Of a stretch of 64,000 nt of DNA, positions 1-64,000 are shown one piece after another (within the stretch, counting starts at the first letter, position 1; each line of letters starts with the position of its first letter). The stretch comes from Gluconobacter sp. Gdi (GTDB taxonomy: Bacteria > Pseudomonadota > Alphaproteobacteria > Acetobacterales > Acetobacteraceae): NCBI RefSeq assembly GCF_014132155.1, contig NZ_BLJQ01000004.1:1-64000 (forward strand), read 5' to 3'. Under the pieces are notes generated by a model that saw nothing but the letters and a program-made list of their open reading frames with translations, had not been told where the DNA came from and did no database searches. A program made the translations under genes and the position numbers.

Positions 1-38
1 CGGCCAAGCCCTCGAAGAAGGCCCCGCCGCGTCGGTGA
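1..38 (+). CDS. C-terminal tail of a truncated upstream gene (partial)
   Basis: Reading from base 3 there is an open frame to a TGA at 36-38 that encodes a Lys/Pro/Arg-rich tail ending AKPSKKAPPRR. Basic tails like this occur at the C-termini of nucleic-acid-binding enzymes such as topoisomerase I or RNase R, but nothing more can be seen inside the window, so the identity is unknown. The other two frames stay open further without any recognisable content, so even the frame is tentative. Confidence 0.35.
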   Translation, partial: AKPSKKAPPRR

Positions 39-60
39 ACGGGCTTATACGGCCACCACC

Positions 61-175
61 CAACACTGTCAAACAATCATCATACGATACTTATCCACAA
101 GAAAAATGACTGTAAATTAGGGAAAATGCGAGAAATCCACACTTTCCACCTTTTTAGCCTCCACAAAAAACTTTC
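61..175. promoter_or_regulatory. AT-rich stretch with a perfect DnaA box and related TCCAC motifs
   Basis: TTATCCACA at 91-99 matches the DnaA box consensus exactly. AAATCCACA at 133-141 differs by two bases. Two further TCCAC cores start at 145 and 160, all on the same strand, in a segment much richer in A and T than its surroundings. It lies downstream of the ymdB stop on the minus strand and after the partial gene at the left edge. Whether it binds DnaA is inference. Confidence 0.4.
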
Positions 176-212
176 ATTTTTTGCATTTTTCTTCTGAAAT
201 CTTCGTCCCGCG

Positions 213-1028
213 TTAGAAATCCGGCCAGTTCGACGCCAGATGCCCTCCCATCCTTAAAGGAGCGACGCGGACAGCCAGACCTGTGGCATCATTTGTCTCG
301 ACCATCAGACCGCAGACTGTCGCCTCGCCTTCTGCTGGCTGAGGGCGCTCCCCTGGGATTTTACGGATCAGCCGATGAAGGGACGCTTCCTTCCCCATGC
401 CAATGACACTGTCATAGTCACCGCACATACCGGCGTCCGTCTGATAGGCCGTGCCTTTGGGAAGAATACGATGGTCTGCCGTCGGCACATGCGTATGTGT
501 TCCAACAACAAGCGACACCCGCCCGTCGAAGAACTGACCAAAGCCCATCTTCTCACTGGTCGCTTCCGCGTGAATATCTACGACAATTGCATTCACGGTC
601 ACGCCAAGCCGATGACGGGACAGCAGTTCACCAACGACCCGAAAGGGATCATCCAGCGGGTCCATGAAAATTCGACCCATGACATTAACCACCAGAGCGC
701 GGCGACCACGCTCCAGATCTATAATGTAGCTCCCCTGCCCCGGCGTCCCTGCGGGATAGTTAATAGGTCGCACGATATTAGGCATCTGACTGATGTGGCT
801 CACCATATCACGTCTGTCCCAGGCATGGTTGCCCAACGTGATGACATCTACACCGGCAGAGAACAGGCTTCTCGCGATATCAGGGGAAAGGCCATAACCA
901 TGTGAAGCGTTCTCCGCATTCACGACAACCAGATCCAAAGAGAGCTTTTTACGCCACTCCGGCAAGTTGTCGGTTATTGCTTCACGTCCACTCCGACCTA
1001 CAACGTCGCCCAGAAACAGCAGTCTCAA
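213..1028 (-). CDS. ymdB: YmdB-family metallophosphoesterase
   Basis: 271 residues, the usual length for the YmdB/TIGR00282 phosphoesterase family, whose Bacillus member hydrolyses 2',3'-cyclic nucleotides. Metal-binding motifs are visible in order: GDVVG with D8, NAEN with E39/N40, GNHAWD with N67/H68, DIHAEATSEK near 150 and GTHTHVPTAD near 178. It starts with TTG at 1028, three bases after the ygfA stop, so the two genes are probably co-transcribed and translationally linked. The physiological substrate in this organism cannot be read from sequence. Confidence 0.9.
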   Translation of the reverse strand: MRLLFLGDVVGRSGREAITDNLPEWRKKLSLDLVVVNAENASHGYGLSPDIARSLFSAGVDVITLGNHAWDRRDMVSHISQMPNIVRPINYPAGTPGQGSYIIDLERGRRALVVNVMGRIFMDPLDDPFRVVGELLSRHRLGVTVNAIVVDIHAEATSEKMGFGQFFDGRVSLVVGTHTHVPTADHRILPKGTAYQTDAGMCGDYDSVIGMGKEASLHRLIRKIPGERPQPAEGEATVCGLMVETNDATGLAVRVAPLRMGGHLASNWPDF

Positions 1029-1031
1029 CAG

Positions 1032-1613
1032 TCAGCCTTCCAAATTATAAGGCCCCGTCTGAATCGTCTCTTTTTCAGTGACGACAACAGAAAGGGGAAT
1101 ATCGTACGGCCCAACGGGAATGCTTTTCATTTCCTGAAAGGCAAAACCGAAGCCAATTGCGGGCACATTCAGCTGCGCCAGAGTGCGGTCATAATAACCG
1201 CCCCCATAGCCCAAGCGAAAACCTTTCCGGTCAAACGCCAGGAAAGGAACAAGAACAAGATCAGGAACAAGGATGGGACCATCAGGATGAAACGTCCCAA
1301 AGCGACCTGCCAGCATGGGCGTCTCTTCGCTCCACCCCCGAAAAACGAGAGGCGTTCCTTTGGGCGTCGTCTCAGGCAGCGCAACGCGTCGCCCATCACC
1401 AGCCAGCCTGGAACACAAAGGTCGAAGATCGATTTCTCCCGGCAGGGGCCAAACTGCCGCTACGCTCGGAGCATCATAAGTCTGAACGGTTTTGAAAATC
1501 CGTTCCAGAAGGTCCGCTTCTGCATGCGCTTGCGCATTCCTGCGCTTCTCAGCCATGAGGTCGCGGAGTTCTTTTTTTTGCTGATCGATGGAAGAAATCT
1601 GTGGAGCCGCCAA
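1032..1613 (-). CDS. ygfA: 5-formyltetrahydrofolate cyclo-ligase
   Basis: 193 residues. The enzyme converts 5-formyl-THF to 5,10-methenyl-THF using ATP. The family signature GYGGGYYDRTL near residue 137 is intact, and so is the basic N-terminal helix (KELRDLMAEKRRNAQ). A TTG start at 1613 gives a normal-length N-terminus; internal ATGs would remove the substrate-binding helix. It lies directly downstream of 6S RNA, the arrangement found in many proteobacteria, and the 6S 3' end carries an AGGAGG about 20 bases before the start. Confidence 0.9.
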   Translation of the reverse strand: MAAPQISSIDQQKKELRDLMAEKRRNAQAHAEADLLERIFKTVQTYDAPSVAAVWPLPGEIDLRPLCSRLAGDGRRVALPETTPKGTPLVFRGWSEETPMLAGRFGTFHPDGPILVPDLVLVPFLAFDRKGFRLGYGGGYYDRTLAQLNVPAIGFGFAFQEMKSIPVGPYDIPLSVVVTEKETIQTGPYNLEG

Positions 1614-1627
1614 AGCCGTTGGTCTTT

Positions 1628-1785
1628 TCAGCCCTCCTAGACCTGCAAGTGCAGGTGGGCACCAGTTAACGTGACCAGGGTCACGACAGAGCCAGTTCCC
1701 GTAGGAATGCTTATCGGCCCGGGGGTTGATTTGCCTGACGCACCAGGCAGCTCCGAACTACATATTAGACACTGCGGAGAGATAT
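1628..1785 (-). ncRNA. ssrS: 6S RNA
   Basis: The gap between zapA and ygfA is the conserved home of 6S RNA, which sequesters the sigma-70 RNA polymerase holoenzyme by mimicking an open promoter. On the minus strand, CTCTCC at 1781-1776 pairs with GGAGGG at 1637-1632 to give the closing stem. The interior holds GC-rich arms on both sides of an unpaired central region (CCCCGGGCC side and the GTGACCCTGGTCAC hairpin). The exact ends are estimated from the closing stem. Identification rests on location and fold, not on a covariance search. Confidence 0.75.
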
Positions 1786-1803
1786 TCAACGGGAACCCGT
1801 CGA

Positions 1804-2148
1804 TTACCCGTCCTTTTCGAGTGTCTCAGCCAAACCCTCAACCTGCTGCGTCAAATGTGTGAGCCTCGCCTGGCGGGATTCCGCGATACGCAAGGCCGCT
1901 TTGGCTTCTTCAACAGTCGCCAGCATATCATCCGGAATCGGGCGGCGCTTCAGCTCGAAAATTTCGTCCGCCATCAAGAGCGCAGCCATCATAAGTGTCT
2001 TGGACTCGCTGGCGGCACCACCAAGGGTCCTCGCCCGCTGAAGCCAGCTCTCAACCTGCCGCGCCATGGAATAAAGATGGTGTTCTTCTCCATCCTGGCA
2101 GCCAACACTGTAAACATACCCGTTCAGACGAATGGAAACCTGCCCCAT
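1804..2148 (-). CDS. zapA: Cell division protein ZapA
   Basis: 114 residues, typical of ZapA, which binds FtsZ and cross-links protofilaments at the Z-ring. The N-terminal beta motif VSIRLNGYVYSVGCQDGEE is followed by the long dimerisation helix with ALLMADEIFELKR and a C-terminal coiled coil (about 72-110). It overlaps nothing and follows a small coiled-coil gene by three bases. Downstream is 6S RNA, as in other alphaproteobacteria. Confidence 0.92.
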   Translation of the reverse strand: MGQVSIRLNGYVYSVGCQDGEEHHLYSMARQVESWLQRARTLGGAASESKTLMMAALLMADEIFELKRRPIPDDMLATVEEAKAALRIAESRQARLTHLTQQVEGLAETLEKDG

Positions 2149-2151
2149 GGC

Positions 2152-2367
2152 TCATTCTCCCTTTCGTTCAAGAATTCCGCGGATACGCACACATAAAGCA
2201 TCAATGTTTGCGGCAATCTCTGGCAGGTCGGGAGCTGAACGCGCCTCGCGCTCACGCTCTTCCCGCATTCGGGCCTGCTGCTCCATCGCGGTGGCAATTC
2301 GCCCCACCGCTTCCTCAAGACGATCAATAGTCCTATCGTCCTGCAGAGATCCTGTCTGCTCGCTCAA
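2152..2367 (-). CDS. Small coiled-coil protein paired with ZapA
   Basis: 71 residues, highly charged and almost entirely helical, with heptads from residue 14 to 40 (RTIDRLEEAVGRIATAMEQQ) and again near the end. It starts with TTG at 2367, preceded by GGAAAGAG. It sits three bases upstream of zapA, the place where alphaproteobacteria often carry a short DUF4164-like coiled-coil gene. A role as a division accessory factor is inference from position only. Confidence 0.75.
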   Translation of the reverse strand: MSEQTGSLQDDRTIDRLEEAVGRIATAMEQQARMREEREREARSAPDLPEIAANIDALCVRIRGILERKGE

Positions 2368-2408
2368 AACGCGCTCTTTCCGTTCATGCCATCACTATGC
2401 CGAATACT

Positions 2409-2816
2409 ATGACCGACACATCTCATCCTAGACTACCTAATCAGGAAAGACCCGAACCCTTCATCAGGTCAAGCGCTGCAGCTTCTCTGATGCTGCCAGT
2501 TTTCAGTATTTCTTCTTACCCTGAAATGACCAGACTCAGAGCGCAGCACCCTCAGCCCTTTCTGGCGCTCTCCCCTGACGGCGCAGGTAACAGCTTCGGA
2601 ATTCCCTGGTGGCTGGATGTGGTGCAGGAGCAAAAAGCTTTTTCCATTCTGGATTGTGGCGCCTCCGCAGCTTTGGCGCGCATGGCACTCCTGGCCGGGA
2701 TTGGATGGGTTGTTTGCCAAGCGTCTCCGCAGCAAATGAGAGCCTTGAAGTCAGACAAACTCCATGAAACGAGGGTCCTGACGGCCCGCCCTTCCCCTAC
2801 CTCATGGCGACGCTAG
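2409..2816 (+). CDS. Conserved hypothetical protein
   Basis: About 135 residues from ATG 2409 (an in-frame ATG at 2397 is also possible). No catalytic motif was recognised. The middle reads FLALSPDGAGNSFGIPWW followed by SILDCGASAALARMALLAG. This resembles the DCGdAxGxAlaALRAG-type segment of short proteins found beside ThiE-like genes in Rhodospirillales. It lies 32 bases upstream of the ThiE-like gene on the same strand, so the two probably form an operon. Function unknown. Confidence 0.65.
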   Translation: MTDTSHPRLPNQERPEPFIRSSAAASLMLPVFSISSYPEMTRLRAQHPQPFLALSPDGAGNSFGIPWWLDVVQEQKAFSILDCGASAALARMALLAGIGWVVCQASPQQMRALKSDKLHETRVLTARPSPTSWRR

Positions 2817-2848
2817 CCCACCGCGCGTGAATCTGCGAAACTCTGCTC

Positions 2849-3427
2849 ATGATACCTTGCGATCTTTATCCCGTTCTGCCCGCCACATTCGAAACAGCCG
2901 CAATGCTTGATGCATTGCCGGGGCTACTCGCACGCCCCGAGGTCACTGCGCTGCGTTTTCCAGCCACCCACAGCCTCGACAAAAAGCAGCTTTCCAAATT
3001 CGTGAGTCTGCTTCACGAGAATGACGTCGCCCTGATGCTGGATGTGGCGGATGTAACGGTTTCTATCTCGCCAGATCTTTTAAAGGTGGCTGATGGTATC
3101 CACGCGCCGTCACCAGACAGCCTGCCTGCCCTGCGCAAAATAGCAGGAGAGAACATCCAGATTGGATGCTTCTGCCAAAGCCGGGACGAAGCGATGCAGG
3201 CTGGAGAAAGCGGCGCGGACTACATCGCCTTCCCTTCAGAACATGCAGACATGATTAAGTGGTGGACGTCCGTAATGGAACTTCCTGCTGTGGCCGAAAA
3301 CATTGTATCGGCCGAAGCTGCACGGACCGCCAGGGACTCTGCTACTGACTTCCTTGCCATCCCCCTGAAGCTGGATGGCAGCGATCAGGACTCAGTCACC
3401 AAGCTTTTAGGCGCGCTCAGCACCTGA
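2849..3427 (+). CDS. ThiE/TenI-like thiamine phosphate synthase family protein
   Basis: 192 residues with a TIM-barrel layout. The segment IGCFCQSRDEAMQAGESGADYIAFPS (about 110-135) corresponds to the S-H-x-E-A-x-x-G-A-D-Y region of ThiE, which joins hydroxymethylpyrimidine diphosphate to thiazole phosphate. The protein is diverged: the usual phosphate-binding GxSxH is replaced by GCFCQ and the C-terminus is irregular, so activity as a genuine thiamine phosphate synthase is uncertain. It pairs with the hypothetical gene just upstream. Confidence 0.7.
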   Translation: MIPCDLYPVLPATFETAAMLDALPGLLARPEVTALRFPATHSLDKKQLSKFVSLLHENDVALMLDVADVTVSISPDLLKVADGIHAPSPDSLPALRKIAGENIQIGCFCQSRDEAMQAGESGADYIAFPSEHADMIKWWTSVMELPAVAENIVSAEAARTARDSATDFLAIPLKLDGSDQDSVTKLLGALST

Positions 3428-3451
3428 GGAGGTAGCGCGCCCTTCTTTGAT

Positions 3452-4183
3452 TCAGTGAGAAACAGGAAGCAGCGCGTCCCGCATGAAATACAGAACACCA
3501 TTGGACTGCGGCAGCGAATGGCTCCACAGATGAGACACCTGCCCGGCGGGATTATTCAGGAAAATTTCGCCAGTCCGCGCATCGATATGGACGCTGATGA
3601 TATCTCCATACAGCGTCTTAAGACCGATACCCCGACCATGGTTTCTGGCGATGGCCTTGCGGATAGCTTTTTCGTCCCATTTTCCTGATGCGATTGTATA
3701 GCCCAGGATATGGGTTAACTGGCCCTTCATCGCAGGCGCCATCAGTCCACCCGGCCAGCGAGCCGAGAGTTTTTCCATGGCTTCATTAGGAATGGCAAAA
3801 ACCGTGTAAGGGCCGGGACCCGTGATCCAAGGCACCAGACCTACGTGCCGGATCGCAGCCGTATAATCGGCCAACTCTATTGACGCGGCGATATTTTCGT
3901 CCAGCGGGCGATCATCATACGACGGGGATGCAGGCCGGTGATAAGCGACCGGCGTGCTCGGCTCATTATTCTTGGGCGTTTCAAATGCATTGGCAACCGT
4001 GTCAGGCATATAAGACATGGATGTCTTTGCCTGGGTCTCGAAACTATCCTGATAATTATGCGACCAGTCCGTCCCATGACATCCTGCCAGAGCTAAACCC
4101 AGCAGGGCCACTGCGCCCGAACGAAGACCCGAGAACCGGGTCAAAGCGCCGGGGGCAGAGGAAAAACCGAATCGCACATGCAT
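3452..4183 (-). CDS. Fasciclin (FAS1) domain lipoprotein
   Basis: 243 residues. An N-terminal hydrophobic segment ends in LALAGC (Cys about 34), a lipobox. A low-complexity Pro/Ser linker follows. Then comes one FAS1 fold (about 95-240) with the H1-like block GPGPYTVFAIPNEAMEKL and the H2-like block LYFMRDALLP. FAS1 proteins act in adhesion or as envelope-anchored structural proteins. It is monocistronic and convergent with the ThiE-like gene 24 bases away. Confidence 0.85.
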   Translation of the reverse strand: MHVRFGFSSAPGALTRFSGLRSGAVALLGLALAGCHGTDWSHNYQDSFETQAKTSMSYMPDTVANAFETPKNNEPSTPVAYHRPASPSYDDRPLDENIAASIELADYTAAIRHVGLVPWITGPGPYTVFAIPNEAMEKLSARWPGGLMAPAMKGQLTHILGYTIASGKWDEKAIRKAIARNHGRGIGLKTLYGDIISVHIDARTGEIFLNNPAGQVSHLWSHSLPQSNGVLYFMRDALLPVSH

Positions 4184-4240
4184 GTCTGGTCACACCGTCT
4201 TAATAAAGAGGACGCAGAACCATAGACGAGGAAACCGGGT

Positions 4241-4663
4241 TCAGCACCCGTCCCCGCGCATGGTCCATCCCACGACGTGACCGCTTACCAGTTCAAACGT
4301 CGTCTGACAGCTTGTGTTGTAATAGGTCGCAGGGAAACCGCCACCCCAGCCGCCGCCGTAGCCACCATAGCCGGGTCCACCCCAGCCACCGCCCCAACCG
4401 CCGCCCCAGCCACCATAGCCGCCGCCCCAGCCGCCCCAACCCCAGCCGCCGCCACCGGAATACTGGGTCTGGTTGTCGATATAGGCGAGGAACGAGTGAC
4501 CTTCTGCCTGGTAGTCCTTCGTCGGGACGCCAAACTGGCGAATGACGTCCACTTCAGACTTCCCGACCATCGAATCGAGAACCTTGCGCTGCTGCAGGGT
4601 AGGAACCTCACAGGCGGAAAGAGCCAGAAGAGCGACGACGGAAAGCAGCTTTGCCTTTTTCAT
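4241..4663 (-). CDS. Lipoprotein with OmlA/BamE-like head and Gly-Trp-rich segment
   Basis: 140 residues from ATG 4663, chosen because it places the signal peptide MKKAKLLSVVALLALSAC with Cys18 as the lipid anchor. Residues 30-65 (MVGKSEVDVIRQFGVPTKDY) resemble the SmpA/OmlA fold. Residues about 70-109 are almost only Gly, Trp and Tyr. The tail contains a pair of cysteines (NTSCQTTF and RGDGC) that could form a disulfide. Outer-membrane location is inferred; function unknown. Confidence 0.8.
   Translation of the reverse strand: MKKAKLLSVVALLALSACEVPTLQQRKVLDSMVGKSEVDVIRQFGVPTKDYQAEGHSFLAYIDNQTQYSGGGGWGWGGWGGGYGGWGGGWGGGWGGPGYGGYGGGWGGGFPATYYNTSCQTTFELVSGHVVGWTMRGDGC
4337..4456. repeat. Degenerate GCCGCCCCAGCC tandem repeats inside a CDS
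   Basis: About 120 bp of imperfect 6-12 bp units encode the Gly/Trp-rich segment of the lipoprotein. Units such as GGTGGCTGGGGCGG recur on the coding strand. Such tracts are prone to slippage, and unit number may differ between strains. Confidence 0.7.
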
Positions 4664-4770
4664 TTTCTTTGTCCCCGGCTGTGTGACCAGCACAGATATG
4701 TTTCTTCGTGAGACGTTCTAGCCCGTTTGGAGATAGAAACGGATTAAAAGTCCTGCAAGTTTCAAAACGG

Positions 4771-5766
4771 CTATGCCAACCACAAAATGTCACGGATTGC
4801 AGGCGCACCCGTCGCGAGCATGACGAGGCGATCAAACCCCAGCGCAATACCAGAACATGATGGCATATCTGGCAATGCCGTCAAAAAAGCTTCATCAAGC
4901 GGCCAGTCCTGATCGGGCGAAATATCGAGTCTTCGTTGCCGATCCGTAGCGAAACGTTCGCGCTGCTCCACAGGGTCCGTCAATTCTTCGAACGCGTTCG
5001 CCAGCTCGATCCCACCAATATACAGTTCAAACCGCAAGGCTACCCTCGCGTCCGACGGATCTTTGCGGGCAAGAGCCGCCTGCTCTGCGGGCCAGTGTGT
5101 CAGGAAAGTGGGCCTTTCACGACCAATCACCGGCTCAACACGCTCCAGAAGTAGGCGAAAAAAGAGATCTTCCCAGGTCTCACCATTTCTGAGCACTGCG
5201 CCCGCCTGTGTCGCGAGAGCTTCTGCATTCCCAGCTGTCACTAGAAGGTCTGCACCTACATATCGTGCAAAAGCATCCTGCATTGTCAGACGTTCAAACG
5301 GCACAGACAGGGGGATTAGTCTTCCATCCCGATAGACCTGCTCCGGCAACAGAGCCCTGACGTAAGCCTCCGTCTCATCCATCAGGCTGGCAAGATCAGC
5401 TTCAGGCGCATACCATTCCAGCATCGTGAATTCCGGAACATGCGTGGAGCTACTTTCTCCATTGCGCCACACCCGGGCGAGCTGGAAGATCGGTAGCCCC
5501 GTGGCCGCTACAATTCGTTTCATCGCAAATTCGGGGCTGGTATGCAGGAACCGTGCTTCACGGCCTCCATCAGGCTGTTCCAGCTCTGTCCGGAAGCAGC
5601 GAAGATGCACTTCTTCCCCGGGGACTGGAACCGCGTAAGGCGTTTCCACATCCAGATAACCACGATCATCGAAAAATTTTCGCGTAGCCTGCACCATCGC
5701 AGCCCGGCGCCTGAGCAACGGCAGGCGTTCAGCAATCCGGTCATGATCGGATGAGGAATGGGTCAT
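4771..5766 (-). CDS. epmA: EF-P beta-lysylation protein EpmA (lysyl-tRNA synthetase-like)
   Basis: 331 residues from ATG 5766. A class II lysyl-tRNA synthetase catalytic core without the N-terminal anticodon-binding domain, the hallmark of EpmA/GenX/PoxA. Motif 2 is seen in FQLARVWRNGE, the substrate region in FTMLEWYAP, and motif 3 in GIALGFDRLVMLATG near the C-terminus. It ligates beta-lysine to a lysine of EF-P. It is divergent from epmB, 52 bases between starts, and efp lies 1.8 kb away, so the whole pathway is local. Confidence 0.93.
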   Translation of the reverse strand: MTHSSSDHDRIAERLPLLRRRAAMVQATRKFFDDRGYLDVETPYAVPVPGEEVHLRCFRTELEQPDGGREARFLHTSPEFAMKRIVAATGLPIFQLARVWRNGESSSTHVPEFTMLEWYAPEADLASLMDETEAYVRALLPEQVYRDGRLIPLSVPFERLTMQDAFARYVGADLLVTAGNAEALATQAGAVLRNGETWEDLFFRLLLERVEPVIGRERPTFLTHWPAEQAALARKDPSDARVALRFELYIGGIELANAFEELTDPVEQRERFATDRQRRLDISPDQDWPLDEAFLTALPDMPSCSGIALGFDRLVMLATGAPAIRDILWLA

Positions 5767-5818
5767 AAGGGAAGAGTTCCTGTTGCAACACACAGCCAGC
5801 CAGCGTTAGAGCCACCAC

Positions 5819-6868
5819 ATGCACGATATGGTCAAGACCACGAACAAGCGGCATGTGCTGCGCACACCATCTGATCTCATTCAGGCAGGTCTAGCTCCGG
5901 AAGCCGACAGAGCGACCCTTGATGCTGTCAGCGGCCACTTTGCGACAGCCATCCCACCTGCATTCCAAGCACTGATTGAAACCTCAGACGACCCTATCGG
6001 AAAGCAGGTCATCCCTGACATCCGGGAACTGACCACGCAGCCCTATGAAACCGTTGATCCGATTGGGGATGATGCACTGTCCCCCGTCAAAGGGATCGTA
6101 CATCGTTACGAAGATCGTGCGCTTCTGAAGCCCCTGTTGATCTGCCCGCTTTACTGCCGTTTCTGCTTCCGTCGGGAGCATGTTGGTCCCGATGGTGGCC
6201 TTCTGACAGATAAAGAGCTTGAAAATGCGCTGGACTGGGTTCGGGGTCATCCCGCCATCCGCGAAATCATCCTGACGGGTGGTGACCCTTTGATGCTGGC
6301 GCCGCGCCGACTGAAACATATCGTTCAGGCCCTCTCGGCAATTCCGCATATTGAGACCATCCGTATTCATTCCCGTGTTCCCGTAGCAGACCCGGCCCGC
6401 ATTACACCGGACCTGCTGGATGCCATGGAAACAGATCGCGCCATGTGGGTCGTTGCGCATATCAATCACGCACGGGAAATGACAGAAGACGCCCGCAAGG
6501 CAGTTCGCGCCATTCTTTCGCGCGCCATTCCGGTTCTGTCCCAGTCTGTTCTTTTAAGGGGGGTGAACGATACGGAAGCCTCTCTGGAGGCGCTTTTACG
6601 CGCGCTCGTGACGGCACGTATCAAGCCTTATTACCTGCATCACCTCGACGCTGCACCGGGAACCAGTCACTTTCAAGTTCCCGTTGAAGAAGGGCGTGCT
6701 TTGCTGGGCCGCCTTCGTGGACGCGTCACAGGCCTAGCATGGCCGACATATGTTCTCGACATTCCCCATGGCAAAGGGAAAGTCCCATTGGGGCCGGATT
6801 ACCTGTTGCCTGGCGAGAAGGGCAAAGTCCGTACACCTCAAGGAGAAATTGCGGATTTTGAAGGTTAG
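5819..6868 (+). CDS. epmB: L-lysine 2,3-aminomutase EpmB
   Basis: 349 residues. Radical SAM enzyme with the CX3CX2C cluster motif at C109, C113 and C116 (CPLYCRFCF), followed by GGDPL. It converts alpha-lysine to beta-lysine, the donor used by EpmA. The length fits EpmB rather than the longer clostridial KamA. Start at ATG 5819; an ATG at 5828 is an alternative. Divergent from epmA, probably sharing a promoter region of about 50 bp. Confidence 0.93.
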   Translation: MHDMVKTTNKRHVLRTPSDLIQAGLAPEADRATLDAVSGHFATAIPPAFQALIETSDDPIGKQVIPDIRELTTQPYETVDPIGDDALSPVKGIVHRYEDRALLKPLLICPLYCRFCFRREHVGPDGGLLTDKELENALDWVRGHPAIREIILTGGDPLMLAPRRLKHIVQALSAIPHIETIRIHSRVPVADPARITPDLLDAMETDRAMWVVAHINHAREMTEDARKAVRAILSRAIPVLSQSVLLRGVNDTEASLEALLRALVTARIKPYYLHHLDAAPGTSHFQVPVEEGRALLGRLRGRVTGLAWPTYVLDIPHGKGKVPLGPDYLLPGEKGKVRTPQGEIADFEG

Positions 6869-7027
6869 GGCCTATCGCTCAGGCCATCGAAATCCTGACC
6901 TGATTCAGCCTTCAACTCTCACCGCCTCAACTGCGGACAAGCTTGCTCAACACGATAGAGCATTGCCCAATGACGAACTTTGGAGCTGCTTACCCAAAGA
7001 ACTGGTACGCAGCCCCGAGCCCCAGCT

Positions 7028-7342
7028 TTATCCTTCTGTCTTCGGAAACAGATGCGTCGCATGTGTGACGGCGCCACCCGCACGGATAGCCGCTGCCACC
7101 AGAGCAATCTCTGAAAGTTGAGCGTCTGTTGCCCCTGCCTCACGCGCAGCCTTGGCATGAAGTTCGATACAATACGGGCACTGCGTGGTCAGCGCGACAG
7201 CAACCGCAGCGAGCTGCTTGGTCAGTGCGCTGACAGTTCCGTCTTCAAATGCAGCGCGATCAAACTGCCAGAAAGCGTCCATCCCCTTGCTGGCGTTCGC
7301 TTCGAGATGGGAAATACGGGAAAGATTTTTCATGTCGTACAT
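7028..7342 (-). CDS. AhpD/carboxymuconolactone decarboxylase-like protein
   Basis: About 104 residues from ATG 7342 (ATG 7333 or an upstream start at 7399 are alternatives). The AhpD-type redox motif CPYCIELHAKAAREAG is complete, with the CXXC pair and the following His, which suggests a peroxidase or disulfide-reductase role. It lies between epmB and efp but on the opposite strand, so it is unlikely to belong to the EF-P pathway. Confidence 0.87.
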   Translation of the reverse strand: MYDMKNLSRISHLEANASKGMDAFWQFDRAAFEDGTVSALTKQLAAVAVALTTQCPYCIELHAKAAREAGATDAQLSEIALVAAAIRAGGAVTHATHLFPKTEG

Positions 7343-7558
7343 GAGAGCAAGCCCCTGAGTTATCCGTCCCCGCCTGCACGACAGGGCCATTGCGAGCATG
7401 AACCCCTCTCACTTTTCCTCCAAGAGCGACATCCTTCACACTTTCCTGAGTTATTCGGCCTACTCAGGCCGCCTTGCGCCTTGCCGAAATCCCCTCCACG
7501 GCGCTAGAAGCCCACAAGACGTGATAAGAAACCCACTATTGCAGGGTCAGGACAACAC

Positions 7559-8125
7559 ATGAAGCAACAAGCCAACCTTATCCGCGCCGGTCAGGTCATC
7601 GAGCACGATGGCCGTCGCTGGACGGTTCTCAAGCAGCAGATCATCACCCCGGGTAAGGGTGGCGCGTTTATTCAGGTTGAAATGCGTGACCTGAAGACGG
7701 GCAACAAAACGAACGAGCGCTGGCGCACCGCAGACACCGTTGAGCGCCTGATCACGGAAGACAAGGACTTCACCTATTCCTACATGGACGGTGAGAACAT
7801 TGTTCTGATGGACCCGGAAACGTTCGAGCAGGTCATCCTGCCAACCGATATCCTGGGTGACCAGCTTCCGTTCCTGCAGGACAACATGGAACTGAGCGTC
7901 AAGCTTGTGGAAGGCGACGCCGTTGGCGTGACCCTGCCGCCGCATGTCACGCTCGAAATCACCGAAGCGGACCCGGTCGTGAAAGGCCAGACAGCCTCAT
8001 CGTCCTACAAGCCAGCCATGCTCGCCAATGGCGTGAAGACCATGGTTCCTCCTTTCATTGAAGCTGGCGAGCGCATCGTTGTCCGTACGGATGATGCGTC
8101 CTACGTCGAGCGCGCCAAGGACTGA
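7559..8125 (+). CDS. efp: Elongation factor P
   Basis: 188 residues, three beta-domains. EF-P rescues ribosomes stalled at proline runs. The loop that carries the modified lysine reads TPGKGGAF, so Lys33 is the probable beta-lysylation site, which matches the presence of epmA and epmB upstream. The C-terminal block ends RIVVRTDDASYVERAK as in the family. suhB follows two bases after the stop. Confidence 0.97.
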   Translation: MKQQANLIRAGQVIEHDGRRWTVLKQQIITPGKGGAFIQVEMRDLKTGNKTNERWRTADTVERLITEDKDFTYSYMDGENIVLMDPETFEQVILPTDILGDQLPFLQDNMELSVKLVEGDAVGVTLPPHVTLEITEADPVVKGQTASSSYKPAMLANGVKTMVPPFIEAGERIVVRTDDASYVERAKD

Positions 8126-8127
8126 TC

Positions 8128-8955
8128 ATGCGTCTTTCCCCGCACATGGCCGTCATGCAGAACGCAGCGCAGAAGGCAGCACGCCGCCTGCTCCGCGATT
8201 TTGCAGAGGTCGAGCAGCTTCAGGTCAGCATCAAGGGTCCGGGAGACTTCGTGTCCCAGGCCGACCTGCGTGCAGAAACCATCATCCGCGAAGAACTCGC
8301 CCGCGCACGTCCAGGCTATGCCTTCCTCATGGAAGAATCAGGCCCCTCGGGCGGGGATAACTGGACGTGGCGCTGGATTGTCGACCCGCTCGACGGCACG
8401 ACGAACTTTCTGCACGGCATTCCGCACTGGGCCATTTCCATTGGCCTTCAGCGTCGCCTGCCGGATGGTACGGTCGAACTGGTCTCCGGACTGGTTTACA
8501 ATCCTGCTGCCAACGAAATGTTCTGGGCTGAAAAAGGCATCGGCGCATTCCTGAACGAGCGCCGCCTGCGCGTTTCCGCACGACGGAACATGCAGGAAGC
8601 CGTGTTCGCCACAGGTATTCCGTTCGCAAAGGTCCCCAGCAGCAAGCGTCTGCCCTTCGCGCGTGTTCTGGGTGCTCTCATGCCGCAGGTTGCAGGCATC
8701 CGCCGCTTCGGTGCCGCTGCCCTTGATCTCGCATGGGTCGCAGCTGGCCGTTACGAAGGTTACTGGGAATTCGGCATCAAGCCATGGGACTGCGCAGCAG
8801 GCCTGCTGATCGTTCGGGAAGCTGGTGGCCACGCCACTGATCCGGACGGACAGGAGCTTCATGACCTCGACGACGACGTCAATGTTGTTGCCGGAAATGC
8901 CCAGCTTCATGGCACTCTGCGCGGTATCGTGCATGAGGCTTTGAACCGGGAGTAA
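8128..8955 (+). CDS. suhB: Inositol monophosphatase family protein SuhB
   Basis: 275 residues. The Mg-dependent phosphatase motifs are complete: EESG near residue 69, WIVDPLDGTTNFLHG near 87 and WDCAAGLLIVREAGG near 222. SuhB dephosphorylates inositol-1-phosphate and in E. coli also has a role in rRNA transcription. It begins two bases after efp, so the genes are co-transcribed. A CTCCTGC/GCGGGAG hairpin follows the stop but lacks a T-run. Confidence 0.93.
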   Translation: MRLSPHMAVMQNAAQKAARRLLRDFAEVEQLQVSIKGPGDFVSQADLRAETIIREELARARPGYAFLMEESGPSGGDNWTWRWIVDPLDGTTNFLHGIPHWAISIGLQRRLPDGTVELVSGLVYNPAANEMFWAEKGIGAFLNERRLRVSARRNMQEAVFATGIPFAKVPSSKRLPFARVLGALMPQVAGIRRFGAAALDLAWVAAGRYEGYWEFGIKPWDCAAGLLIVREAGGHATDPDGQELHDLDDDVNVVAGNAQLHGTLRGIVHEALNRE

Positions 8956-9015
8956 GCAGAAGTCTCTCCTGCCCCATTGCGGGAGGATGGAACGCTCGGT
9001 TAGGATCGGTCCCCT

Positions 9016-9753
9016 ATGTACAGGCCGATCCTAACCTCCCTCTCAGTGGCGGCCGTTCTGGCCTGCCTTCAGCCTTCTGGGGCGCATGCCCAGGTCACCA
9101 GCAATCTGGATGATCTTCCCAGTGGCAAACCGACTGCTGTTGCAAAACCCGCAGTCCCTTCCCAAGCCACGCATCGTGCCGCAGCGACGCCTTCTCCGTC
9201 ACGGAGCACGGTTCCGCACAGCGCCCCTGCACCTACAGGTACAGGCAAAACGACGGTTCCTGCCGTTCCCGCAGCACCGCCGCCACCTGTTGTGCTGCCG
9301 CCGCCTTTCGTCCCCATCCAGACGCATGCGCCCGCTCCACCGGTTGATATCAAGGCCGTTGCTGATGCGAAGAGCAGCACGACAGCTCTGCCAGAGGGTG
9401 GACTGCGCGTGATTTTCGCGCCGTCGAGTTCAGATCTCACCGATGAGAGCCTCAAAGCCCTTACGGCCTATGGCGCCTCGCTCAAGGATCAGCCTGAAAA
9501 ACGTATCATCCTGACAGCCTATGCCACGGTGCCAGGTGATGACATTTCAATGCCAAGGCGCATTTCCCTTGCACGAGCACTGGCTGTACGCTCCATTTTC
9601 ATCAATGCTGGCGTTGCAACCACGCGCCTGTATCCCCGCGCCATGGGACGTCCGGACAAGGGCGATGCCAATCCGGCTGACCGTCTCGATATCGTCACTG
9701 AGCAAAATCCGCCGCCTTCCGATTCCCCAACCCCGGCAAACGGCACGCCATAA
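9016..9753 (+). CDS. Secreted proline-rich protein with OmpA-like C-terminal domain
   Basis: 245 residues. A signal peptide of about 26 residues ends GAHAQ. A Pro/Ala/Thr-rich linker runs to about residue 120. A short OmpA-type domain follows (about 130-235), with RVIFAPSSSDLTDESLKAL and the late ARALAVRSIFINAGV and RLDIV strands. It precedes the MotA/ExbB-like and MotB-like genes by 17 bases, so it is probably a peptidoglycan-contacting partner in the same machine. Confidence 0.85.
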   Translation: MYRPILTSLSVAAVLACLQPSGAHAQVTSNLDDLPSGKPTAVAKPAVPSQATHRAAATPSPSRSTVPHSAPAPTGTGKTTVPAVPAAPPPPVVLPPPFVPIQTHAPAPPVDIKAVADAKSSTTALPEGGLRVIFAPSSSDLTDESLKALTAYGASLKDQPEKRIILTAYATVPGDDISMPRRISLARALAVRSIFINAGVATTRLYPRAMGRPDKGDANPADRLDIVTEQNPPPSDSPTPANGTP

Positions 9754-9770
9754 GCCAGGAAAGACCCGCC

Positions 9771-10919
9771 GTGACCCGTCCCACAACCTTCCTTCTGCGT
9801 ATGGGCGTCTTTCTCGCCGCCGTTGCGCTTCTCGCAGCGTCTATGGCCAAGACGCTCCTGAACGCTTTCAATGCCAACCCGAAGCTGGATGCCGTCATTC
9901 TGGGCGTTCTGATTTTGGGAATTATCTGGAACCTGCGCGTCGTCCAGCGGCTCATGCCGGAAGTTCGCTGGGTGGAAATGCTCCGTCAGCCCCGCGCTGG
10001 GCTTGCAGCTCCAAATCCGCCCAAACTGCTCGCCCCAATGGCGAGCATGCTGGCCGCACGCAGTCGCACGGACCGTCTGACCCTCTCGACCCAGACAACC
10101 CAGGCCATGCTGGACAGTCTCTCGTCCCGATTGGATGAGAGCCGCGAAATTTCGCGTTATATGACGCAGTTGCTGATTTTCCTGGGGCTTCTCGGCACCT
10201 TCTACGGTCTGCTTCTGACGGTGAGCTCCATCGCCTCCGTGATCGGTGGAATGTCAGCGGGTAACGGCGATCTGGACGCCATGTTCAACCAGCTCAAGAC
10301 AGGCCTTGCCGGTCCACTGGCGGGCATGTCGACCGCATTCTCGGGTTCCATGTTCGGCCTGGCAGGAGCGCTGGTTCTTGGCTTCCTGGATCTGACAGCC
10401 GGTCAGGCACAAAGCCGCTTCTTCAATGAGCTGGAAGAATGGCTTGCGGGCGTTACACGCGTCAGCGGCGGCACAAGCATTGAGAGCGACGGGGCTCCGA
10501 TCCCAGCCTATGTGCAGGCCCTTCTCGAGCAGACAGCGGAAAATCTTGAAACGCTTCAGAACGCCGTTTCCCGTAGTGAAGAAGCTCGCGTCCGTGAGGT
10601 TCAGTTGCTGGATAGCCTGCAGGAGCGTCTGCGCGGCATGACTGAACTCCTGAAAGCCAATCAGCAGATCATGACCCGGACGGCTGAGACGAATGCAGCC
10701 CTCGTTCCGCTCCTTCGCCAGATGGGTGAAGAGGGTCAACCGGGCTCGCAAGGCACGCCGCTTCTTCGGATTGAGAGCCATCTTTCCCGTCTCGTTGAAG
10801 AACTGCATCAAGGTCGCGCCCAAACCGTCGGTGAAATTCGCAATGACCTGCGCGTTCTCGCGCGGACCATCGCTGCGGCCTCCGGCACCACAAACGGCAC
10901 TTCCAGCAGGCAGGACTGA
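9771..10919 (+). CDS. MotA/TolQ/ExbB-family proton channel-like protein
   Basis: 382 residues, GTG start at 9771. Two N-terminal membrane segments (about 5-25 and 38-58) precede a pair near 125-150 and 180-205. The last hairpin carries the family block LAGPLAGMSTAFSGSMFGLAGALVLGF. A long charged cytoplasmic tail (about 220-382) is predicted to coil. Overall resemblance is to the stator half of MotAB/TolQR/ExbBD systems. The gene two bases downstream encodes the matching MotB-like partner. Confidence 0.85.
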   Translation: MTRPTTFLLRMGVFLAAVALLAASMAKTLLNAFNANPKLDAVILGVLILGIIWNLRVVQRLMPEVRWVEMLRQPRAGLAAPNPPKLLAPMASMLAARSRTDRLTLSTQTTQAMLDSLSSRLDESREISRYMTQLLIFLGLLGTFYGLLLTVSSIASVIGGMSAGNGDLDAMFNQLKTGLAGPLAGMSTAFSGSMFGLAGALVLGFLDLTAGQAQSRFFNELEEWLAGVTRVSGGTSIESDGAPIPAYVQALLEQTAENLETLQNAVSRSEEARVREVQLLDSLQERLRGMTELLKANQQIMTRTAETNAALVPLLRQMGEEGQPGSQGTPLLRIESHLSRLVEELHQGRAQTVGEIRNDLRVLARTIAAASGTTNGTSSRQD

Positions 10920-10921
10920 CC

Positions 10922-11923
10922 ATGGCCCGGCGCAGACGCGGACCCAACAACGCCCTGGATGCCTGGCCCGGCTATGTGGACGCTCTGTCCACACTGCTGA
11001 TGGTCGTCACGTTCGTTCTTCTGGTCTTTGTGGTGGGACAACAGTTTTTGTCCGTCGCCCTGATGCGACGCGAGCACACACTCGACGCTTTGCAGAAGCA
11101 GTTGGCTGAGCTGTCACACATGCTCTCCATGACGGAAGACAAGAACCAGTCCCTGAATGCGACGGTCGCCAGCCTGGCCAATGACAAGCAAAAAAACGAG
11201 GACCAGCTCAAGGCTTTGGCCGGACAGATGGCCCTTCTGAATGGCCAGCTTCAGTCTAAAGACCAGGCCCTTGTCTCTGCTGACAGCGCAAGCCAGCAGC
11301 AGAACAGCAAAATCTCGGACCTACAGGCTCAGATCGAAGAGCTGACGCGCCAGCTTCAGGCCATCAGTAATGCCCTCGATATCGAGAAAAAGAACGAGCA
11401 AGCCAAGGATACGCAGATTCAGGATCTTGGAAACAAGCTGAACGTCGCCTTGGCCGACAAAGTGAACCAGCTCAAACGATATCGCTCGGAATTTTTCGGC
11501 CGCCTGCGTGATATCCTGAAGAACCAGAAGGGCGTGAATGTCGTAGGAGACCGGTTTGTCTTTCAATCAGAAATTCTTTTCCCTCAGGGCAGCGCTGACC
11601 TGACCACTGAAGGCAAAAAAGAAATCACCACTCTGGCAAAGACGTTCAAACAGGTGTCTTCAACCATTCCCGCAGATATCCCATGGATTCTGCGCATTGA
11701 CGGCCATGCAGACAGACAGCCCATTCACAGCGCTTTTCCGAGCAACTGGGAGCTGTCCTCTGAACGCGCCATCACTGTTGTGAAACTTCTGATTGCCGAG
11801 GGTGTGGACCCGCATCATCTGGCAGCAACAGGGTTTGCAGACTTCCAGCCGCTTGACGCGGCCAGTACCCCAGCGGCATACGCCCGCAACCGCAGGATCG
11901 AGTTCCGTCTGACGGATCGCTGA
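10922..11923 (+). CDS. MotB/OmpA-family peptidoglycan-anchored protein
   Basis: 333 residues. A single N-terminal membrane segment reads YVDALSTLLMVVTFVLLVF. Asp20 sits at the position of the proton-binding aspartate of MotB. A coiled coil follows (about 55-180), then an OmpA peptidoglycan-binding domain (about 200-333) with DGHADRQP and the terminal NRRIEFRLTDR. Together with the preceding ExbB-like gene it forms an ion-driven envelope motor of unknown task. No flagellar genes lie nearby. Confidence 0.88.
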   Translation: MARRRRGPNNALDAWPGYVDALSTLLMVVTFVLLVFVVGQQFLSVALMRREHTLDALQKQLAELSHMLSMTEDKNQSLNATVASLANDKQKNEDQLKALAGQMALLNGQLQSKDQALVSADSASQQQNSKISDLQAQIEELTRQLQAISNALDIEKKNEQAKDTQIQDLGNKLNVALADKVNQLKRYRSEFFGRLRDILKNQKGVNVVGDRFVFQSEILFPQGSADLTTEGKKEITTLAKTFKQVSSTIPADIPWILRIDGHADRQPIHSAFPSNWELSSERAITVVKLLIAEGVDPHHLAATGFADFQPLDAASTPAAYARNRRIEFRLTDR

Positions 11924-11931
11924 TTCCCCTT

Positions 11932-11960
11932 GCCTGCCTTTTCACGAAGGCAGGCTTTTC
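11932..11960 (+). terminator. Terminator of the MotAB-like operon
   Basis: GCCTGCCTT at 11932-11940 and AAGGCAGGC at 11947-11955 form a perfect 9-bp stem with a six-base loop, followed by four T and a C. It lies 8 bases after the MotB-like stop and 47 before lepA. The short U-run makes it a moderate terminator. Confidence 0.7.
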
Positions 11961-12006
11961 AGCAGGTCTGCTGACATTCCTGCGATAATCCCGTATGTAA
12001 CCTGCC

Positions 12007-13809
12007 ATGACCGAAACCCCGCTCTCCCTCATTCGCAATTTCTCGATCATTGCGCATATCGACCACGGTAAATCGACGCTTGCAGACCGCCTGATCCAGG
12101 CCTGTGGCGCTCTCACGGCCCGTGAGATGAAAGCTCAGGTCCTCGATTCGATGGAGCTGGAGCAGGAGCGCGGCATTACCATCAAGGCACAGACGGTTCG
12201 CCTGACGTACCCGGCCAAAGATGGAAACATCTACACGCTGAACCTCATGGACACGCCGGGCCACGTTGACTTTGCATACGAAGTCAGTCGCTCGCTTGCC
12301 GCCTGTGAGGGGTCACTGCTGGTTGTGGATGCGTCCCAAGGCGTGGAAGCCCAGACTCTGGCAAACGTCTATCAGGCGATCGACGCGAACCACGAAATCG
12401 TGCCAGTCCTGAACAAGATCGACCTTCCGGCAGCCGAGCCGGAGCGTGTTCGCACGCAGATCGAAGAGGTCATTGGCATCCCGGCAGATGACGCTGTGGA
12501 AATCAGCGCCAAAACCGGCATTAACATCGAAGGCGTCCTCGAGGCACTTGTAACGCGTCTGCCTGCGCCGAAGGGTGACCGTTCAGCACCGCTTCAGGCT
12601 CTTCTGGTGGATAGCTGGTACGATGCCTACCTCGGCGTCATCATTCTGATCCGCGTCATGAATGGCACCGTCAAGCGCGGTGACCGCATTCGTATGATGC
12701 AGGCCGGATCGACCTATCACGTTGATCAGGTTGGTGTGTTCCTTCCCAAGATGACCAACGTGGATGAGCTTGGCCCAGGTGAGATGGGCTTCATTAATGC
12801 AGCCATCAAAACCGTTGCGGACGTCGCGGTCGGTGACACAATTACCCTTGATCGCAAACCAGCTGAAAAGGCGCTTGCAGGCTTCAAACCTTCTATCCCT
12901 GTGGTGTGGTGCGGCCTCTTCCCAATCGATGCCGACGATTTCGAGAAGCTGCGTGACAGTCTTGGCAAGCTGCGTCTGAATGATGCATCTTTCCACTTCG
13001 AGGCAGAAAGCTCTGCCGCTCTGGGCTTCGGTTTCCGCTGTGGCTTCCTCGGACTGCTTCATCTGGAGATCATCCAGGAACGCCTCTCCCGCGAATTCAA
13101 TCTGGATCTGATCGCCACCGCGCCATCTGTCGTCTATCGCATGACACTGACGAACGGCACGAAGGAAGAACTGCATAATCCTGCAGACATGCCGGATCCT
13201 GCCCAAATCGAAACTATTGAAGAGCCTTGGATCAAGGCTACGATCATGGTTCAGGATGAATATCTGGGTTCCGTGCTGACACTCTGTTCAGAACGTCGCG
13301 GTATTCAGGTCGATCTCACGTATGTCGGCAACCGTGCGATGGCCGTCTATCGGCTGCCGCTTAATGAAGTTGTGTTTGACTTCTATGATCGCCTCAAATC
13401 CCTGACCCGCGGATATGCGTCCTTCGACTATCAGGTTGATGGGTACGAAGAGAGCGACCTGGTCCGCATTTCCATTCTGGTCAATCATGAGCCAGTGGAT
13501 GCGCTGTCCTTTGTTGCTCACCGCACCGTGGCAGAAACACGCGGTCGGGCAATCTGTGGCAAGCTCAAGGATCTCATCCCCAAGCAGCTCTTCAAGATCG
13601 CCATTCAGGCCGCCATTGGCTCCAAGGTCATCGCCCGTGAAACCATTGGCGCGCTCTCCAAGGATGTGACGGCGAAATGCTATGGTGGTGACATCTCCCG
13701 TAAGCGCAAACTTCTGGACAAGCAGAAAGAGGGCAAGAAGCGGATGAGACAGTTTGGTAAGGTCGAAATTCCGCAGAGCGCCTTCCTCGCAGCCCTCAAA
13801 ATGGACTGA
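12007..13809 (+). CDS. lepA: Translation elongation factor 4 (LepA)
   Basis: 600 residues. Ribosome-associated GTPase. G1 reads [10 protein letters not shown]3 DTPGHVDF and G4 NKIDLP. The C-terminal LepA-specific domain ends with [20 protein letters not shown] as in the family. A glycosyltransferase gene follows only nine bases after the stop, so the two are likely co-transcribed. Confidence 0.97.
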
Positions 13810-13818
13810 CCCAGCATT

Positions 13819-15213
13819 ATGCCCAAAACAGCCGCTGTCCTGTTCGTCCATAACGAGGCCGACAACATCGGCTGGTGGCTCAGTCACCATGCCACGATTG
13901 GGTTCTCTACCCTGATCGTCTGCGACGACCACTCTACTGATGGCACCTGGACAATTCTTTCCAATGCCGCTTCGTTTTACGATATTCGCCTTCAGCGATC
14001 GGACAAAACCATTTCCGATCGCCTGGAGCGCCAGACAGCCTTCCAGAAAGCTATTTTCGAAAACGGTCGTCATGAATTCGACTGGATGATGATTCTGGCC
14101 GCAGACGAATATCTCCATCTGGAACACGCCTCGTCCCTGCATGACTTCCTCTCTGCTTCAGAAGGGCAGAGCATTCCGGTAAACTGGTGTCTGTTTGGCT
14201 CGAATGGGCATGAAGTTCCTTCGCCTTTTGCGCCAAGCGAGGCCTTCACGCATCATGCTCTACTGGGAACCGCTGATCACAGAGTAACGCGAGCCCTCTT
14301 TCCAATGACACGGTTCGAAGGTGCCTTACCTGATCCTTTCGAACGCGTCAGTTCTCACGCGGACTGGTCTCAGGCTCGAGTTCTCCATTACGCCGCAGGC
14401 GATCGTCAGAGTTTTTTTCAGCGCAATCCGAGTGAAGTAGCAGAAGAAGCTTGGAAACACTTCAATCGTAATGATGCTGTGGAGACAGGCCCGCAACGCT
14501 GGCTTTCTGAAACGCGTCGAATTGCCGCCGCGCTTGTTCAGTCAGGCTTAACGGACCTGTACTGGCGCCTTCGGCAGACTGTGGTTCAGCATGATGAGGC
14601 GACGCTGGAAAAGCTGGGCCTTATGGCATCTGATCTCGTGGCGGGAGACGAGAGCACATTTTCTGATTTTCAGTTTTATGCTTTCGGTGAGACGCAGCCG
14701 TTCGTACTGGATCTTCACTCAGAAAAACTTATTGCTCTTCAGGTAACTGATCTCGACCCGACCCGGCATGTCCGCATGATACTCGCAGTCGAGGTCAGTG
14801 CAGCATCTCCATGTCCGGCTTTCTTATTCCCTGAACGCCCATGCCCAGCCCCATGTCTGAGTATCGCAGGGTCGCCGTCACTTCTTGCAGCCCTTCCCTT
14901 GCGCTTCAATCAGGCAGACCAGCGCATTACTTCTGCGATTACAGGACAAAGCGTCCATATTGAGATGCCCGACCCCATCCCGGTTTCCCAGGAGGCTACC
15001 TCCGAGCTTTACGCCCGCCTCACCGCATTGATGGTGCTCAGCCAAGGCGGTCACACGCTGGATGCGCTGCTTCGAGGCATTGAAAGACTCTCTGCCCCCG
15101 ATGCAACTGCACTGGGGTGTGCAATTGCCATGCTCTCTCCCGCAGAGGCAGCGCGGCTGGCCCTCGCATTCCCAGGGCTTGTTCCGTTGAGCGTCCGGCC
15201 TGTCAGCCCGTAA
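13819..15213 (+). CDS. Glycosyltransferase family 2-like protein
   Basis: 464 residues. The N-terminal half is a GT2-type domain of the Glyco_tranf_2_4 kind: VLFVHNEADNIGWWLSHH, CDDHSTDGTW and the metal-site equivalent LAADEYL near residue 94. A VNWCLFGSNGH block follows. Residues from about 280 to the end do not match any domain I recognise. Acceptor and sugar are unknown. It overlaps the convergent heme oxygenase gene by 11 bases. Confidence 0.82.
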   Translation: MPKTAAVLFVHNEADNIGWWLSHHATIGFSTLIVCDDHSTDGTWTILSNAASFYDIRLQRSDKTISDRLERQTAFQKAIFENGRHEFDWMMILAADEYLHLEHASSLHDFLSASEGQSIPVNWCLFGSNGHEVPSPFAPSEAFTHHALLGTADHRVTRALFPMTRFEGALPDPFERVSSHADWSQARVLHYAAGDRQSFFQRNPSEVAEEAWKHFNRNDAVETGPQRWLSETRRIAAALVQSGLTDLYWRLRQTVVQHDEATLEKLGLMASDLVAGDESTFSDFQFYAFGETQPFVLDLHSEKLIALQVTDLDPTRHVRMILAVEVSAASPCPAFLFPERPCPAPCLSIAGSPSLLAALPLRFNQADQRITSAITGQSVHIEMPDPIPVSQEATSELYARLTALMVLSQGGHTLDALLRGIERLSAPDATALGCAIAMLSPAEAARLALAFPGLVPLSVRPVSP

Positions 15214-15754
15214 CGGCCGCTTTTCGAAACAGATCAAACGTTGACGTCACGCCGTCCATAACTGCCGCGCGATAAGCGGCATCTCCATTGGAAAGCCGCT
15301 CCCGTAGAATCTGAAGGAATGCGGGCCAGCCACCTTTCTCATGAGCTGCCGACAAATATTCCCTTGGCAGCCCGTCCCCCACCTGAGCTGACAGCATCTT
15401 GCCACCAAGCCGGGATCCTTCCAGCACATAAAGAGCGCCCAGAGCGCCTCCTGAGGCTTCAGGAGGCTGCCAATCAAGTGCCATGGGCAGAGCGTGGCCA
15501 AGAGCCTTCAAATCCCGCCGTAAAAGGTCAGTGCGGCCCTGCCAGCTCGGCAACCCATGCTGAGTGGCAAGCCACTGCTCCACAACAGGCAACACCTTCG
15601 CATGCGCCTGCAGAAACGCACCATAAGATTCCGGGTCTGACAGACTGAAGCGCGAGTACGCCTGATCGACCTGTTCGTGCACAGCGCGACTGACCTGTCG
15701 CAAGGCTGTCAGAGGATCATGCTCTGCTCTGATATCGTTCAAGGTCTCACTCAT
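15203..15754 (-). CDS. Biliverdin-producing heme oxygenase (HemO/BphO-like)
   Basis: 183 residues. His26 in RAVHEQVD is at the proximal heme-ligand position, and the distal-helix signature GALYVLEGSRLGGKML (about 105-120) is intact. The enzyme opens heme to biliverdin, CO and iron. No phytochrome gene is adjacent, so iron release from heme or heme turnover is a more likely role than chromophore supply. The 3' end overlaps the convergent glycosyltransferase gene. Confidence 0.85.
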   Translation of the reverse strand: MSETLNDIRAEHDPLTALRQVSRAVHEQVDQAYSRFSLSDPESYGAFLQAHAKVLPVVEQWLATQHGLPSWQGRTDLLRRDLKALGHALPMALDWQPPEASGGALGALYVLEGSRLGGKMLSAQVGDGLPREYLSAAHEKGGWPAFLQILRERLSNGDAAYRAAVMDGVTSTFDLFRKAAVTG

Positions 15755-15864
15755 TTTCCACGCTCTTCATGTCTTCAGGCGCAACTGGGTCGGCTGCAAA
15801 TCGTATTCATACCAATGCAGTCATATTTCTTCTTCGGCCAGATGTTTCGTGATGTGGAGTTTCA

Positions 15865-17970
15865 ATGATGAGTGATGCCTCGTCCCAAAAGGTTCGTCGC
15901 AAGCATCCTGTGTTGAGAATAACAGGAGGTCTTGTCGGTGCCCTAGCCATTGCCATCATTGTTCTGGTGCTCATCTGGCAGTGGGACTGGCTCGTCCCCC
16001 TCATTAATCGCAAGGCCTCGGCAGCACTTCATCGCCCAGTCAGCATCGCTCATCTTCACGTTTCACCTGGGCTGCGCACCAGTGTCACCGTCGATGATTT
16101 GAAAATTGCTCAACCCGAAGGCTTCGAAAAAGAAAAGGCTGACTTTGCGTCTGCCAAATCCCTGACGGTCAAAGTTGATGTCTGGCGTTATCTCACCGGC
16201 CGCGGTCTCTTCATCCCGGTAATCCGCATGGACACACCGAAAGGTGACATCATTTCCCTAATGGACGGCCGAAATAATTATACTTTCGGCGATACATCCA
16301 AAGACACCCAACCATCTTCCTCCTCAGGCACAACCACGTTACCTGACCTCGGCGAAATCGACATCCAGAATGCCGACATTCATCTGGCGCTCGCTCAGTT
16401 AAAAACAGACATGCATGTACTTGTTCACACGACGCCAGCTCAGGCCAATCAAAAAGGCAATGTCGTCGTTGATCTTAAAGGACGCTACGCTCAGGCGCCA
16501 ATCAACGGACACATTGTTGGTGGGGCTCTTCTCTCGCTCACCAAGCCTGCTGAGCCGTACCCCATTGATGGTCGTATCGCTAACGGCCCAACTTACGTAA
16601 CCCTCAAAGGAACGGTCGACGACCCGCTGCACTTCAAGGGAGCAAAGCTCACCCTTCACTTCGCGGGCCCAGACATGTCTTTGCTTTATGGACTGACGGG
16701 TGTTCCTGTGCCGCACACTCCGGCCTACAGCATCACGGGTAACCTCGGATATTCCGAAAATGCCATTCGTTTCCAGAAATTCGAAGGAAAGATGGGGTCG
16801 TCTGACATTGGTGGGGACATCAACGTCAATCCCCACCTAAAACCACCGTTCGTTGAGGCCGCCCTTCATTCACACTCGGTCGATCTGGCCGATCTTGGCG
16901 GTTTCATTGGTGCGAAAACAGGCGAAGCAAAGAAGACTGCTCCTCCAAGCAAAAGCGTGCTGCCCGATCAGAAAATCAATGTTCCCAAGCTGAACGCTGT
17001 GAATGCCCACGTGACCTATCACGGCGACCATATCCGCAACAAAGACCTGCCCCTGGACAACATCGATACGGAGTTCGAGGTCAAAGATGGCGCCATTGAT
17101 CTGAAACATCTGACTTTTGCGACGGGATCTGGAAAAATCAGCGCCGCTGCGACCCTGGAACCAACGAAGAATGAGCAGTTCCGGACCAAGTTCCGCCTTG
17201 ATGTCTCTCGCCTTCCCCTCTCGCAGATCATGAAAGCAACAGACACCTTCAAAGGTGAAGGAACGATCGGCGGCCACGTCACACTGACATCAACAGGCAA
17301 CTCCGTCGCGTCGCTGGTCGCGAACGGCGATGGCGGAACCACACTAGTGCTGGATCGAGGCGGAGACGTCACCGCCCTTCTCCCGGATCTGCTCGGACTG
17401 AAGCTCGGATCCGCAGTTTTGTCTGCCCTCGGCATTCCCGACAGGTCAAAGCTCGAATGCCTCGTCGCTGATATGCCCCTCGACAATGGCATTCTGAAAA
17501 CCAAGTCTCTCCTTCTCCAGACTGAAACTACTCGCACAACCGGAACAGGAACCGTCAATTTCCGCAACGACACCCTTGATTATGCTGTCACCACCCGCTC
17601 AATTCATCCTCAGATTCTCTCCCTTCCAGGTGCCGTTCACATTTTTGGTCCCTTGAGTGGCCCCAACATTCTACCTGGCGCAGAACTGGTAGGACGTGTT
17701 GCAGCCTCTGTAGGCCTCGGTGTTCTCTTTCCGCCTGCTGCGCTGATTCCCACCATTCAGCTCGGGGTGGGAGAAGGCTCAGCCTGTGAGCGTGCCGTGC
17801 GAGAAGCCAATACCAACCCGGCAGCGGGCATTGCTCCAGGAAGTACGACAGGCGGCGGGACGAGCAGCGTGCCACATCCTTCAAAATCGACATCTTCTGG
17901 CAAGCCTGCGAAGCGCCTGACACCCGCTCAGGTCAAGAAAGCATGGGCTCAAAAAACGAACCCGAAATGA
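15865..17970 (+). CDS. AsmA-family protein
   Basis: 701 residues. One N-terminal membrane segment (about 18-38) is followed by a large periplasmic beta-rich region with the AsmA motifs: SIAHLHVSPGLRTSVTVDDLKIAQPEGF near the start and the C-terminal repeats with GTGTVNFRNDTLDYAVTT. AsmA proteins are related to bridge-like lipid transporters and influence outer-membrane lipid homeostasis. The last 60 residues are a Gly/Ser/Thr then Lys-rich tail. Tandem ATGs occur at 15865 and 15868. Confidence 0.88.
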   Translation: MMSDASSQKVRRKHPVLRITGGLVGALAIAIIVLVLIWQWDWLVPLINRKASAALHRPVSIAHLHVSPGLRTSVTVDDLKIAQPEGFEKEKADFASAKSLTVKVDVWRYLTGRGLFIPVIRMDTPKGDIISLMDGRNNYTFGDTSKDTQPSSSSGTTTLPDLGEIDIQNADIHLALAQLKTDMHVLVHTTPAQANQKGNVVVDLKGRYAQAPINGHIVGGALLSLTKPAEPYPIDGRIANGPTYVTLKGTVDDPLHFKGAKLTLHFAGPDMSLLYGLTGVPVPHTPAYSITGNLGYSENAIRFQKFEGKMGSSDIGGDINVNPHLKPPFVEAALHSHSVDLADLGGFIGAKTGEAKKTAPPSKSVLPDQKINVPKLNAVNAHVTYHGDHIRNKDLPLDNIDTEFEVKDGAIDLKHLTFATGSGKISAAATLEPTKNEQFRTKFRLDVSRLPLSQIMKATDTFKGEGTIGGHVTLTSTGNSVASLVANGDGGTTLVLDRGGDVTALLPDLLGLKLGSAVLSALGIPDRSKLECLVADMPLDNGILKTKSLLLQTETTRTTGTGTVNFRNDTLDYAVTTRSIHPQILSLPGAVHIFGPLSGPNILPGAELVGRVAASVGLGVLFPPAALIPTIQLGVGEGSACERAVREANTNPAAGIAPGSTTGGGTSSVPHPSKSTSSGKPAKRLTPAQVKKAWAQKTNPK

Positions 17971-18053
17971 AAAATCACTAAGGCCCCATGGCGGAATGAA
18001 CTTTTTTCACTATAGCTGAGCAAAATTTTCATTCCCGCCGGAGTGCCTGATCG

Positions 18054-19385
18054 TTGCTGTCCACACTCGACCGCTGGTTTCATATTTCCGCCCGCGGCTC
18101 CACCGTTCCGCGTGAGATCATCGCTGGCCTGACGGTTTTCGGGGCCATGGCCTATATCGTTGCTGTCAATCCAGCCATTCTCTCTACGGCGGGCCTCGAT
18201 CGCCACGACATGGTTATGACCACGATCGCAGGTGCGGTCGCTGGCACATTGCTGATGGCTCTTTGGGCGAAACTGCCCATCGCCTTAGCCCCAGCCATGA
18301 GCAGCAACGTTTTGTTCGCGCAGGTTGTCGTTCAGCAGGCCCATGTGAACCCACGGACCGCCTTTACGGTCGTGCTTTTCAGCGGCCTATGCTTCACAGC
18401 GCTTTCCCTCAGTCAGATACGCCAGCGTATTATCCGCGGGTTTCCGCCTTCAATTGTGCTAGGCATTCAAGTCGCGCTGGGTGCCTTCATCGCACGCATC
18501 GGCCTCACCACCAGTGGCATTGCTGTCCCGACCGCTCAAGGGCTGACGTTCGGTTCTCTGAGTGATCCGTCCGTTATTCTCAGCCTAGCTGGCGTGCTTC
18601 TCTGTGCCGTTCTCGTGGTTCTGAGAGTACCCGCCGGGCTTCTTCTGGCGATTCTGACACTGACTGTGGCAGGCCTGTTCATTCATACCGATAAGGGCGC
18701 AATCACGACCCTGCCCACGCATATGGTGGACTGGCCGCATTATCCCACCAATCTGTTTCTTCCTTTTGATTTTGCAGGTTTTTTCTCCCACCTCGGCCTT
18801 CTCGTTCCCATCACGCTCTACTTCCTCATCAGTGACTTCTTTGATGCGACAGCAACGATGATGAGTGTTGCCCATCGTGCAGGTCTGGATGGAACGCCCG
18901 AGAAACCGGCACTGGATCATCGTGCTTTTGCATCTGACGGCGCAGCCAGCATCATTGGGGCCAGCCTCGGGACGTGTACGGTTTCGGCCTATGTCGAAAG
19001 CCTTGCAGGTGTCGAAGCTGGAGGCCGAACCGGCCTGAGCGCACTGATCGTCGCCCTGCTTTTCGCAGCTTCCTCCATTTTCTGGCCACTGATTACCGCT
19101 ATCCCGGCCATCGCGACGGCGCCCGTTCTCGTCTTGGTCGGCCTCAATATGCTTGGCAGCCTCCACCGCGTGGCATCCAACCCGTCCGATGCTATTCCGC
19201 CCCTCACGATGCTGCTCATCGCCGGGATCACCGGAAACTTCATGCTCAGCCTGTCCTGCGGCTTGCTGCTTTATACGGGATTGGCCCTCGCATTGCGGGA
19301 CTTCAAACGCCTTACGCCAATTGTGCTCGGCCTCGATGCTGCGTTTCTTTTTTATATGGTTCTGCAAAGTCACATGGGCGGCTAA
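18054..19385 (+). CDS. NCS2/AzgA-type purine permease
   Basis: 443 residues, TTG start at 18054, about 12 membrane segments. The AzgA/PbuG-type signature is clear: REIIAGLTVFGAMAYIVAVNPAIL at 25-48, ALAPAMSSN near 79, SDFFDATATMMS and the QNP-equivalent GTCTVSAYVES. The family imports adenine, guanine or hypoxanthine with protons. No purine-metabolism gene is adjacent and no purine riboswitch was recognised upstream. Confidence 0.87.
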   Translation: MLSTLDRWFHISARGSTVPREIIAGLTVFGAMAYIVAVNPAILSTAGLDRHDMVMTTIAGAVAGTLLMALWAKLPIALAPAMSSNVLFAQVVVQQAHVNPRTAFTVVLFSGLCFTALSLSQIRQRIIRGFPPSIVLGIQVALGAFIARIGLTTSGIAVPTAQGLTFGSLSDPSVILSLAGVLLCAVLVVLRVPAGLLLAILTLTVAGLFIHTDKGAITTLPTHMVDWPHYPTNLFLPFDFAGFFSHLGLLVPITLYFLISDFFDATATMMSVAHRAGLDGTPEKPALDHRAFASDGAASIIGASLGTCTVSAYVESLAGVEAGGRTGLSALIVALLFAASSIFWPLITAIPAIATAPVLVLVGLNMLGSLHRVASNPSDAIPPLTMLLIAGITGNFMLSLSCGLLLYTGLALALRDFKRLTPIVLGLDAAFLFYMVLQSHMGG

Positions 19386-19405
19386 CAAACTTTGACCGCT
19401 CAGTT

Positions 19406-19420
19406 TTAAGCCTTTCTTAA
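19406..19420 (+). promoter_or_regulatory. TTAA-N7-TTAA element (CtrA-like half-sites)
   Basis: TTAAGCCTTTCTTAA has two TTAA half-sites with exact 7-base spacing, the architecture of CtrA boxes. The TTAACCAT core is absent. It lies directly before the hairpin that abuts the glycosyltransferase start. Tentative. Confidence 0.3.
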
Positions 19421-19444
19421 GGGGAGATAGAACACTATCTCCCC
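19421..19444 (+). promoter_or_regulatory. Perfect 10-bp hairpin touching a start codon
   Basis: GGGGAGATAG at 19421-19430 and CTATCTCCCC at 19435-19444 are exact reverse complements with an AACA loop. The next base is the A of the ATG at 19445. The only Shine-Dalgarno-like sequence is in the 5' arm, so ribosome access would be blocked when the hairpin is folded. No U-run follows on either strand, so it is not a standard terminator. Confidence 0.6.
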
Positions 19445-20212
19445 ATGAACGCAGCCCCACACGTCTTCATTGCGACACCCTGCTTTGGTGGAACAGTCAC
19501 CCAAGCATACATGCAGTCCATTATTAGCTGCATGAGTGAAGCACCTTCTCACAATATTCGCCTGACGCTTTCGACACTAGGAAGCGACGCCTTGATTACA
19601 CGGGCACGCAATACGCTTCTTCACCAGTTCATAACCCAAACCGATGCCACACACCTGTTATTTGCAGACAGTGACATTGGTTTTTCGTTTGCAGATATTC
19701 AAGCACTTCTAAACGCCGACAAGCCGGTTATCGGCGGAGCCTACCCGCTCAAATCTCACTACTGGGACCATAATACCCAGCGGTTCATGGGCAAAGGCGA
19801 ACCCCCGGAGAGCGCCAGCCTACGCTATGTTGGCGACTGCTCTGCGCTGTATGACACTTCACCGCCAGCCGAAATTGCTTCCGTTTCTTACATCGGAACT
19901 GGCTTCATGCTGCTGACACGCGCCACAATCAGCCAGATGATGAGCGCCTATCCTGAGACCGAATACGAGCGCATCGATGCTCAACAAAGTGGCCATCTCA
20001 CCGATCATTCGGTCCCACAGAAGCCTTTTGCCTTGTTTGACTGCATGATTGACCCGGAGACGAGGACATATCTTTCCGAAGACTTCGCGTTTTGTCGTCG
20101 ATGGCTCAAAATCGGCGGAAGCGTCTGGCTTCATCGGGGACTGCGCCTGTCCCATACTGGTCCTGCGACGTTCCAGGGCAATCCCCAAAACAGGCTTTTC
20201 GCGCTTCGTTAA
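19445..20212 (+). CDS. Putative glycosyltransferase
   Basis: 255 residues. N-terminal VFIATPCFGGTVTQAYMQS, then a DxD-type motif in LLFADSDIGFS (about 75-85), followed by KPVIGGAYPLK and TGFMLLTRATI. This is the layout of GT-A fold enzymes of the Anp1-like/GT2 type. A conserved SEDFAFCRRW near the end matches the late acidic motif of such enzymes. The start is chosen because the next in-frame ATG would remove the first beta-strand. It is preceded immediately by a perfect hairpin. Confidence 0.75.
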   Translation: MNAAPHVFIATPCFGGTVTQAYMQSIISCMSEAPSHNIRLTLSTLGSDALITRARNTLLHQFITQTDATHLLFADSDIGFSFADIQALLNADKPVIGGAYPLKSHYWDHNTQRFMGKGEPPESASLRYVGDCSALYDTSPPAEIASVSYIGTGFMLLTRATISQMMSAYPETEYERIDAQQSGHLTDHSVPQKPFALFDCMIDPETRTYLSEDFAFCRRWLKIGGSVWLHRGLRLSHTGPATFQGNPQNRLFALR

Positions 20213-20296
20213 ATACCCATAAAAATCAGATTAAATAATTGGCATATTCAGCTACGCCACTATTCGGTCATAATATACCGATCTAAGGTAAACCTG

Positions 20297-20335
20297 CGAT
20301 GTCGGGAGCGTGATGCATACAGGTCCCCGGCATCG
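20297..20335. terminator. Possible shared hairpin between convergent genes
   Basis: CGATGTCGGG (20297-20306) and CCCGGCATCG (20326-20335) form a 10-bp stem with one wobble and a 19-base loop, between the convergent glycosyltransferase and lysozyme-like genes. No clear U-run on either strand, so termination is only a suggestion. Confidence 0.3.
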
Positions 20336-20343
20336 CTCTCGCT

Positions 20344-20823
20344 TTAAGCCTGAACAGCTCTCCTGAAATAATCGACATTGGCCATAGGGTCTGCCGCGCC
20401 GAGCGGGGTGTTGTAATGCACCTTGTGATACCGGCTTAAGGCAAACGGATCCTGTGCAGCAGGCAGGGCTTCCCGAACACGGTAAAACCGGATTCGCGCC
20501 ATCGCACAGGCATATCGTAAATTACTGACCATCTGCGCAGTGCGTGGCAGATCATGAGCCAGCATGTTTTCCAGAATGACAGCATATGGCTGCCCAACCG
20601 GGAAACGTAGAAAGTTAGCCCAACAATCGTCGTGGGTTGCAGGTTCCATTTGCCACAGCCCCAGCGCTGGCCCTCCCCCAATCTGCTTTACGTAGGCTCC
20701 TCTGCTCTCAGCCAGTGCCGTGCCCGTCAGGAGATTAACAGCCGCTCTCCCGCCAAGTCCCAGTGCGGCAAGAGTTGGCTCCACCACCAGATGCTTGAGT
20801 TGTCCGACATCAAGACCTTCCAT
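20344..20823 (-). CDS. Phage-like lytic transglycosylase/lysozyme-like protein
   Basis: 159 residues from ATG 20823. The middle resembles SLT-type muramidases: a candidate catalytic Glu in TALAESRGAY and a GPALGLWQMEPATHDD segment that parallels the GLMQIMPAT motif. Sequences of this kind are found in phage and prophage peptidoglycan hydrolases of acetic acid bacteria. No signal peptide is visible. The upstream coiled-coil membrane gene overlaps its region (its stop is at 20835) and is a plausible holin partner. Confidence 0.7.
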   Translation of the reverse strand: MEGLDVGQLKHLVVEPTLAALGLGGRAAVNLLTGTALAESRGAYVKQIGGGPALGLWQMEPATHDDCWANFLRFPVGQPYAVILENMLAHDLPRTAQMVSNLRYACAMARIRFYRVREALPAAQDPFALSRYHKVHYNTPLGAADPMANVDYFRRAVQA

Positions 20824-20834
20824 GACTCGTCCCC

Positions 20835-21179
20835 TCAACGCGTGCTGAGAGACAGAGCGAAATGCACCATCCCAGTTCCGAGGATGGATGTTGCCAGCGT
20901 CACTATCGCCGTCAGAACAGCCCGACCACCGATCAGACGGTCCAGCTTTCCATTCACAATCCTGTTACCATTATCGACTTTGGTCTCCAGGGATTTCATC
21001 TGATCCCGCAGAGAACTGATTTCCTGCCGCATCTCCGTACGCAGTTGTTCGTACCGATCTGACAACCCCCCAGCGACTGTTTCCAGTCGAAGAACACGGT
21101 CTTCCAAAATACGGATCGTGTAAGCCCGATGCTCATTTCCCTCGGAAGACGGCGACCTTTCAGAGATCTGTTTTTCCAT
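20835..21179 (-). CDS. Small coiled-coil protein with C-terminal membrane segment (holin-like)
   Basis: 114 residues from ATG 21179, which has GAGGA upstream. Residues 20-85 are a long coiled coil (ILEDRVLRLETVAGG, MRQEISSLRDQMKSLETKV). One hydrophobic segment lies at 88-108 (AVLTAIVTLATSILGTGMVHF). The layout matches small phage-encoded membrane proteins next to endolysins. A holin or spanin-like role is inference from the neighbour. Confidence 0.7.
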   Translation of the reverse strand: MEKQISERSPSSEGNEHRAYTIRILEDRVLRLETVAGGLSDRYEQLRTEMRQEISSLRDQMKSLETKVDNGNRIVNGKLDRLIGGRAVLTAIVTLATSILGTGMVHFALSLSTR

Positions 21180-21194
21180 GTGTTCCTCAAAAAC

Positions 21195-21220
21195 AAAAAA
21201 AGCGCCCCGAAGGACGCTTT
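21195..21220 (-). terminator. Intrinsic terminator in the leader of the holin-like gene
   Basis: On the minus strand AAAGCGTCC and GGGCGCTTT pair around a stable TTCG tetraloop (one U-G wobble), followed by seven T. It lies between a good promoter and the start codon at 21179, so most transcripts should stop before the gene. There is no minus-strand gene upstream for it to terminate. Confidence 0.75.
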
Positions 21221-21236
21221 GTGGCATTGAGCCACA

Positions 21237-21265
21237 GTTATAGAAAAACCACGCTATTTCGGCAA
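21237..21265 (-). promoter_or_regulatory. Sigma-70 promoter of the holin-like gene
   Basis: On the minus strand TTGCCG (21265-21260) and TATAAC (21242-21237) are separated by exactly 17 bases, close to the -35/-10 consensus. A transcript would start near 21230 and run at once into the terminator hairpin at 21195-21220. Confidence 0.55.
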
Positions 21266-21316
21266 TGGAAAATCCGTTACTTGGCCCACGGCACGGCGCA
21301 GGGCATAACAGATGTC

Positions 21317-21571
21317 ATGACGATACCTCCGACGGAGACCCTGCTGGACCTGCGCGGTCTTGCCTGCCCCATGCCCGTTCTCAAGGCGAACCGCGCCCTG
21401 CGTGACATGGCGCCCGGAACACGCCTCCGTATTCTGGCGACGGATCGCGCTTCAGTGGCGGATTTCCAGTCTTATTGCCGCGAAACAGGCCATGCGATGG
21501 TGGCATTCACGGAGAGCGCTGGCGTTCTTTCATTTGTCATCCGCAGGCGTGCAGAAACGCAACCCTCCTGA
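21317..21571 (+). CDS. TusA/SirA-family sulfur carrier protein
   Basis: 84 residues from ATG 21317, selected over upstream in-frame codons because it leaves the usual short N-terminus. The family motif LRGLACPMPVLKANRAL contains the sulfur-binding cysteine of the CPxP motif. TusA-like proteins carry persulfide sulfur for tRNA thiolation and cofactor synthesis. It lies about 100 bases upstream of xseB on the same strand. Confidence 0.85.
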   Translation: MTIPPTETLLDLRGLACPMPVLKANRALRDMAPGTRLRILATDRASVADFQSYCRETGHAMVAFTESAGVLSFVIRRRAETQPS

Positions 21572-21669
21572 GGAAACTCCCCCGTTCCCAAGCACAGGGC
21601 TGGCAAAACCTGTCATCTGGCTGTAATCCCTCGCTACCTTGTTTCCCAAAGCGTGTCTTGAGGCTTTCC

Positions 21670-21921
21670 ATGCCCGAACCCATTGATGCCATGTCTTTCG
21701 AAGATGCCCTCTCCGAGCTGGAGCGGATCGTCCGTGGCCTTGAAGGCGGACAGATGAAGCTTGAAGACGCCATTTCTGCCTATGAACGCGGTGCAGCCCT
21801 ACGCAAGCACTGCGATGCAAAGCTGGGAGAGGCCGAGATGCGTGTGCGCGCCATTGTCCAGAACGATGACGGCAGCACAGGCACAGAGCCTCTTGCCGAT
21901 ACCGGAGAGACCGGCCGATGA
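21670..21921 (+). CDS. xseB: Exodeoxyribonuclease VII small subunit
   Basis: 83 residues. The short helical XseB signature is evident: SFEDALSELERIVRGLEGG and LEDAISAYERGAALRKHC. It binds XseA in the single-strand DNA exonuclease VII complex; xseA is not in this window. The last four bases overlap the ispA start (ATGA), as in many alphaproteobacterial xseB-ispA-dxs operons. Confidence 0.93.
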   Translation: MPEPIDAMSFEDALSELERIVRGLEGGQMKLEDAISAYERGAALRKHCDAKLGEAEMRVRAIVQNDDGSTGTEPLADTGETGR

Positions 21922-22820
21922 GTGCCACCACGTCCACCTCCCTCAAGGAGGCTCTCGCCCACGCCTGCACGGACATCGAAGCAACAATCGACGCCCTGCT
22001 CCCGATGGTGCCGGGTGACGAATCCATTCTTCTTGAAGCCATGCGCTACGCTGCCCTCGGTGGCGGAAAGCGTCTTCGTGGCTTTCTGGCCGTAGAAGTT
22101 GCGTCTCTATTTGGTGCAGACCGCAGGGCTGCGCTGCGCGTTGCGGCGTCAGTCGAACTACTTCACGCATATTCTCTTGTGCATGATGATCTCCCGTCCA
22201 TGGATGACGATGATCTCCGCCGTGGGCGTCCCTCTACGCACCGTCAGTTTGACGAAGCCATTGCCATTCTTGCCGGCGACGCTCTTCAGACGCGTGCTTT
22301 CGAGATCCTTCTTGAGGATGAAACGTCTTCCGACGCCACCATCCGCTCCAACCTTGCGCTCGCCCTGGCTCGTGCCTCAGGCGCAGCGGGAATGGTTGGT
22401 GGCCAGGTCATCGATATCCGTGGAGAAGGCCGTGCCCTTCCTCTGGATGAAGTCCGCCGTCTTCACGCCCTGAAAACAGGAGCCCTGATCCGCTATGCAG
22501 CCGAATCAGGAGCAATTCTGGCGGGTGTGACCGATGATCGACGGGACGCCATTGTCTCGTACGGCCAGAATCTTGGAACAGCCTTTCAGGTTGCGGACGA
22601 CGTTCTAGACACGACCGCAAGCGCCGAGGAACTCGGCAAAACTGCTGGCAAGGATGAAGCCAGCGGCAAATCAACCTATGTCTCCCTGCTTGGCATTGAC
22701 GGAGCCCGCGCCGAGGCCCGCCGCCTGAGCGATCAGGCCCGGGAGGCCCTTTCATCTTTCGGCGCACAGGCCGCAGCCCTCAGGGCCCTTGCAGACTACG
22801 TCGTCGAGCGCAGGAACTGA
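21918..22820 (+). CDS. ispA: Farnesyl/geranyl diphosphate synthase
   Basis: 300 residues. Both Asp-rich motifs are present: the first, [14 protein letters not shown] (about 92-105), and the second, DDVLDTTA (about 228). It condenses IPP with DMAPP/GPP to make farnesyl diphosphate for ubiquinone, undecaprenyl phosphate and hopanoids. It overlaps xseB by four bases and is followed by dxs within 5 bases, so precursor supply and chain elongation are co-expressed. Confidence 0.95.
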
Positions 22821-22824
22821 TTTC

Positions 22825-24807
22825 ATGAGCAACCCGTCTTCCACGATTCCCACATACGGTCGCTATCCGGTTCTGGACCGCGTGACCCTGCCGTCAGATA
22901 TGCGGAATCTTTCCGTCGATCAGCTCAAGCAGCTTGCCGACGAACTGCGCTCCGAAACGGTTGACGCCGTTTCCACCACTGGCGGCCACCTTGGCGCCTC
23001 TCTTGGTGTCGTCGAACTGACCGTTGCGCTACACGCCGTATTCAATACGCCGGATGACCGTATCATCTGGGATGTTGGCCATCAGGCTTACCCACACAAG
23101 ATCCTGACAGGCCGTCGTGATCGGATCCGCACCCTGCGTCAGCCGGAAGGCCTGTCCGGCTTCACCCGTCGCGCGGAAAGCGAATACGACCCGTTCGGTG
23201 CCGCTCATTCGTCCACGTCCATTTCTGCCGGTCTTGGTATGGCCGTCGCCCATCACCTGCGTGCGGAAGAAGATCCGAGCTACCATGAGCGCAACGTGAT
23301 TGCGGTCATTGGTGACGGCTCCATTTCCGCTGGCATGGCCTACGAAGCCATGAACAACGCCGCTGTTGCAGGTCCGGGCGCGAACCGCCTGATCGTGGTG
23401 CTGAACGACAATGAAATGTCGATTGCACCACCAGTTGGTTCGATGTCGAACTACCTGTCCCGCCTGATGTCTTCGCGCCAGTTCTTCGGTCTGCGTGACT
23501 TGGCTGGCAAGGTTGCCAAGCGCCTGCCCGGCAAGATCGAGCGGACGGCCAAGCGCGCTGAAGAATATGCCCGTGGCATGATCACAGGCGGCACGCTGTT
23601 TGAAGAGCTCGGTTTCTACTATGTCGGCCCCGTTGACGGCCATGACATGAACCAGCTTGTCCCCATCCTGCGCAACCTGCGCGATGCGGACGATCAAGGC
23701 CCGATCCTGCTCCACATCATCACGGAAAAAGGCCGCGGTTATAAGCCTGCCGAGGCTGCTGGCGACAAATATCACGCTGTCAGCAAATTCAATGTCGTGA
23801 CAGGCGAGCAGAAGAAGGCTCCGGCTGGACCGCCGAGCTACACGTCGATTTTCAGCCGCGAACTCCTGCGTCGCGCGAAAACAGACGACAAGCTCGTAAC
23901 CATCACTGCAGCAATGCCTTCCGGTACAGGTCTTACAGCTTTCGCCAAAGCCTATCCGGACCGCTTCTTTGACGTCGGCATTGCCGAACAGCACGCCGTC
24001 ACCTTTGCGGCAGGCATTGCGTCCGAAGGCCTGCGTCCGTTCTGCGCAATTTACTCGACGTTCCTTCAGCGCGCCTATGATCAGGTCGTGCACGACGTGG
24101 CGCTTCAGAACCTTCCAGTCCGCTTCGCCATCGACCGCGCTGGTCTGGTCGGTGCCGATGGCGCGACGCATGCCGGGTCTTTCGACCTGAACTATCTGTG
24201 CTGTCTGCCAAACATGGTCGTGATGGCACCGTCAGACGAAATCGAGCTGCTGCATGCTACGGCAACGGCTTGCGAATACGACGCTGGCCCGATTGCTTTC
24301 CGTTACCCCCGTGGCAGCGGCATCGGCCTCGACCTTCCGGAAAAGGGCGAAGTGCAGGAAATCGGCAAGGGCCGCATCGTTCGCGAAGCGCGTCAGGCAC
24401 CTGGCGCCCGCGCAGGTGTCGCCATTCTGTCGCTCGGTACGCGTTTGCACGAATCTCTGCGCGCAGCGGACCAGCTGGCCGCTCAGGGCGTTCCGGTCAC
24501 GGTAGCAGATGCCCGCTTCGCCAAACCGATCGACACGAAGCTCGTTGATGATCTGGTCAGCCAGCATGAAGTCCTCATCACCCTTGAAGAAGGTGCGATT
24601 GGCGGCTTCAGCAGCCTTGTTGTGCAGTACCTTGCAGAAACCGGTCTGCTGGATACGGTGAAATTCCGTCCGCTGGCTCTTCCAGACAGGTACATCGATC
24701 ACAATGCCCCTGACGTTCAGTATGACGAAGCTGGCCTGACAGCTCCGCATATCGTGCGCACGGCAGCAGCCGCACTGGGCGTCGAAGTCGTCCAGCAGTC
24801 TGCCTGA
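22825..24807 (+). CDS. dxs: 1-deoxy-D-xylulose-5-phosphate synthase
   Basis: 660 residues from ATG 22825, the normal length. Thiamine-diphosphate-dependent first step of the MEP isoprenoid pathway. The TPP site is seen in [19 protein letters not shown] with the later LNDNEMSI. The pyrimidine-domain block [17 protein letters not shown] carries the catalytic Glu. It is flanked by ispA and tlyA, each within a few bases, giving a tight operon. Confidence 0.97.
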
Positions 24808-24810
24808 GAC

Positions 24811-25575
24811 ATGGCCAAACGCCGCGCAGACCAGCTCCTCGTTGATCGGGGGCTGGTTGACAGCCGAACTCGTGCCCAGTCCCTCATTATGGCAGGTCTT
24901 GCCTATACGGGGGATCGGCGCATCGCCAAGGCTGGAGACCAGCTTCCAGAGGATGCCCCCCTGTCCCTCAAAGGACAGGATCATCCCTGGGTGTCTCGCG
25001 GCGGCCTAAAACTCATTCACGGCATTGAGCATTTCGGGCTAGACCCCAAAGGCCGTATTGCCATCGATGTCGGTGCCTCAACGGGCGGATTTACGGATGT
25101 CCTTCTCACGCACGGCGCGACGAAAGTTTATGCCGTTGATGTCGGGCACGGTCAGCTGGCTTGGAAAATCCGCTCTGATGAACGCGTCGTCGTCATGGAA
25201 AAGACGAACGCGCGCGCTCTGACAGCGGAACAGATTCCTGAACGCGCAGGCATCGTCGTTTGCGACGCCAGCTTTATCAGCCTTAAAACCGTGCTGGCCG
25301 CCGCGCTTAAGCTAACATCCCCGGATGCCTGGGCAATCGCTCTGATCAAGCCGCAATTTGAAGCCGGGCGAAACGAAGTCGGCGCAAAGGGCGTGGTACG
25401 GGACCCCGCCGTTCACGAACGTGTCTGTGCCGAAATCCGTGACTGGCTCTCGGCCACTCCAGGGTGGGAAGTTCTGGGAGTCGAAGCCAGCCCCATTACT
25501 GGCCCCGAAGGCAATCGGGAGTTTCTCATTGCCGCTCGTCGCAATGGCCCGCTGGAAGATCCAGACCTCGCCTAA
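24811..25575 (+). CDS. tlyA: TlyA-family rRNA 2'-O-methyltransferase
   Basis: 254 residues. An N-terminal S4 RNA-binding domain (RADQLLVDRGLVDSRTRAQSLIMAG, about 4-28) is followed by an FtsJ-like SAM methyltransferase fold with DVGASTGGFTDVLL near 90. TlyA proteins methylate 16S/23S rRNA ribose; older annotations call them hemolysin A. It begins three bases after dxs. Its 3' end overlaps the convergent tetR gene by 50 bases. Confidence 0.9.
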   Translation: MAKRRADQLLVDRGLVDSRTRAQSLIMAGLAYTGDRRIAKAGDQLPEDAPLSLKGQDHPWVSRGGLKLIHGIEHFGLDPKGRIAIDVGASTGGFTDVLLTHGATKVYAVDVGHGQLAWKIRSDERVVVMEKTNARALTAEQIPERAGIVVCDASFISLKTVLAAALKLTSPDAWAIALIKPQFEAGRNEVGAKGVVRDPAVHERVCAEIRDWLSATPGWEVLGVEASPITGPEGNREFLIAARRNGPLEDPDLA

Positions 25576-26110
25576 ACGTTTCAAGGCGACGTTTGAAAAC
25601 ACCTGCGTCGCCTCGAGCATGGGCCAACACTAATGCTCCCTGAATGCCACTAACGATTTCCTCAGACAGATCAACAGCGTCGCTTGTCGAACGCCCCAGC
25701 CGCTGGAGCGCCTGAGACAGACTTTCCTGCCAGCGCAGAAAATAGTTTCTAATCTGCATAGCAAACGATGTGTCTACGCTCAGGGCCAGCAACCCCATCA
25801 GACAGATTCTCTGGCCTGACCTAAAGTACTGCTCAGTACCTTCGAACATCGCTGTCAGGCCGACCTTGGGGTCTTCTTCCGTTTCCAGAGGACTAAAAAT
25901 TTCAGCATCGAACCACTGCTGGATATGCTCCAGGACTTCAGCAGCCATCTGCTTCTTCCCTTCCGGAAAGAAATTGTAGAGGCTGCCTTTTCCCAGCCCA
26001 GTCGCAGCTGTGAAGCGACTGAGAGACGCCCCTTCGTACCCATACTGACGAAATACCTCAGCGATATTTTGCAAGATAGCAGTACGGCTACGGCCGCCTG
26101 ATCCCGTCAT
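25526..26110 (-). CDS. TetR-family transcriptional regulator
   Basis: 194 residues. The N-terminal helix-turn-helix (about 8-55) reads [47 protein letters not shown], a standard TetR domain. The rest is the variable ligand-binding part. It is co-transcribed with and downstream of the DUF1348 gene (4-base overlap), and a perfect palindrome lies upstream of that pair, so it probably represses its own operon. The ligand is unknown. Confidence 0.88.
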
Positions 26111-26574
26111 AGCCCCAAATCACTCAATCCAGGATGTCCCTCAGGTCGAACCTTGCCTTCCCAGTGGAACAGGCGTTGAGCGTCCTTGATTGGCACATCA
26201 TTGATGCTGGCATGCCGCTCTGCCATGAGGCCTGCCTCGTCAAAACCCCAGTTTTCATTCCCGTGCGATCGACACCACTGGCCCTGCCCATCTCGCCACT
26301 CATAAACAAAGCGGACGGCGATCCGGTTCTCGTGAAATGCCCAAAGCTCCTTAATCAGCCGATACTCACGCTCTCTCTCCCATTTTCTCGTCAGGAATTC
26401 CTTAATTTCAGACCGCCCGTGAACAAACTGATCCCGGTTGCGCCAACGACTGTCGGCCGTATAGGCCAGCGCAACCGTCTCCGGATCTTGACGGTTCCAG
26501 GCATCTTCAGCCGCTCGAACTTTCTGAATAGCGGTGTCCCGCGTGAATGGGGGCACAGGCGGACGCGTTTGCAT
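26107..26574 (-). CDS. DUF1348/NTF2-like protein
   Basis: 155 residues, of the DUF1348 family with an NTF2-like cone fold. The family blocks are [33 protein letters not shown] and [14 protein letters not shown]. No enzyme activity is firmly assigned to the family. It sits upstream of and overlaps the tetR gene, so the pair is probably a substrate-induced unit. Confidence 0.85.
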
Positions 26575-26608
26575 GTCGTACCTTTCAGAACCATAGAAGA
26601 AACCATAT

Positions 26609-26628
26609 TTTGTACTGAACGGTACAAA
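26609..26628. promoter_or_regulatory. Palindromic operator, probable TetR-family binding site
   Basis: TTTGTAC at 26609-26615 and GTACAAA at 26622-26628 are exact reverse complements with a 6-base spacer. It lies 35 bases upstream of the DUF1348-tetR unit and 75 upstream of rlmN on the other strand. Location and size fit an autoregulatory TetR operator. Confidence 0.6.
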
Positions 26629-26702
26629 GAGTCCAATCTTTCTTGCCCCACCTCACTTTCCCTTGGAAATCTGCGCCCTCCCCGTGCTATGGCTCCGCCG
26701 CC

Positions 26703-27914
26703 ATGATCGCTTTGAAACATCCCGACACCCTCCCCCGTATCAATTCCATCGCTTCAGATGATCTGAATGAGGCGGAGCGCGAACGCATTCGCGCAAAGTC
26801 CGCCCTGTTCGCCCCACCTGAGGCACGATTGGAAGACGGACGGCGTGATCTGGTCGGAATGTCACGCGAAGAGCTGGCAACCCTGATGACGGAAATTGGC
26901 GAAAAGCCTTTCCGCGCAAAACAGATCTGGCACTGGATCTACCATCAGGGAGCCACCGATTTTTCGAAGATGAGCACAATCGCCAAACCCCTTCAGGCGA
27001 AACTTGCAGACCACTTCATCGTCGGCCGCCCGACGACAACGACCGAACAGACGTCGGTGGATGCAACGCGGAAATTTCTTTTCCGCTTCCGCGACGGTCA
27101 GGAAGCTGAAACAGTTTATATTCCTGACCGTAAGGAAGACCGTGGCGCTGTCTGCATCTCTTCACAGGTCGGATGTACGCTCTCCTGCACGTTCTGCCAC
27201 ACAGGGACGCAAAAGCTCGTCCGCAACCTTGGCCCAGCAGAAATTGTCGGCCAGTTCATGGCGGCACGAGACAGCTACAAGGAGTGGCCTAGCCCAAGCG
27301 CGGACATGCCACGCTTTCTCTCAACCATCGTTCTGATGGGAATGGGCGAACCGCTCTACAATTACGATAACGTCGCCAAAGCCATGCGCATCGTGATGGA
27401 TGGAGAAGGCATTGCCCTCTCCCGACGACGCATCACGCTGTCTACGTCAGGCGTCGTGCCCATGATGGATCGCTGCGGTGAAGAACTGGGCGTAGGCCTC
27501 GCCATTTCCCTGCATGCGGTCACGAACGAGCTGCGCGATCAGATCGTCCCTCTGAACCGCAAGTACCCGATCGAGGAATTGATGGCGGCCTGCAAGCGTT
27601 ATCCTGCAGCGTCCAATTCCCGCCGCATCACCTTCGAATACATCATGCTGCGCGGCGTGAATGATAGCGAAGCCGATGCGAGGGAGCTGGTCCGCCTGAT
27701 CAAGGACCTGCCGGCGAAAGTGAACCTTATTCCTTTCAATCCTTGGCCAGGATCAGAGTTCCGTCCCTCCACAAAAGAGCAACTCGCAAAGTTCGCAAAG
27801 ATCGTGATGGATGCAGGATTTGCCGCCCCGATCCGTACACCACGTGGCCAGGACATTCTTGCAGCCTGCGGACAGCTCAAAACCGAAAGCGAGCGTCAGC
27901 GCAAAAGCGTCTGA
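26703..27914 (+). CDS. rlmN: Dual-specificity 23S rRNA/tRNA adenine C2-methyltransferase RlmN
   Basis: 403 residues from ATG 26703. Radical SAM enzyme that methylates C2 of A2503 in 23S rRNA. The CX3CX2C motif is in [14 protein letters not shown]. The C-terminal AACGQL contains the cysteine that forms the methyl-transfer adduct. [12 protein letters not shown] and the late [12 protein letters not shown] are also typical. The start was chosen because it lies just after the promoter region of the divergent tetR unit. Confidence 0.95.
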
Positions 27915-27987
27915 CGCCCGGTTTCCCTCACGGACGCGGGATGCTAGAAACGCCTTCCGAACGAACACCATTAAGGACCACGCAGTT

Positions 27988-29220
<1,233 letters not shown>

Positions 29221-29243
29221 GTACAAACCAGTAGCGGGGGACC

Positions 29244-29732
29244 ATGACCAGCCTGTTTCGCCTTACATCAGCCTTGACCCTTTGCGGCGCACTCCTTGCA
29301 GGATGCGCCGGACACAAGGAAGACGCGCCAGAACTGACGCCCGAACAGTTCATGGCGAAAATCCAGGCGGAACCGGGTGTCAAAACCCTCCCGGACGGAC
29401 TGAGCTACAAGGTTTTGAAGTCCGGCCCCAAAGATGGTGAAAGTCCGCATCGTGGCTCCACCATCATGGTGATCTATGAAGGACGCCTGCCAGACGGCGG
29501 AATTTTTGACAGCTCTGATCAGCATGGCAGCGGTGCCTATATGGAAATGCCGCTGGATGGCCTGGTTGATGGCTGGCTCGAAGCTCTACCAATGATGCAC
29601 GTTGGCGATGAATGGATGCTCTATCTTCCAGCCAAGCTAGGCTACGGGAAGCGCTCCATGGGCATCATTCCGCCCAACAGCCCACTCATCTTCAAGCTCC
29701 AGCTTCTGGGCGTCAATAACGGACAGCAGTAA
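29244..29732 (+). CDS. FKBP-type peptidyl-prolyl isomerase lipoprotein
   Basis: 162 residues. A lipobox LLAGC with Cys near 20 anchors it to a membrane. One FKBP domain (about 55-160) has GSTIMVIYEGRLPDGGIFDSS and the late PAKLGYGKRSMGIIPPNSPLIFKLQLLGV. It probably assists folding of envelope proteins. It follows argG by 23 bases, without a visible terminator in between. Confidence 0.88.
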   Translation: MTSLFRLTSALTLCGALLAGCAGHKEDAPELTPEQFMAKIQAEPGVKTLPDGLSYKVLKSGPKDGESPHRGSTIMVIYEGRLPDGGIFDSSDQHGSGAYMEMPLDGLVDGWLEALPMMHVGDEWMLYLPAKLGYGKRSMGIIPPNSPLIFKLQLLGVNNGQQ

Positions 29733-29768
29733 GTCCTGCTGCTTCATTTAAGCCCTGTCAGAGAGGCC

Positions 29769-30311
29769 TCAAGGCCCCTCTGGCAGGCACCAATGCTCAT
29801 TGCACCGCGCCTCATACAGCTCCTGATCTCCCGTTTCGAGAAGATGCCCAGTTTCATGTGTCTTGGCAGTCCACTGGGCCGGCTGATTGCAGACATGGCA
29901 CCGAGCTTCCAGGTGAATAATTTCATCGGCGAACTGCATGAGCCTCGATACAATTTCAAACGGCTCCTGACGATAATCGCTATCCAGGCCACCAACAGTG
30001 ACAGTTGCTCCGCGCAATCGAGCAGACTGCAACTCTGAAACGATATCTCCCTCGTAATGAGGTGAGACCATAAACTGCACTTCATCCAGAACAATGTGTG
30101 AATAGTTCTCGGAATGAGACGGCCAGCGCCGCACGGAACGCGCTGCGAAATGTGAGCCATCCCGACTGACCAGTTCTGCACCGTCACGCGTATCGAATCC
30201 CGGCTTCAGTGCCAGAACGCGTTCATGCGCAGACGCAGCCTTGATTAGATGCGAGGATTTTCCTGCAAACATTGGCCCCACATACAGTACCAGACGTCCC
30301 TTGCCGCTCAT
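29769..30311 (-). CDS. tdk: Thymidine kinase
   Basis: 180 residues from ATG 30311. Type II thymidine kinase. The P-loop is YVGPMFAGKSSHLIK (near 10-24), the DEVQFM catalytic Glu block follows, and a zinc-type knuckle is indicated by RCHVCNQPA and the late EARCNEH. It phosphorylates thymidine in the salvage pathway. A long stem (29754-29787) spans its stop codon. Confidence 0.9.
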   Translation of the reverse strand: MSGKGRLVLYVGPMFAGKSSHLIKAASAHERVLALKPGFDTRDGAELVSRDGSHFAARSVRRWPSHSENYSHIVLDEVQFMVSPHYEGDIVSELQSARLRGATVTVGGLDSDYRQEPFEIVSRLMQFADEIIHLEARCHVCNQPAQWTAKTHETGHLLETGDQELYEARCNEHWCLPEGP

Positions 30312-30406
30312 GCTTTCTCCTTCTGATGCGCCCATGAGCCCTATCGGGACGGTTTTGCCAAGAGCCACCCTTGCTGAACGCACCATGAAAATGCGACAAA
30401 CCTTCT

Positions 30407-30892
30407 GTGATCAGATTAGACCCAGCAATCCGGCTTCCCCTGTTTATTGCCATTTTCATGGCAATTGTCTTTGTGGTTGGCCATGCCTGGGAAAATCGTG
30501 AACAGGCACCTCGAGAATATTCGAACGAGTGCAGTATCTGCCATCATGGTGGCCATGGGCAGGTGCGAGCCGTTGCTCCAATCTTCGGTCGGGTTGGGCA
30601 TATTGCCCTGACTCCGGAAGGCCATCGCTACATTATCCACGTGCTGCTGAACGGTCTTGACGGACCGATCACAGCGGGTGGCGCTCCTTACAACAGTTCC
30701 ATGCCATCATTCCATCGCCTTTCGGATGATGAAATTGCACGGATCCTGACATTTGTTGGAGGAAAAGAAATGGCCGCAGGGGGCCCAACATTCACGGCTG
30801 CTGAGATCGCTGAAGAGCGCAAACATCCGCTGTCACCTCAGGAAGTGCTGCTTGAACGCCAGAAACTGGAACAGCAGTCCCCTCTCCCATGA
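30407..30892 (+). CDS. Membrane-anchored class I c-type cytochrome
   Basis: 161 residues with a GTG start at 30407. An N-terminal anchor (about 8-28) leads to the heme motif CSICHH near residue 44. A Met in YNSSMPSFHRL is the likely sixth ligand. An acidic/basic tail ends QKLEQQSPLP. It overlaps the next cytochrome gene by four bases. The pair may shuttle electrons in the periplasm, but the partner is unknown. Confidence 0.85.
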   Translation: MIRLDPAIRLPLFIAIFMAIVFVVGHAWENREQAPREYSNECSICHHGGHGQVRAVAPIFGRVGHIALTPEGHRYIIHVLLNGLDGPITAGGAPYNSSMPSFHRLSDDEIARILTFVGGKEMAAGGPTFTAAEIAEERKHPLSPQEVLLERQKLEQQSPLP

Positions 30893-31338
30893 AACGGATC
30901 GCTTTTCTTGGTTGTCTCGCACTTGCCTGCTGCGGGAAGAAACCGGCTGGCCAAGCCGTTTATGGGCCCAACTGCGGTATCTGCCACCATGGCGGAAGTG
31001 GAATGCCGGGTGAGACACCCCCCCTGGTGGGGCGTGTGGATTTCATCGCCCAAACACCTGAAGGTCGCCACTATCTCGCAAATGTTCTTCTGAACGGCCT
31101 TCGCGGCGGTTTCACCACGCAGGGCTATCGCTATAACTATTCCATGCCCGCATATCGTGATCGCCTCACGGACCAGCAGATTTCTGATACTCTGAACTGG
31201 CTGATTGCACGCGGCAATATCAAGCCTTCCCCCACCATTACGCCAGCCGAGGTCGCCAGTGCACGTGCACAGCAGGGTGATCCGGCAGCGAGTTACCAAG
31301 AACGCCAGCTCCTGGAGCAGAAGCAGCCGCTTCCCTGA
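30889..31338 (+). CDS. Class I c-type cytochrome lipoprotein
   Basis: 149 residues. Lipobox LALACC rather than a membrane helix. The heme motif is CGICHH, and the Met-ligand block is YNYSMPAYRDRL. It is a tandem paralogue of the preceding gene: both have GHRYxxxVLLNGL-type blocks and a tail of the form L-x-Q-x-PLP. Translationally coupled to the first through an ATGA overlap. Electron partner unknown. Confidence 0.85.
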   Translation: MKRIAFLGCLALACCGKKPAGQAVYGPNCGICHHGGSGMPGETPPLVGRVDFIAQTPEGRHYLANVLLNGLRGGFTTQGYRYNYSMPAYRDRLTDQQISDTLNWLIARGNIKPSPTITPAEVASARAQQGDPAASYQERQLLEQKQPLP

Positions 31339-31376
31339 GAGCATGACCTTTCCCCAAAGCTGAAGACAGATCCATC

Positions 31377-32366
31377 ATGCAGCGTGTATTTTCCGGCATT
31401 CAGCCAACTGGCATTCCTCATCTGGGTAACTACCTGGGTGCACTCCGCAACTGGGCGGCCATGCAGGCAGACCATGATTGTGTCTTCTGCCTCGTGGACA
31501 TGCACTCGATCACGATGCCCTGGAATCCGGAAGACCTGCGTCGTCAGACGCTGGGTTCAGCAGCCTGCCTTCTGGCAACCGGCATTGAACCGACACGCCT
31601 CTACAACCAATCCGCCGTCAGCGCTCATGCGCGACTGGGATGGATTTTCAATTGTGTTTCCCGCCTCGGCTGGTTGAACCGGATGACACAGTTCAAAGAC
31701 AAGGCTGGCAAGAACCGCGAGAACCACTCAGCGGGCCTCTATGTCTATCCCAACCTCATGGCCGCAGACATTCTGGCGTTCCACGCGACCCGCGTCCCCG
31801 TCGGTGACGATCAGAAGCAGCATATTGAGTTGGCCAATGACATCGCCCAGAAGTTCAACCATGATATGGATACGGAGTTCTTTCCGCAGATCGAGGCCTT
31901 TATTCCTCCAGCGGCAGCCCGCGTGATGAGCCTGCGCGACGGTACGAAGAAAATGTCCAAGTCGGACCCCTCCGAGCAGAGCCGCATTGTCCTGACAGAC
32001 ACCCCGGACGAAATCGCTCTGAAGATTCGCCGCGCCAAGACAGATTCCGACGCGCTACCAAGCGACGTTGAGGGGCTGGGAGACCGTGCAGAAGCCCGCA
32101 ATCTGGTAGCTATTTACGCGGCCATGTCAGACGAGACGATGTCTGACGTTCTGGCGCGTTTCGGTGGACAGGGCTTTGGCCCGTTCAAAAACGCTCTGGC
32201 CGATCTGCTCGTGGAAAAACTTGGGCCAGTTGCCACCGAGACAGCCCGCCTGATGCAGAACGAAGATCACATTATCTCCGTCCTGCGCGCTGGCGCCGAC
32301 CGGGCCCGTGAAATTTCCGAGCCAATCGTGCAGGAAGCAGAACGCTTGGTCGGTTTTATTCGCTGA
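31377..32366 (+). CDS. trpS: Tryptophanyl-tRNA synthetase
   Basis: 329 residues, class I. The HIGH-equivalent motif is PTGIPHLGNYLG at the N-terminus and the second motif is KKMSKSD. Length and GxQPTG start fit TrpRS. It overlaps the convergent lpxB gene by 11 bases at the 3' end. Confidence 0.97.
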   Translation: MQRVFSGIQPTGIPHLGNYLGALRNWAAMQADHDCVFCLVDMHSITMPWNPEDLRRQTLGSAACLLATGIEPTRLYNQSAVSAHARLGWIFNCVSRLGWLNRMTQFKDKAGKNRENHSAGLYVYPNLMAADILAFHATRVPVGDDQKQHIELANDIAQKFNHDMDTEFFPQIEAFIPPAAARVMSLRDGTKKMSKSDPSEQSRIVLTDTPDEIALKIRRAKTDSDALPSDVEGLGDRAEARNLVAIYAAMSDETMSDVLARFGGQGFGPFKNALADLLVEKLGPVATETARLMQNEDHIISVLRAGADRAREISEPIVQEAERLVGFIR

Positions 32367-33618
32367 TTTTTTTCTTCTTGGACGAGCGGGACACCGGCTC
32401 GTCCAGAAGATCCATAATTTCCGCAGCCGCTGCATCCGCAGGCGTACCCACAGCAGGAGAGAGCTTTTCCAGCACCTCTTCAAATGCCATCTGCTGCTTC
32501 TTTGCCGCTGCCGGATCATCAAGCAGCTTTGAGACCATATCCGCCAGCTTTTCAGGCGTGCAGTTCTCCTGCAACATTTCCGGCACGACTTCACGTCCTG
32601 CCAGCAGATTGACCATGGCCACGTATGGCACCTTGATCATCCGACGCGCCATCATCGCCGTTAGCGGATTCACCCGATACGTCACCACCATCGGCACATT
32701 GCCCATGGCAAGCTCAAGCGTGGACGTCCCCGACTTTGTCAGAGCGCACTGAGCCGCTGCAAACGCATCGTGTTTATCATGAATATCAGTCACGATATGC
32801 GGCTGTACGGGCCATTTACGAATAAGGTTGCGCACGGTCGGCGCAATGACTGGAGCAACCGGTATCACCGGGCAGATGTCCGGATGCGTCTTGCGCACAA
32901 TGTCCAGCATCTTGCGAAAAACTGGCAACAGCTTCGGAACTTCAGAGCGTCGGCTTCCTGGCATCAAAATCAGGACGGGTGCCGTTTCAGGAATATTATG
33001 CCGCGTCCGAAAGCGTGCAGCGTTTCCCTGTCTTACACCCGACTGCAACACTGGATGACCGACGAACCGCGCTTCCAGTCCTCTCTGCGCAAACCATTCC
33101 GGCTCAAACGGTAAAAGGCAGAGTAACCGATCCCACAGCCCAGGGAATTCCTTGACGCGATTTTCGCGCCAGGCCCAGACCTGCGGTGCAACGTAATGAA
33201 CGCGCTTGAAGCCGGAATTTTCAATTTTCTGAAGAAGTCGAAGTGCAAAACCCGGGCTGTCTATTGTGACAACCAAATCAGGCTTACGAAGCTCAATATC
33301 CTGAACAGCTTCCAGAAGCCGCTGCCGCAAATGTCTGACCCTCGGCAAGACTTCCACAAGCCCCATGACAGCCAGATCACTCATCGGGAACAGGCTATGC
33401 AGCCCAAGGGCTTCCATGCGGCCACCCCCGACTCCGGCAAACACCAGCGTCGGGTCCTGCGCATGAAGCGCCAGCATGAGACGTGCACCAATCACGTCTC
33501 CGCTGGCTTCCCCTGCCAGAATCCAAATCACGCGCCCATGCTGAGGCGTGGGAGCCCCCGGCTGAAAGGCCCTATTGCCCGGCTGATGCGCCAGTTCGGA
33601 TTCTGGAAGAGAGTTCAT
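32356..33618 (-). CDS. lpxB: Lipid-A-disaccharide synthase
   Basis: 420 residues. GT19-family enzyme that joins UDP-2,3-diacylglucosamine and lipid X. The N-terminal WILAGEASGDVIGARLM and the central HYVAPQVWAWRENRVKEF are diagnostic, as is LMPGSRRSEVPKLLPVF. A Pro/Gln-rich 28-residue N-terminal extension precedes the core. It overlaps the pheT 3' end by four bases, so it is the last gene of the pheST unit. Confidence 0.95.
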   Translation of the reverse strand: MNSLPESELAHQPGNRAFQPGAPTPQHGRVIWILAGEASGDVIGARLMLALHAQDPTLVFAGVGGGRMEALGLHSLFPMSDLAVMGLVEVLPRVRHLRQRLLEAVQDIELRKPDLVVTIDSPGFALRLLQKIENSGFKRVHYVAPQVWAWRENRVKEFPGLWDRLLCLLPFEPEWFAQRGLEARFVGHPVLQSGVRQGNAARFRTRHNIPETAPVLILMPGSRRSEVPKLLPVFRKMLDIVRKTHPDICPVIPVAPVIAPTVRNLIRKWPVQPHIVTDIHDKHDAFAAAQCALTKSGTSTLELAMGNVPMVVTYRVNPLTAMMARRMIKVPYVAMVNLLAGREVVPEMLQENCTPEKLADMVSKLLDDPAAAKKQQMAFEEVLEKLSPAVGTPADAAAAEIMDLLDEPVSRSSKKKKISE

Positions 33619-36083
33619 CGGCGCAACGTAGCTCCTGTTGCCTTGAGAACCGCAGCTTCCACCGATTTGGAAAGCGCTTCAAGGCCGACATCCGTCAGAC
33701 TTTCGGTCTGTGGCTGCAGGACAACCTCAACACCGAGAGAACGATGCCCTTCCGGCAGGCTACCACCTTCAAAGACGTCAAAGAGGCGAACATCCTGAAT
33801 CAGGTTCCGGTCGGCCATACGAACGGCCTTGAGAACAGCCTGTGCTTCAACATCCGGCCCAGCAAGGAACGCGAAGTCACGACGCACTGGCTGTAGCGCT
33901 GAGAGCGCAGGAGGGGTCTTCTTTTTAGCCTTAGGCTGAGGGATACGATCCAGATACAGCTCGAACGCCACGACAGTCCCAGTCAGACCAAGCGCGCGTG
34001 CCGTGCGAGGATGCAGTTCACCAAAGCTACCCAGAACCAGCTTAGGACCCTGCCGTACCTGACCTGACCGACCCGGATGATAAAAGCCCGGAGCATCTGC
34101 CGTGACAGACAAAGAAGCTTCCGGAACACCAAGCGCGGTCAACGCGGCCGTCAGATCCGCCTTGGCGTCCCAGAGCGTTGCTTCCTGCGCAGCCTGACCG
34201 GGTTCACGAGCCGTCAATCCGCCTCGCAAGCCAGCAACACGCAGGTGCTGACCTTCGAAATCAAAACATGGACCGATTTCAAACAATGCACCTTCGCCAG
34301 AAAGCCCCAGACCACGCGCCAGATTACGGCCGAGTGCACGCGCCAGATTGACAAGCGGCGTCGGGCGCAACTGATCCAGATCCATGGCGATCGGGTTCAG
34401 CAAACGCTGCGTTTCGGGCACATCACCAAACAGAACTGCGTCTTCATGAGCAACGAAGGAGAAACCAACCGTTTCCATCATCCCACGTGCTGCACAGATA
34501 CGGCGCATTAGCGCTGCACGCGCCTGAAGAGGCGTGACTGCCGGAGCCGCGACCATGGCCAACTGAGGGAGTGGCACAGCCGGCACAGCATCCAGCCCAT
34601 AAAGACGCAGCACTTCCTCTATGAGGTCACATTCTGCTTCCATGCGCGGAACATTCGCTGCTGCCTTTGCGGCAACGTCCTCATCAAGTGTGACGGCCTG
34701 AGCCAGAACCTGACCGGACGCAACGTCATTCCTCCAGGAAGGAACGGCGAAAGTTGCCTCCTCGTCATTCCGCTCAACGACCTCGAAGCCGAGATGCTCC
34801 AGAGACCGCACCGCCTCATCCGCAGGAATAGTGACGCCACCCAACGTTGCCAGACGCTCAAAACGCAGCGTAGCCGTACGTTTCCAATTGGGGAGTTCGC
34901 CAGCTTCCGTGATTTCGCTCGGCTGACCACCACACAGGTCACGGATCATTGCTGTGGCCGCTTCGAGCCCGCTACGAACCAGCGCAGGATCAATGCCGCG
35001 CTCGAAACGCTGACGGGCATCCGTATGAATGGCGAGACGGCGGCCAGTCAGAGCAATCCGAACAGCATCGAACAACGCGGATTCAACAAACACGTCTGTC
35101 GTGTTCTCATCCACACCGCTCTGCTGACCACCCATGATGCCCGCAAGCGACTGCACACCAGCATCATCGACGATCACCATATCGTCCGTCCCCAGGACGT
35201 ACTCATTGCCATCCAGCGCCGTGAAAGTCTCACGTGCCGCGTGGGTCACGGTCAGGGTGCTGCCAGAAAGTTTCGCAACATCAAAGACATGCAGAGGCCG
35301 ACCGAGATCATATGTGAGGTAGTTCGTGACATCCACCAGAGCCGAAATCGGCTTCACGCCAACCGCCTGAAGACGGCGCTGCAGCCAACTCGGGCTTGGA
35401 CCATTCTTCACGCCACGAATGACACGGCCTACCACGTACGGGCAGTCAGGATTTTCGGACTTCCACGAGATCGGTGATTCGAAATCACCCTCAAGAGCTT
35501 CCGTCAGCCATGGCTTGAGATGACCAATGCCAGCTGCAGCCAGATCACGCGCAATACCGCGAATGCTCAGCGCATCGCCACGGTTCGGTGTAATCGCGAT
35601 TTCAATGACCGGGTCATCAAGCTCGGCGTAAGTCGCATAAGCCTCACCGATCGGAGCCGTTTCTGGCAGTTCGGCAATACCGTTGCTCTCCTCACCAAGA
35701 CCCAGCTCACGCAGGGAACACAGCATACCTCCGCTTTCCTCACCGCGGATTTTGCCCTTCTTGATGGTGATATCCAGCCCCGGAACATACGTCCCCGGAG
35801 GCGCAAAAATCACATGGAGGCCAGTACGTGCATTCGGTGCACCGCATACGACCTGCAAATCTTCATAACCCGCACCAGCAGCGACGCGGCAAAGTTGAAG
35901 ACGGTCCGCATCCGGATGGCGATGTGCTTCCAGAATTTTGGCCGTTCTAAAACCTGCCAGCTTCTCGGCGGGGTTTTCAACGCTCTCAACTTCAAGACCG
36001 ATGCCGTTCAGACGGGCACAGATCTCTTCGCAAGACGCTGTAAAATCAAGATGTTCACGCAGCCAGGAGAGAGAGAACTTCAT
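33615..36083 (-). CDS. pheT: Phenylalanyl-tRNA synthetase beta subunit
   Basis: 822 residues. Contains the tRNA-binding OB domain near the N-terminus (about 40-150), the B3/4 editing domain, the B5 domain (about 400-480) and a C-terminal FDX-ACB domain (about 725-820, RRDFAFLAGPDVEAQAVL). It follows pheS by one base. Together they form the alpha2-beta2 enzyme that charges tRNA-Phe. Confidence 0.97.
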   Translation of the reverse strand: MKFSLSWLREHLDFTASCEEICARLNGIGLEVESVENPAEKLAGFRTAKILEAHRHPDADRLQLCRVAAGAGYEDLQVVCGAPNARTGLHVIFAPPGTYVPGLDITIKKGKIRGEESGGMLCSLRELGLGEESNGIAELPETAPIGEAYATYAELDDPVIEIAITPNRGDALSIRGIARDLAAAGIGHLKPWLTEALEGDFESPISWKSENPDCPYVVGRVIRGVKNGPSPSWLQRRLQAVGVKPISALVDVTNYLTYDLGRPLHVFDVAKLSGSTLTVTHAARETFTALDGNEYVLGTDDMVIVDDAGVQSLAGIMGGQQSGVDENTTDVFVESALFDAVRIALTGRRLAIHTDARQRFERGIDPALVRSGLEAATAMIRDLCGGQPSEITEAGELPNWKRTATLRFERLATLGGVTIPADEAVRSLEHLGFEVVERNDEEATFAVPSWRNDVASGQVLAQAVTLDEDVAAKAAANVPRMEAECDLIEEVLRLYGLDAVPAVPLPQLAMVAAPAVTPLQARAALMRRICAARGMMETVGFSFVAHEDAVLFGDVPETQRLLNPIAMDLDQLRPTPLVNLARALGRNLARGLGLSGEGALFEIGPCFDFEGQHLRVAGLRGGLTAREPGQAAQEATLWDAKADLTAALTALGVPEASLSVTADAPGFYHPGRSGQVRQGPKLVLGSFGELHPRTARALGLTGTVVAFELYLDRIPQPKAKKKTPPALSALQPVRRDFAFLAGPDVEAQAVLKAVRMADRNLIQDVRLFDVFEGGSLPEGHRSLGVEVVLQPQTESLTDVGLEALSKSVEAAVLKATGATLRR

Positions 36084-36084
36084 G

Positions 36085-37155
36085 TCACACGCCCTCCGTC
36101 AGCGTGGCGGGAGAGAAAGCGGAAAATCCGTAGTGACGCAGCCAGCGCAGGTCACTCTCATAGAACGACCGCAGATCCGGAATACCATTCTTGAGCATGG
36201 CCAGACGCTCAACGCCCATGCCAAACGCAAAGCCCTGCCACTCCGCCGGATCAAGCCCACAATTGGCCAGCACGCGCGGGTGCACCATGCCGGACCCCAG
36301 AACTTCCAGCCAATCGGACCCTCCGCCAATCTCGCCTGTCGCCTTGGACCAACCGATATCCACTTCCATGGAAGGCTCAGTAAATGGGAAATAAGATGCA
36401 CGGAAACGCACCGGCAGATTAGGCTTGTCGAAGTAGACGCGCAGGAACTCGATCAGGCAGCCCTTGAGGTGCCCAAGAGTAATATTGCGATCAATGACCA
36501 GACCTTCGCACTGATGGAACATCGGCGAATGGGTTGCGTCATGATCGGCACGATACGTGCGGCCGGGAGCAATGATGCGGATGGGTGGCTTCTGACCAAT
36601 CATGGTCCGGATCTGAACGCCAGACGTCTGGGTCCGGAGAACACGCGGTTCATTGCTGCCTGATTTGGGCGGAAGATAAAAAGTATCGTGCTCGGTCCGT
36701 GCCGGATGGTGATCCGGCGTATTGAGTGCCGAGAAATTATGCCATTGGCTTTCGACATCAGGCCCTTCCGCGACGGAAAAACCCATGGCGCCAAAGATGG
36801 CTGTCATTTCTTCAATGGTGCGGCTGATCGGATGAATGGCACCTGTCACCACAGAAGGGGCAGGCATCGTGATGTCCACCCGTTCGGCTTTCAGGCGTGC
36901 TTGAAGCGCTTCCTCTTCAATCTCCCGACCGCGATCTTCGATCACCTTGGTCAATTCGTCCCGCAGGCGGTTTAAAGCCTGTCCGCGCAGTTTGCGCTCT
37001 TCGGGGTCGAGTTTGCCAAGCTGTTTGAGCAGCCCGGTGAGAGCGCCAGACTTGCCCAGCGTTCCAACGCGAACGGCATCCCATTGCGCGCGGTCCTGAG
37101 CAGCGCCCAGCGCAGCAAGAGTTTCATTCTTCAGCGTGTCGAGATCGTCAGCCAT
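36085..37155 (-). CDS. pheS: Phenylalanyl-tRNA synthetase alpha subunit
   Basis: 356 residues from ATG 37155, which has GGGCGG upstream; an ATG three codons earlier lacks such a site. Class II core: motif 2 in RTYRADHDATHSPMFHQ, with the substrate pocket PDVESQWHNFSALN, and motif 3 in FAFGMGVERLAMLKNGIPDLR. The gene follows a strong hairpin after rplT. Confidence 0.97.
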   Translation of the reverse strand: MADDLDTLKNETLAALGAAQDRAQWDAVRVGTLGKSGALTGLLKQLGKLDPEERKLRGQALNRLRDELTKVIEDRGREIEEEALQARLKAERVDITMPAPSVVTGAIHPISRTIEEMTAIFGAMGFSVAEGPDVESQWHNFSALNTPDHHPARTEHDTFYLPPKSGSNEPRVLRTQTSGVQIRTMIGQKPPIRIIAPGRTYRADHDATHSPMFHQCEGLVIDRNITLGHLKGCLIEFLRVYFDKPNLPVRFRASYFPFTEPSMEVDIGWSKATGEIGGGSDWLEVLGSGMVHPRVLANCGLDPAEWQGFAFGMGVERLAMLKNGIPDLRSFYESDLRWLRHYGFSAFSPATLTEGV

Positions 37156-37180
37156 ACCGCCCATCGCTTACAGTACAAAT

Positions 37181-37214
37181 ACAAAACGGGCCGCCCTGAT
37201 AACAGGACGGCCCG
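37181..37214 (-). terminator. Attenuator/terminator hairpin between rplT and pheST
   Basis: On the minus strand CGGGCCGTCCTG (37214-37203) and CAGGGCGGCCCG (37198-37187) form a 12-bp stem with a four-base loop, followed by TTTTGTATTTGT. A second short hairpin (CCCCACGTGTGGGG, 37240-37227) lies before it. No Phe-rich leader peptide is visible, unlike the E. coli pheM system, so this may be a partial terminator or another kind of control. Confidence 0.7.
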
Positions 37215-37256
37215 CCAGTCACCAGCCCCCACACGTGGGGATCAGGTCTGAATAGC

Positions 37257-37616
37257 TCAGGCTGCGAGAGCGGCCTGTGCCTTCTTGACGATTTCTGCGA
37301 AAGCAGCTGCGTCGTCGAAAGCAATGGCAGCAAGAACCTTACGGTCGATCTCGATGCCAGCCTTGTCCAGGCCATTGATGAACTTGCTGTACGTCAGACC
37401 GTGCTCACGGACAGCAGCGTTGATACGCTGGATCCACAGAGCGCGGAAATCACGCTTCTTGTTGCGACGGTCGCGATACGCATAGCGCAGCGCCTTCTCA
37501 ACGCGCTCGAGAGCAATACGGTAGTTCGTAGACGAACGGCCGCGGTAACCCTTGGCGAGATCGAGAACTTTCTTGTGACGGGCGTGCGTCGTTACGCCCC
37601 GCTTAACACGTGCCAT
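37257..37616 (-). CDS. rplT: 50S ribosomal protein L20
   Basis: 119 residues, basic. Begins [27 protein letters not shown] as in all L20 proteins. It binds 23S rRNA early in assembly and, in E. coli, represses its own operon. Downstream of rpmI by 15 bases, upstream of the pheST attenuator. Confidence 0.98.
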
Positions 37617-37631
37617 GTACCTTAATCTCCC

Positions 37632-37832
37632 TTAGAGCCCGTAGGGCGCCCACTGCTTGATGGTCTTTGCGTCCATATCCGTCATGGTCTGAGGACCACG
37701 GTTGGTGCGCTTCATCTTCTGCGGGCGGTTGATAAGGCCGTGACGCTTGTTGCCTGGGCCGCACATTACCTTGCCGGTCGCGGTGATCTTGAACCGCTTC
37801 TTGACCGACGACTTCGTCTTCATCTTGGGCAT
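37632..37832 (-). CDS. rpmI: 50S ribosomal protein L35
   Basis: 66 residues from ATG 37832. Typical start [15 protein letters not shown] and the central [14 protein letters not shown]. Unlike E. coli, infC is not directly upstream; instead the region opens toward the divergent gcd gene. It leads the rpmI-rplT-pheST-lpxB unit. Confidence 0.97.
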
Positions 37833-38136
37833 TTCGGTCTCCCTCGCCGTAAACGATTGGTCCCACCGAAGCGGGACTCTGCACGGCCGGGCATGCCACT
37901 TATGGCCCGGACGCGTACACGGAGCGGCTGCCTTATCCCATCGAACTGATTCCGCCAAGGACTTTATTTTCTTTAGCGCGCAAGCAAAAGACGCCTCTTT
38001 GTTCAAGTCACGTCACTGTGATCTCACTCACAGTGACGTGAGCAACATGAACCATCTGACATCTTGATTCTTAAAGCGCTTCTATGTGTTTGTCCGAAGG
38101 TCAAGTGCTGCACCAAATAACAGCTCTAGGAACATC
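37833..38136. other. Intergenic region between divergent rpmI and gcd
   Basis: 304 bases with no gene. It must contain the promoters of both units. The only strong structure is the perfect 14-bp inverted repeat at 38008-38041. No clear -35/-10 pair with good spacing was found by eye for gcd; AGGA eight bases before the ATG at 38137 is its ribosome binding site. Confidence 0.6.
38008..38041. repeat. Perfect 14-bp inverted repeat upstream of gcd
   Basis: TCACGTCACTGTGA at 38008-38021 and TCACAGTGACGTGA at 38028-38041 are exact reverse complements with a 6-base spacer TCTCAC. It is 96 bases before the gcd start and 176 before rpmI. No U-run follows on either strand, so an operator or mRNA stem is more likely than a terminator. 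Confidence 0.65.
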
Positions 38137-40563
38137 ATGAGCACATCATCCCGGCCAGGGCTCTGGGCCCTGATCACGGCCGCGGTCTTCGCGCTTTGCG
38201 GCGCGATCCTCACCGTGGGAGGCGCATGGGCCGCTTCCCTCGGCGGCCCTCTGTATTATCTCCTTCTCGGCATCGCACTTCTTGCGACCGCCTTCCTCGC
38301 ATGGCGCCGTAACCCGGCTGCCCTGTGGCTCTTTGCTGCTGTAGTGTTCGCGACGGTCGTATGGGAACTCTCCGTGGTCGGTCTCGACCTCTGGGCACTG
38401 GTTCCCCGCTCCGACATCGTGATCATTCTTGGCATCTGGCTGCTGATCCCGTTCGTGTCCCGTCAGATCGGTGGCACACGCGCATCTGTCCTTCCCCTGG
38501 CAGGCTCCGTCGGTCTCGCCGTACTGGTTCTTGCTGCCGGTCTTTTCACAGACCCGCACGACATCAGCGGCAACCTGCCAACAGAGCTGACCAACGCAGC
38601 ACCGGTTGACGCAGATAACGTTCCAGATAGCGAGTGGCACGCCTATGGCCGCACGCAGGCTGGCGATCGCTGGTCTCCGCTGAAGCAGATCAACTCGTCC
38701 AACGTTCAGAACCTCAAGGTGGCATGGCACATCCACACCAAGGATCTGATGGGACCGAACGATCCAGGCGAAGCAACCAACGAAGTCACGCCGATTGAAT
38801 TCGACAACACGCTGTATCTGTGCTCGCTGCACCAGAAGCTCTGGGCCGTTGATGCCGCAACGGGTCACGTCAAATGGAAGTTCGATCCACGCCTGCAGAT
38901 CAACCCTGGCTTCCAGCATCTGACGTGCCGTGGTGTGAGCTTCCACCAGACGCCAGCCGATGCCACGGACAGCGATGGCAACCCTGCTCCGACCGATTGC
39001 GCCAAGCGTATCGTTCTGCCGGTCAACGATGGCCGCCTTGTCGAAGTCGATGCAGAAACCGGGCAGAAGTGCTCTGGCTTCGGCAACGATGGCGAACTGG
39101 ATCTGCGCCTGCCGAACCAGCCTTACACCACGCCGGGCATGTATGAACCGACGTCTCCGCCGGTCATCACCGACAAGCTGATCATTGCCAACAGCGCCAT
39201 CACCGATAACGGCTCCATCAAGCAGGCATCGGGCGCAACGCAGGCATTTGACGTTTATACCGGCAAGCGCGTGTGGGTGTTTGACGCATCCAACCCTGAC
39301 CCGAACCAGATGCCAGACCCGGATCATCCGGTCTTCCATCCGAACTCTCCAAACTCCTGGATCGTGTCGTCCTACGACAAGAACCTGAACCTCGTTTACA
39401 TCCCAATGGGCGTAGGTACGCCGGATCAGTGGGGCGGTTACCGCACCAAGGAATCCGAGCGCTTTGCTCCGGGTATCGTCGCGCTGAACGCAGAGACGGG
39501 TAAGCTGGCCTGGTATTACCAGACCGTTCACCATGACCTGTGGGACATGGACGCCCCGTCCCAGCCGAGCCTCGTAGACATCACGTCGAAAGACGGCACG
39601 ATTGTTCCGTCCATCTACGTTCCGACAAAGACTGGCGACATTTTCGTTCTTGACCGTCGTACGGGCAAGGAAGTCGTCCCGGCTCCGGAAACACCTGTTC
39701 CTGGTGGCGCCGCACCGGGCGATCACACCAGCCCAACGCAGCCGATGTCTCAGCTGAGCCTACGTCCGAAGGCCCCCCTCTCCGATTCCGATATCTGGGG
39801 TGGCACGATCTTCGACCAGATGTTCTGCAGCATTTACTTCCACTCCCTTCGCTATGAAGGTCCGTTCACGCCGCCGTCACTCCAGGGATCTCTGATCTTC
39901 CCGGGCGACCTCGGCATGTTCGAATGGGGTGGTCTGGCTGTCGATCCGCAGCGTCAGGTGGCTTTTGCCAACCCTATCTCGCTGCCGTTCGTTTCCCGTC
40001 TGGTGCCCCGTGGTCCGGGTAACCCGCTATGGCCGGAACCGAACGCAAAGGGCTCTGGTGGCGAAACTGGTCTGCAGCCGAACTACGGCATCCCCTATGC
40101 TGTTGATCTGCATCCGTTCATGGACCCGGTCCTGCTGCCGCTTGGCATCAAGATGCCTTGCCGTACACCGCCTTGGGGTTATGTGGCCGGTATCGATCTG
40201 CGCACCAACAAGGTGGTCTGGCAGCATCGTAACGGTACGCTCCGTGACTCCATGCACGGCAGCTCCCTGCCCATTCCGCTGCCTCCGATCAAGATCGGCG
40301 TCCCGAGCCTCGGCGGCCCGCTCTCCACGGCTGGCAACGTTGGCTTCCTGACAGGCACGATGGACTACTACATCCGCGCCTACGACCTGACGACAGGCAA
40401 GACCCTGTGGCAGGATCGCCTCCCAGCTGGCGCGCAAGCCACGCCAATGACCTATGCGGTCAATGGAAAGCAGTTCGTTGTCACTTATGCTGGTGGCCAC
40501 AACTCCTTCCCGACCGTTATGGGCGACGATCTGATTGCTTACAGCCTCGCTGATCAGAAGTGA
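38137..40563 (+). CDS. gcd: Membrane-bound PQQ-dependent glucose dehydrogenase
   Basis: 808 residues from ATG 38137. Five N-terminal membrane segments (about 8-150) are followed by a periplasmic eight-bladed PQQ propeller with WSPLKQINSSNVQNLKVAW near 185 and repeated tryptophan-docking blocks (TGHVKWKFD, TGKRVWVFD, TGKLAWYYQ, TNKVVWQHR, TGKTLWQDR). It oxidises glucose to gluconolactone and reduces ubiquinone. This is the main glucose-oxidising enzyme of Gluconobacter and fits the inferred host. Monocistronic; a strong terminator follows. Confidence 0.97.
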   Translation: MSTSSRPGLWALITAAVFALCGAILTVGGAWAASLGGPLYYLLLGIALLATAFLAWRRNPAALWLFAAVVFATVVWELSVVGLDLWALVPRSDIVIILGIWLLIPFVSRQIGGTRASVLPLAGSVGLAVLVLAAGLFTDPHDISGNLPTELTNAAPVDADNVPDSEWHAYGRTQAGDRWSPLKQINSSNVQNLKVAWHIHTKDLMGPNDPGEATNEVTPIEFDNTLYLCSLHQKLWAVDAATGHVKWKFDPRLQINPGFQHLTCRGVSFHQTPADATDSDGNPAPTDCAKRIVLPVNDGRLVEVDAETGQKCSGFGNDGELDLRLPNQPYTTPGMYEPTSPPVITDKLIIANSAITDNGSIKQASGATQAFDVYTGKRVWVFDASNPDPNQMPDPDHPVFHPNSPNSWIVSSYDKNLNLVYIPMGVGTPDQWGGYRTKESERFAPGIVALNAETGKLAWYYQTVHHDLWDMDAPSQPSLVDITSKDGTIVPSIYVPTKTGDIFVLDRRTGKEVVPAPETPVPGGAAPGDHTSPTQPMSQLSLRPKAPLSDSDIWGGTIFDQMFCSIYFHSLRYEGPFTPPSLQGSLIFPGDLGMFEWGGLAVDPQRQVAFANPISLPFVSRLVPRGPGNPLWPEPNAKGSGGETGLQPNYGIPYAVDLHPFMDPVLLPLGIKMPCRTPPWGYVAGIDLRTNKVVWQHRNGTLRDSMHGSSLPIPLPPIKIGVPSLGGPLSTAGNVGFLTGTMDYYIRAYDLTTGKTLWQDRLPAGAQATPMTYAVNGKQFVVTYAGGHNSFPTVMGDDLIAYSLADQK

Positions 40564-40590
40564 TCATTGAGTAAGCCATTGGTTATCGAG

Positions 40591-40623
40591 AAAAAGGGGT
40601 ACCTTCGGGTGCCCCTTTTTTTG
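40591..40623 (+). terminator. Terminator after gcd
   Basis: GGGGTACC and GGTGCCCC pair around a TTCG tetraloop, with A-run before and eight T after. It lies 28 bases after the gcd stop. Because of the A-run it could also act weakly on the other strand. Confidence 0.85.
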
Positions 40624-40695
40624 TCTTCAAGTCCCGGCAAAAGCTTTCTAAGTTCTCGTTACGTTATGAAATATATTCCATAAAGTAAGGGCGTC

Positions 40696-41352
40696 ATGCA
40701 TTTTTCTCGATCTGGAATGGCTCTGGCCATCTTTGGGCTCATCGCCGTCGTTCCGTCTCCAGCCCACAGCGATGATACTGTTTCCGTAACGGCGGTGCTG
40801 GATCCGAGCCATCACGGACGTCTCATCTATCCGCCGGCTGAACTTGAACTGCGGCATTCGGGATCGGCACATATTGTCTGCGTCATCACAAAGGACGGTC
40901 AGCCTCAAAGCTGTGAAACTTCAGCGAGCGCACCGGATTTCGCACTTGCAGCAGAAGCCTATGCCTATTCATCCAAGTTTCTTCCGGCATACCAGGACAG
41001 CAAACCCGTTGAAGGCCGCTGGGAAAAGACCATTCCCTTCCAGGCCCAGGGAACAGCAACCGTCCCCGTCGTGGATCATCAGCACACTCCACGCCCCTAC
41101 TATCCAGACTTTGCGAACGACAGAAATATTACAGGAAGAGTAGCCGTCACCTGTCAGGTTGATACTGCAGGCATCGCGCATGACTGCATCGCCAGCCCGG
41201 GGCCCGAAATTTTACGACGGGCAGCGCTCGCTTATTTCACGCTGGCCAGATACCTTCCGGCTATGAAAGACGGGCAACCCATCTCAGCCCCCTATCATGG
41301 CAACATAAACTGGGAGTCAGACGCGAAAGACCGGAACGACGGGTTCCGCTGA
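40696..41352 (+). CDS. Secreted protein with two TonB C-terminal-like domains
   Basis: 218 residues. Signal peptide of about 25 residues ending SPAHSDD. Two tandem TonB-C-like modules follow: GSAHIVCVITKDGQPQSCE with SKFLPAYQDSKPVEG (about 55-115), and GRVAVTCQVDTAGIAHDC with ARYLPAMKDGQPISA (about 145-205). There is no N-terminal membrane anchor and no Pro-rich spacer, so it is not an ordinary TonB energiser. Each module keeps a cysteine pair. Function unknown; perhaps a periplasmic binding partner. Confidence 0.75.
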   Translation: MHFSRSGMALAIFGLIAVVPSPAHSDDTVSVTAVLDPSHHGRLIYPPAELELRHSGSAHIVCVITKDGQPQSCETSASAPDFALAAEAYAYSSKFLPAYQDSKPVEGRWEKTIPFQAQGTATVPVVDHQHTPRPYYPDFANDRNITGRVAVTCQVDTAGIAHDCIASPGPEILRRAALAYFTLARYLPAMKDGQPISAPYHGNINWESDAKDRNDGFR

Positions 41353-41438
41353 AATCTTGTGTCTGCACGCTGGTCCATTCCATAATCAGCATCGAAAGCC
41401 CTGTCGGTTCAGGGCAAAAAACTGCACAGAGGCTATTC

Positions 41439-41648
41439 ATGACCCTTCGCAAATTTGCTCTTCTTGCCTTCGCTACCATCGCTTTCGGCGGCCAGTTCGC
41501 ACATGCCAAATCTCAGCCCTGCCGGGACGCCAAAGGCAAATTCACAAAGTGTGAAGCACCAAAGAAGCCGAAGGCCTGCCGGGATGCCAAAGGCAAGTTC
41601 ACCAAATGTGACGTAACAGCTCCGCAAGTTGCTCAGCCTGCTCACTAA
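41439..41648 (+). CDS. Small secreted protein with duplicated CRDAKGKFTKC motif
   Basis: 69 residues. Signal peptide MTLRKFALLAFATIAFGGQFAHA, then two nearly identical copies of CRDAKGKFTKC (residues 28-38 and 47-57), separated by a Pro/Lys-rich linker. The mature part is about 46 residues and has four cysteines, enough for two disulfides. Short CRDxxGKFxKC proteins are found in alphaproteobacteria but have no assigned role that I know. Confidence 0.8.
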   Translation: MTLRKFALLAFATIAFGGQFAHAKSQPCRDAKGKFTKCEAPKKPKACRDAKGKFTKCDVTAPQVAQPAH

Positions 41649-41656
41649 GCTCAAAC

Positions 41657-41697
41657 AAAAAAGCCCCTGTCAGCAGACGCTGGCAGGGGCTTTTTTG
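41657..41697. terminator. Bidirectional terminator between Cys-repeat gene and sufE
   Basis: GCCCCTGTCAGC and GCTGGCAGGGGC form a stem of about 12 bp with an AGAC loop, with A-rich left flank and six T on the right. It serves the plus-strand small gene and, read on the minus strand, the hslVU-sufE unit. Confidence 0.88.
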
Positions 41698-41711
41698 AAA
41701 GACTGAGATCG

Positions 41712-42164
41712 TTAGGCAGCAGCACGCTTGAGGATGGCCTGAGCCATTGCCTCAACGCCATTTCCACGGTTCGTGGACAGTGCTTTGACCAGCCCCATAT
41801 TATGCAAAAAGACCGGGCTCGTCTGAAGGACCTCTTCACGGCTCCGCCCTGAATACACCCTTAGCAAAAGGGCTACCAATCCCTGAACAATGGCCGCATC
41901 TGAAGCGCCAGCAAAGAAGAGCTTACCATCACGGTCTTCCGCTTCGAGCCAGACCTGGCTTTGACACCCCGGAACACGGTGGACATCGTCCTGCCATTCC
42001 GAAGGGAAAGCCGGAAGTTTGCGGCCCATTTCAATAATATACTGATACCGCTCCATCCAGTCGTCGAACATCGCCAGTTCGGCTTCAATTTCCTCGATGG
42101 CAGCGGTCGCCGTCTCTTCCTGAGGGGCAAGAAAGGCATCTCTCACAAAAAACGTCTCCGTCAC
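41712..42164 (-). CDS. sufE: SufE-family cysteine desulfuration protein
   Basis: 150 residues with a GTG start at 42164 that overlaps the hslU stop (GTGA). The sulfur-accepting cysteine is in [15 protein letters not shown]. SufE takes persulfide from SufS to build iron-sulfur clusters. Other suf genes are not in this window; coupling to hslU is unusual. Confidence 0.92.
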
Positions 42165-43477
42165 AGGATAAAGCGGCTCAAATCACCCTTGCGGGCAAGC
42201 GGCGCCACCCTGTCACGAACATCCTCTGCCGTCACCCTCACGGTCTCGCCTTTCCGGTCAGATGCAGTAAATGAGACGTCCTCCAGCAGCTTTTCCAGAA
42301 CTGTTGCCAAACGGCGGGCCCCAATGTTTTCAACCCGCTCGTTAATATCAGCCGCCAGTTCCGCCAAAGCATCCACGGCATCGTCACCGAATTCCAGCGT
42401 CACACCTTCTGTACCCAGCAGACTCACATACTGCTTCAGAAGCGAATGCTCAGGCTCCAGCAGAATACGCTTCAAATCGTCTCTGCTCAGGCCAGCCAAC
42501 TCCACACGAATAGGCAGACGCCCCTGCAATTCCGGCAGAAGATCTGAAGGCTTGGCAATGTGAAAGGCTCCGGACGCGATAAACAGGATATGGTCCGTCT
42601 TCACCGAGCCATACTTCGTGCTGACGGTCGTCCCCTCAATCAGCGGAAGAAGGTCACGCTGCACGCCTTCACGAGAGACATCTCCGCTGCGCGTTCCATG
42701 CTCAGATGTCGCACAAACCTTGTCGATTTCATCCAGGAACACAATGCCATGGTTCTGGGTGTGCTCTATGGCTTCGCGCGTCAGGGCTTCATCATCCAGA
42801 AGTTTGTCCGCTTCCTCACGGATTAACTGCTCGCGGGCCACCGAAACCTTCAGTTTCTTGCGTGAAGGCATCCGGTTCATGAACCCCTTCATCATATCGT
42901 TGAAACTGATGACCTGCCCGGGCTGGAGACCTGGAATATCGCTGCTCTCCTTACCGCGCTGTGGATCAGGAGCAATCTGGATTTCAATTTCTTTGTCTTC
43001 TAAAGCGCCATCTCGCAGCATCTGGCGAAACTTCACCTTGGTGTCGGCCGTCGCGCCTTCTCCAACCAGCGCATCAACGAGCCGGGTTTCGGCGGCGGCC
43101 TCAGCTTTCTCCTGCACGTCTTTGCGGCGTCCATCCCGCAGCATGGTCAGAGAGACCTCGACAAGATCCCGGACAATACTGTCCACGTCCCGCCCGACGT
43201 AGCCAACTTCCGTAAACTTGGTCGCTTCCACTTTCAGGAACGGAGACTGCGCCAGCTTGGCCAGTCGACGGGCGATTTCTGTCTTGCCGCAACCTGTAGG
43301 GCCAATCATGAGAATGTTTTTGGGAACAACCTCATCCTTCAAGCCTTCAGGAAGCTGGGACCGGCGCCAGCGATTACGCATCGCGATGGCAACTGCACGT
43401 TTTGCGTCGGACTGACCAACAATAAAGCGATCAAGCTCGGATACGATTTCGTGGGGGGCAAAATTTGGAACAGACAT
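42161..43477 (-). CDS. hslU: HslU (ClpY) ATPase subunit
   Basis: 438 residues. AAA+ unfoldase of the HslVU protease. Walker A is [20 protein letters not shown], Walker B is [10 protein letters not shown], and the intermediate domain spans about 110-230. It ends GDLSRFIL, like the family C-terminus that inserts into HslV. It follows hslV by one base. Confidence 0.97.
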
Positions 43478-43478
43478 C

Positions 43479-44057
43479 TCAGGAGGCCTCCCCGCCTAGT
43501 GTTTCCAGCGTCACGGAATAGTTCGTGTAAACGCAGATATCACCGGCAATTTTCATGGACCGACGCGCGATTTCCTCGGCGCTCAGGCCCTCCACCGTCA
43601 TCAATGCCCGCGCTGCAGACAGTGCGTAATTTCCGCCGGAGCCAATGGCCACAATGCCGTCTTCCGGCTCCAGCACATCGCCATTTCCGGTCAGGGTGAA
43701 AGAGCGGTCTGCGTCAGCCACCAGCATCATGGCTTCCAGACGCCGCAGATAGCGGTCCGTGCGCCAGTCTTTCGCCAGTTCGACGCAGGCCCGCTCAAGC
43801 TGCCCTGGATACCGCTCAAGTTTCGCTTCAAGTCGCTCCAGCAGGGTAAAGGCGTCAGCCGTGGCACCGGCAAAACCCGCAAGGATATTGCTGTGAGGGC
43901 CAATTCGCCGAACCTTGCGAGCATTACCCTTGATAACGGTCTGCCCGAGGGAGACCTGGCCGTCCCCCGCCATGGCCACCCGGCCATCGCGACGGACACA
44001 AAGAATGGTCGTGCCATGCCAGCCGACCGGATCGTGGGGAGTGATTTGGTAAGACAT
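43479..44057 (-). CDS. hslV: HslV (ClpQ) protease subunit
   Basis: 192 residues from ATG 44057. Threonine peptidase of the HslVU protease. The propeptide ([15 protein letters not shown]) is longer than in enterobacteria and ends before the catalytic Thr of [10 protein letters not shown]. The following [11 protein letters not shown] is conserved. It is preceded by the 3' end of a histidine kinase gene and a 10-bp hairpin. Confidence 0.95.
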
Positions 44058-44085
44058 CACTCAAAAAGATGGTGCGGATATAGCG

Positions 44086-44112
44086 CCTGACAAGAGGACC
44101 TCTCCTGTCAGG
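44086..44112 (-). terminator. Hairpin directly after histidine kinase stop
   Basis: On the minus strand CCTGACAGGA and TCTTGTCAGG pair over ten positions (one wobble) around a 7-base loop, starting at the base after the kinase stop. No U-run follows, so it may be a weak terminator or an mRNA-stabilising or processing stem rather than a full stop before hslV. Confidence 0.45.
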
Positions 44113-46014
44113 TTATATTGCCTCCTGCATCAGCCGCCTGATCGCATCCTGTAGTCCCTTCTGCGTAAAGGGCTTGGGCAATGGCTCATTTTCAGACTGG
44201 GTATCTGTGTGGCCACTGATGAACAGCACTTTGAGATGCGACATTTTTTCCATCAGGATGGCTGCACAGGTCGGTCCATCATGGTCGGGCATGCGCATAT
44301 CAATCACCGCCAGATCGAAGGGTCCCTTTTCATCTGTCAGCGCCAGAGCCTCGGACAGAGAAGATGCAGAAGCAACCTCATGCCCGTCCTGACGAAGAAA
44401 ACCCTCCGTCACCATGCGAACCGGCGCCTCATCATCGACAACCAATACCTTCAGGGAACGCGGTTTCTCATCTTCCGCAGCCCGATCTGCCACAACATCG
44501 CTCCTGACGACCGGAAGCAGCAATGTCATGCACGTCCCTTTGCCGGGCGTGCTGTCCACAACGATTTCGCCATAACTCCGGCTCAGGAACCCATACACAC
44601 TGGAAAGGCCCAGCCCTGTTCCACGCCCGACATCCTTGGTGGTGAAAAATGGATCGAAAATCCGTTTCATCACCTCGGGTGACATGCCCTCACCTTCATC
44701 GACCACATCAATGGCCACCGCACGATCCAGGCAACATTCCGGAGGCAGCGTCGTGAATTTCTGCCCCACTACACGCGCCGACACCGACACTGTCCCACCC
44801 TGCGTCATGGCATCCCGAGCATTCACACAGAGGTTCAGAAGCGCCATTTCAAGCTGATCCTGATCCGACCAGACCGCGGGGAAATCAACAGGCATTTCCT
44901 CAAGAGACAGTTTACAGGCCACACTTTTTTCACCGCTTCGCCGCTTGAGACTTTGAACCAGAAGCGCTTCCAGCCCCGGCAGAAGATCCTGCAACGCCAC
45001 CGGCGCCAGACGCGCTTCACGCGGACGTCCAAACTGAAGTAGCCGCCGTGTCAGCACAGCACCACGCTGCGCAGATTCCATAGCGTTCTTCACCAGAGCA
45101 CTGGATGTCTCATCCAGGTCCACCATGTCTTCCAGCAGTTCCAGAGACCCGGAAATAGCAGCAAGCAGATTGTTGAAATCGTGCGCGATCCCCCCAGCCA
45201 ACGTACCAAGAGACTGAAGCTTGTCCGCCTGCCGCAGACGGCTTTCCATCAGCACTCGCTGCGTAACGTCCCGATCCATGCTGACCTGCCATCGGTCTTC
45301 CGTCGGAACGCCCTGCGGCCACGCCAGAGAAAGGCGGCTCAATTCGTGCCAGCGCTGAACGCTTCCTCCGTCATGATCGGGCAGAACTTCAGCAACCAGT
45401 CGCTCTTCCTGCCCCGTACTACGGACATTCTCGCGCATTTGCTGAACATCATCACGCAGTACTTCCGGGAAGTGCATCAGTTCGTCGTTAAAATCCTGTA
45501 CAACGTCTTTCACATTGCTCCGAATACAGCGCCCCTGAGCATCAGAAAAAACAAGACCCATCGGAAGGGCATCCATCAAGCCCCGCAACAGAGCCTGCTC
45601 CGTCTGCAGCGCCCGTTGGGCAATACAATGCTGCGTCACTTCCCCGACCAAAGACCGAAGCGCATCCGAATCCCAGGGTTTGTGCACGTAAGCCTGCACC
45701 TGTCCAAGGTTCAGGGCAGACACCACGGCATCCAAATCCGCATAGCCCGTCAGCAGAATACTGCGCGCATCCGAAAACTCGCGCGCCCGCATCAAAAGCT
45801 GATCCCCCGTCAGTCCAGGCATCCGCTGATCGGAGATAATGGTGGCAACATCCGGATGCGCCCGCAAAAGCTCCAGAGCTCGCAGCGGATCCGTCGTTGC
45901 AAGAATTTCGTACTGGTCTTCCAGCAGATCTTCCAGGGCGACAAGGATTTCTTCCTCGTCATCCACCAGCAAAATACGGGGACGTAATGGCCCCTTCACG
46001 CTCCACACACTCAT
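44113..46014 (-). CDS. Hybrid histidine kinase with N- and C-terminal receivers
   Basis: 633 residues from ATG 46014, which overlaps the upstream stop as ATGA. Order: receiver (about 12-125, phospho-Asp62 in SDQRMPG), a linker/PAS-like part, the HisKA helix with His278 in GGIAHDFNN, HATPase (N-box NLCVNARDAM, GxG block FFTTKDVGRGTGLGL) and a second receiver with Asp572 in VIDMRMPD. No membrane segment, so cytoplasmic. It is coupled to another hybrid kinase upstream, so the two probably act in one phosphorelay. The output is unknown. Confidence 0.9.
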   Translation of the reverse strand: MSVWSVKGPLRPRILLVDDEEEILVALEDLLEDQYEILATTDPLRALELLRAHPDVATIISDQRMPGLTGDQLLMRAREFSDARSILLTGYADLDAVVSALNLGQVQAYVHKPWDSDALRSLVGEVTQHCIAQRALQTEQALLRGLMDALPMGLVFSDAQGRCIRSNVKDVVQDFNDELMHFPEVLRDDVQQMRENVRSTGQEERLVAEVLPDHDGGSVQRWHELSRLSLAWPQGVPTEDRWQVSMDRDVTQRVLMESRLRQADKLQSLGTLAGGIAHDFNNLLAAISGSLELLEDMVDLDETSSALVKNAMESAQRGAVLTRRLLQFGRPREARLAPVALQDLLPGLEALLVQSLKRRSGEKSVACKLSLEEMPVDFPAVWSDQDQLEMALLNLCVNARDAMTQGGTVSVSARVVGQKFTTLPPECCLDRAVAIDVVDEGEGMSPEVMKRIFDPFFTTKDVGRGTGLGLSSVYGFLSRSYGEIVVDSTPGKGTCMTLLLPVVRSDVVADRAAEDEKPRSLKVLVVDDEAPVRMVTEGFLRQDGHEVASASSLSEALALTDEKGPFDLAVIDMRMPDHDGPTCAAILMEKMSHLKVLFISGHTDTQSENEPLPKPFTQKGLQDAIRRLMQEAI

Positions 46015-47831
46015 ACGGAACGTCCCGTTGCCACCGGCCCGTCTTCCGTCATTGTGACGGGAAGGCTGAGCCGGAAACACGCCCCTATTCCACGGCCATC
46101 CGGCAAATGGGCATCTGTAATTTCGATAATGCCATCATGGGCTTCCATCACACTATAAGCGATCGCAAGCCCCAACCCCGTGCCTGTTCCAACCGGCTTG
46201 GTTGTGAAGAACGGATCGAACACCCTATTTCTCAGTTCCATCGGCAAACCCGGGCCATCATCGCTGATCGTCATGTCATACCGGCCATTTTCAAGACGGG
46301 ACTTGATCACAATACGCCCCTGCACAGGGCCGCCCTCAGGCGAGATGTCAGCCAATGCATCGGCTGCATTGGAAATAATATTCATAACCACCTGATTCAG
46401 AAACGCAGGCTGACAGACCAAATGCGCCGGAGCCTGCAAATCCTTTTCAATTCTAATGTCCGGACCAAGCTTATGTCCCAGCAACGCCAATGCTGTCTCA
46501 AGTGCACTGGGAACATCGACTGTCTGGAATGAACTTTCATCCAGCCGGGAAAATCGCCGGAGACTCAAAACGAGATTCTGAATCCGCTGCAACCCGAGCT
46601 TCATGGATTCCAGACGTGAAATCCCCTTCTGCATGAGCGGCGCCCCATCCTCTGGACTCCCCATCGCCTGAAGGCGCTTGAGCGTCCGCTCCACTGTGTC
46701 GGCATGGGCGATTGTGAAGGCTAGCGGATTGTTAATCTCATGAGCGATACCCGCCACCAGCTCACCCAACGAAGCCATCTTGGCAGTCTGCACGAGTTTC
46801 GACTGCGCCTGAATCAACTGTTCGTTTGTGCGCGCTAATTCCATATTGGCCTGCGCCAGTGCTTCAGCCATTTCGGCCTTCGCCCTTGCCGCTTCTAAAG
46901 TAAGCGCATTCTGCTGCCGCTCAATTTCCTGCTGCCGGAACTCATCCTGCGCCATACGTCTTTGCGCAAGCGTCCTGATCCGCATGGCGAGGGCTTCGAT
47001 GGCAATGTCGCTGGGAACCAGATCGTCAATGCCGGCCTCGAAGAATTCACCGGAAGATTGCCTCCGGAAGCGTGAGGCCTCCACGATACCAAGCGTTCGG
47101 AACGGAATTCCACCGGCTTCCAGAACAGCCTGACGGCGTGCATCCAGAAGACGGCAAAACTTGAGATCCTCATCTCCGCTCCCCAGTTCCAGAACCAAAC
47201 AGTCAGGACCATCTGCGCCGCGCAACCATCCACCATCAATCAGATCGTCTGAACGCTCGATAGACGTGACCGTATGCCCATCACGCCAGAGCAGCTCACC
47301 CAACGTTGTCTCAGGTGCATCTTCAGTAATCTCTTCGTCTTCCTCCTCTTCACGGGGAGAATTGACGATGACAATTCTTGCCCGGCGAAAGCGAGAGGCT
47401 TCATCCACCTGAAGAAGCTCCGGTCCTTCCCGAAGCAAAGCGCGCATCCGCAACACCAGCAGGTCAGGATGAGCGGATTTGGAAATATAGGCATCTGCCC
47501 CACTTTCCAGCCCCTCTCGCTCACCGCCGGGAAAAGCATCTTCCGTCAGCATCAGGATCGGAATGGTGCGTGTCAGGGCATCCAACCGCAAACGCCGCGC
47601 CAACTGCCCACCCGTCATGCCGGGCAGCTCAGAGCACACGACCACAAGGTCAGGCATCAGATCCTCAACCGTTCCCAAAGCAGCTTCACCGCTGCCGAGA
47701 CAGGTCACGGTGAAGCCTTCCTTTAGAAGAACACGCCAGATCCGCTGGGCATGAGCATCATCCGGCTCCACGAGCAGAACACGTGCGGTCTCTGTGGCTC
47801 CGAGCGGAGCTTTAAGATCAGAATGCAGCAT
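46011..47831 (-). CDS. Hybrid histidine kinase with degenerate N-terminal receivers
   Basis: 606 residues. The first receiver (about 17-135) keeps the late Thr and Lys (LTED, YISKSA), but the phospho-accepting position is Cys66 (VVVCSELPG). A second receiver-like part (about 148-285) also lacks a normal Asp (LVLELGSG). A coiled coil (about 300-345) leads to HisKA with His364 in GIAHEINNP and a complete HATPase with FDPFFTTKPVGTGTGLGL. No membrane segment. The tandem-receiver head recalls PleD, but no GGDEF domain follows. Confidence 0.88.
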   Translation of the reverse strand: MLHSDLKAPLGATETARVLLVEPDDAHAQRIWRVLLKEGFTVTCLGSGEAALGTVEDLMPDLVVVCSELPGMTGGQLARRLRLDALTRTIPILMLTEDAFPGGEREGLESGADAYISKSAHPDLLVLRMRALLREGPELLQVDEASRFRRARIVIVNSPREEEEDEEITEDAPETTLGELLWRDGHTVTSIERSDDLIDGGWLRGADGPDCLVLELGSGDEDLKFCRLLDARRQAVLEAGGIPFRTLGIVEASRFRRQSSGEFFEAGIDDLVPSDIAIEALAMRIRTLAQRRMAQDEFRQQEIERQQNALTLEAARAKAEMAEALAQANMELARTNEQLIQAQSKLVQTAKMASLGELVAGIAHEINNPLAFTIAHADTVERTLKRLQAMGSPEDGAPLMQKGISRLESMKLGLQRIQNLVLSLRRFSRLDESSFQTVDVPSALETALALLGHKLGPDIRIEKDLQAPAHLVCQPAFLNQVVMNIISNAADALADISPEGGPVQGRIVIKSRLENGRYDMTISDDGPGLPMELRNRVFDPFFTTKPVGTGTGLGLAIAYSVMEAHDGIIEITDAHLPDGRGIGACFRLSLPVTMTEDGPVATGRSV

Positions 47832-47948
47832 GAGAATGACGGAATGTTTGCATTAACGGCCTCTTGCAGCTAGTCCGAAGCTGATGTTCGTCCGATTTCC
47901 AAGGGGCGAAGATAACTCCCGTTACCGGATCAGTGGAAGCCGTATCTC

Positions 47949-48359
47949 ATGGACATTCAGCCCTCGCGCAACCTGACGGATCGCCTGCTCAACTCCCGCA
48001 GCGGGGAAAGCGGCCCTCTTTCAACCGGCGCGCTGATCCGGACGGGCATCTGGTCCATCTGCTATTTCGCCTTCTACTTTGCCCAGCAGGTCGCAGAGCT
48101 TCTCGCTCCGCTTCTCCTGATTCTTGGTCTTGGCTGGTATATCCTTCCGCACATCGTGAACGCCATTACGACAAGTGCTGCGAGTGCCGACCCGCAGGCG
48201 AAAGACATCATGAACCATGTGGCGGGCACCCTGCCGACCCACCTTCAGATCGGCAGTCACCTGCTAACCCCAGGCTCCCTCATGTTCGACGGCTTTCTCC
48301 TGATGGGACTTGCCGCAATTGGAGCGACCCTGTCCGCACTGGCCGCTCGCAACATGTAA
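47949..48359 (+). CDS. Small membrane protein of unknown function
   Basis: 136 residues. Hydrophobic segments at about 32-66 (SICYFAFYFAQQVAELLAPL and on to YILP) and about 108-132 (LMFDGFLLMGLAAIGATLSAL). No motif recognised. It is divergent from the histidine kinase pair and convergent with the zinc-ribbon gene, with only 9 bases between stops. Confidence 0.7.
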   Translation: MDIQPSRNLTDRLLNSRSGESGPLSTGALIRTGIWSICYFAFYFAQQVAELLAPLLLILGLGWYILPHIVNAITTSAASADPQAKDIMNHVAGTLPTHLQIGSHLLTPGSLMFDGFLLMGLAAIGATLSALAARNM

Positions 48360-48368
48360 GACCCAGGC

Positions 48369-48836
48369 TCAGGGAGTAAGGAGATGGCCGATACCCGGCC
48401 ATAAAGTCACGAGCTCCCCAGCCTTCCAGTGCCATAGTGCGGCCACGCCTCCGCCGACCACCACAAGACTGAGCCCCCACGCGGCACTCCAAGTCCCAAG
48501 ACTTCCAATCATTTTCGTCCCGACAGTCTCGGGTTTACCCAGACCGTGGGTTACTGTCCGGGAATGTAGAACAAACGCATGTTTCGCAGCGTCCCGTGCT
48601 TCGGACGCGCTTAGTCCAACAGGATAAGACTGTGATGTTTCAGGGCCTGGAGGCTCTTCAGTCTCAGCCTTGAGCAAGGACAAGTCATCAGGCGGAATTT
48701 GCGCAAGCTCAGCCTCCTGCGCCTCTTGTAAAGGCCAGCTATCCCCACAGTTCGCGCAACGCAGCCGCCGCGCCTGCTCCAAAAGTGAATCAGGCACTTC
48801 AAAAACAGCATGACAGTGGGGACATTCAACACGCAT
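48369..48836 (-). CDS. MJ0042-type zinc-ribbon membrane protein
   Basis: 155 residues from ATG 48836. The N-terminal zinc ribbon MRVECPHCHAVFEVPDSLL ... RLRCANCGDSW has two CXXC pairs (the MJ0042 domain). An acidic linker follows, and one membrane segment lies near 122-142 (WSAAWGLSLVVVGGGVAAL). Such genes are commonly divergent from ftsE in alphaproteobacteria. The role is unknown; the ribbon sits at the cytoplasmic end. Confidence 0.82.
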   Translation of the reverse strand: MRVECPHCHAVFEVPDSLLEQARRLRCANCGDSWPLQEAQEAELAQIPPDDLSLLKAETEEPPGPETSQSYPVGLSASEARDAAKHAFVLHSRTVTHGLGKPETVGTKMIGSLGTWSAAWGLSLVVVGGGVAALWHWKAGELVTLWPGIGHLLTP

Positions 48837-48913
48837 CACGGTATCCTTCAAAAATCAGACCGTACCGGCCTCGGTCTGACCTCAACTGGGTTGCCCATAT
48901 GACGAGGTTGTCG

Positions 48914-48928
48914 TTAATAAATGGTTAA
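48914..48928. promoter_or_regulatory. CtrA-type box upstream of ftsE
   Basis: TTAATAAATGGTTAA is a perfect TTAA-N7-TTAA. Read on the minus strand it is TTAACCATTTATTAA, which includes the TTAACCAT core of the Caulobacter CtrA consensus. It lies 31 bases before ftsE and 78 before the zinc-ribbon start, in the divergent promoter region. Confidence 0.6.
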
Positions 48929-48958
48929 TACGCCTGCAACACCTTTGATCGTTTTCAT

Positions 48959-49636
48959 ATGATCCGCCTGCGCGATGTCTCCCTGAAACCTGCTGGCGTT
49001 GGGCAGCCTGTTCTGCACGGCATGACCCTGACAATCCCTCAGGGAGAATTCCGCTGGCTTCTCGGGCCATCAGGCGCAGGCAAATCCAGCCTTCTCAAGC
49101 TTCTGACACTCGGGGCAAAACCCGCCTCAGGCCAAATGGATATTCTCAACACCCCAGTCACGGGCGCCAGCCGAAGCACTCTACGGAACCTGAGAAGACG
49201 TATCGGGTTCGTCCCACAGGATTACCGCCTGATCGGAGAGTGGAATGTTTTTGACAACGTCGCCCTCCCGTTGCGTCTGCGCGGGCGCTCCGAACGCGAT
49301 ATTCGACAGGAGGTTTTTGCCGTCCTGGACTGGCTGGATGTTTCCCCGCATGCCCATTCCCGACCGACCACTCTTTCCGGGGGCGAACAGCAGCGTGTTG
49401 CCATTGCACGCGCCCTGATCGGACGACCCGATATCCTTCTTGCCGATGAACCAACAAACGCTCTTGAGGATTCTCAGGCCAGACGCCTTCTTGCAACGTT
49501 CCAGGAACTGATTGATCTGGGAACAACCGTGATTGTCGCGACGCATAACGAAGGCCTCGTGCGCGATGCTCCCGCCCCATCCATCATGCTTCGTGATGGC
49601 ACGCTCGATCCGCATGCAAATGAGGCGATAGCGTGA
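48959..49636 (+). CDS. ftsE: Cell division ATP-binding protein FtsE
   Basis: 225 residues. ABC ATPase with Walker [18 protein letters not shown]-loop FVPQDYRL, signature [15 protein letters not shown] and Walker B ILLADEPT. With FtsX it activates periplasmic amidases during division. It overlaps ftsX by four bases. The upstream CtrA-like box would connect it to the cell cycle. Confidence 0.95.
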
Positions 49637-50532
49637 GCCGCCGCGTCTCTCCCGGTCTGCGCTCAGGCAGCCTCCCTCTGCTTGTTGCTCTCATGACCCT
49701 GCTGGCTGGCTTGGCTCTTGCTGGTTTGACCGGTGTTCAAGCGCTTGCAGATGGCTGGGCGCAGGCGGCCCAAAGTGCTGCAACGATCGAAATCCCGACG
49801 GACATTCCAAACGCCTCAGATCGCACGGACGCACTCATTCACGCTCTCAAAGCCTTGCCGGGCGTTACCAACCTGCAAAAGCTTTCCACAGACAAAGTGC
49901 AGGATCTACTGGCGCCCTGGCTTGGCCAGCCTACGGATTCACGGAAAGGCTTGCCGGGCCTCTCACTGCCCACCGTCCTCATCGTCGCCCACACGCCTGA
50001 CGCTAACCTAAGCTCCACTGTTCATGAGACGTTACCCGAAGCCATTGTTCAGGAAGACATGCAGTGGGGCCAGAGGCTTGAACATTTGGGCACAAGCCTC
50101 GTCGGATGCGCCTGGCTTGCTGTTATCCTGATCGCAGCGATTGCCGTTTTATCCATTGGCATCACTGTCCGCCGCTCTGTCGCTGCCCAGAAACGGGCTG
50201 TGGAAATCGTGCATTCCCTTGGCGCCGGGGACTTTACAATTTCCAGCCATATTGCCGGTCGGGCTGCACTCCTCAGCTTTATGGGCGGCGTGGCTGGCCT
50301 CGTCCTCCTCACGCCACTGACAACCTCCCTTGCCACAACCCTCGCCCCCTTCACGCATCAGGCCACCGTCCCAAGCACCTTTCCGACAACACTAGATGGC
50401 TGGTGGACGACACTCCGCATTTTACCTCTCAGCCTCCTGAAAGAGCTCGGTGCCCTGCCCGTCATTGCGGCTCTTCTGGGATGGATCACAGCTCAGGGCG
50501 TTGTGCTCGTGTGGCTTCGTCGATTGCCGTGA
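49633..50532 (+). CDS. ftsX: Cell division protein FtsX-like permease
   Basis: 299 residues, GTG start at 49633. One N-terminal membrane segment (about 15-38) and three near the C-terminus (about 160-178, 212-235, 270-295) surround a periplasmic loop. This is the usual FtsX topology, although sequence similarity is low as is normal. It overlaps ftsE upstream and the YdcF-like gene downstream (GTGA). Confidence 0.88.
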   Translation: MSRRVSPGLRSGSLPLLVALMTLLAGLALAGLTGVQALADGWAQAAQSAATIEIPTDIPNASDRTDALIHALKALPGVTNLQKLSTDKVQDLLAPWLGQPTDSRKGLPGLSLPTVLIVAHTPDANLSSTVHETLPEAIVQEDMQWGQRLEHLGTSLVGCAWLAVILIAAIAVLSIGITVRRSVAAQKRAVEIVHSLGAGDFTISSHIAGRAALLSFMGGVAGLVLLTPLTTSLATTLAPFTHQATVPSTFPTTLDGWWTTLRILPLSLLKELGALPVIAALLGWITAQGVVLVWLRRLP

Positions 50533-51122
50533 AGGCCTTTCTTTCCTCGCTGTTTCTTATTGCCGTGCTCTGGTCGGCTGGCTTCGTCTGGTTCATCCAC
50601 GATTCCCGACAGCCACCGCACGTTGCCACTGTCTGCGATGGCATCGTCACCCTCACAGGCGGCCAATCCCGTATCGAAACCTCCCTCACCCTTCTCAAGG
50701 GCGGATATGGCCAGCTTCTACTGATTTCTGGCGTAGGGCCCCATGTTACACTCGATCAACTTGTGCGCCTTCAGAACCAGACCCTTTCCAACGATTTGGC
50801 CAGCCGTGTCACTCTGGGCCGCCGCGCCGTCAGTACGATTGGTAATGCGTATGAGATCACGACGTGGGCCAGAGATCACAAGATGCACAGCCTGCTGGTC
50901 GTTACCGCTGGCTACCACATTCGCCGCGCCATTATAGAGCTCAGCCGGACTGCCCCAGATCTGGAACTCGTGCCTTATCCGGTTCTCCCGCCAGCTCTGG
51001 AAGCGCCACTGTCCCGCCAGACCCTGCACTTACTCATCCGGGAATATTTCAAACTTCTGGGCGCAGAACTTAGTAATCTGACGGGCTTACCAGACGGCAA
51101 GATTGGCCTTACGCCTCACTAA
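50529..51122 (+). CDS. YdcF/DUF218-family protein
   Basis: 197 residues from GTG 50529, which overlaps the ftsX stop. One N-terminal membrane anchor (about 4-22) is followed by a DUF218 domain: VTLTGGQSRIETSLTLLKGGYGQLLLISGV and LLVVTAGYHIRRAIIELSR. DUF218 proteins (YdcF, SanA) act in envelope integrity. Coupling with ftsEX suggests a cell-wall or division-linked role, an inference. Confidence 0.88.
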   Translation: MKAFLSSLFLIAVLWSAGFVWFIHDSRQPPHVATVCDGIVTLTGGQSRIETSLTLLKGGYGQLLLISGVGPHVTLDQLVRLQNQTLSNDLASRVTLGRRAVSTIGNAYEITTWARDHKMHSLLVVTAGYHIRRAIIELSRTAPDLELVPYPVLPPALEAPLSRQTLHLLIREYFKLLGAELSNLTGLPDGKIGLTPH

Positions 51123-51166
51123 GGCCTCTTGTGCAACCGCAGCTTTTCTGGTGAGCAGACAAAATT

Positions 51167-51916
51167 ATGAGCATTCTTCGCGGCCTGCTGTTCAATCTTT
51201 ATTTCCTGATCCTCACAGTCATCATGGGCCTCGGGGCAATCCCGATCCGCCTTATGAAGCGACAGGATCTGGCACTCTCTTACGCCAAACTGTGGTCCAG
51301 AGCAGTGCTGTTCGGATTTGCACAGCTTTGCTCCGTGAAAATTGAAGTTTATGGTCGGGATAATATTCCTGCAGGCCCAAGCCTGATTGCATCTCAGCAT
51401 CAGTCCTTCTTCGATGGCTTCGTCTGGATGGATCTGGTTCCCCTACCGACCTACATCATCAAGGCGGAACTGACTAAAATACCCCTCGTCGGCCCCATGC
51501 TCGTTCTGAGCGGTATGATCCCTGTGGAACGAAGCGCCGGATCTAAAGCCCTGCGCACCATGATGAAAGACAGCGCACGCGCTCACGCATCTGACAGACA
51601 GATTATTATCTTTCCTGAAGGCACACGCACACTCCCCGGAGAGCGCCACCCCATCCAACCGGGCATTATTGCTTTAGCCCGACAGGCTAATGTCCCTGTC
51701 GTGCCGGTCGCCACCAATTCCGGCCTTTTCTGGGACCGATCTCCCTGGCGGAAAAAACCTGGTGTTTTGAAGGTCGTCATCGGCGCGCCACTCCCCTCCA
51801 CAGAGGGACGCGACGGCTTCACGACCGCGCTGAACGAAGCATGGGATGAACTGTGCGCAACCCATGAATTACCGCGCAATACTGTGGATAACTCTGTGGA
51901 GCTTCAGAGAGTTTAA
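51167..51916 (+). CDS. plsC: 1-acyl-sn-glycerol-3-phosphate acyltransferase
   Basis: 249 residues. An N-terminal membrane segment (about 6-28) precedes the acyltransferase motifs: HX4D in SQHQSFFDGF (near 75), GMIPVERS and FPEGTRTLPGE (near 147). It makes phosphatidic acid from lysophosphatidic acid. It follows the YdcF-like gene by 44 bases and is probably part of the ftsEX unit. Confidence 0.93.
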   Translation: MSILRGLLFNLYFLILTVIMGLGAIPIRLMKRQDLALSYAKLWSRAVLFGFAQLCSVKIEVYGRDNIPAGPSLIASQHQSFFDGFVWMDLVPLPTYIIKAELTKIPLVGPMLVLSGMIPVERSAGSKALRTMMKDSARAHASDRQIIIFPEGTRTLPGERHPIQPGIIALARQANVPVVPVATNSGLFWDRSPWRKKPGVLKVVIGAPLPSTEGRDGFTTALNEAWDELCATHELPRNTVDNSVELQRV

Positions 51917-52166
51917 CAGCCGCCGGAACAGAAGGAGTTTTGGGGCGACAGGCTTTGGGCGAATCTCAAGAAACCCAACAGTTTCCATACGTAGCTAAAA
52001 AACCCTGTTTTTCTGCGGTTTTCAGCTATTTCCTGACCTCAATTTTCTCAGATCGCCTTCCATAGACTCGGCTGTCAAACAATGACTGCACGCGGAATGC
52101 TGTTTTGGGGATAAAATACCGTCCATCGAACCAGCCTCTTTATCCAGTTACACAAAGACAGGCCCA

Positions 52167-53243
52167 GTGAACCCAGTTTCCAATACTGCCCGTTACCTGA
52201 AAATCACGCTTGTCATCTTCTGTTTCATTACAGTTGTGGCGGCTGCAGATACCGCCCTGTGGCATCACGTCACCACCAGAATGCAGGCACAAATTGAAAA
52301 CGAAGTCGCGAACCTGAAAGCAACAGGATGGTCCGTAGAGACTGGAGAAGTTCGACGTGGAGGCTGGCCTTTCGGAGCATGGATCGAAATTCAGAAACCC
52401 CAACTCAGCCATAAAAATTTTCCTGCCCAACCATTCGAAGCTGGTTGGGCAGGTGAGACTTTCAGGCTTGGCGGACCATGGACGGAACTCGTCAGAAACG
52501 GCCTCACCGTCTCCCTTCCTGGTCGTCAGGCTGCGCGCATTATCACTTCTTCGGCCAGAGCAACCATTCTCACAGAAACTTTGAGACTGCACATCTCAGA
52601 GGACGGAACCGTAATGTTCCATGCTCCTTCTGCCCAAGTCGCCGTCGCAATGAACCTTGTGGATCAGACAGTCGCGCTGTCCCGCCTTTCTGGACGCATC
52701 CTCATCCAATCCCAGGCCCCAGCGGGAGCCACACGCCTCGGACTGGATGTGTTGTCTTCCACCCTCAGCACATCATTTTTGAATGCTGCCAAGTATCCAC
52801 TGCACAACGCTCATCTCGTGGTAGCTCTCACAACGTCCAGCACACATCCTGAAAGTCCACTTTTTAGTCCTGATGGCTATGAGCGCCTACTTGTGCAGAC
52901 AGCATCATTTTCGATGGGGTCGGAAGCGACTTCTGCACATTTTTCCTTTTCCGGTGAACTGACATACCCAGCGCTCAACGGCCACCTCACCCTGACGCTT
53001 CTGAACTGGCATGATGCCGCCGAAAAAATCCTGAATATTCCGCGCCTTCAGGCCTCGCTTGCTCCAGACACGCGCGTCTTTCTTGAGCACATTTTGTACG
53101 CAACGCCCTCACCGGGACTGGCAGAAAGTCATCCTGTTGTCGCAGAAGTTTCCGTCGTGAACGGTCATGCTGCACCTGCTCTCGAACAACTTTTGCAAAC
53201 AATCTCCACACAAAAAATTGACGCGTCACATTTGCGCGAGTAG
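52167..53243 (+). CDS. DUF2125-family periplasmic protein
   Basis: 358 residues, GTG start at 52167. One N-terminal membrane segment (about 10-30), then VETGEVRRGGWPFGAWIEIQKPQL (about 52-77), the recognisable start of DUF2125. The rest is beta-rich with no catalytic motif. The family is widespread in alphaproteobacteria and unassigned in function. The preceding 250 bases (51917-52166) hold no gene, only an imperfect inverted repeat near 51992-52027. Confidence 0.8.
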   Translation: MNPVSNTARYLKITLVIFCFITVVAAADTALWHHVTTRMQAQIENEVANLKATGWSVETGEVRRGGWPFGAWIEIQKPQLSHKNFPAQPFEAGWAGETFRLGGPWTELVRNGLTVSLPGRQAARIITSSARATILTETLRLHISEDGTVMFHAPSAQVAVAMNLVDQTVALSRLSGRILIQSQAPAGATRLGLDVLSSTLSTSFLNAAKYPLHNAHLVVALTTSSTHPESPLFSPDGYERLLVQTASFSMGSEATSAHFSFSGELTYPALNGHLTLTLLNWHDAAEKILNIPRLQASLAPDTRVFLEHILYATPSPGLAESHPVVAEVSVVNGHAAPALEQLLQTISTQKIDASHLRE

Positions 53244-53254
53244 ACGCAGGGAAT

Positions 53255-53274
53255 GTTTTGATTTTTGTCAAAAC
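53255..53274. promoter_or_regulatory. FNR-type box upstream of cioAB
   Basis: GTTTTGA (53255-53261) and TCAAAAC (53268-53274) are perfect inverted repeats. The centre TTGATTTTTGTCAA (53258-53271) matches the FNR consensus TTGAT-N4-ATCAA in all but one position. It lies 180 bases before the cioA start. Binding is inference. Confidence 0.5.
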
Positions 53275-53406
53275 CATGGCGCGGAAAGAAAACTTTTCCC
53301 GTGCTGCGGCTTTCAAGATTCAGATCCGGATCATGTGTGCAGTGCGGTGCGCATGATCTCAGCTCATTCCTGACTTCTAGGGTGCGAGCGTAGCTGACGG
53401 GTCCAT

Positions 53407-53428
53407 GCGGACCGGTTCTGCGGTCCGC
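53407..53428 (+). promoter_or_regulatory. Stable hairpin in the cioA leader
   Basis: GCGGACCG and CGGTCCGC form a perfect 8-bp stem with a six-base loop, 25 bases before the start codon and just 5' of the AGAAGG ribosome site. No U-run. It may influence translation or mRNA stability. Confidence 0.45.
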
Positions 53429-53453
53429 CTCCCAAGCAGAAGGCACCATCGCA

Positions 53454-54878
53454 ATGTTTGGCCTGTCGGCTTTATTTCTCGCGCGATTTCAGTTCGCGTT
53501 TACAGTCGGGTTTCACATCGTATTCCCGGCATTCTCGATCGGGCTTGCTGCCTATCTCGCCGTTCTTGAAGGCCTCTGGCTCAAGACGGGACGCAGCGCC
53601 TATCTGGATCTCTTCAAATACTGGCTGAAAATCTTCTCCGTCGTATTCGCGATGGGCGTGGTTTCCGGTCTGGTCATGTCCTACGAGTTCGGGACTAACT
53701 GGTCCCAGTTCTCGCAGAAGGCTGGCCCCATCCTCGGCCCAATGCTGGCCTACGAAGTGATGACGGCCTTCTTCCTTGAAGCTGGCTTCCTCGGCGTCAT
53801 GATGTTTGGCCTGAACCGCGTGGGCAAAGGTCTGCATTTCGGCGCCACCTGCATGGTCTCGATCGGCACGCTGATCTCCATGACGTGGATTCTCGCTTCC
53901 AATTCCTGGATGCAGACGCCGCAGGGCTACATCATTGATGAAGCTACAGGTCGCTTCCTGCCGGGTAACTGGTGGCAGATCATCTTCAACCCGTCCTTCC
54001 CGTTCCGCCTCGTGCACATGGGACTGGCAGCGTTCCTGTCCGTCGCGTTCATCGTGGCTGGTGTCGCTGGCTGGCATCTGCTGAAGGCCCGTCGTGAAGG
54101 GCGCCAGGCGTCCGAACAGGTCCGCCTGATGTTCTCCATGGCCATGTGGATGGCCGCGATCGTCGCTCCGGTCCAGTTTCTGGCGGGTGACACGCAGGGT
54201 CTGAACACGCTGGAATACCAGCCTGCCAAAATCGCCGCGATGGAAGGCGACTGGGACTCCGAAGGCCGCGCGCCGGAAATCCTGTTCGGTATTCCGGACA
54301 TGGAAAACGAGACGACGCACTACAAGGTCCAGATTCCGCTCCTCGGCTCCCTGATCCTGACGCACAGCCTCGATGGCAAAGTGCCGGGCCTCAAGGACTA
54401 CCCGAAGGATCTGCGTCCGTATTCACCTCTGCTGTTCTTCTCCTTCCGCATCATGATCGCGCTTGGCTCGCTCATGGTTCTGGTTGGTCTGTGGTCTCTC
54501 TTCCTGCGCTGGAAGGGCAGCCTCTACAGCAACGCCATGCTCCATCGTGTCGCTCTGTGGATGTCCCCGGCAGGCTTCATTGCTCTGCTGTGTGGCTGGA
54601 TCACGACTGAGGTCGGCCGTCAGCCGTACACGGTTTATGGCCTCCTGAAGACCTCCGACAGTGTCTCCCAGATCGCTCTGCCGAGCATGGCGACGTCGAT
54701 GGTTGCCTTCGTGATTGTGTACTTTGTGGTCTTCGCAGGTGGCATCACAATTCTCCTGCGCAGCTTCGCAGAAGAGCCTCACTCTGGTGAGGAAGGTCCG
54801 TCCGAGCACGAGCCGCAGATGTCCGCTGGTACCACGCAGGTCTCACATCACCCCCACAATGCTGGTCTGGCGGAGTAA
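53454..54878 (+). CDS. cioA: Cyanide-insensitive cytochrome bd oxidase subunit I
   Basis: 474 residues with about nine membrane segments. Heme ligand blocks: FTVGFHIVFPAF (His near 20), RLVHMGLAAF and the late GRQPYTVYGLLKTSD, where the usual GRQPW has Y. The periplasmic Q-loop is short, as in CioA/bd-II-like oxidases rather than E. coli CydA. It oxidises ubiquinol and reduces oxygen. It precedes cioB by six bases. Confidence 0.95.
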   Translation: MFGLSALFLARFQFAFTVGFHIVFPAFSIGLAAYLAVLEGLWLKTGRSAYLDLFKYWLKIFSVVFAMGVVSGLVMSYEFGTNWSQFSQKAGPILGPMLAYEVMTAFFLEAGFLGVMMFGLNRVGKGLHFGATCMVSIGTLISMTWILASNSWMQTPQGYIIDEATGRFLPGNWWQIIFNPSFPFRLVHMGLAAFLSVAFIVAGVAGWHLLKARREGRQASEQVRLMFSMAMWMAAIVAPVQFLAGDTQGLNTLEYQPAKIAAMEGDWDSEGRAPEILFGIPDMENETTHYKVQIPLLGSLILTHSLDGKVPGLKDYPKDLRPYSPLLFFSFRIMIALGSLMVLVGLWSLFLRWKGSLYSNAMLHRVALWMSPAGFIALLCGWITTEVGRQPYTVYGLLKTSDSVSQIALPSMATSMVAFVIVYFVVFAGGITILLRSFAEEPHSGEEGPSEHEPQMSAGTTQVSHHPHNAGLAE

Positions 54879-54884
54879 GCGATC

Positions 54885-55910
54885 ATGACCGAATCCGCCG
54901 CTTTCTGGCTTCCCGTGGTCTGGGCCGTTCTCGCGGCCTCTGCCATCTTCCTCTACGTCATCCTTGACGGCTTCGACCTGGGCATCGGCGTCCTGTTCCT
55001 CAAGGAACGGGACCACGATCACCGCAACGTCATGGTCAACACAGTCGCCCCTGTCTGGGACGGCAACGAAACCTGGATGATCTTCGGCGGCGCCGCCCTC
55101 TACGGCGTCTTCCCGGTCGCTTACGGCACGATCCTTCCCGCGCTGTACCTGCCCATCCTGTTCATGCTGCTGGCTCTCATCCTGCGCGGTGTCTCCTTCG
55201 AGTTCCGCTTCAAGATGAAATCTCCCGGTTCACAGCTGTTCTGGGATGCATCCTTCTGCGGTGGCTCCATCGTTGCAGCATTCATGCAGGGTGTGATCCT
55301 CGGGACGCTGGTGCAGGGCATTCCTGTCCAGAACAACGTGTTCGTCGGAACCTCGCTGGACTGGGTGACGCCGTTTGCATTGTTCTGTGGTGCAGCCGTC
55401 ACAATCGGCTACGCGCTTCTGGGTTCCACATGGCTCATCTGGCGCTGTGAAGGCGAACTGCAGGATACGATGCGTCGTGTCTCCTATGGCCTTGCCGGCC
55501 TGATGCTGCTGACGATCGTCGCTGTATCCGTCTGGACGCCACAGCTTCACACGACCTACATGCAGCATTGGCTTGAATGGCCGCAGCTTGCTCTGGTCCT
55601 GCCGGTTCCGGTCGCTGTCGTAGCTGTTGCTGGCGCGCTGTTCCTGGGCCTGCGTAACCGCAAGTCTCACCTGCTGCCGTTCATCTCGACACTGGGTCTG
55701 TTCTTCCTGTGCTTTTCCGGTCTCGGGATCAACGTGTGGCCGTATATCGTGCCGCCGACCATCACGATCTGGCAGGCCTCTTCGCCACCAAGCAGTCAGG
55801 CTTTCGTCCTGTTCGGTGCGATGTTCCTGCTGCCAGTCATCCTCGGCTACACGATTTATTCCTACTACGTGTTCCGTGGAAAAGTGACGAACGAGCATCA
55901 CTACCACTGA
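54885..55910 (+). CDS. cioB: Cyanide-insensitive cytochrome bd oxidase subunit II
   Basis: 341 residues with about eight membrane segments. VILDGFDLGIGVLF near the start and WDGNETWMIFGGAALYGVFP are the CydB/CioB signatures. It partners CioA. It is followed 19 bases later by a DUF2474 micro-gene. Confidence 0.95.
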   Translation: MTESAAFWLPVVWAVLAASAIFLYVILDGFDLGIGVLFLKERDHDHRNVMVNTVAPVWDGNETWMIFGGAALYGVFPVAYGTILPALYLPILFMLLALILRGVSFEFRFKMKSPGSQLFWDASFCGGSIVAAFMQGVILGTLVQGIPVQNNVFVGTSLDWVTPFALFCGAAVTIGYALLGSTWLIWRCEGELQDTMRRVSYGLAGLMLLTIVAVSVWTPQLHTTYMQHWLEWPQLALVLPVPVAVVAVAGALFLGLRNRKSHLLPFISTLGLFFLCFSGLGINVWPYIVPPTITIWQASSPPSSQAFVLFGAMFLLPVILGYTIYSYYVFRGKVTNEHHYH

Positions 55911-55929
55911 CCTTCAGGGAGTTCGCGCC

Positions 55930-56085
55930 ATGAGAATCGAGTACGGAAAGCCCAACCAGAAAACCGGCACCGTCGCCTGGATGAAACGGGTGGGATGGTT
56001 CGTACTCTTCTGGCTCAGCGGTGTCCTCGTCGTTGGCGTGGGAGCTGAACTCCTCAAGAGGATCATCTTCGGCGGCCATCACTAA
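55930..56085 (+). CDS. DUF2474 cytochrome bd accessory mini-protein
   Basis: 51 residues: a short cytoplasmic part, then one membrane segment (about 20-42, RVGWFVLFWLSGVLVVGVGAE) and the ending FGGHH. Position right after cioAB and size match DUF2474, the analogue of CydX in CIO-type oxidases, which probably stabilises the complex. A strong terminator follows the stop by 17 bases. Confidence 0.85.
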   Translation: MRIEYGKPNQKTGTVAWMKRVGWFVLFWLSGVLVVGVGAELLKRIIFGGHH

Positions 56086-56101
56086 CCGAGGCCTCCCAAA
56101 G

Positions 56102-56134
56102 AAAAACCCCGCCCCTGAAAGGCGGGGTTTTTCA
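56102..56134. terminator. Bidirectional terminator between cio operon and gloB
   Basis: AACCCCGCC and GGCGGGGTT pair around a CCTGAAA loop, with A-run on the left and five T on the right. It ends both the cioAB-DUF2474 transcript and the convergent gloB transcript. Confidence 0.88.
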
Positions 56135-56139
56135 TGCCC

Positions 56140-56856
56140 TCAGAAGGTATCTTTCTGCCGACGCAAGTCCGCAAACTGCGCCACATCGGACGCTCGCAGA
56201 AATGGATTCGTGGCCCGCTCCGCTCCCAGAGAGACTGGCAATGTCGGTCTCCCCGCTTCCAGAAGCGTTTCCACTTCCGCTGCCCGCGCTTTCAGAGCCT
56301 GATTGTCTGGATCGACATGTAATGCAAAAGCGATGTTCGAGCGGGTGTACTCATGTCCGGCACAAACCAGCGTGTTATCAGGCAGTGCATCATAACGATG
56401 GAGACTCCGATACAGCTCCTCTGCTGTCCCCTCCAGCAGGCGCCCACATCCGACACTGAACAGCACATCACCACAGAACAACGCAGGCACTTCAGGCACA
56501 ATATAGGAAAGATGCCCGACAGCGTGTCCCGGCGTTAGAAGAACATCCACTTTCGTAGATCCGATATAAAAACTGTCACCGTCTCCAAGGCCACGATCCA
56601 GCTTAGGAAGCCATTCCTGCTTCTGAGATGGGCCGAACACTTTCGCGCCATATCGCTCGCGAAGGGCTTCCACCCCTGCCGTGTGATCCGCGTGGTGATG
56701 CGTCAGAAGAATCAGATCGAGACGCCCTTCTCCCAACACGTCCATGACTGGGCCAGCTTCGCCTGGGTCCACGACAGCCCGCGTCCCGTCTTCTGCTTTC
56801 AAAAGCCAGACATAATTGTCTGACAAAACCGGAATGGGCTGAATATCAAGTGACAT
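56140..56856 (-). CDS. gloB: Hydroxyacylglutathione hydrolase (glyoxalase II)
   Basis: 238 residues from ATG 56856. Metallo-beta-lactamase fold with the metal motif THHHADHTAG near 57, GHAVGHLSY, and the C-terminal glutathione-site residues. It hydrolyses S-lactoylglutathione to lactate in methylglyoxal detoxification. Divergent from the methyltransferase gene by 40 bases. Confidence 0.95.
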   Translation of the reverse strand: MSLDIQPIPVLSDNYVWLLKAEDGTRAVVDPGEAGPVMDVLGEGRLDLILLTHHHADHTAGVEALRERYGAKVFGPSQKQEWLPKLDRGLGDGDSFYIGSTKVDVLLTPGHAVGHLSYIVPEVPALFCGDVLFSVGCGRLLEGTAEELYRSLHRYDALPDNTLVCAGHEYTRSNIAFALHVDPDNQALKARAAEVETLLEAGRPTLPVSLGAERATNPFLRASDVAQFADLRRQKDTF

Positions 56857-56896
56857 GACAGTTCCCCTGAACTGAGCTTGCTGGTTAGATACTTCC

Positions 56897-57613
56897 ATGC
56901 TGACGCGCCTGACACGCACCCGTTCCGAAGATGCTGCCGCTTTCTATCAAAGCTGGGCAGGCCAACGCACAGCCAGCCTCCTCAACCGAAGATTGAACAG
57001 CCTCCTGCCAGACCTCCGGGCGCGTCGGCTGCTCGGGATAGGGTACCCCGGCCCCTATCTTCCTACCACAGCCGGGTGCGCAATTTCTGCGCGTTTGCAG
57101 CATCCCCAGACCCAGCGCCCATTTCACCACATCGTTCAGGACTGCCTGATTGAGAGCGGGCGCCTGCCTTTCGATGACCTGTCGATGGATACCGTGCTGG
57201 TCGTTCATGGACTGGAGTTTACCCGTTCAGCAGCAGAGTTTCTCCGCGCCGCCTGGAAAGTCATGACGGATGACGGCTACCTGATTCTCGTCGTACCAAA
57301 CCGCTCCGGCTACTGGGCTCATACGGATGCAACACCTTTTGGTCACGGCGTCCCCTTCAGCACCAGACAGTTGACGCGGCTGCTGGAGCAGGGACTGTTC
57401 CAAATCGAACATCACACTGGCGCCCTCATGACGCCTCCTGCTCTGCTGTCGCGCCTTTCAGGCACACTTCCAGAGCGCGTTGGAAAAATGATCCGCTACC
57501 CCTGCGCGGGCGTCCATATCGTGGTGGCTCGCAAGAACGTCTATGCAGGCCTACCCCTGATGGACGAAAAAGCGCGTGTGACCGTCCCCAGACAGGTTGC
57601 AGAACCTGCCTGA
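56897..57613 (+). CDS. SAM-dependent methyltransferase-like protein
   Basis: 238 residues. A class I methyltransferase fold without a classical GxGxG: RRLLGIGYPGPYLP (near 44-57) is the SAM-site region, then DTVLVVHGLEFTRSAAEFLRAAW and VPNRSGYWAHTDATPFGHG. Methyltransferase genes divergent from gloB are common in alphaproteobacteria. The substrate is unknown. Confidence 0.8.
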   Translation: MLTRLTRTRSEDAAAFYQSWAGQRTASLLNRRLNSLLPDLRARRLLGIGYPGPYLPTTAGCAISARLQHPQTQRPFHHIVQDCLIESGRLPFDDLSMDTVLVVHGLEFTRSAAEFLRAAWKVMTDDGYLILVVPNRSGYWAHTDATPFGHGVPFSTRQLTRLLEQGLFQIEHHTGALMTPPALLSRLSGTLPERVGKMIRYPCAGVHIVVARKNVYAGLPLMDEKARVTVPRQVAEPA

Positions 57614-57674
57614 AAAACGCCTTCTTTGTGGCGAATTCTTGACCCTAGCTTCCTGTGCCGTAAGAGTGCGTTCC

Positions 57675-58352
57675 ATGTCGTTGATCCAGTCCCTCAAACT
57701 TGTCCTGTCGCCGCCGCATCGCGCTGCGACTCCCTTCCTCGCTGCTGGTGCCTTCGTTGGCATCATCGGGCGCCTGACGCCCTGGCGGTTCACGCGTCTC
57801 ATCGGAAAGGCTGGCATCGCATTTTCTGCCTTCTGCCTGTACTTCTTCCGGGACCCGAAGCGCACACCGCCACCGGGATCAGATCTCGTACTGGCGTCTG
57901 CAGATGGCCGCGTAACGTCGGTCTCCCTCGTTGCTCCGCCGGCAGCGCTTGAAATGGGCACAACTCCGGTCTGGCGCGTCTCCACGTTCCTTTCCGTGCT
58001 GGATGTGCACATCAACCGCATGCCTGCAGCCGGTCAGGTCACGAAGATTGCCTATCATGCAGGCAAGTTCCTGAACGCCAGCCTAGACAAGGCCTCCGAG
58101 CACAATGAGCGCAATGAAATTCGCCTGACCCTTGCAGACGGCCGCAATATCGGCGTCGTGCAGATCGCAGGCCTGATTGCGCGCCGTATCCTCTGCTTCG
58201 TTGAAGAAGGCGAGCATCTGGAAGCTGGCGAACGCTTTGGTCTGATCCGTTTTGGCTCCCGCACAGACGTGTATCTGCCGCCGGGTGTTGAGCCGATCGT
58301 TGTTGAAGGCCAAACCATGATCGGGGGCGAAACCGTCCTGGCGAAGCTCTGA
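57675..58352 (+). CDS. psd: Phosphatidylserine decarboxylase
   Basis: 225 residues from ATG 57675. Short (type II-like) Psd with the membrane-associated N-terminus and the self-cleavage site RFGSRTDVYLP near the C-terminus, where the Ser becomes the pyruvoyl group. VLDVHINRMPAAG is also conserved. It makes phosphatidylethanolamine and is followed by pssA, so both steps are together. Confidence 0.93.
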   Translation: MSLIQSLKLVLSPPHRAATPFLAAGAFVGIIGRLTPWRFTRLIGKAGIAFSAFCLYFFRDPKRTPPPGSDLVLASADGRVTSVSLVAPPAALEMGTTPVWRVSTFLSVLDVHINRMPAAGQVTKIAYHAGKFLNASLDKASEHNERNEIRLTLADGRNIGVVQIAGLIARRILCFVEEGEHLEAGERFGLIRFGSRTDVYLPPGVEPIVVEGQTMIGGETVLAKL

Positions 58353-58366
58353 GCCAGAACGCGCCA

Positions 58367-59248
58367 ATGACCATTCCCGAGACGGCTGAACCCAACCGTC
58401 CTGCCAGACGCCGCCGCATTCGTCGCCGACTGCGGCGCATGGGACGCACCCCCCGCACACGCGTGCGGGGACCGTCCTTTAACCGGCTGATTCCCAACAT
58501 CCTGACCATGCTCGGCCTGTGTGCCGGGTTGAGCGGGATGCGCTTTGCGCTGGAACACCAGTTTGCACACGCAGCGGTCGCCCTCCTGATCGCCGCCTGC
58601 ATTGATGGACTGGACGGCCGAATTGCCCGCCTTCTGCGCGGCACAACGCGTTTTGGCGCCGAATTCGACAGTCTGTCAGATTTCGTATGCTTCGGTGTCG
58701 CACCGTCATTCGTGCTGCTGATCTGGTGCCTTGAAGATGCCGGGCGCTATGCCTTTGTCCCCTGCATCATGTTCACGGTCTGCATGGCCCTTCGTCTGGC
58801 ACGCTTTAACGCAAGCCTGGATGACGATGACAAGCCGGATTACTCCGCCAACTTCTTTACCGGCGTACCAGCCCCTGCTGGCGCAGGTATCGTTCTATTC
58901 CCTGTATTTCTGGGGCTCGAGGCGGACAGGATGCATGCCGAAGGCCTCGCAGCTTTCGCCCGTGCACCCATCGTCTCGGCAGTCTGCCTGATCCTGACAG
59001 GTCTGCTGCTGGTCTCGACGCTGCCGGTCTGGTCTTTCAAGAATTTCAAGGTTCCGGCCCGCTATGTTCTGCCGCTCATGCTGGGAACGGGCCTCTATGC
59101 GGCCGTTCTCGTTGCAGACCCGTGGGGCGCACTAGCCGCCGCCGGACTGTTCTATGTCGCAATACTGCCCTTTTCCCGCCGGTCTTATCACCGGCTGAAA
59201 CGGGCCGCTGAAGACATGTCCGAGACGGTTGAAGAAGAAGCAATCTGA
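58367..59248 (+). CDS. pssA: CDP-diacylglycerol-serine O-phosphatidyltransferase
   Basis: 293 residues. CDP-alcohol phosphatidyltransferase motif DGLDGRIARLLRGTTRFGAEFDSLSD (about 84-109), then several membrane segments. The N-terminal 45 residues form an extension rich in Arg (PARRRRIRRRLRRMGR). It makes phosphatidylserine from CDP-DAG and serine. Downstream of psd by 14 bases. Confidence 0.93.
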   Translation: MTIPETAEPNRPARRRRIRRRLRRMGRTPRTRVRGPSFNRLIPNILTMLGLCAGLSGMRFALEHQFAHAAVALLIAACIDGLDGRIARLLRGTTRFGAEFDSLSDFVCFGVAPSFVLLIWCLEDAGRYAFVPCIMFTVCMALRLARFNASLDDDDKPDYSANFFTGVPAPAGAGIVLFPVFLGLEADRMHAEGLAAFARAPIVSAVCLILTGLLLVSTLPVWSFKNFKVPARYVLPLMLGTGLYAAVLVADPWGALAAAGLFYVAILPFSRRSYHRLKRAAEDMSETVEEEAI

Positions 59249-59250
59249 AC

Positions 59251-59286
59251 AAAAAAAGCCGCCGGAATAACCGGCGGCTTTTTTTA
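59251..59286. terminator. Bidirectional terminator between pssA and the ROK kinase
   Basis: GCCGCCGG and CCGGCGGC pair around an AATAA loop, with seven A on one side and seven T on the other. It terminates the psd-pssA unit and the convergent minus-strand unit. Confidence 0.9.
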
Positions 59287-59332
59287 TGTCTCCACATGGC
59301 TGGAAGCAGTCTTCCAGCCATTCGGAAAATAC

Positions 59333-60268
59333 TTATTCCGTGACATCCCAAAGCCATGCTGCACCGCGGACGCCAGAGCTGTCACCATGCAGGTTCTTGA
59401 CGATTGGCGTTGTGCAGACCGGCGTAATGACGTGCTTGCTCAGGAGCGGCGGAACACGCTCATACAGAGACGCCAGATTGGAAATTCCGCCTCCGAGAAC
59501 GATCACGTCCGGATCAAGGAAATTGATCGCGAGGGAACAGGCGCGCGCAAAGCGCTCCATGTAGAGGTTCAGGGCGCGGATGGCAGCCTGATCGCCGTTT
59601 GCAGCAGCATCTTCGATGCCAGCCGTATTGCGGTTACCTGGGCCCTTCCAGTCAGCAGCAAGAGCCGGACCGGAAAGATAGCGCTCCATGCAGCCTTTGT
59701 TTCCGCAGAAGCAAGGACGCGGCTCACCATCTTCAGGGAGCGGCCAGGGAAGCGGCAGATGCCCCCACTCACCCGCAATATGATGACGACCCTCAATCAC
59801 GCGGCCATTATTAACAATGCCGGCGCCCATGCCCGTTCCGACAATAATGCCGAAAACAGTCTGTGCGCCCTTGGCAGCACCATCGGCGGCCTCAGACAGC
59901 GCAAAGCAGTTCGCGTCGTTCTCGGTGCGAACAGGACGGGACAGGGCCGATTCCAGATCCATGCCAAAAGGCTGATCGTTCAGCCAGGTCGCATTGGCAT
60001 TCTTGATCAGCCCCGTCTCCGGAGAAATCGATCCTGGAATGCCAATACCCAGCGTGGACGTGCTCTGACCGGCAGACACACGGTGGCTGGGAACAGCCCC
60101 CAGACGGTGGTCCACGCTCGTCACGAGATCACGGATCGCAAGAACCGCTTCCGGATAAACACCTGGATTGGGAATTCGCTCACGCAGGACAAGATCGCCC
60201 TGACGATTAAGAACTGCGATCTCGATCTTGGTTCCACCGAGATCAATACCAAGGCGATAGTCAGCCGT
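59333..60268 (-). CDS. mak: ROK-family fructo/mannokinase (Mak-like) with no in-frame start codon
   Basis: The frame gives about 311 residues of an almost complete ROK kinase close to E. coli Mak: RLGIDLGGTKIEIAVL at the N-terminus, GIGIPGSISPETGLIKNANATWLN, NDANCFALSEA, GTGMGAGIVNNG, AGEWGHLPLPW and the zinc motif CFCGNKGCMERY. The stop is at 59333. From the ATP-binding motif back to the first in-frame stop there is no ATG, GTG or TTG. An ATG at 60273 lies in the wrong frame by one base, just before the domain. Either a one-base indel destroyed the start or a rare start (CTG near 60317) is used. Confidence 0.75.
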   Translation of the reverse strand, partial: TADYRLGIDLGGTKIEIAVLNRQGDLVLRERIPNPGVYPEAVLAIRDLVTSVDHRLGAVPSHRVSAGQSTSTLGIGIPGSISPETGLIKNANATWLNDQPFGMDLESALSRPVRTENDANCFALSEAADGAAKGAQTVFGIIVGTGMGAGIVNNGRVIEGRHHIAGEWGHLPLPWPLPEDGEPRPCFCGNKGCMERYLSGPALAADWKGPGNRNTAGIEDAAANGDQAAIRALNLYMERFARACSLAINFLDPDVIVLGGGISNLASLYERVPPLLSKHVITPVCTTPIVKNLHGDSSGVRGAAWLWDVTE

Positions 60269-60439
60269 CTCATGCCCTGTGTTGTTTGGCGGCCGTCTGA
60301 AAAGAGAGCCTGAAAACAGATTAACGCACTGTATGCGCTCGTCTGATTGAACGTGAAAGCCTCTGTCGGCAAGTCATCCGATCACAAAAAATCAATGTTT
60401 CTGTTTTTGTAGGATCGAGTTCTGGTCAAACTCCGCCAT

Positions 60440-60925
60440 TCATCCCTCAGCGAGACGCTGAAGACCCACAAGAATGTCCTGGGGAGACGGAGGACATCCT
60501 GGAATAGCCCGACGGACCGGCGTGAGCGCTTTCAAGCCTCCCAAAGTGGCATAATTCGGCCCGAACATCCCGCCATCAACAGCGCAAGCCCCTACAGCCA
60601 CCAGACTTTTTCCAGCCGGCATCGCATTCCAGACCCGCTCAAGCATCTGAACACAGGCCCTGCCCATCGGACCCGTAACCAACAGCCAGTCGGCATCTGC
60701 CGGATCGGTAACGCGTGCGAAGCCATATTGCTCAAGAGCGAAAGCACTGCCGCATAAACTCTCCACTTCCATGGCGCAGCCTTCACATCCGCCGGTCTCC
60801 AATACGTACAATTTGATCGTATCGGGACGGACAGACGTGCCTTTGTCAGCAGATAATCTCCACCGCGAGACATTCAGGAAAGCGTGCAACACACTGAGTG
60901 GGCCCATAGTCTGCAATGCTGTCAC
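60440..60925 (-). CDS. NuoB/HycG-like small iron-sulfur subunit (Ehr-type complex)
   Basis: 161 residues, GTG start at 60925 overlapping the preceding stop (GTGA). The four cysteines of the proximal 4Fe-4S cluster are present: TGGCEGCAMEV (two), VGACAVDGG and PGCPPSP. It is the small-subunit partner of a complex I or group 4 hydrogenase-like enzyme. It ends the minus-strand operon that enters from the right edge. Confidence 0.85.
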   Translation of the reverse strand: MTALQTMGPLSVLHAFLNVSRWRLSADKGTSVRPDTIKLYVLETGGCEGCAMEVESLCGSAFALEQYGFARVTDPADADWLLVTGPMGRACVQMLERVWNAMPAGKSLVAVGACAVDGGMFGPNYATLGGLKALTPVRRAIPGCPPSPQDILVGLQRLAEG

Positions 60926-62361
60926 ATCGCCACTCCAGACGGGGCCAAAGCGAGAGACTTTAGCCCGGCGCTCAAACGCTCTGGAACCTCTCCCTGCAAC
61001 ACGCGATGCAGAACGGGCAGCAAAGAGACAGCCGGGTCTCGGGCATGGACAGACTCAATCTTCCCATTCTTCAGGCGGACCCAATACCAGACGTCACCTC
61101 TCGCCCCTTCAGCCGCGCCAATGCCTTCCTGCGTGGCTTCAGGTGCGGGCTCGTCATCATCCATGCCGATGCTCCCCAAAATCCGCTTAATTAAAGCCAG
61201 AGAGTCCCGGATTTCCGTCAAACGTAACGCATCTCGGGCCGCCGCATCGCCATCGCTTGAGCCTGTTGCCCGCAAAGCATCCAGCCGCATACCGACTTCC
61301 CTGCGACGTACATCCAGACTTCTACCTGATGCCCGACCGACCAGACCACCCACTGCAAATTCACGTGCCTGCGCGGGCGCCAAAACAGCCAGTCCCTTCA
61401 AACGGGGTGCAAATACGGATTGCAGTTCGCGCAGTTGCGCCATGCGAGAGTACATGACCTCCAGAACAGCTTGAGCCAGCGGAACGATTTCCAAACCAGA
61501 CCGCACACCCTCGCACGTAATCACGTCCGTCAGTCGGCGCGGTACGCCCTGCTCTGCACAAGCAGCGGCAATAGCCTCCCGCGCATGCTCACAGTGTGTT
61601 GCCAGCAGCCCCGCATCCACGGCACGTGCTGTTCTCGCCATATCGAAGAGGTGGACGGAAATTCGCTCGATTTCCAGAAGGATCATCCAGGCATCCCGCG
61701 TCCCTGGACCCGGCTGCAACCCGCGCGCTTGGGCAACAGCCCGGGAAAACGCCATTGGATGAGCAACAAAACCTCCAGCCGTCATACGGGAAACCAGCGG
61801 GAGTGCCTCTTCAGGCGACAATCCAACCATGCGTTGCAACACACCGCGATGAGCCAGCCCGGCATCGACGGCCAGCCCTTGCACTGCGCCGCGCACAACA
61901 TCAAAAGAGAGTTCGAGCGGACCACTCAATCCTGTTGTTTCCGCTCGCAGGCGGCTACGGCCCGCAGGCAAGGGCATAGCCTGCCCTCCAGGCCCCGGCC
62001 GTGAGGAAAGCGGCCATGTCGTTTCCCAGAAACCATCATCAAGGGCAGGACGACCATCTCCGCAGGCACTCATGGCCTCAACGCCCCAGAGATCATAGGC
62101 TACGCGTTCCCCCCACTCCGCCGCAGGGAAACGTGAAGATGGCGCCAGATAGCGACGATCTTCCACCGCCGTACTGGCCATCAAAGGGCAATCGCCGTCC
62201 AGCAACAGCACGTAAACACGCTGCTCATCCGCCCAGCAGGACAACAGTGACAAAGCTCTGCCGGGTGCAGTCAGCATCGCTTCCCATTGCTCGGGATCAA
62301 GATGGTAATGCGCCAGTGCAACCCGCTCACCACTCCGAATGATGCGTTCCATGCTCATCAT
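60922..62361 (-). CDS. NuoCD/HycE-like large subunit lacking NiFe ligands (Ehr-type)
   Basis: 479 residues from ATG 62361 (ATGA overlap with upstream stop). The N-terminal NuoC-like 30-kDa domain contains RFPAAEWGERVAYDLWGVEA (78-96). The NuoD/HycE-like part begins about 135. The first nickel-binding CxxC of hydrogenases is replaced by TAGGFVAH (194-201), and the C-terminal DPCxxC by DPAVSL (442-447). So it cannot hold a NiFe centre. This fits Ehr complexes, which lie between complex I and energy-converting hydrogenases. Confidence 0.83.
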   Translation of the reverse strand: MMSMERIIRSGERVALAHYHLDPEQWEAMLTAPGRALSLLSCWADEQRVYVLLLDGDCPLMASTAVEDRRYLAPSSRFPAAEWGERVAYDLWGVEAMSACGDGRPALDDGFWETTWPLSSRPGPGGQAMPLPAGRSRLRAETTGLSGPLELSFDVVRGAVQGLAVDAGLAHRGVLQRMVGLSPEEALPLVSRMTAGGFVAHPMAFSRAVAQARGLQPGPGTRDAWMILLEIERISVHLFDMARTARAVDAGLLATHCEHAREAIAAACAEQGVPRRLTDVITCEGVRSGLEIVPLAQAVLEVMYSRMAQLRELQSVFAPRLKGLAVLAPAQAREFAVGGLVGRASGRSLDVRRREVGMRLDALRATGSSDGDAAARDALRLTEIRDSLALIKRILGSIGMDDDEPAPEATQEGIGAAEGARGDVWYWVRLKNGKIESVHARDPAVSLLPVLHRVLQGEVPERLSAGLKSLALAPSGVAM

Positions 62362-63449
62362 GGCCGCCACCCAGGCGCTGGATGCCATGCCAGAAGCAGC
62401 GGCCCGCAAAGACCGACAAGCAGAAGAACAACCTCAACGGCTGGAACAATGCCACCCTTGAGACTAAGACCGGACGGCATCAGCCCGGCCAGACGAACCT
62501 GCCTCAACCCGGGAAGTAGACAAACGATCATCAGCACGAGGAGCAGTGGCTCGAGAGAGCGACCAATCGCCAACAACGCGCAAAAGACCGGCCAAGGCGC
62601 TACACCAGCAGCAACCATTTCGTATCGACGTCCGTCATTCTGACGTTCCAAAACAGCCAATCCGACAGACGCCACTAAAAGAAGGACAATTGCACTTCCT
62701 TCACCAACTGCCGCGGCAATCGCCCCCAGCGAGGACAGAATGGGCAAAAAGACACCGCGCCCTCGGGACTGGCCTGCCATCCGCATGATCAGAGTCCCCA
62801 ATCCAGCCACCAGTACCAGAATATGAACGAGCGGGTGTCCGTCCAGTCGCAACATCAGCAGAATGGCCGCAAACCTCAAGCCCGTATCAAGCAACACGGC
62901 ATCAGGTTCCGGGACGGGAGACGGCCCTAAACCAGCCATCATGCACAACCCGACTGTCAGCAGAACTGGCCCCAGAGGAGACTGGTCCATCGACAGCAGG
63001 GACGCCCCCAGCACTCCCAGAATAACGCCACCGAGACGTGACCTCGCCATATCCCAGACAATGGCAGCCTTCTGCGCCCCCCGGCCCTCGCGCCAAGCCC
63101 AGAGAACCGTTCCTGCGCCACACAGCACCGTAACGGCGAAAGCTGAATGAACATTCAGGGCCATCAAAGCGCATCCAGTCACCAGAAAGGGCAAAATACG
63201 TCCTACCCGGTCTCCCGCAGGCGGCAACAGAAGCGGGATGACTGCAACCACGCAGGAGCACGCGGCGGCGAGCGCATCCGCACCCGGCATCAGCCAAACT
63301 GCAACGGGGGTCATGAGAGCACCAGCAATCGCAAACGTGCGACTGCTGACAGCCTGTCGGCCTGGCGGGGTCATGAGCAGCAGAAAAGCGGCCAGAAGCG
63401 GCCAGACTGTCACGGCAAACAGCGTTCCAACGGGAGCAAGTGGATGCAT
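62358..63449 (-). CDS. HyfF/NuoN-like membrane subunit, shortened (Ehr-type)
   Basis: 363 residues from ATG 63449 (TGATG overlap). About eleven hydrophobic segments. The block GLCMMAGLGPSPVPEPDAV (about 190) matches the antiporter-subunit motif GxxxKxGLxPxHxWLPDA in layout, but the functional Lys is replaced and the His is missing. It is shorter than the usual 480-500 residues. A role as a proton channel is uncertain; it may be a structural relic. Confidence 0.7.
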   Translation of the reverse strand: MHPLAPVGTLFAVTVWPLLAAFLLLMTPPGRQAVSSRTFAIAGALMTPVAVWLMPGADALAAACSCVVAVIPLLLPPAGDRVGRILPFLVTGCALMALNVHSAFAVTVLCGAGTVLWAWREGRGAQKAAIVWDMARSRLGGVILGVLGASLLSMDQSPLGPVLLTVGLCMMAGLGPSPVPEPDAVLLDTGLRFAAILLMLRLDGHPLVHILVLVAGLGTLIMRMAGQSRGRGVFLPILSSLGAIAAAVGEGSAIVLLLVASVGLAVLERQNDGRRYEMVAAGVAPWPVFCALLAIGRSLEPLLLVLMIVCLLPGLRQVRLAGLMPSGLSLKGGIVPAVEVVLLLVGLCGPLLLAWHPAPGWRP

Positions 63450-63970
63450 CAGTTTTCCTCCACCCGCCGCCAGGCAAGGCGTGGCAACAGCGTCATCCCC
63501 AGTGCGCCCAGAACACCCCATAGCGCTACAGCCGCAGCAAAGAACGGCCACGACTGAAGAACACACGCCATGACAATCAGTCCGTCAGCAGCCATCAGCA
63601 GCCCTGTAAACTGCACAAGGGCTGGGCCGAAAGCAGCGCCACAAAGGCCCACCAGAACTGCTCCCGCTCCCAACACAGGCGCCAACCCAAGACTCGCACC
63701 TGAGAGACCTAGTGCCAGCAGCAGAAGCAACGCCCCGACCACAGGCAGCACGGCACCGCGATCTGGCACATGACCAGCGAACCGCCTGAGCCATATCCAG
63801 GCACCAATATTCAGACCGATTAATGCGATCGAGGTGAGCAGCGCCAGAAGCCCTCCACAGACTGTCGCCCCTGCAAAAGCACATACCAGACCGTAAAGCG
63901 GCAGGCCTCGTCCATCTCGCCCCAGCCCGGCAAGCGCCAGCAGCAGGAGCACGCCAAATCCGACAATCAT
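63449..63970 (-). CDS. HyfE-like small membrane subunit (Ehr-type)
   Basis: 173 residues, about six membrane segments, Leu/Ala/Gly-rich. It resembles hydrogenase-4 component E (HyfE), a NuoK-related subunit: LTSIALIGLNIGAWIWLRR and FTGLLMAADGLIVMACVL. It overlaps genes on both sides. Assignment rests on topology and operon position. Confidence 0.7.
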   Translation of the reverse strand: MIVGFGVLLLLALAGLGRDGRGLPLYGLVCAFAGATVCGGLLALLTSIALIGLNIGAWIWLRRFAGHVPDRGAVLPVVGALLLLLALGLSGASLGLAPVLGAGAVLVGLCGAAFGPALVQFTGLLMAADGLIVMACVLQSWPFFAAAVALWGVLGALGMTLLPRLAWRRVEEN

Positions 63971-64000
63971 GTCGCAAACCTCCCGGCGAGCGCGAGCAAA
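63967..64000 (-). CDS. C-terminus of the next Ehr operon gene (partial)
   Basis: On the minus strand the last codons before the HyfE-like start read LLALAGRFAT and stop at 63967-63969, overlapping the next ATG as ATGA. The neighbouring gene in HyfE-containing operons is usually a HyfB/NuoL- or NuoH-like membrane subunit, but nothing else is visible here. Confidence 0.5.
   Translation of the reverse strand, partial: LLALAGRFAT

Follow-up and report, generated by a model that had tools for sequence, protein, structure and literature searches.

An Ehr-type operon conserved in Gluconobacter and other acetic acid bacteria appears to have lost most ion-path residues of its membrane arm

What can a membrane complex related to both respiratory complex I and the energy-converting hydrogenases do when its catalytic ligands and most residues of its ion path are gone? 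This question is raised by a six-gene operon of Gluconobacter, which runs on the minus strand of contig C4 from C4:66128 down to 60440 in the order hyfB, hyfC, hyfE, hyfF, hyfG, hyfI (Table 1). The window, meaning the whole stretch of DNA analyzed, is the first 64000 bases of this contig, from a genome of 3.55 Mb; the closest named record is G. cerinus NBRC 3267, the large subunit of which is 98% identical over its length. Ehr (energy-converting hydrogenase-related) complexes are already known, as earlier papers attest (PMC6349859, PMC7894505, PMC10284858). We consider it likely, with a probability of about two in three, that the operon encodes a conserved Ehr derivative of the acetic-acid-bacteria clade, predicted to be unable to pump by the known mechanism; our confidence in this reading is lowered because some acidic residues remain in HyfC.

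Table 1. Genes of the Ehr-type operon on contig C4
Gene	Position	Strand	Length	Remarks
hyfB	C4:64824-66128	-	about 434 aa	Beyond the window
hyfC-like membrane subunit	63967-64827	-	286 aa	Window holds 3' end only (63967..64000)
hyfE-like membrane subunit	63449..63970	-	173 aa	LENG Glu lost; assigned from gene order, residue table, and relatives in 29/41 loci
hyfF-like antiporter subunit	62358..63449	-	363 aa	Proton-channel Glu/Lys/His/Lys lost
hyfG/ehrL-like large subunit	60922..62361	-	479 aa	30 kDa and 49 kDa parts fused; PF00346
hyfI/ehrS-like small subunit	60440..60925	-	161 aa	GTG start; PF01058

All adjacent genes of the operon overlap, by ATGA at B/C, C/E, and F/G, by TGATG at E/F, and by GTGA at G/I. 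The serial overlaps reported in a preliminary description of the window are thus borne out by coordinates and sequence. The hyfF start is the ATG at 63449, within the TGATG overlap, rather than the GTG at 63566 that opens the longest ORF. Extended past 64000, the operon continues with hyfC and hyfB and contains no hydrogenase maturation genes; the maturation gene HypD is found in none of 26 Gluconobacter genomes. Upstream lie an aldo/keto reductase (AKR), a holC-like gene, and pepA, and downstream a ROK-type kinase, all named from a reading of their translations. The six genes are the only ones between the AKR and the kinase, and among them are no ferredoxin-type (HyfA/HyfH) subunits, no formate dehydrogenase, and no NuoEFG/I. 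Of 20 named Gluconobacter loci, 19 have the same six genes, and a contig end truncates the remaining one.

The large and small subunits both belong to the complex I and hydrogenase families. HyfG matches Complex1_49kDa (PF00346, E 1.6e-11, profile search), and its AlphaFold model (pLDDT 88.6) finds the E. coli formate hydrogenlyase chain 7z0s_E as its best PDB match, with complex I chains next. HyfI matches Oxidored_q6/NuoB (Pfam PF01058, E 3e-24). Aligned with E. coli HyfI, its cluster site has the C-x2-C plus C plus C arrangement of HyfI, as opposed to the CC of NuoB, and the four cluster cysteines that had been recognized earlier are confirmed. The pattern C-x2-C, C, G/HCP is present in 70/70 small subunits that adjoin the operon.

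To read the residues of HyfG, 52 Ehr-like large subunits (17 canonical and 35 derived) were aligned with E. coli HyfG and NuoD. In the window protein the four NiFe cysteine positions read T194, G197, A473, and G476. Cysteine is found at these positions in none of the 17 canonical Ehr rows and, among the derived rows, at the second position in 2/35 and at no other. The preliminary description had inferred the loss of both CxxC pairs. Its TAGGFVAH segment (194-201) does cover the first pair (Cys1 to T194, Cys2 to G197), but the second aligns to the C-terminal LALAPSGVAM (A473, G476) and not to DPAVSL (442-447), so that the loss holds at a new place. The quinone Tyr position is A195, with Tyr in 0/52 rows, and the quinone His position is S146, with His in 1/52. 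The His residues of GPxH and GHF are each present in 17/17 canonical rows and are absent from 35/35 and 32/35 derived rows, respectively, and the HRG His is present in 52/52. Conserved cysteines elsewhere in HyfG, which the preliminary description had held would count against its reading, could form a substitute metal site. No cysteine is invariant across the 21 rows of alignment A1, but Cys268 is newly common in derived large subunits (31/35 rows), with Cys257 in 21/35. Derived HyfG may, on this alignment, carry a new metal site at Cys268/Cys257. In-frame stops reported for three genomes (G001, G012, G196) seem to fall outside the large-subunit gene, because the matched stretches of 471-476 residues (L063, L064, L077) read through without a stop; further searches report no stops (the family search for G001 and G196, the Gluconobacter PF00346 search for G001 and G012).

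Collectively, the PF01058 and PF00346 matches and the residue alignment sustain the earlier assignment of the genes to an Ehr-type complex devoid of NiFe ligands. One operon joins group-4-like subunits, a large and a small one that lack the NiFe Cys ligands, to HyfB/C/E/F-type membrane subunits, B and E being assigned by gene order and bridging sequences. Canonical Ehr has the same subunits, likewise lacks NiFe ligands, and has a four-Cys small subunit; its genes stand in the order B-C-E-F-G-I in the canonical loci that were examined. A group 4 [NiFe] hydrogenase was rejected because the two CxxC pairs are absent from HyfG and HypD from the 26 Gluconobacter genomes. In the PDB, the large subunit comes closest in fold to E. 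coli hydrogenase-4/formate hydrogenlyase (Hyf, Hyc; 7z0s), which has a homologous membrane arm; in contrast to it, the operon has no NiFe site, HyfA/HyfH, HyfD/J, or formate dehydrogenase, and HypD is missing from the genome. With respiratory complex I the operon shares NuoB, NuoCD, NuoH, and NuoN-like parts, but it has no NuoEFG/I and lacks the quinone Tyr and His and most channel residues. A complex I remnant was rejected, since the quinone residues are absent, other Nuo genes are missing from the operon, and a true NuoD is found in only 1/26 Gluconobacter genomes.

The antiporter ion-channel residues set the operon apart from canonical Ehr: the TM7 Lys is found in 0/36 HyfF and 0/36 HyfB. 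To our knowledge, these residues are not in the published Ehr definition, though they are part of the proposed coupling. Membrane residues were read against E. coli Hyf and canonical Ehr loci from the same family and class (MAFFT alignment), and the residue counts drop two wrong-ORF rows, HyfF of L092 and HyfB of L097, the latter being split over two frames. Canonical HyfF has Glu5, Lys7, and His7 in 8/8 rows and Lys12 in 7/8, whereas all four are found in 0/36 derived rows. Canonical HyfB has Lys7 in 7/7 and Lys12 in 6/7; Lys7 is found in 0/36 derived rows, 3 of them gapped. The LENG Glu of HyfE is present in 7/8 canonical and 0/36 derived rows, and of the two HyfC Glu residues present in 8/8 canonical rows, the second is found in 0/39 derived rows. 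The loss of the signature Lys and His from the antiporter subunit HyfF, which the preliminary description had pointed out, agrees with this table; it had missed that, relative to canonical Ehr, all four membrane subunits are affected. Canonical Ehr of the family keeps the HyfB/HyfF Lys-Glu-His, the HyfC acidic residues, the HyfE Glu, and two HyfG His, most of which the acetic clade has lost. As judged from the alignments, the loss of membrane-arm residues is a clade-wide derived state of all four membrane subunits.

HyfC, as aligned, is the weak point of this claim and is not wholly stripped. Its first Glu position is still Glu in 13/14 Gluconobacter rows and 15/39 derived rows, its Asp position is acidic in 6/14 Gluconobacter rows, and the window HyfC has Glu at 3/7 positions shown, the alignment being gapped in this part. 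We also counted K/D/E/H columns that were at least 90% conserved in 8 canonical and 18 acetic sequences. From canonical to acetic, the count falls from 9 to 0 in HyfF, 12 to 1 in HyfC, 5 to 1 in HyfE, and 6 to 2 in HyfB (the canonical HyfB set including the wrong-ORF L097 row), and less steeply, from 29 to 20, in HyfG; the acetic set is the more diverse, with a HyfF mean identity of 0.42 compared with 0.60. The Asaia-type set (n=9) gives 2 for HyfF, 3 for HyfC, 1 for HyfE, 3 for HyfB, and 27 for HyfG. In profile-profile comparison of acetic with canonical subunits, HyfC is significant (E 5.8e-9), and B, F, and E are not (E 0.25, 0.12, and 0.46). Hence, residues in HyfB and HyfE could be placed only through gene order, bridging sequences, and MAFFT; one bridging sequence is L083, the HyfB of which is detected from both sides. 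The identity of HyfF stands despite its weak profile because structure comparison shows that it keeps the antiporter fold. Derived antiporter subunits are also shorter, with 363 aa in HyfF (526 aa in E. coli HyfF) and about 434 aa in HyfB of Gluconobacter.

With NuoD as root, a quick-method tree built from 54 large-subunit rows, several of its branches being long, resolves two clades, one of the 17 canonical rows (SH-aLRT 99) and one of the 35 stripped rows (SH-aLRT 96), and the canonical/stripped state needs one change on it. No state was assigned to L083, L091, L094, or the class rows, whereas L092 was scored as lost from its HyfB and HyfC. The named genera of the stripped clade are Gluconobacter, Bombella, Saccharibacter, Parasaccharibacter, Asaia, Swaminathania, Acidomonas, and Tanticharoenia, and Acetobacter orleanensis also falls within it. 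The large subunit is present in 26/26 Gluconobacter genomes by PF00346 and in 25/25 with the window protein as query, its own genome included. Canonical and stripped forms together, an Ehr-like large subunit is found in 212/249 family genomes and 87/102 genera (E <= 1e-60) and in 35/385 sampled class genomes (E < 1e-70), four of them Acetobacteraceae. The preliminary description had singled out an aerobe carrying Ehr as notable; these counts do not support that view, and neither do the comammox Nitrospira MAGs in which PMC10284858 reports Ehr. Nor are Ehr complexes known only as sequences, as the preliminary description had stated: PMC7894505 records Ehr subunits (GSU0739-45) in Geobacter sulfurreducens proteomes, a system likened to the present one on the basis of its description. 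Nine flanks of canonical Ehr loci, their translations read by eye, contained no recurring redox partner. At E <= 1e-60, 37/249 family genomes have no large-subunit match, and in the draft Asaia loci L175, L180, and L183 genes are split or shortened; the complex is thus dispensable somewhere.

Selection was estimated as omega (Nei-Gojobori) in nine species, with hyfI dS saturated for three of them. Against G. cerinus the six genes give 0.02-0.13 (dS 0.11-0.20), and against G. frateurii, G. thailandicus, and G. japonicus 0.03-0.16, values that are rough given dS >1. The flanking pepA, holC, and AKR genes give 0.02-0.07. At larger distance, omega climbs to 0.19-0.35 in hyfB and hyfC. Purifying selection acts on all six genes, and the operon is not decaying, as the preliminary description had argued; the range across the four near species is 0.02-0.16.

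The complex that we envisage would have six subunits, descend from an Ehr ancestor, be specific to the acetic-acid-bacteria clade of the family, and still be assembled on the membrane. Its membrane arm would be antiporter-like and non-pumping, and a single 4Fe-4S cluster at the interface of the small and large subunits could act as an electron relay or a redox-state sensor. The electron donor would be a soluble carrier, no ferredoxin-type subunit being encoded alongside, and the acceptor ubiquinone, possibly at an altered site, or another membrane partner. As to function, we tentatively favor a non-pumping electron relay over a structural scaffold and over redox sensing, which seems rather unlikely. 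We see even odds for a broader account in which acetic acid bacteria made of a complex I-like ion pump an iron-sulfur machine of the membrane that does not pump and has taken on a new function; the ion path would have been lost in a single ancestor, whose descendants would have retained all six proteins under selection, including those in which the small-subunit gene was relocated.

A search of open-licence PMC articles yielded no account of the operon from acetic acid bacteria, nor of a pump-stripped Ehr, and the complex is perhaps a new form of a known one with a new function. Complex I relatives serve in arguments about which residues make the coupling mechanism. The stripped clade is a natural negative control in such arguments, with the antiporter residues and most others gone and the fold and FeS subunit kept. 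Beside the deranged bc1 for which the family is already known, the stripped form is a second type of respiratory complex that persists although deranged, and the retention of this complex under selection despite the loss of its catalytic site and most known proton-moving residues points to an undiscovered job. Gluconobacter is genetically tractable and industrially used.

Other readings account for parts of these data. The complex could be kept for structural reasons, having no redox turnover and stabilizing another respiratory assembly, as PMC10715153 proposes for the deranged Acetobacteraceae bc1 complex. That complex lost its FeS and haem ligands and was retained, and with the COX1-like proteins of the same report it gives a precedent within the family; the Gluconobacter complex has likewise lost most known functional residues and been retained. 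Here, however, the FeS ligands stay, in all small subunits adjoining the operon and in nearly all separated ones, and complex I, the client in the bc1 case, is mostly missing from Gluconobacter by the NuoD count. We regard structural retention as possible but unlikely. Ion pumping might also persist, through new residues or the acidic residues left in HyfC, where the Glu and Asp positions of Gluconobacter noted above would be candidates; HyfF keeps its fold, and the membrane subunits are under purifying selection. Against this, hardly any 90% K/D/E/H columns remain in the 18 acetic sequences, with none in HyfF, and persistent pumping appears improbable. The higher omega that hyfB and hyfC show in more distant comparisons, the family genomes that lack the large subunit, and the split Asaia genes would fit a relic being lost and retained by chance, but the large subunit is in all 26 Gluconobacter genomes, each of the six genes has a low omega when compared with near species, and the genes overlap translationally. 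This reading is disfavored and has little probability beside that of a conserved, non-pumping Ehr derivative.

A further alternative arises from the small-subunit gene, which has moved in some lineages. The displaced small subunit was sought in 14 genomes, 8 without it beside the large subunit and 6 likely so by kinship, and is present in 14/14; 5 have it on the same strand, about 4 kb downstream, and 9 have it unlinked. All four Cys are kept in 13/14, G041 having Ser at the first. In 6/8 examined loci with an unlinked small subunit the order is I-NrtR-nadABC, and L074 and L075 have I-NrtR. The Asaia-type small subunit might therefore be coupled to an NrtR-like repressor and nadABC, linking the complex to NAD(H) status. 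However, nadC lies a few kb downstream on the opposite strand in 15/15 named Bombella/Saccharibacter-group loci, an NrtR match lies elsewhere in 11/26 Gluconobacter genomes and is lacking in 15/26, and an old neighborhood broken between G and I accounts for the arrangement, so that such a link is very improbable. A second, weaker small-subunit match, presumably NuoB, is found in 9/14 of the genomes searched, and in G086 two small-subunit matches are close in score (8e-16 and 2e-12).

The hyfB gene, the first of the six-gene Ehr-type operon, seems from sequence comparison to start at a CTG codon just outside the window. This CTG occupies the identical position in 20 of the 20 Gluconobacter loci examined; anchoring failed for three more loci, which belong to a side clade. 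Purifying selection on hyfB sets in at the CTG, with a pN/pS of 0.38 in codons 1 to 25 versus 1.25 upstream. In addition, ATG, GTG, and TTG are absent from the upstream stop to codon 12 in 15 of the 20 Gluconobacter loci, and a TTG is present at codon −12 in the remaining five.

Coordinates of the putative hyfB start and of two large-subunit family genes
Feature	Genome	Genome coordinates	Locus coordinates
CTG, putative hyfB start	G000 (Gluconobacter sp. Gdi)	C4:66126-66128	L032:9126-9128
True NuoD	G021 (Gluconobacter)	C189:54406-55218	
Ehr large subunit	G436	C21:12997-14430	

The large subunit harbors Cys268 (window numbering), which is kept in 31 of 35 aligned sequences from the derived acetic acid bacteria clade and is mostly Ala in canonical Ehr, and Cys257 (window numbering), which 21 of these 35 and 10 of the 17 canonical sequences share. 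These residues may mark a new partner or metal site. In an unlinked small subunit (L111, genome G041), the first cluster Cys is replaced by Ser.

A true NuoD, the complex I counterpart of the large subunit, was present in 1 of 26 Gluconobacter genomes (E 6e-113), alongside the Ehr large subunit. The Ehr large subunit of G436 is the sole match in a 0.9-Mb genome rated 100% complete, where no NuoD-like second match was found at E ≤ 1e-15.

The Ehr genes are split or shortened in three Asaia draft assemblies (L175, L180, L183), and HyfB is spread over two frames in a canonical locus (L097); all four cases may reflect sequencing frameshifts.

In Asaia-type genomes (L184-L188, L191, L074, L075), the small-subunit gene lies before a gene for an NrtR-like NAD repressor, the two overlapping as ATGA in L186, L191, and L075, and nadABC follows in six of the eight loci. 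In the Bombella/Saccharibacter group, nadC is located a few kilobases downstream of the operon, on the opposite strand, in all 15 named loci (L157-L160, L162-L171, L182), and nrtR is present in the seven that extend far enough.
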